From: Planctomycetota bacterium
GTDB taxonomy: Bacteria; Planctomycetota; PUPC01; JACPCR01
Assembly (NCBI GenBank): GCA_030740295.1
Contig: JASLXP010001011.1
Span: 1-8,104 of the forward strand
DNA length: 8,104 bases
Reading direction: 5' to 3'
Shown one piece after another: positions 1 to 8,104 of the stretch. The notes under the pieces are model-generated. The model saw only the letters and a program-made list of their open reading frames with translations. It did not search any database and was not told the DNA's origin. The translations under genes and the position numbers were made by a program. Within the stretch, counting starts at the first letter, position 1. Each line of letters opens with the position of its first letter.

Positions 1-2
1 GA

Positions 3-305
3 CGGGACATCAAGCTTCGCTACATGGGCAAGTGCACTGCGCAGAGGGCGAGGGCGATGGACAACGGAGTGCACCTGGTCGTTGCCAATGCCGGCCGTTC
101 GGAATACGTGAATAACAGCCGCATCATCACTCCGAACTCTCAAGGTCCGGAGGAGGCGCTCGCCAAAGCGACCAGGGAAGAGCAGATGCTCGTTGCGGAT
201 ATCGAATTCAATCCGAGGTCGAACGGGGTCCGTTCGACGATCCAGCGCGAGCCGTGGCTGTTTAATGAATTGGCCGAAGAGATTCGGAAACTGACTGGTG
301 GTTAG
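3..305 (+). CDS. Carbon-nitrogen hydrolase (nitrilase superfamily), C-terminal fragment
   Basis: The last 100 codons of a gene that begins before the window; the frame is open from base 3 and ends in TAG at 303-305. The piece contains an 'RARAMDNGVHLVVANAG' stretch, matching the conserved block where nitrilase-superfamily enzymes have 'RA.EN...V..N'. It is followed by 'SRIITP', the usual strand carrying the 'G.S.I..P.G' motif, then 'LVADIEF', the late strand before the C-terminal tail. Family members hydrolyse C-N bonds of nitriles, amides or carbamoyl groups using a Glu-Lys-Cys triad. That triad lies upstream of the window, so activity and substrate cannot be judged. An ATG at 24 lies inside the conserved fold and is not a plausible start. 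The gene converges on the sulfatase gene across a 274-bp gap. Family confidence is good; the specific subfamily is unknown. Confidence 0.8.
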   Translation, partial: RDIKLRYMGKCTAQRARAMDNGVHLVVANAGRSEYVNNSRIITPNSQGPEEALAKATREEQMLVADIEFNPRSNGVRSTIQREPWLFNELAEEIRKLTGG

Positions 306-370
306 CGATCAGACATTTCGAGCCATCACACAAAACCAGGTAATCAGGTTGGCTCTACATGGCTGACGAT

Positions 371-394
371 CTTTCGCGGCACGACGCCGCGAGG
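371..394. repeat. Small GC-rich hairpin downstream of the nitrilase-family gene
   Basis: A 7-bp perfect stem, 374-380 pairing with 386-392 (tcgcggc/gccgcga), encloses the 5-nt loop acgac; two G-T wobbles could extend it outward. It has no T-tract on either side, so it is not a classical intrinsic terminator, though it lies 66 bp past the nitrilase stop. It shares the 10-mer ctttcgcggc with the reverse complement of the hairpin at 3009-3032, so both may belong to one hairpin family scattered between genes of this genome. Confidence 0.45.
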
Positions 395-421
395 AATTGG
401 CACCTTAGGAGGCACGCAAAA

Positions 422-546
422 TAACTTCCCATTTTCGAAGATGGCCATGTGCCACGGTTTGCTTGCCAAACCGTGCAGATCACGTTGCTCGCACGGATTG
501 GCAAGCAATCCGTGGCACATGTTCAGTCAATCAAGATGGGAAGTTA
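422..546. repeat. MITE-like nested inverted repeat (125 bp)
   Basis: Outer arms 422-435 and 533-546 pair at 13 of 14 positions (taacttccca/tgggaagtta at the tips). After a short unpaired bulge, 446-476 pairs with 491-521 at 29 of 31 positions, leaving a 14-nt loop at 477-490. Each inner arm is itself a perfect 9-bp hairpin: 453-461 with 467-475 (loop cttgc), and 492-500 with 506-514 (loop gcaag). The outermost TA on each side (422-423, 545-546) could be a TA target duplication, as left by IS630/mariner-type elements. Since TA is self-complementary, this is weak evidence. There is no coding capacity. It sits between convergent stops and could also work as a bidirectional RNA 3'-end structure. 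Possible identities are a non-autonomous transposon, a REP-type palindrome, or a terminator. The structure is seen directly; the role is inferred. Confidence 0.8.
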
Positions 547-579
547 ATCTTGAGCGGACCCTTAGCCATGCCTGTAGAG

Positions 580-2928
580 CTATTGAGTTGCCGGTTTGTC
601 GGACAGGAAGATCTGGTCTGCCATAATGTGCCCCCAACCGCCGGAAGCCAGATCGACAATCTCCACCCTTGCTTCCCTGCCCTTGAGCTTGGAAAGGTCC
701 CAGGAAATCCAACGCATGATTTTGCGGTTCCCGCTGCTCTTCGTCGCCGTACCCACCGCGGTATGAACTGCCTTCCCATCGACGAGCAGGTTGACGCAGG
801 TTTGCCCTGCAGTTTTTCCGCCGCCGATCAGGAAATTGAGATACTTCTGCTCGACCCGAAAAGCCGGCGATGTCAGCTTCCCGGTGGGCTTGTCGCTTTC
901 GTTGATGAGAAACGTATCCACCAGGCGTTTTCCCTGGTGACCTGCAACGCGGTTTCTCGTCTCACTTGGACCGGAGCCGAATGCGGTTCCGCTCGCTTGC
1001 CAGTCGCCGTAAGAATTGCCCTCGAAATCGGCGAGCAGCACATCATCCGCCGTCAGTGTGATCGACGCGGCGGCTTTGGGCTTCTGGCTTCCTTTTCGCG
1101 CAGGGGCAGCAGGCCCGGCCTGTTTTGGCCTGCGATCGGAGGGAGGCGTCAGCGTCGCGTCGGCATCGGGAATTCGCTTGAGATAGACGTAGATCGCGCT
1201 GCAAAGGGCGTGCTCTTTCGCATCCATCAGAGTGGTAGCCAACTGTGTTTTGCCCACCGGCAGTTTAACGTGAAAGGTGACATGCTTGTCCGATGGCTTG
1301 GCGTCGAGCGTGTAGTTTTCGCCGGCTACTTGAAGATTGGCTGCAGTAATCGGGCGTGCACTTCGACCGCTGTCTCTTGGCCCCGCGATTCCTTCGGTAA
1401 GTGATTTTTTGGATTCCCGGGGCCAGCGAAGCAGCTGCAGTTCGTAGACACCTTCGCTACTCACGATCACATTCCAATAACCCCGCGCTGTCGCGCGGGT
1501 GAGCCCGCCGCGGTTGTCGCAATATCCGCCGGTCCAATCCTGAGCGTAGAGAGTCAGAGGATTGGCTTGCTGGGCGCCGATCGTGATCCACCGCGGTCGA
1601 TCAAACAGCGGCCTTGCTTCTTTGTGCCAGCTTTCGTAGTGGGCAGTCATCTGTTGCACGACTTCCGGATGCTGATCGGCGACGTTCTTTTTCTGTCCCG
1701 GATCACGACCGACATGATGGAGTTGTCCGCGATTGACCAGACGCCACTTGTCCCACATCACTACCGCGGGATTCCATGGCTCGCCGGAAACGCGGTACTG
1801 CACGACGAGCTTCCGATCCGGCAATTCCGATGCTGTGCCCTTCAGTAGACTGGCCAGGCTCGTCCCATCGAATTCTGCGCTGTCTCTTTCCAGGCCACAG
1901 AGTTCGATCAAGGTGGGCAGCAGGTCCTGCACTTGAGTCAGTTCATCAACGTCGCTGTCGTGCTTCAGTCCTCCCACGGGCCAGCGGACAAAGCAGGGAA
2001 CGCGATGGCCTCCCTCGAATACGCTGGTCTTTCTGTCCCGCATTCCTGCGTTGTAGATCGCCTGGGCCTGCCTGCTCTGGGTGCCGTTGTCCGTCATGAA
2101 GATCAGAATCGTGTTCTCGCGAAGTCCCTTTTCCCGAAGAAATGCCTCCAGCTTTCCGAGGTTCTCATCGAGATTGGCGATCATCCCGTAGAACGTGGCC
2201 GGGATCGGTTTGCCTCCGTGCCGTCCTTCGTAAGGCTTCGAGTATTTCTCTTCGCAGACATTGGGCACATGCGGCGTGTTGGTGGGGAGATAGAGAAAGA
2301 ACGGCTTGTCCCGGGCCTTCACTTTCTCGATCCACTTCATCGACTCTTGAAAGAATATGTCGGTGCAGTAGCCCTCGAACTTCTTGTCCGTTCCGCTATG
2401 AGAGAGAACCGGATTGAAGTAAGTGTTCCCCCAGTAATCCGCGAGCGAGGTTATGCCCCAGGCGCGGTGATGGATCGTCTCCTGGAAGCCGCGATCCTGC
2501 GGGCGATGCGGATAGCTGTCACCGAGATGCCACTTTCCGAAATGCCCTGTGGCGTAGCCTGAATCCTCAAAGAAGTTGGCCATGGTCGGAAGGTCCGTAC
2601 GCATCATCGAACGTCCCTGGCAGACGGCCGTGCAGCCATTCTTCATCGCGTCGCGGCCTGTCATGAGCTGACCACGAGTGGGCGAACACATCGGCGCGAC
2701 ATGGAAGTCCGTGAATCGAACGCTCTCTGAATGGAGGCGATCCATGTTCGGTGTCTTCAGGACGGGATTCCCATGAACTGAGAGGTCCCCGTAGCCCTGG
2801 TCGTCGGTGAGGATGAGGATGACGTTGGGTTTGTCCGCGGCCTCGAGAACCGGGCAGGCGATGAGCAAGCACGCGCAGGCAACTCTGCGGACCAGGTACT
2901 GTGAAAGGGAAGAGAAACTATTTTTCAT
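580..2928 (-). CDS. Exported sulfatase (arylsulfatase A-like, FGly type) with C-terminal beta-sandwich fusion
   Basis: A 782-residue sulfatase that removes sulfate esters outside the cytoplasm. The start is the ATG at 2928, giving MKNSF, a basic n-region with RR and a hydrophobic core. A TTG at 2979 would put 17 polar residues before the signal. Cleavage could follow the Leu-Glu-Ala near residue 30, or LIAC (Cys25) could act as a lipobox. The catalytic parts are complete: metal ligands in LTDDQGYGD (about 40-48), CSPTR (81-85, Cys81 being the residue converted to formylglycine), GKWHLG (131-136), TPH (218-220), TDNG (279-282) and Lys300. A planctomycete-style sulfatase C-terminal beta domain follows (about 450-585), then a Pro/Ala/Lys linker (about 594-620). 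The last domain, from about 628, has DFEGNSYGDW, LIGGGK, NLLVDGK and GGWGHIMADQI, and resembles the domain attached to many GH32 enzymes. The substrate cannot be predicted. Confidence 0.95.
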   Translation of the reverse strand: MKNSFSSLSQYLVRRVACACLLIACPVLEAADKPNVILILTDDQGYGDLSVHGNPVLKTPNMDRLHSESVRFTDFHVAPMCSPTRGQLMTGRDAMKNGCTAVCQGRSMMRTDLPTMANFFEDSGYATGHFGKWHLGDSYPHRPQDRGFQETIHHRAWGITSLADYWGNTYFNPVLSHSGTDKKFEGYCTDIFFQESMKWIEKVKARDKPFFLYLPTNTPHVPNVCEEKYSKPYEGRHGGKPIPATFYGMIANLDENLGKLEAFLREKGLRENTILIFMTDNGTQSRQAQAIYNAGMRDRKTSVFEGGHRVPCFVRWPVGGLKHDSDVDELTQVQDLLPTLIELCGLERDSAEFDGTSLASLLKGTASELPDRKLVVQYRVSGEPWNPAVVMWDKWRLVNRGQLHHVGRDPGQKKNVADQHPEVVQQMTAHYESWHKEARPLFDRPRWITIGAQQANPLTLYAQDWTGGYCDNRGGLTRATARGYWNVIVSSEGVYELQLLRWPRESKKSLTEGIAGPRDSGRSARPITAANLQVAGENYTLDAKPSDKHVTFHVKLPVGKTQLATTLMDAKEHALCSAIYVYLKRIPDADATLTPPSDRRPKQAGPAAPARKGSQKPKAAASITLTADDVLLADFEGNSYGDWQASGTAFGSGPSETRNRVAGHQGKRLVDTFLINESDKPTGKLTSPAFRVEQKYLNFLIGGGKTAGQTCVNLLVDGKAVHTAVGTATKSSGNRKIMRWISWDLSKLKGREARVEIVDLASGGWGHIMADQIFLSDKPATQ

Positions 2929-3008
2929 GTGGGGGTTAATCGATGGCGATAGATTCGGGTCCGACGGCTGTTGGCTCAAAGTAAAGGAGACTGATCGGAA
3001 TTAACGGA

Positions 3009-3032
3009 CCTTTCGTGGCTCGCCGCGAAAGG
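3009..3032. repeat. Strong 10-bp stem-loop in the divergent intergenic region
   Basis: cctttcgtgg (3009-3018) pairs with ccgcgaaagg (3023-3032) through nine Watson-Crick pairs and one G-T pair, closing the tetraloop ctcg. It lies 81 bp upstream of the sulfatase start and 132 bp upstream of the glycoside hydrolase start. It could be a cruciform-type regulatory site, a 5'-leader structure, or one copy of a dispersed hairpin repeat. Its reverse complement shares ctttcgcggc with the hairpin at 371-394, which favours the dispersed-repeat reading. There is no T-tract for intrinsic termination. Confidence 0.6.
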
Positions 3033-3096
3033 CTGACAGGCAGGTGAAGGCATATTCTACAGATCCGTGGGTCGTCAATGAATGTACCATTGCCCC

Positions 3097-3124
3097 TCAA
3101 ACGATTCGCGCACCCGACTATAAC
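3097..3124 (+). promoter_or_regulatory. Weak candidate promoter for the glycoside hydrolase gene
   Basis: TATAAC at 3119-3124 differs from the sigma-70 -10 consensus at one base. The best upstream hexamer at a 16-bp spacing is tcaaac (3097-3102), a poor -35. Transcription would begin near 3131, leaving a leader of about 35 nt before the chosen ATG at 3165 and excluding the earlier in-frame ATG at 3078. This is a motif guess only. Confidence 0.2.
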
Positions 3125-3151
3125 GAAGTACTATCCCCCAGCCCCTCGTTC

Positions 3152-3157
3152 AAAGAG
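3152..3157 (+). promoter_or_regulatory. Ribosome binding site supporting the 3165 start
   Basis: aaagag lies 7 nt before the ATG at 3165 and is a modest Shine-Dalgarno match. Together with the lipoprotein signal that begins right at this ATG, it favours 3165 over the in-frame ATG at 3078, which would add 29 residues of non-signal-like sequence in front of the export signal. Confidence 0.4.
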
Positions 3158-3164
3158 CTGCAAT

Positions 3165-5579
3165 ATGACATCGAGCCGCATCCTGACCGTCATTCCGCTG
3201 ACGGTGGGCATCATGTTCTCAGGCTGTAATTCTCGCCCTTCGGGGCCAGATCGGAAAGCACGCCCAACAGCTCAGTCCGTTCTAAGCGACGGCAACTTCG
3301 ATCGCCCCGACCTGTCCTTTGCCACCAATGACGCGGTTGGCGTCTGGGTGCGCCGGATTCATCACGCGCCCGATGCTGTTATAGAATTCGTCGGCGGCGT
3401 CGGGCGGGGCGGCTCGAAGTGCGTGCGCTACACGCGAACCAAAACGGCCAAGTCGAACATCCACCTCGATCAGCTCATTGCCGTTCGGAAGAACACGGTG
3501 TATCAAGTGACGGCCTGGATTAAGGGAGACGGCAAACTCAACCCAGTGCTCGCGGTTCAGACACTGAAGTGGGCAACGCTGAGCCAAACGGTCGTCGGCC
3601 CAGGCAGCGAATGGCGGGAAGTGACGCTTCTCTTCAACTCCTACGAAAACGAACGCGTACGAGTGGAGTGGTTTCCCGGTGCCAGCGGGAAACTCTATAC
3701 CGGTGTGGCCGGTGAAAGCTTCCTCGACGATGTCAACGTCGTTCCAATGGAGCAGGTACCGCAGATTGTCAGCGAATCGTTCGAGCTTGAACGGCCGAAG
3801 ACGGGCCAGGAAATCAAATCTGACGATATGCGGAAATACCCCATCGGGAAACGCAAGCCGTGCCGGCCAATCACGTGCCGGGACGGCGTCCTCATGTACG
3901 ACGACGGCACCGAGGTCGCTCTCTGGGGAGTGAACTTTCAGACCGCGTTGTCCTGGGAATGGCGCGGCCGACTCAGACCGTGTGGCATCCCGGAAACGGC
4001 CGAAGCCCTGAAGAAAGTCACGGACGAAAACCTGGCTCACCTGCCGCTGATGGATCTCGGGGTGGTTCGCCTGCACCTGCTGCCGTCCGACTTTACCGAC
4101 GCGGACGGCAACCTGGTCGACACCGTCTACCTCGACGTGCTCGACTACGTCATATCACGCTGCCGGGCGATGGGCATCTACGTGTATCTGACGCTGATGA
4201 ATGATATGAACACGCTCCACGTCAAGGATTCATTCATGGCCGGTCACGAGCGTGAAGAGTGGCTCTTCGACAACGATTTCGTCGACCGCAGCGAGCGATA
4301 CATGACCGAGCTGCTCAACCACCGCAACCGGTACAACGACACACCCTACCGCTCCGAGCCAGCCATCGCGGTGGTGGAACTGATTAACGAGCCGAAGTAC
4401 CTGAACGCAGTCGGCTTGAACTCGGAAGCGAGGTACGCCCCTTACCGGAAGGACTTTGAACGCTGGTGCATCGCCAAGGGTGTGAAGGGGACACCCGCGC
4501 AGTTATTCACGAGCTATCGCTACAAGCGGGTGAAGGCGTATCTCTCACGTATGCACGCCGCTATCCGGGCCACGGGCTGTAACAAACCAGTCGTCTGGAA
4601 CCTGAACTGGCCTCGCATGATCAACGGTCATGAAGACGTGTTTCAGGCCGCTGCAGACAGCCCCGTCGAGGCTGTTTCGTTTTGCTGCTATCCGGGGCAA
4701 GGCGACGTGAAGCACCCTTTCTGGGCGAATCCCACCGACCTGAGCGGCAACAACTACCTTTCCTTCCTGAAGAAGTGTCACAGCGATTACGCTCGAATGC
4801 GCTGGGCCCTCGGAAAGCGCTTCGCAGGCAAGGCAAAGCTCGTTTACGAGTTCGAGAACATGTACAACCACACGACGTCTTACATCTACCCGGCGATGGC
4901 GCGCCTGTTCCGCAGCCTGGGCGTCCAGATCGCGCCCAAGTGGCAATACACGCTGAGCCCGGTCGCCGAATTCATGGGCGGCTCGCACTACCTGAACCTG
5001 CATTGCACACCGGCAAAGGCAGTCGCCTTCCGCATCGCAGGCGAGGTCTTTCGTAGTACACCCCGTTACGCTTCCTTCGACATTCTCGACAGCATGGCGA
5101 TGTCCATTGGGCCGTGCTCCCTCTCGTTCAAAAGCGGTACGAGTAAGTGGGTCAGTGAGCGCACCCTCATGCACACGGCGCCGCTGAAATCACTGCCTTC
5201 CGGCGCCGGGGACAACGTCCGAACCATCGCTGCTTTGGGCTCGTCGCCGCTTGTCACTTACAAAGGCAGCGGTGCCTATTTCGTAGAGGCAGACGCCAAC
5301 AAAGTGACCATCACGATCCTGCCGAATTCAGAATACCGCCGTCCCCCCTGGCAGCGCACAAACCGGAAGCCCCCGCTGTCCCGCCTTTGCCGCCTGGATT
5401 CCAGCAAGACGCATCGTTTCGAGCTCCGTCTGCCGCCCGGATTCGAAACACCCATCGTGAACCGACTGGGAAAGGAGCAGCGGGTCATTGCAGCCCAATA
5501 CGCCGAAGGCTGGATCAGTTTCGATGCCCAACCGGGAAGATACTCGATCTCATCAGTCGAGAGGAAAGAAGGAGAGTAG
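3165..5579 (+). CDS. Putative lipoprotein glycoside hydrolase (GH5/clan A-like) with N-terminal carbohydrate-binding-like domain
   Basis: 804 residues from the ATG at 3165. A basic-then-hydrophobic signal ends in FSGC (Cys21), a slightly non-standard lipobox, followed by a Ser/Pro/Gly linker. Residues about 37-195 look like a CBM4/9-type jelly roll: it starts LSDGNFDRPD, has VYQVTAWIKGDG in the middle and ends ESFLDDVNV. Residues about 230-625 look like a TIM barrel: LWGVNF on the first strand, GVVRLHLL, GIYVYLTLMND, then VVELINEP with Glu409 as predicted acid/base. The predicted nucleophile is Glu562 in LVYEFEN (Glu564 is the alternative). A beta-rich C-terminal domain follows. The protein probably cleaves a beta-glycan at the cell envelope; substrate and exact GH family are unassigned. 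The usual GH5 His-x-Tyr on strand six appears to be Cys-Cys-Tyr (507-509). It is divergent from the sulfatase, suggesting a shared polysaccharide target. Confidence is high for a clan A-like hydrolase, lower for GH5 itself. Confidence 0.75.
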   Translation: MTSSRILTVIPLTVGIMFSGCNSRPSGPDRKARPTAQSVLSDGNFDRPDLSFATNDAVGVWVRRIHHAPDAVIEFVGGVGRGGSKCVRYTRTKTAKSNIHLDQLIAVRKNTVYQVTAWIKGDGKLNPVLAVQTLKWATLSQTVVGPGSEWREVTLLFNSYENERVRVEWFPGASGKLYTGVAGESFLDDVNVVPMEQVPQIVSESFELERPKTGQEIKSDDMRKYPIGKRKPCRPITCRDGVLMYDDGTEVALWGVNFQTALSWEWRGRLRPCGIPETAEALKKVTDENLAHLPLMDLGVVRLHLLPSDFTDADGNLVDTVYLDVLDYVISRCRAMGIYVYLTLMNDMNTLHVKDSFMAGHEREEWLFDNDFVDRSERYMTELLNHRNRYNDTPYRSEPAIAVVELINEPKYLNAVGLNSEARYAPYRKDFERWCIAKGVKGTPAQLFTSYRYKRVKAYLSRMHAAIRATGCNKPVVWNLNWPRMINGHEDVFQAAADSPVEAVSFCCYPGQGDVKHPFWANPTDLSGNNYLSFLKKCHSDYARMRWALGKRFAGKAKLVYEFENMYNHTTSYIYPAMARLFRSLGVQIAPKWQYTLSPVAEFMGGSHYLNLHCTPAKAVAFRIAGEVFRSTPRYASFDILDSMAMSIGPCSLSFKSGTSKWVSERTLMHTAPLKSLPSGAGDNVRTIAALGSSPLVTYKGSGAYFVEADANKVTITILPNSEYRRPPWQRTNRKPPLSRLCRLDSSKTHRFELRLPPGFETPIVNRLGKEQRVIAAQYAEGWISFDAQPGRYSISSVERKEGE

Positions 5580-5667
5580 TCACTTCCCTGGGAGCGAGTT
5601 GCCTGCAGGTCTCACGCTCAGGTTGTCAGTCAAAAGCTGTCAAGTGTTCAGCATCCGATGGCTCACT
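5580..5667. other. Short convergent intergenic gap
   Basis: These 88 bp separate the glycoside hydrolase stop (TAG, 5577-5579) from the stop of the opposing hydrolase gene (TAG read on the minus strand at 5668-5670). The only pairing seen is gagcg (5592-5596) with cgctc (5615-5619) around an 18-nt loop containing the palindrome cctgcagg. No T-run follows in either direction, so I do not call a terminator. Confidence 0.5.
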
Positions 5668-7110
5668 CTAACGTTCCTTCGACGACAATCTGATACGCGT
5701 GTAAGGGGACGAAGAGTAGGTCGCGTATTCTCTTTCTCGATAACGGACTCTCTTGCGATGGTTGCTGAAGATGTCGATGGTTGATGCGTCTGCCTTCAGC
5801 GTGATCTCAGCAGTCCAGGAGTTGCTTGCCTTGTCGTGCTTCATCTCTGCCCAGTTCTCGTCAGGAATCAGTTTGCTCAGGTAGCCTGGGCTGCCGTCCA
5901 TGGGCCGGTCGTACATCCACCAGATGCGTCCACTCTCATCACCTGAGCCGGGAGGGAAAGTGACGGTCACATGCAGCACTCCGTCTTTTACGTTGCTTTT
6001 GATGGTGGGCGATGGCAGCAGCGGTTCGATCTCCTTCGGGAAAAAGTGTCTCAACAGAAAGGCCGCTTTATTCTGCTGATCCCGTTCAATTTTCGAGTGA
6101 GGTTCTCTCTTGCCGTGTCCGGTGTTCGCGCCGAGGTAGATGGGAATGGTTGGATGACGTGCCCCGCCCCACGCCAGGTCGAAGGCGACGAAGTCATGAG
6201 TGCCCGGATGGAACAGCATGTCAACTTTGCGGGAGCGGAGAGCTTCCAGGTTTCGCGAAACAAACACGCCATCCGAGACGCGTTCGGCAAATGCCTGCAG
6301 TTCCTTCCAGGTGCGGCCGGCGGCAAGGGCATCACGATTGAAAATCGGGCCGAAGTGACCACCAAGAAAGCGGTGTCTCATCTCCCCGGCAAAGGCTTCG
6401 AGTTCATCCCACGCTTTGCGGTCGCACATCCGAAGGGGGGAATCCCAGATAGGAGAGACCGACGCGAACACGGCGGTCATACGTTCGTCATGAATGATCG
6501 CCATCGAGGGCGTCGCGCCATTCTTAGAACCACCTGACATTGCTACCTTGCCATGCTGGAAGTAATCCTCTTCTGCGTAGGCCGCCGTGACAGCGCGCAT
6601 CATCGTCGCCGGCCAGGCCCAATACTGAATTTTGTCGTGCGGATTGAGCGACTTGAGAAAGCGCGTTTCAGATTCGCGGCCGAGGGCGACAAGCCCGGAC
6701 TGCTGCAGTACCTGGACAACGGTGTAAACAAGTCCGACGCCTCCCCGAATCAGTTCTTGTTCGAGCGGAGGGGGTCTTATATCCCGCTCCAAACGCCGGG
6801 GATGATTTCCGCCCGTCAGGCGGAAGCCTTTGGCTTTGCGAACCACGGGCACGACCATCCGCACGGGCATCCGATACTCACGCCCGGGCCATATCTCGCC
6901 GACCTTAATCGTGACAAGTTTCTGCCGGGTCGGAACTGGCCCATTCACGCGATGCCAATCCTGAAGCACTTTGACCTCAAGTGTCGTTGCATCGCGGATC
7001 GAGGACATATCGAAAAGTGGTGTTCTCTCTTCCTCGGCAGTCGAAGATGGATTTCCCAGAAAGATCAAGCTACATGTGGTCAGACCGATAAGAGATGAAC
7101 GATTTTTCAT
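5668..7110 (-). CDS. Exported alpha/beta hydrolase, PhoPQ-activated (PqaA)-like
   Basis: 480 residues from the ATG at 7110, which begins MKNRSSLIGL and gives a normal signal peptide with likely cleavage after Ser-Thr-Ala (about residue 25). A TTG at 7137 would add nine residues before it. The nucleophile elbow is GGSKNG with Ser195, close to the GxSKRG of PhoPQ-activated pathogenicity-related proteins. Like that family, it is preceded by a Trp-containing segment (QYWAWPATMMRAV, about 162-174). The predicted acid is Asp306 in PGTHDFVAFD and the His is His332 in NTGHGK, spaced as in that family. Residues about 370-475 form a beta-rich C-terminal domain. The reaction is probably ester or peptide hydrolysis in the periplasm or outside the cell; the substrate is unknown. 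The gene is divergent from the outer-membrane protein gene and convergent with the glycoside hydrolase. The fold assignment is fairly secure, the subfamily less so. Confidence 0.75.
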   Translation of the reverse strand: MKNRSSLIGLTTCSLIFLGNPSSTAEEERTPLFDMSSIRDATTLEVKVLQDWHRVNGPVPTRQKLVTIKVGEIWPGREYRMPVRMVVPVVRKAKGFRLTGGNHPRRLERDIRPPPLEQELIRGGVGLVYTVVQVLQQSGLVALGRESETRFLKSLNPHDKIQYWAWPATMMRAVTAAYAEEDYFQHGKVAMSGGSKNGATPSMAIIHDERMTAVFASVSPIWDSPLRMCDRKAWDELEAFAGEMRHRFLGGHFGPIFNRDALAAGRTWKELQAFAERVSDGVFVSRNLEALRSRKVDMLFHPGTHDFVAFDLAWGGARHPTIPIYLGANTGHGKREPHSKIERDQQNKAAFLLRHFFPKEIEPLLPSPTIKSNVKDGVLHVTVTFPPGSGDESGRIWWMYDRPMDGSPGYLSKLIPDENWAEMKHDKASNSWTAEITLKADASTIDIFSNHRKRVRYREREYATYSSSPYTRIRLSSKER

Positions 7111-7320
7111 GATTAGCTCGTATTGGCTGGACAGCAATCGTAGCGACAGGCCACCAGGGCTGCTTGTCGTCTACGGCGTCAAGAGATGGACAGGACCCGC
7201 TCGACGACTTGCCACCAGATGAGAAAAAGGACTTTCCTCGAAGCTCTGTTTTCGCGATGATGCTGGCAACCCGCATTCGACGGGCCGAGCACCATTTATC
7301 TTTCAGAAGGAGAGGCAGAA
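7111..7320. other. Divergent intergenic region between hydrolase and outer-membrane protein genes
   Basis: This 210-bp spacer must carry start signals for both flanking genes. The only clear element is the Shine-Dalgarno sequence at 7307-7312. On the minus strand a TTGACG hexamer (complement of 7183-7188) resembles a -35, but no matching -10 is found at 16-18 bp. No convincing hairpin or operator was seen, and no small gene is supported. Confidence 0.45.
7307..7312 (+). promoter_or_regulatory. Strong Shine-Dalgarno sequence
   Basis: aaggag lies 8 nt before the ATG at 7321, the best ribosome binding site in the window. It fixes the start of the outer-membrane protein gene. The two minus-strand starts lack comparable sites, so this gene may be translated more efficiently. 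Confidence 0.75.
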
Positions 7321-8022
7321 ATGAGATTGTCCAGATTTGCCGGGCTGTCGGCACTCATTGTGATTGTTTTTACTTTGACTGAGCTCTGCGCGCAGCCGTG
7401 GCTGGCCGTGGGCACGCGTGAGCGGGGCATGGGTTCGGCCGGAGTGGCCGTGGCCTCGGGAGGATCGGCGCTCTATTGGAATCCGGCCAATCTGGCGCGG
7501 GATTCGGACAACCTTTTCAATATCAGATTCAAGACAACGTCGTGGGATAACACCGTTTTTGTCGATGCGGAGGCGCGGGGAAACATCGTCCGGACGTTCG
7601 ACCAGCTTCTCAGTATTTTCAATGACGACATCGCTGGATTGCAGGCCTCCTTTGACACCGCTAGTGCGAATGCCAGCCAGGTGCAGAGCGTCTTTAATGC
7701 GGTCGGCCTCATCGGGGATCTCGGGTCAACTGGAGAAGGGCTGGTCGGGGATGTCGGAGGGGCTTCGGTTATCAAGATGGGTAACTTCGCGATTTCGTAT
7801 CGCCTGCTGGGGCATGTGGCTGCAACCATGAGTATTAATCTGGTGGATTCCGCGCTTTCGTCGGCGGGGGCCGGGGCCCTGCAGACGATTGGTGACGCGC
7901 TCATTGCAGAGGTCGGTACTCAAGTGCCGACTGAGGATTTTGCGGCCACCGATATCGTTGCTGCCCTCGAGGCCATCGGTGTCGGTAATACGCAGGCTAC
8001 TGCCCTTGCGTTTCAGGGTTAA
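7321..8022 (+). CDS. TraF-like/FadL-like outer-membrane protein, N-terminal part ended by an in-frame TAA
   Basis: 233 residues up to TAA at 8020-8022. A clear signal peptide (MRLSRF, then a hydrophobic core ending ELCA) is probably cleaved before Gln25. The mature start reads LAVGTRERGMGSAGVAVASGGSALYWNPANLA. This is the glycine-rich opening with a conserved NPA typical of FadL/PorV-type and TraF_2-type ('conjugal transfer TraF') beta-barrel proteins. A strand-like stretch (NLFNIRFKTTSW) and long Ala/Ser/Val-rich helical segments follow. The product stops inside such a segment and lacks the many later strands and the aromatic C-terminus expected of an outer-membrane barrel. The same frame reads on past the stop to the window edge (8023-8104). 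It is therefore probably an interrupted gene (pseudogene, recent nonsense mutation or sequence error). The TraF-like label does not imply conjugation; no transfer genes are nearby. Confidence 0.65.
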   Translation: MRLSRFAGLSALIVIVFTLTELCAQPWLAVGTRERGMGSAGVAVASGGSALYWNPANLARDSDNLFNIRFKTTSWDNTVFVDAEARGNIVRTFDQLLSIFNDDIAGLQASFDTASANASQVQSVFNAVGLIGDLGSTGEGLVGDVGGASVIKMGNFAISYRLLGHVAATMSINLVDSALSSAGAGALQTIGDALIAEVGTQVPTEDFAATDIVAALEAIGVGNTQATALAFQG

Positions 8023-8104
8023 GTGGCGCTTGGATTAAAAATCAACGACCCGGTAGTTCAGTCCACCATAAACTCTGTAATTGCAGCTTCTCAGGCTGCC
8101 ACCA
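8023..8104 (+). pseudogene. In-frame continuation of the outer-membrane protein after the TAA
   Basis: After the stop, the same frame gives 27 open codons to the window end, reading VALGLKINDPVVQ and then an Ala/Ser/Val/Ile-rich stretch. This resembles the helical segment just before the stop (ATDIVAALEAIGVGNTQ). No Shine-Dalgarno sequence precedes the GTG at 8023, so a new start there is unlikely. It probably represents the rest of the same gene. An open run of 27 codons could occur by chance, so the case rests on composition and on the missing barrel. Confidence 0.5.

Follow-up and report, generated by a model that had tools for sequence, protein, structure and literature searches.

A nested palindrome between two converging reading frames of a planctomycete genome raises the question of what kind of element it is, and whether its two small hairpins or the long cruciform that contains them are what is preserved. 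The window, by which we mean the whole stretch of 8,104 nucleotides that was analysed (contig JASLXP010001011.1 of assembly GCA_030740295.1), holds the element in an intergenic space at 306–579. In the list of open reading frames, this space lies between the 3' part of one gene (3–305, plus strand; without a Pfam match) and a sulfatase gene (PF00884; 580–2979, minus strand), both of them outside the element. Other frames overlapping the space (for example 463–1404, plus strand) are antisense to the sulfatase gene and were taken as spurious. Arm comparison gave an inner inverted repeat of 31 bp (446–476 with 491–521) with exactly two mismatches, T458/T509 and A470/A497, at the positions named in the original prediction. 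These bases had also been described as partners within each small hairpin, T458-A470 on the left and A497-T509 on the right, and this was confirmed. Both 9-bp stems are perfect. A single stem pair, changed on both sides, distinguishes the units and leaves a T/T and an A/A mismatch in the long palindrome.

Each unit consists of the tetranucleotide GTGC, a 9-bp stem CACGG[T/A]TTG, the loop CTTGC, the complementary arm and a C. In the left unit (449–476, plus strand), the unpaired tag GTGC (449–452), common in relatives, stands 5' of the hairpin CACGGTTTG-CTTGC-CAAACCGTG (453–475), which was identified by folding and arm comparison, and a C follows directly 3' of the stem (476). A spacer of 14 bases (477–490) leads to the right unit (491–518, minus strand). 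Its perfectly paired hairpin (492–514) reads CACGGATTG-GCAAG-CAATCCGTG on the plus strand; on the minus strand, folding and pattern match give CACGGATTG-CTTGC-CAATCCGTG (514–492) and then a C at 491 (together 491–514). The right tag is GTGC on the minus strand, or GCAC on the plus strand (515–518), and the element is therefore an inverted doublet with both tags facing outward. With up to three mismatches allowed, the pattern GCCACGGNNNGCTTGCCNNNCCGTG matched the window only at the two hairpins (expected 0.01).

Folding predictions gave z = -11.4 for the 137-nt stretch 416–552 as RNA, and z = -3.8 and -4.4 for the single hairpins as DNA. On one folded DNA strand, the long hairpin is the energy minimum, at -47 kcal/mol versus -9.5 and -10.1 kcal/mol for the small ones. 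The earlier suggestion that the complementary loops could kiss did not hold up, since their complementarity follows trivially from two inverted copies of one loop and is no independent evidence for kissing. The window had no Rfam match at gathering score.

Evidence on dispersal was drawn from relatives, via genomes reached through the unit itself. A pattern with six free stem letters matched 86 stretches in the genome collection: 66 were planctomycete, a single MAG labelled Deltaproteobacteria contributed 15, an Armatimonadota MAG 2 and an alphaproteobacterial record 3. That last record (OY279575; L004, L013 and L081) fits this first pattern and was rejected; its genome (G007) holds five hairpin cores, none of them tagged, and we treated it as unrelated because its hairpins lack the tag. 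A wider tagged pattern was found in 18 of the 19 genomes reached through the stretches, with 1–218 copies each and no hit for the reversed-pattern control. The search of related planctomycete genomes that had been proposed for this element was also productive. In a Planctomycetota sample, the tagged pattern occurred in 35 of 392 genomes (527 copies in total, up to 124 per genome), and the reversed pattern gave 3 hits in 3 genomes. We note that copies within one genome are not independent, and that many of the genomes are fragmented MAGs whose contigs may stop at repeats.

Comparison of individual sites gave a less sharp picture. Units were common to genomes G314 and G403 at seven of the regions compared. 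Four aligned sites held a strict unit in only one of these two genomes, and none of the four provided a clean empty site, a boundary or a target duplication, as each filled/empty candidate was blurred by deletions, rearrangement or a degenerate partner unit. Another frame of the window (5668–7137), without a Pfam match and esterase-like by eye, has relatives in 6 of the 392 genomes when E<=1e-60 is required; identity is 56–61% for the best three. In six genomes of the family that holds its nearest relatives, there were no strict units and no orthologous site was recovered. Units were also seen within a gene. A glycosyltransferase-like frame (by eye; L131 1645–3027, genome G019) has a tandem pair of GTGC units at a distance of about 66 bp and in frame, encoding a repeated GATAGLPGSA peptide, and units inside genes are therefore tolerated. 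At another site (L073 1001–1075), five or so tandem GGGTGCCAATGTCT copies stand directly before a full unit and resemble abortive or slipped copies of the tag end.

Stem changes across genomes were overwhelmingly compensated. We examined 286 distinct copies, the window included, at the four stem pairs that the search pattern left free. These pairs were Watson-Crick in 278, 281, 276 and 281 copies, where independent columns would give 144, 133, 138 and 156; summed, 1116 of 1144 cells were Watson-Crick versus about 571 expected. Close pairs of units (gap <100; n = 78) were mostly arranged with tags outward (68), with 5 and 4 in the two tandem orders and one with tags inward. Half of the tags-outward pairs (34 of 68) had partners with unlike stems, and both hairpins were perfect in 26 of these 34, among them the doublet in the window. 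These unlike-stem doublets, mostly with both hairpins intact, show that the constraint acts on the single hairpin and not on the cruciform. The original prediction had proposed preservation of the single hairpin from one compensated base pair, and family-wide covariation together with the intact unlike-stem pairs means that it holds for the family. Unlike-stem heterodimers were described in other REPs in the main text of Di Nocera et al. (PMC3733652), who suggested escape from cruciform-cutting enzymes.

Tagged hairpins also border genes for a REP-associated tyrosine transposase (RAYT). In genome G002, which has 133 units by pattern, a 171-aa RAYT gene at one locus (L214) is preceded by four forward units and followed by three inverted ones, with a fourth cut by the contig end. 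The protein was assigned by NF047646 (105 bits, cut-off 80) and PF01797 (28.8, cut-off 23), matched the TnpAREP structure PDB 4er8 at E 9e-7, and has relatives at E<=1e-5 in 40 of 49 genomes; all five further relatives that were tested pass NF047646. Around this gene (L214 2143–3213) the units recur at 71-bp intervals and their spacers are mostly conserved, which suggests growth of the array by tandem copying.

We then examined 70 RAYT loci, made up of 30 taken one per genome and 40 chosen by hand down the list of relatives of the L214 protein. A tagged inverted repeat of at least 15 bases spans the RAYT gene in 44 of the 70 loci, compared with 17 of 1371 mismatched flank pairs, in which upstream and downstream flanks came from different loci. 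The tag was GTGCCA in 30 of these loci, GGTGGC in 13 and read in reverse in one, and the remaining 26 loci lacked such a repeat at 15 bases. Stems beside different RAYTs differ widely, and each still forms a hairpin in the cases inspected. Under a strict test, a GTGCCAC hairpin with at most one mismatch was present in only 8 of the 30 one-per-genome loci. Among the RAYT loci of relatives, none had exactly the stem of the window element.

Two other sets of candidates were set aside. The 30 best PF01797 hits in the same genomes were considered as cognate RAYTs and rejected: they had no flanking GTGCCAC hairpin at up to two stem mismatches (one doubtful case, L098), and a tagged inverted repeat was found in none of the 30 even at the looser limit of at least 12 bases. 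They represent other groups of RAYTs, and several have flanks of the TAGCC type. Inverted repeats holding TAGCC flank the RAYTs of another clade at L089, L090, L094, L096, L098, L108 and L111, and two RAYT/REP systems coexist in the same genomes. A weak RAYT hit near a doublet in genome G009 (L148) lies about 1.3 kb away, and that doublet is not arranged around the gene.

Across the Planctomycetota sample, RAYT genes and units tended to occur together. At a threshold of E<=1e-15, relatives of the L214 protein were detected in 24 of the 35 genomes with units and in 26 of the 357 without (Fisher p 2e-16, uncorrected for kinship); the other 11 unit-positive genomes had none at that threshold. The 26 unit-negative genomes with a RAYT relative may carry units of other stems that our pattern misses.

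Under the name REPIN, Bertels and Rainey reportedly described in 2011 a doublet of inverted REPs that forms a single long hairpin when folded and is apparently the unit that replicates. The window element and its relatives share the inverted-doublet form with these REPINs and differ in hosts, tag and stems. We consider it very probable that the element is a REPIN, an inverted REP doublet of a GTG[C/G]-tagged REP/RAYT system that is a variant of the GT[A/G]G kind; because both tags in the window are GTGC, it is a variant and not a strict member of the GT[A/G]G REP/REPIN class. Relatives bear out the earlier view of a REP-like mobile unit: in them, many units are dispersed, stems covary, inverted pairs keep their tags outward, and RAYT genes are bordered by hairpins that share the tag and often also the stem. 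The doublet was presumably mobile in the host of the window as well. Alternatively, it might serve the two converging genes as a bidirectional terminator or as a hairpin that stabilises their mRNA, functioning as RNA and never having moved. Its location between converging frames and its strong RNA fold would then be expected, and for REPs such locations and a possible action as RNA have been described (PMC3733652). This alternative is very unlikely, as no terminator-like site (an intrinsic terminator with GC-rich stem and T run) was found at 250–650, the tagged unit is dispersed in other genomes and beside RAYT genes, and a function of the stem alone would not keep an unpaired tag.

The outer arms of the palindrome bear on two further explanations. 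In the window, the left arm TAACTTCCCATTTT (422–435, plus strand) and the right arm AAGATGGGAAGTTA (533–546, minus strand) match at 13 of 14 positions by arm comparison, a score that none of 300 single-base shuffles of the two 86-nt flanks reached. They are concentric with the doublet (centre 484.0 versus 483.5 for the inner arms), have TA at both ends and have no second copy in the window. Concentric arms (within one base, score of at least 9) surround 9 of the 66 tags-outward doublets with enough flank, where mismatched flanks predict 0.02; these are four doublets in genome G001, four in G002 and the window, with arm sequences unrelated among the three genomes, so that the independent cases are three, which is few. 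Without the demand for a common centre, 15 of 66 doublets reach a score of 9 versus 2.0 expected. In a MITE reading, the arms would be terminal inverted repeats used by a DDE transposase with TA duplication, and the tagged hairpins would be passengers. The arms are real and concentric, TA stands at both of their ends in the window, and by eye four G001 copies (L008, L034, L055 and L059) form a composite repeat with shared arms of about 30 bp ending CTATAT/ATATAG around the GTGC doublet. We nevertheless regard this origin as improbable, given that 57 of the 66 doublets lack concentric arms of that score, that G001 also has units without arms, and that the inverted repeats around RAYT genes bear tagged hairpins. 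The doublet could also have arisen by inverted duplication of one unit with its 5' flank, through hairpin-primed copying, which would make the arms a duplicated flank and not an older element. Such an origin agrees with the concentric arms seen in three genomes, which share a centre with the doublet to within one base and are unrelated in sequence from genome to genome; it is unlikely, since decay from one duplication should be even, while in the window the arms are 13/14 alike and the 10–11 bases between each arm and the unit-adjacent CAT/ATG are unrelated on the two sides. Arms common to several G001 copies also argue against it. We read the arms as an older palindrome that the doublet entered at its centre, or as an outer part travelling with the doublet.

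The G001 units without arms indicate that the REPIN doublet is able to move by itself, and in some cases it lies within a larger palindrome. In three other G001 copies (L006, L018 and L048), and less clearly in L075, the right half of the composite repeat is replaced by another shared sequence. If confirmed, concentric outer palindromes would hint at the landing places of doublets.

The spread of the REPIN in the window is most likely accounted for by the action of a RAYT, a Y1 HUH single-strand transposase, in the host. This protein would have recognised the tag and hairpin on single-stranded DNA, probably on the lagging-strand template, cut next to the hairpin under guidance by the tag, and transferred the doublet, by copying or by moving it, to the intergenic spot of the window. 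The steps are modelled on a proteobacterial RAYT (PMC8266576, main text), for which the proposed model has the protein bind tag and hairpin on single-stranded DNA and the tag pair with the cut site. Since such a protein would read each hairpin alone, a stem change that keeps pairing would be tolerated, even though the long cruciform gains two mismatches. In the guide model of that work, a CT cut is set by A3 and G4 of the tag, with CC for a GTGG tag and GA or GT for a GTAC tag. By the same rule, a GTGC tag would be predicted to direct cutting at GC or GA, as opposed to CT or CA for GTAG.

Comparison with known systems supports both likeness and difference. According to the main text of Di Nocera et al. 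2013 (PMC3733652), GTAG-tagged REPs are likewise short hairpins with an unpaired terminal tetranucleotide, and likewise form inverted dimers with outside tags, include unlike-stem dimers with compensated bases and flank RAYT genes; Planctomycetes and R. baltica are named there among REP carriers. The tag differs, being GTGC in the window and GTGC or GTGG in relatives, where that main text describes GTAG as degenerate at its second and third positions, GTGG being one such form, and not at the fourth. Class 2 TnpAREP proteins, as presented in PMC6006769, are similar in being Y1 HUH proteins with HxH and Y...NP motifs and a REPtron layout; they differ in the region that contacts the guide in E. 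coli, which reads FW[QL]xGxG[YF]DRN in most proteins of the L214 RAYT clade. Marinomonas TnpAREP (PMC8266576) likewise has perfect-palindrome REPs and a tag that guides the cut, with GTAG as the natural tag. Two assignments were rejected. Class 3 TnpAREP is reported to occur mainly in Planctomycetes and is defined in the main text of PMC6006769 by a CnGA foot and a Y....Q motif; here the foot is GTGC and the L214 RAYT reads YMHANP, which argues against a class 3 TnpAY1-associated repeat. A CGTC-tagged REP, a kind without flanking RAYT in the main text of PMC3733652, is at odds with the GTGC tag of the window and with the RAYTs of relatives, which are flanked by units.

REPs in Planctomycetes, the pairing of RAYT and REP and the GTGG tag are already in print (PMC3733652, PMC6006769). 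By term search, the GTGC tag is absent from the main texts of PMC3733652 (searched anywhere in a word) and of PMC6006769 and PMC8266576 (searched at word starts). No other report on planctomycete REPs was found among titles and abstract openings, and several planctomycete papers hold the string 'rayt' once or twice. As far as the literature searched goes, GTGC-tagged REPs appear to be new.

Differences in the tag among relatives were counted without presupposing it, by searching 49 genomes for the hairpin core alone. GTGC precedes 914 and GTGG 582 of the 1640 core hairpins (together 91%), the GTGC share being biased upward and the GTGG share not, because these genomes were chosen mostly for GTGC units. 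Neither tag was present at 144 core hairpins, including 14 of 17 in genome G106, and the reversed core gave two hits in all. Only GTGC occurred in 27 genomes, and both tags in 19. The C directly 3' of the stem, present at 476 in the window, is the commonest base there in GTGC units (176 of 260) and occurs in 10 of 38 GTGG units, which fits the predicted GC cut, although the comparison is confounded by kinship. Inspection of the FW..G.GYDRN region by eye showed no one residue that distinguishes RAYTs with GTGC from those with GTGG.

We also put forward a broader interpretation, tentatively and with some doubt. Planctomycetota and some other lineages may carry a large REP/RAYT superfamily with GTGC or GTGG as guide tag. 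The fourth tag base and the stem would change with the RAYT lineage, so that cutting would shift from CT to GC/GA or CC/CA. Some REPINs lie at the centres of larger palindromes, which might reflect insertion at hairpin tips, and the window would be one of these cases. REPs are common short bacterial repeats, and the biochemistry in PMC8266576 concerns RAYTs with GTAG-tagged REPs of Proteobacteria. A tag that differs at the fourth base, and related RAYTs of one genome with different tags and stems, amount to a natural experiment in how a guide determines the cutting position.

Within genomes, the stem beside the RAYT usually matched that of the dispersed units. Seven genomes had a pattern-type GTGC unit beside a RAYT as well as listed dispersed units, and in six of them the stem beside the RAYT was the commonest among the first ten units listed (7 of 10 in G019, 9 of 10 in G140, 9 of 10 in G197, 10 of 10 in G201, 9 of 10 in G236 and 6 of 10 in G314). 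A few of the listed copies are the RAYT flanks themselves, such as two in G140, and in G236 (L264) the units beside the RAYT gene are not arranged head-out around it. The exception was G002, where the first RAYT (L214) has its own stem. A second RAYT of that genome (L251) bears GTGG-CACGGCCGG, a common dispersed type in G002, and GTGG-CACGGCGGG hairpins were also seen around this gene.

A tree of 92 proteins related tags to RAYT lineages; 5 of the 70 RAYT loci and 3 of the 30 controls had no usable frame and were dropped. Tag labels were assigned by eye to 34 GTGC and 16 GTGG loci of the 70 (31 and 16 with a protein in the tree), where a mechanical rule at 12 or more bases gave 32, 13 and 1, and TAGC labels to 7 of the 30 controls (6 in the tree). 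Nineteen control proteins, including all six labelled TAGC, split off with support 0.999. All 47 proteins labelled GTGC or GTGG fell in one group of 67 (support 0.969), together with 18 unlabelled proteins and 2 controls, and several deeper splits inside this group are weak. Four GTGC RAYTs (L232, L238, L241 and L255; support 0.311) and four GTGG RAYTs (L229, L280, L281 and L282; support 0.995) form a group of eight with support 0.998, and genomes G314, G399 and G403 each have one GTGC and one GTGG RAYT from this group. The contrast is exact in G314, where one of the two related RAYTs is accompanied by GTGC with CACTGTCGG and the other by GTGG with CACTGTTGG; in G399 and G403, the units on the GTGC side have one extra base near the foot of the stem.
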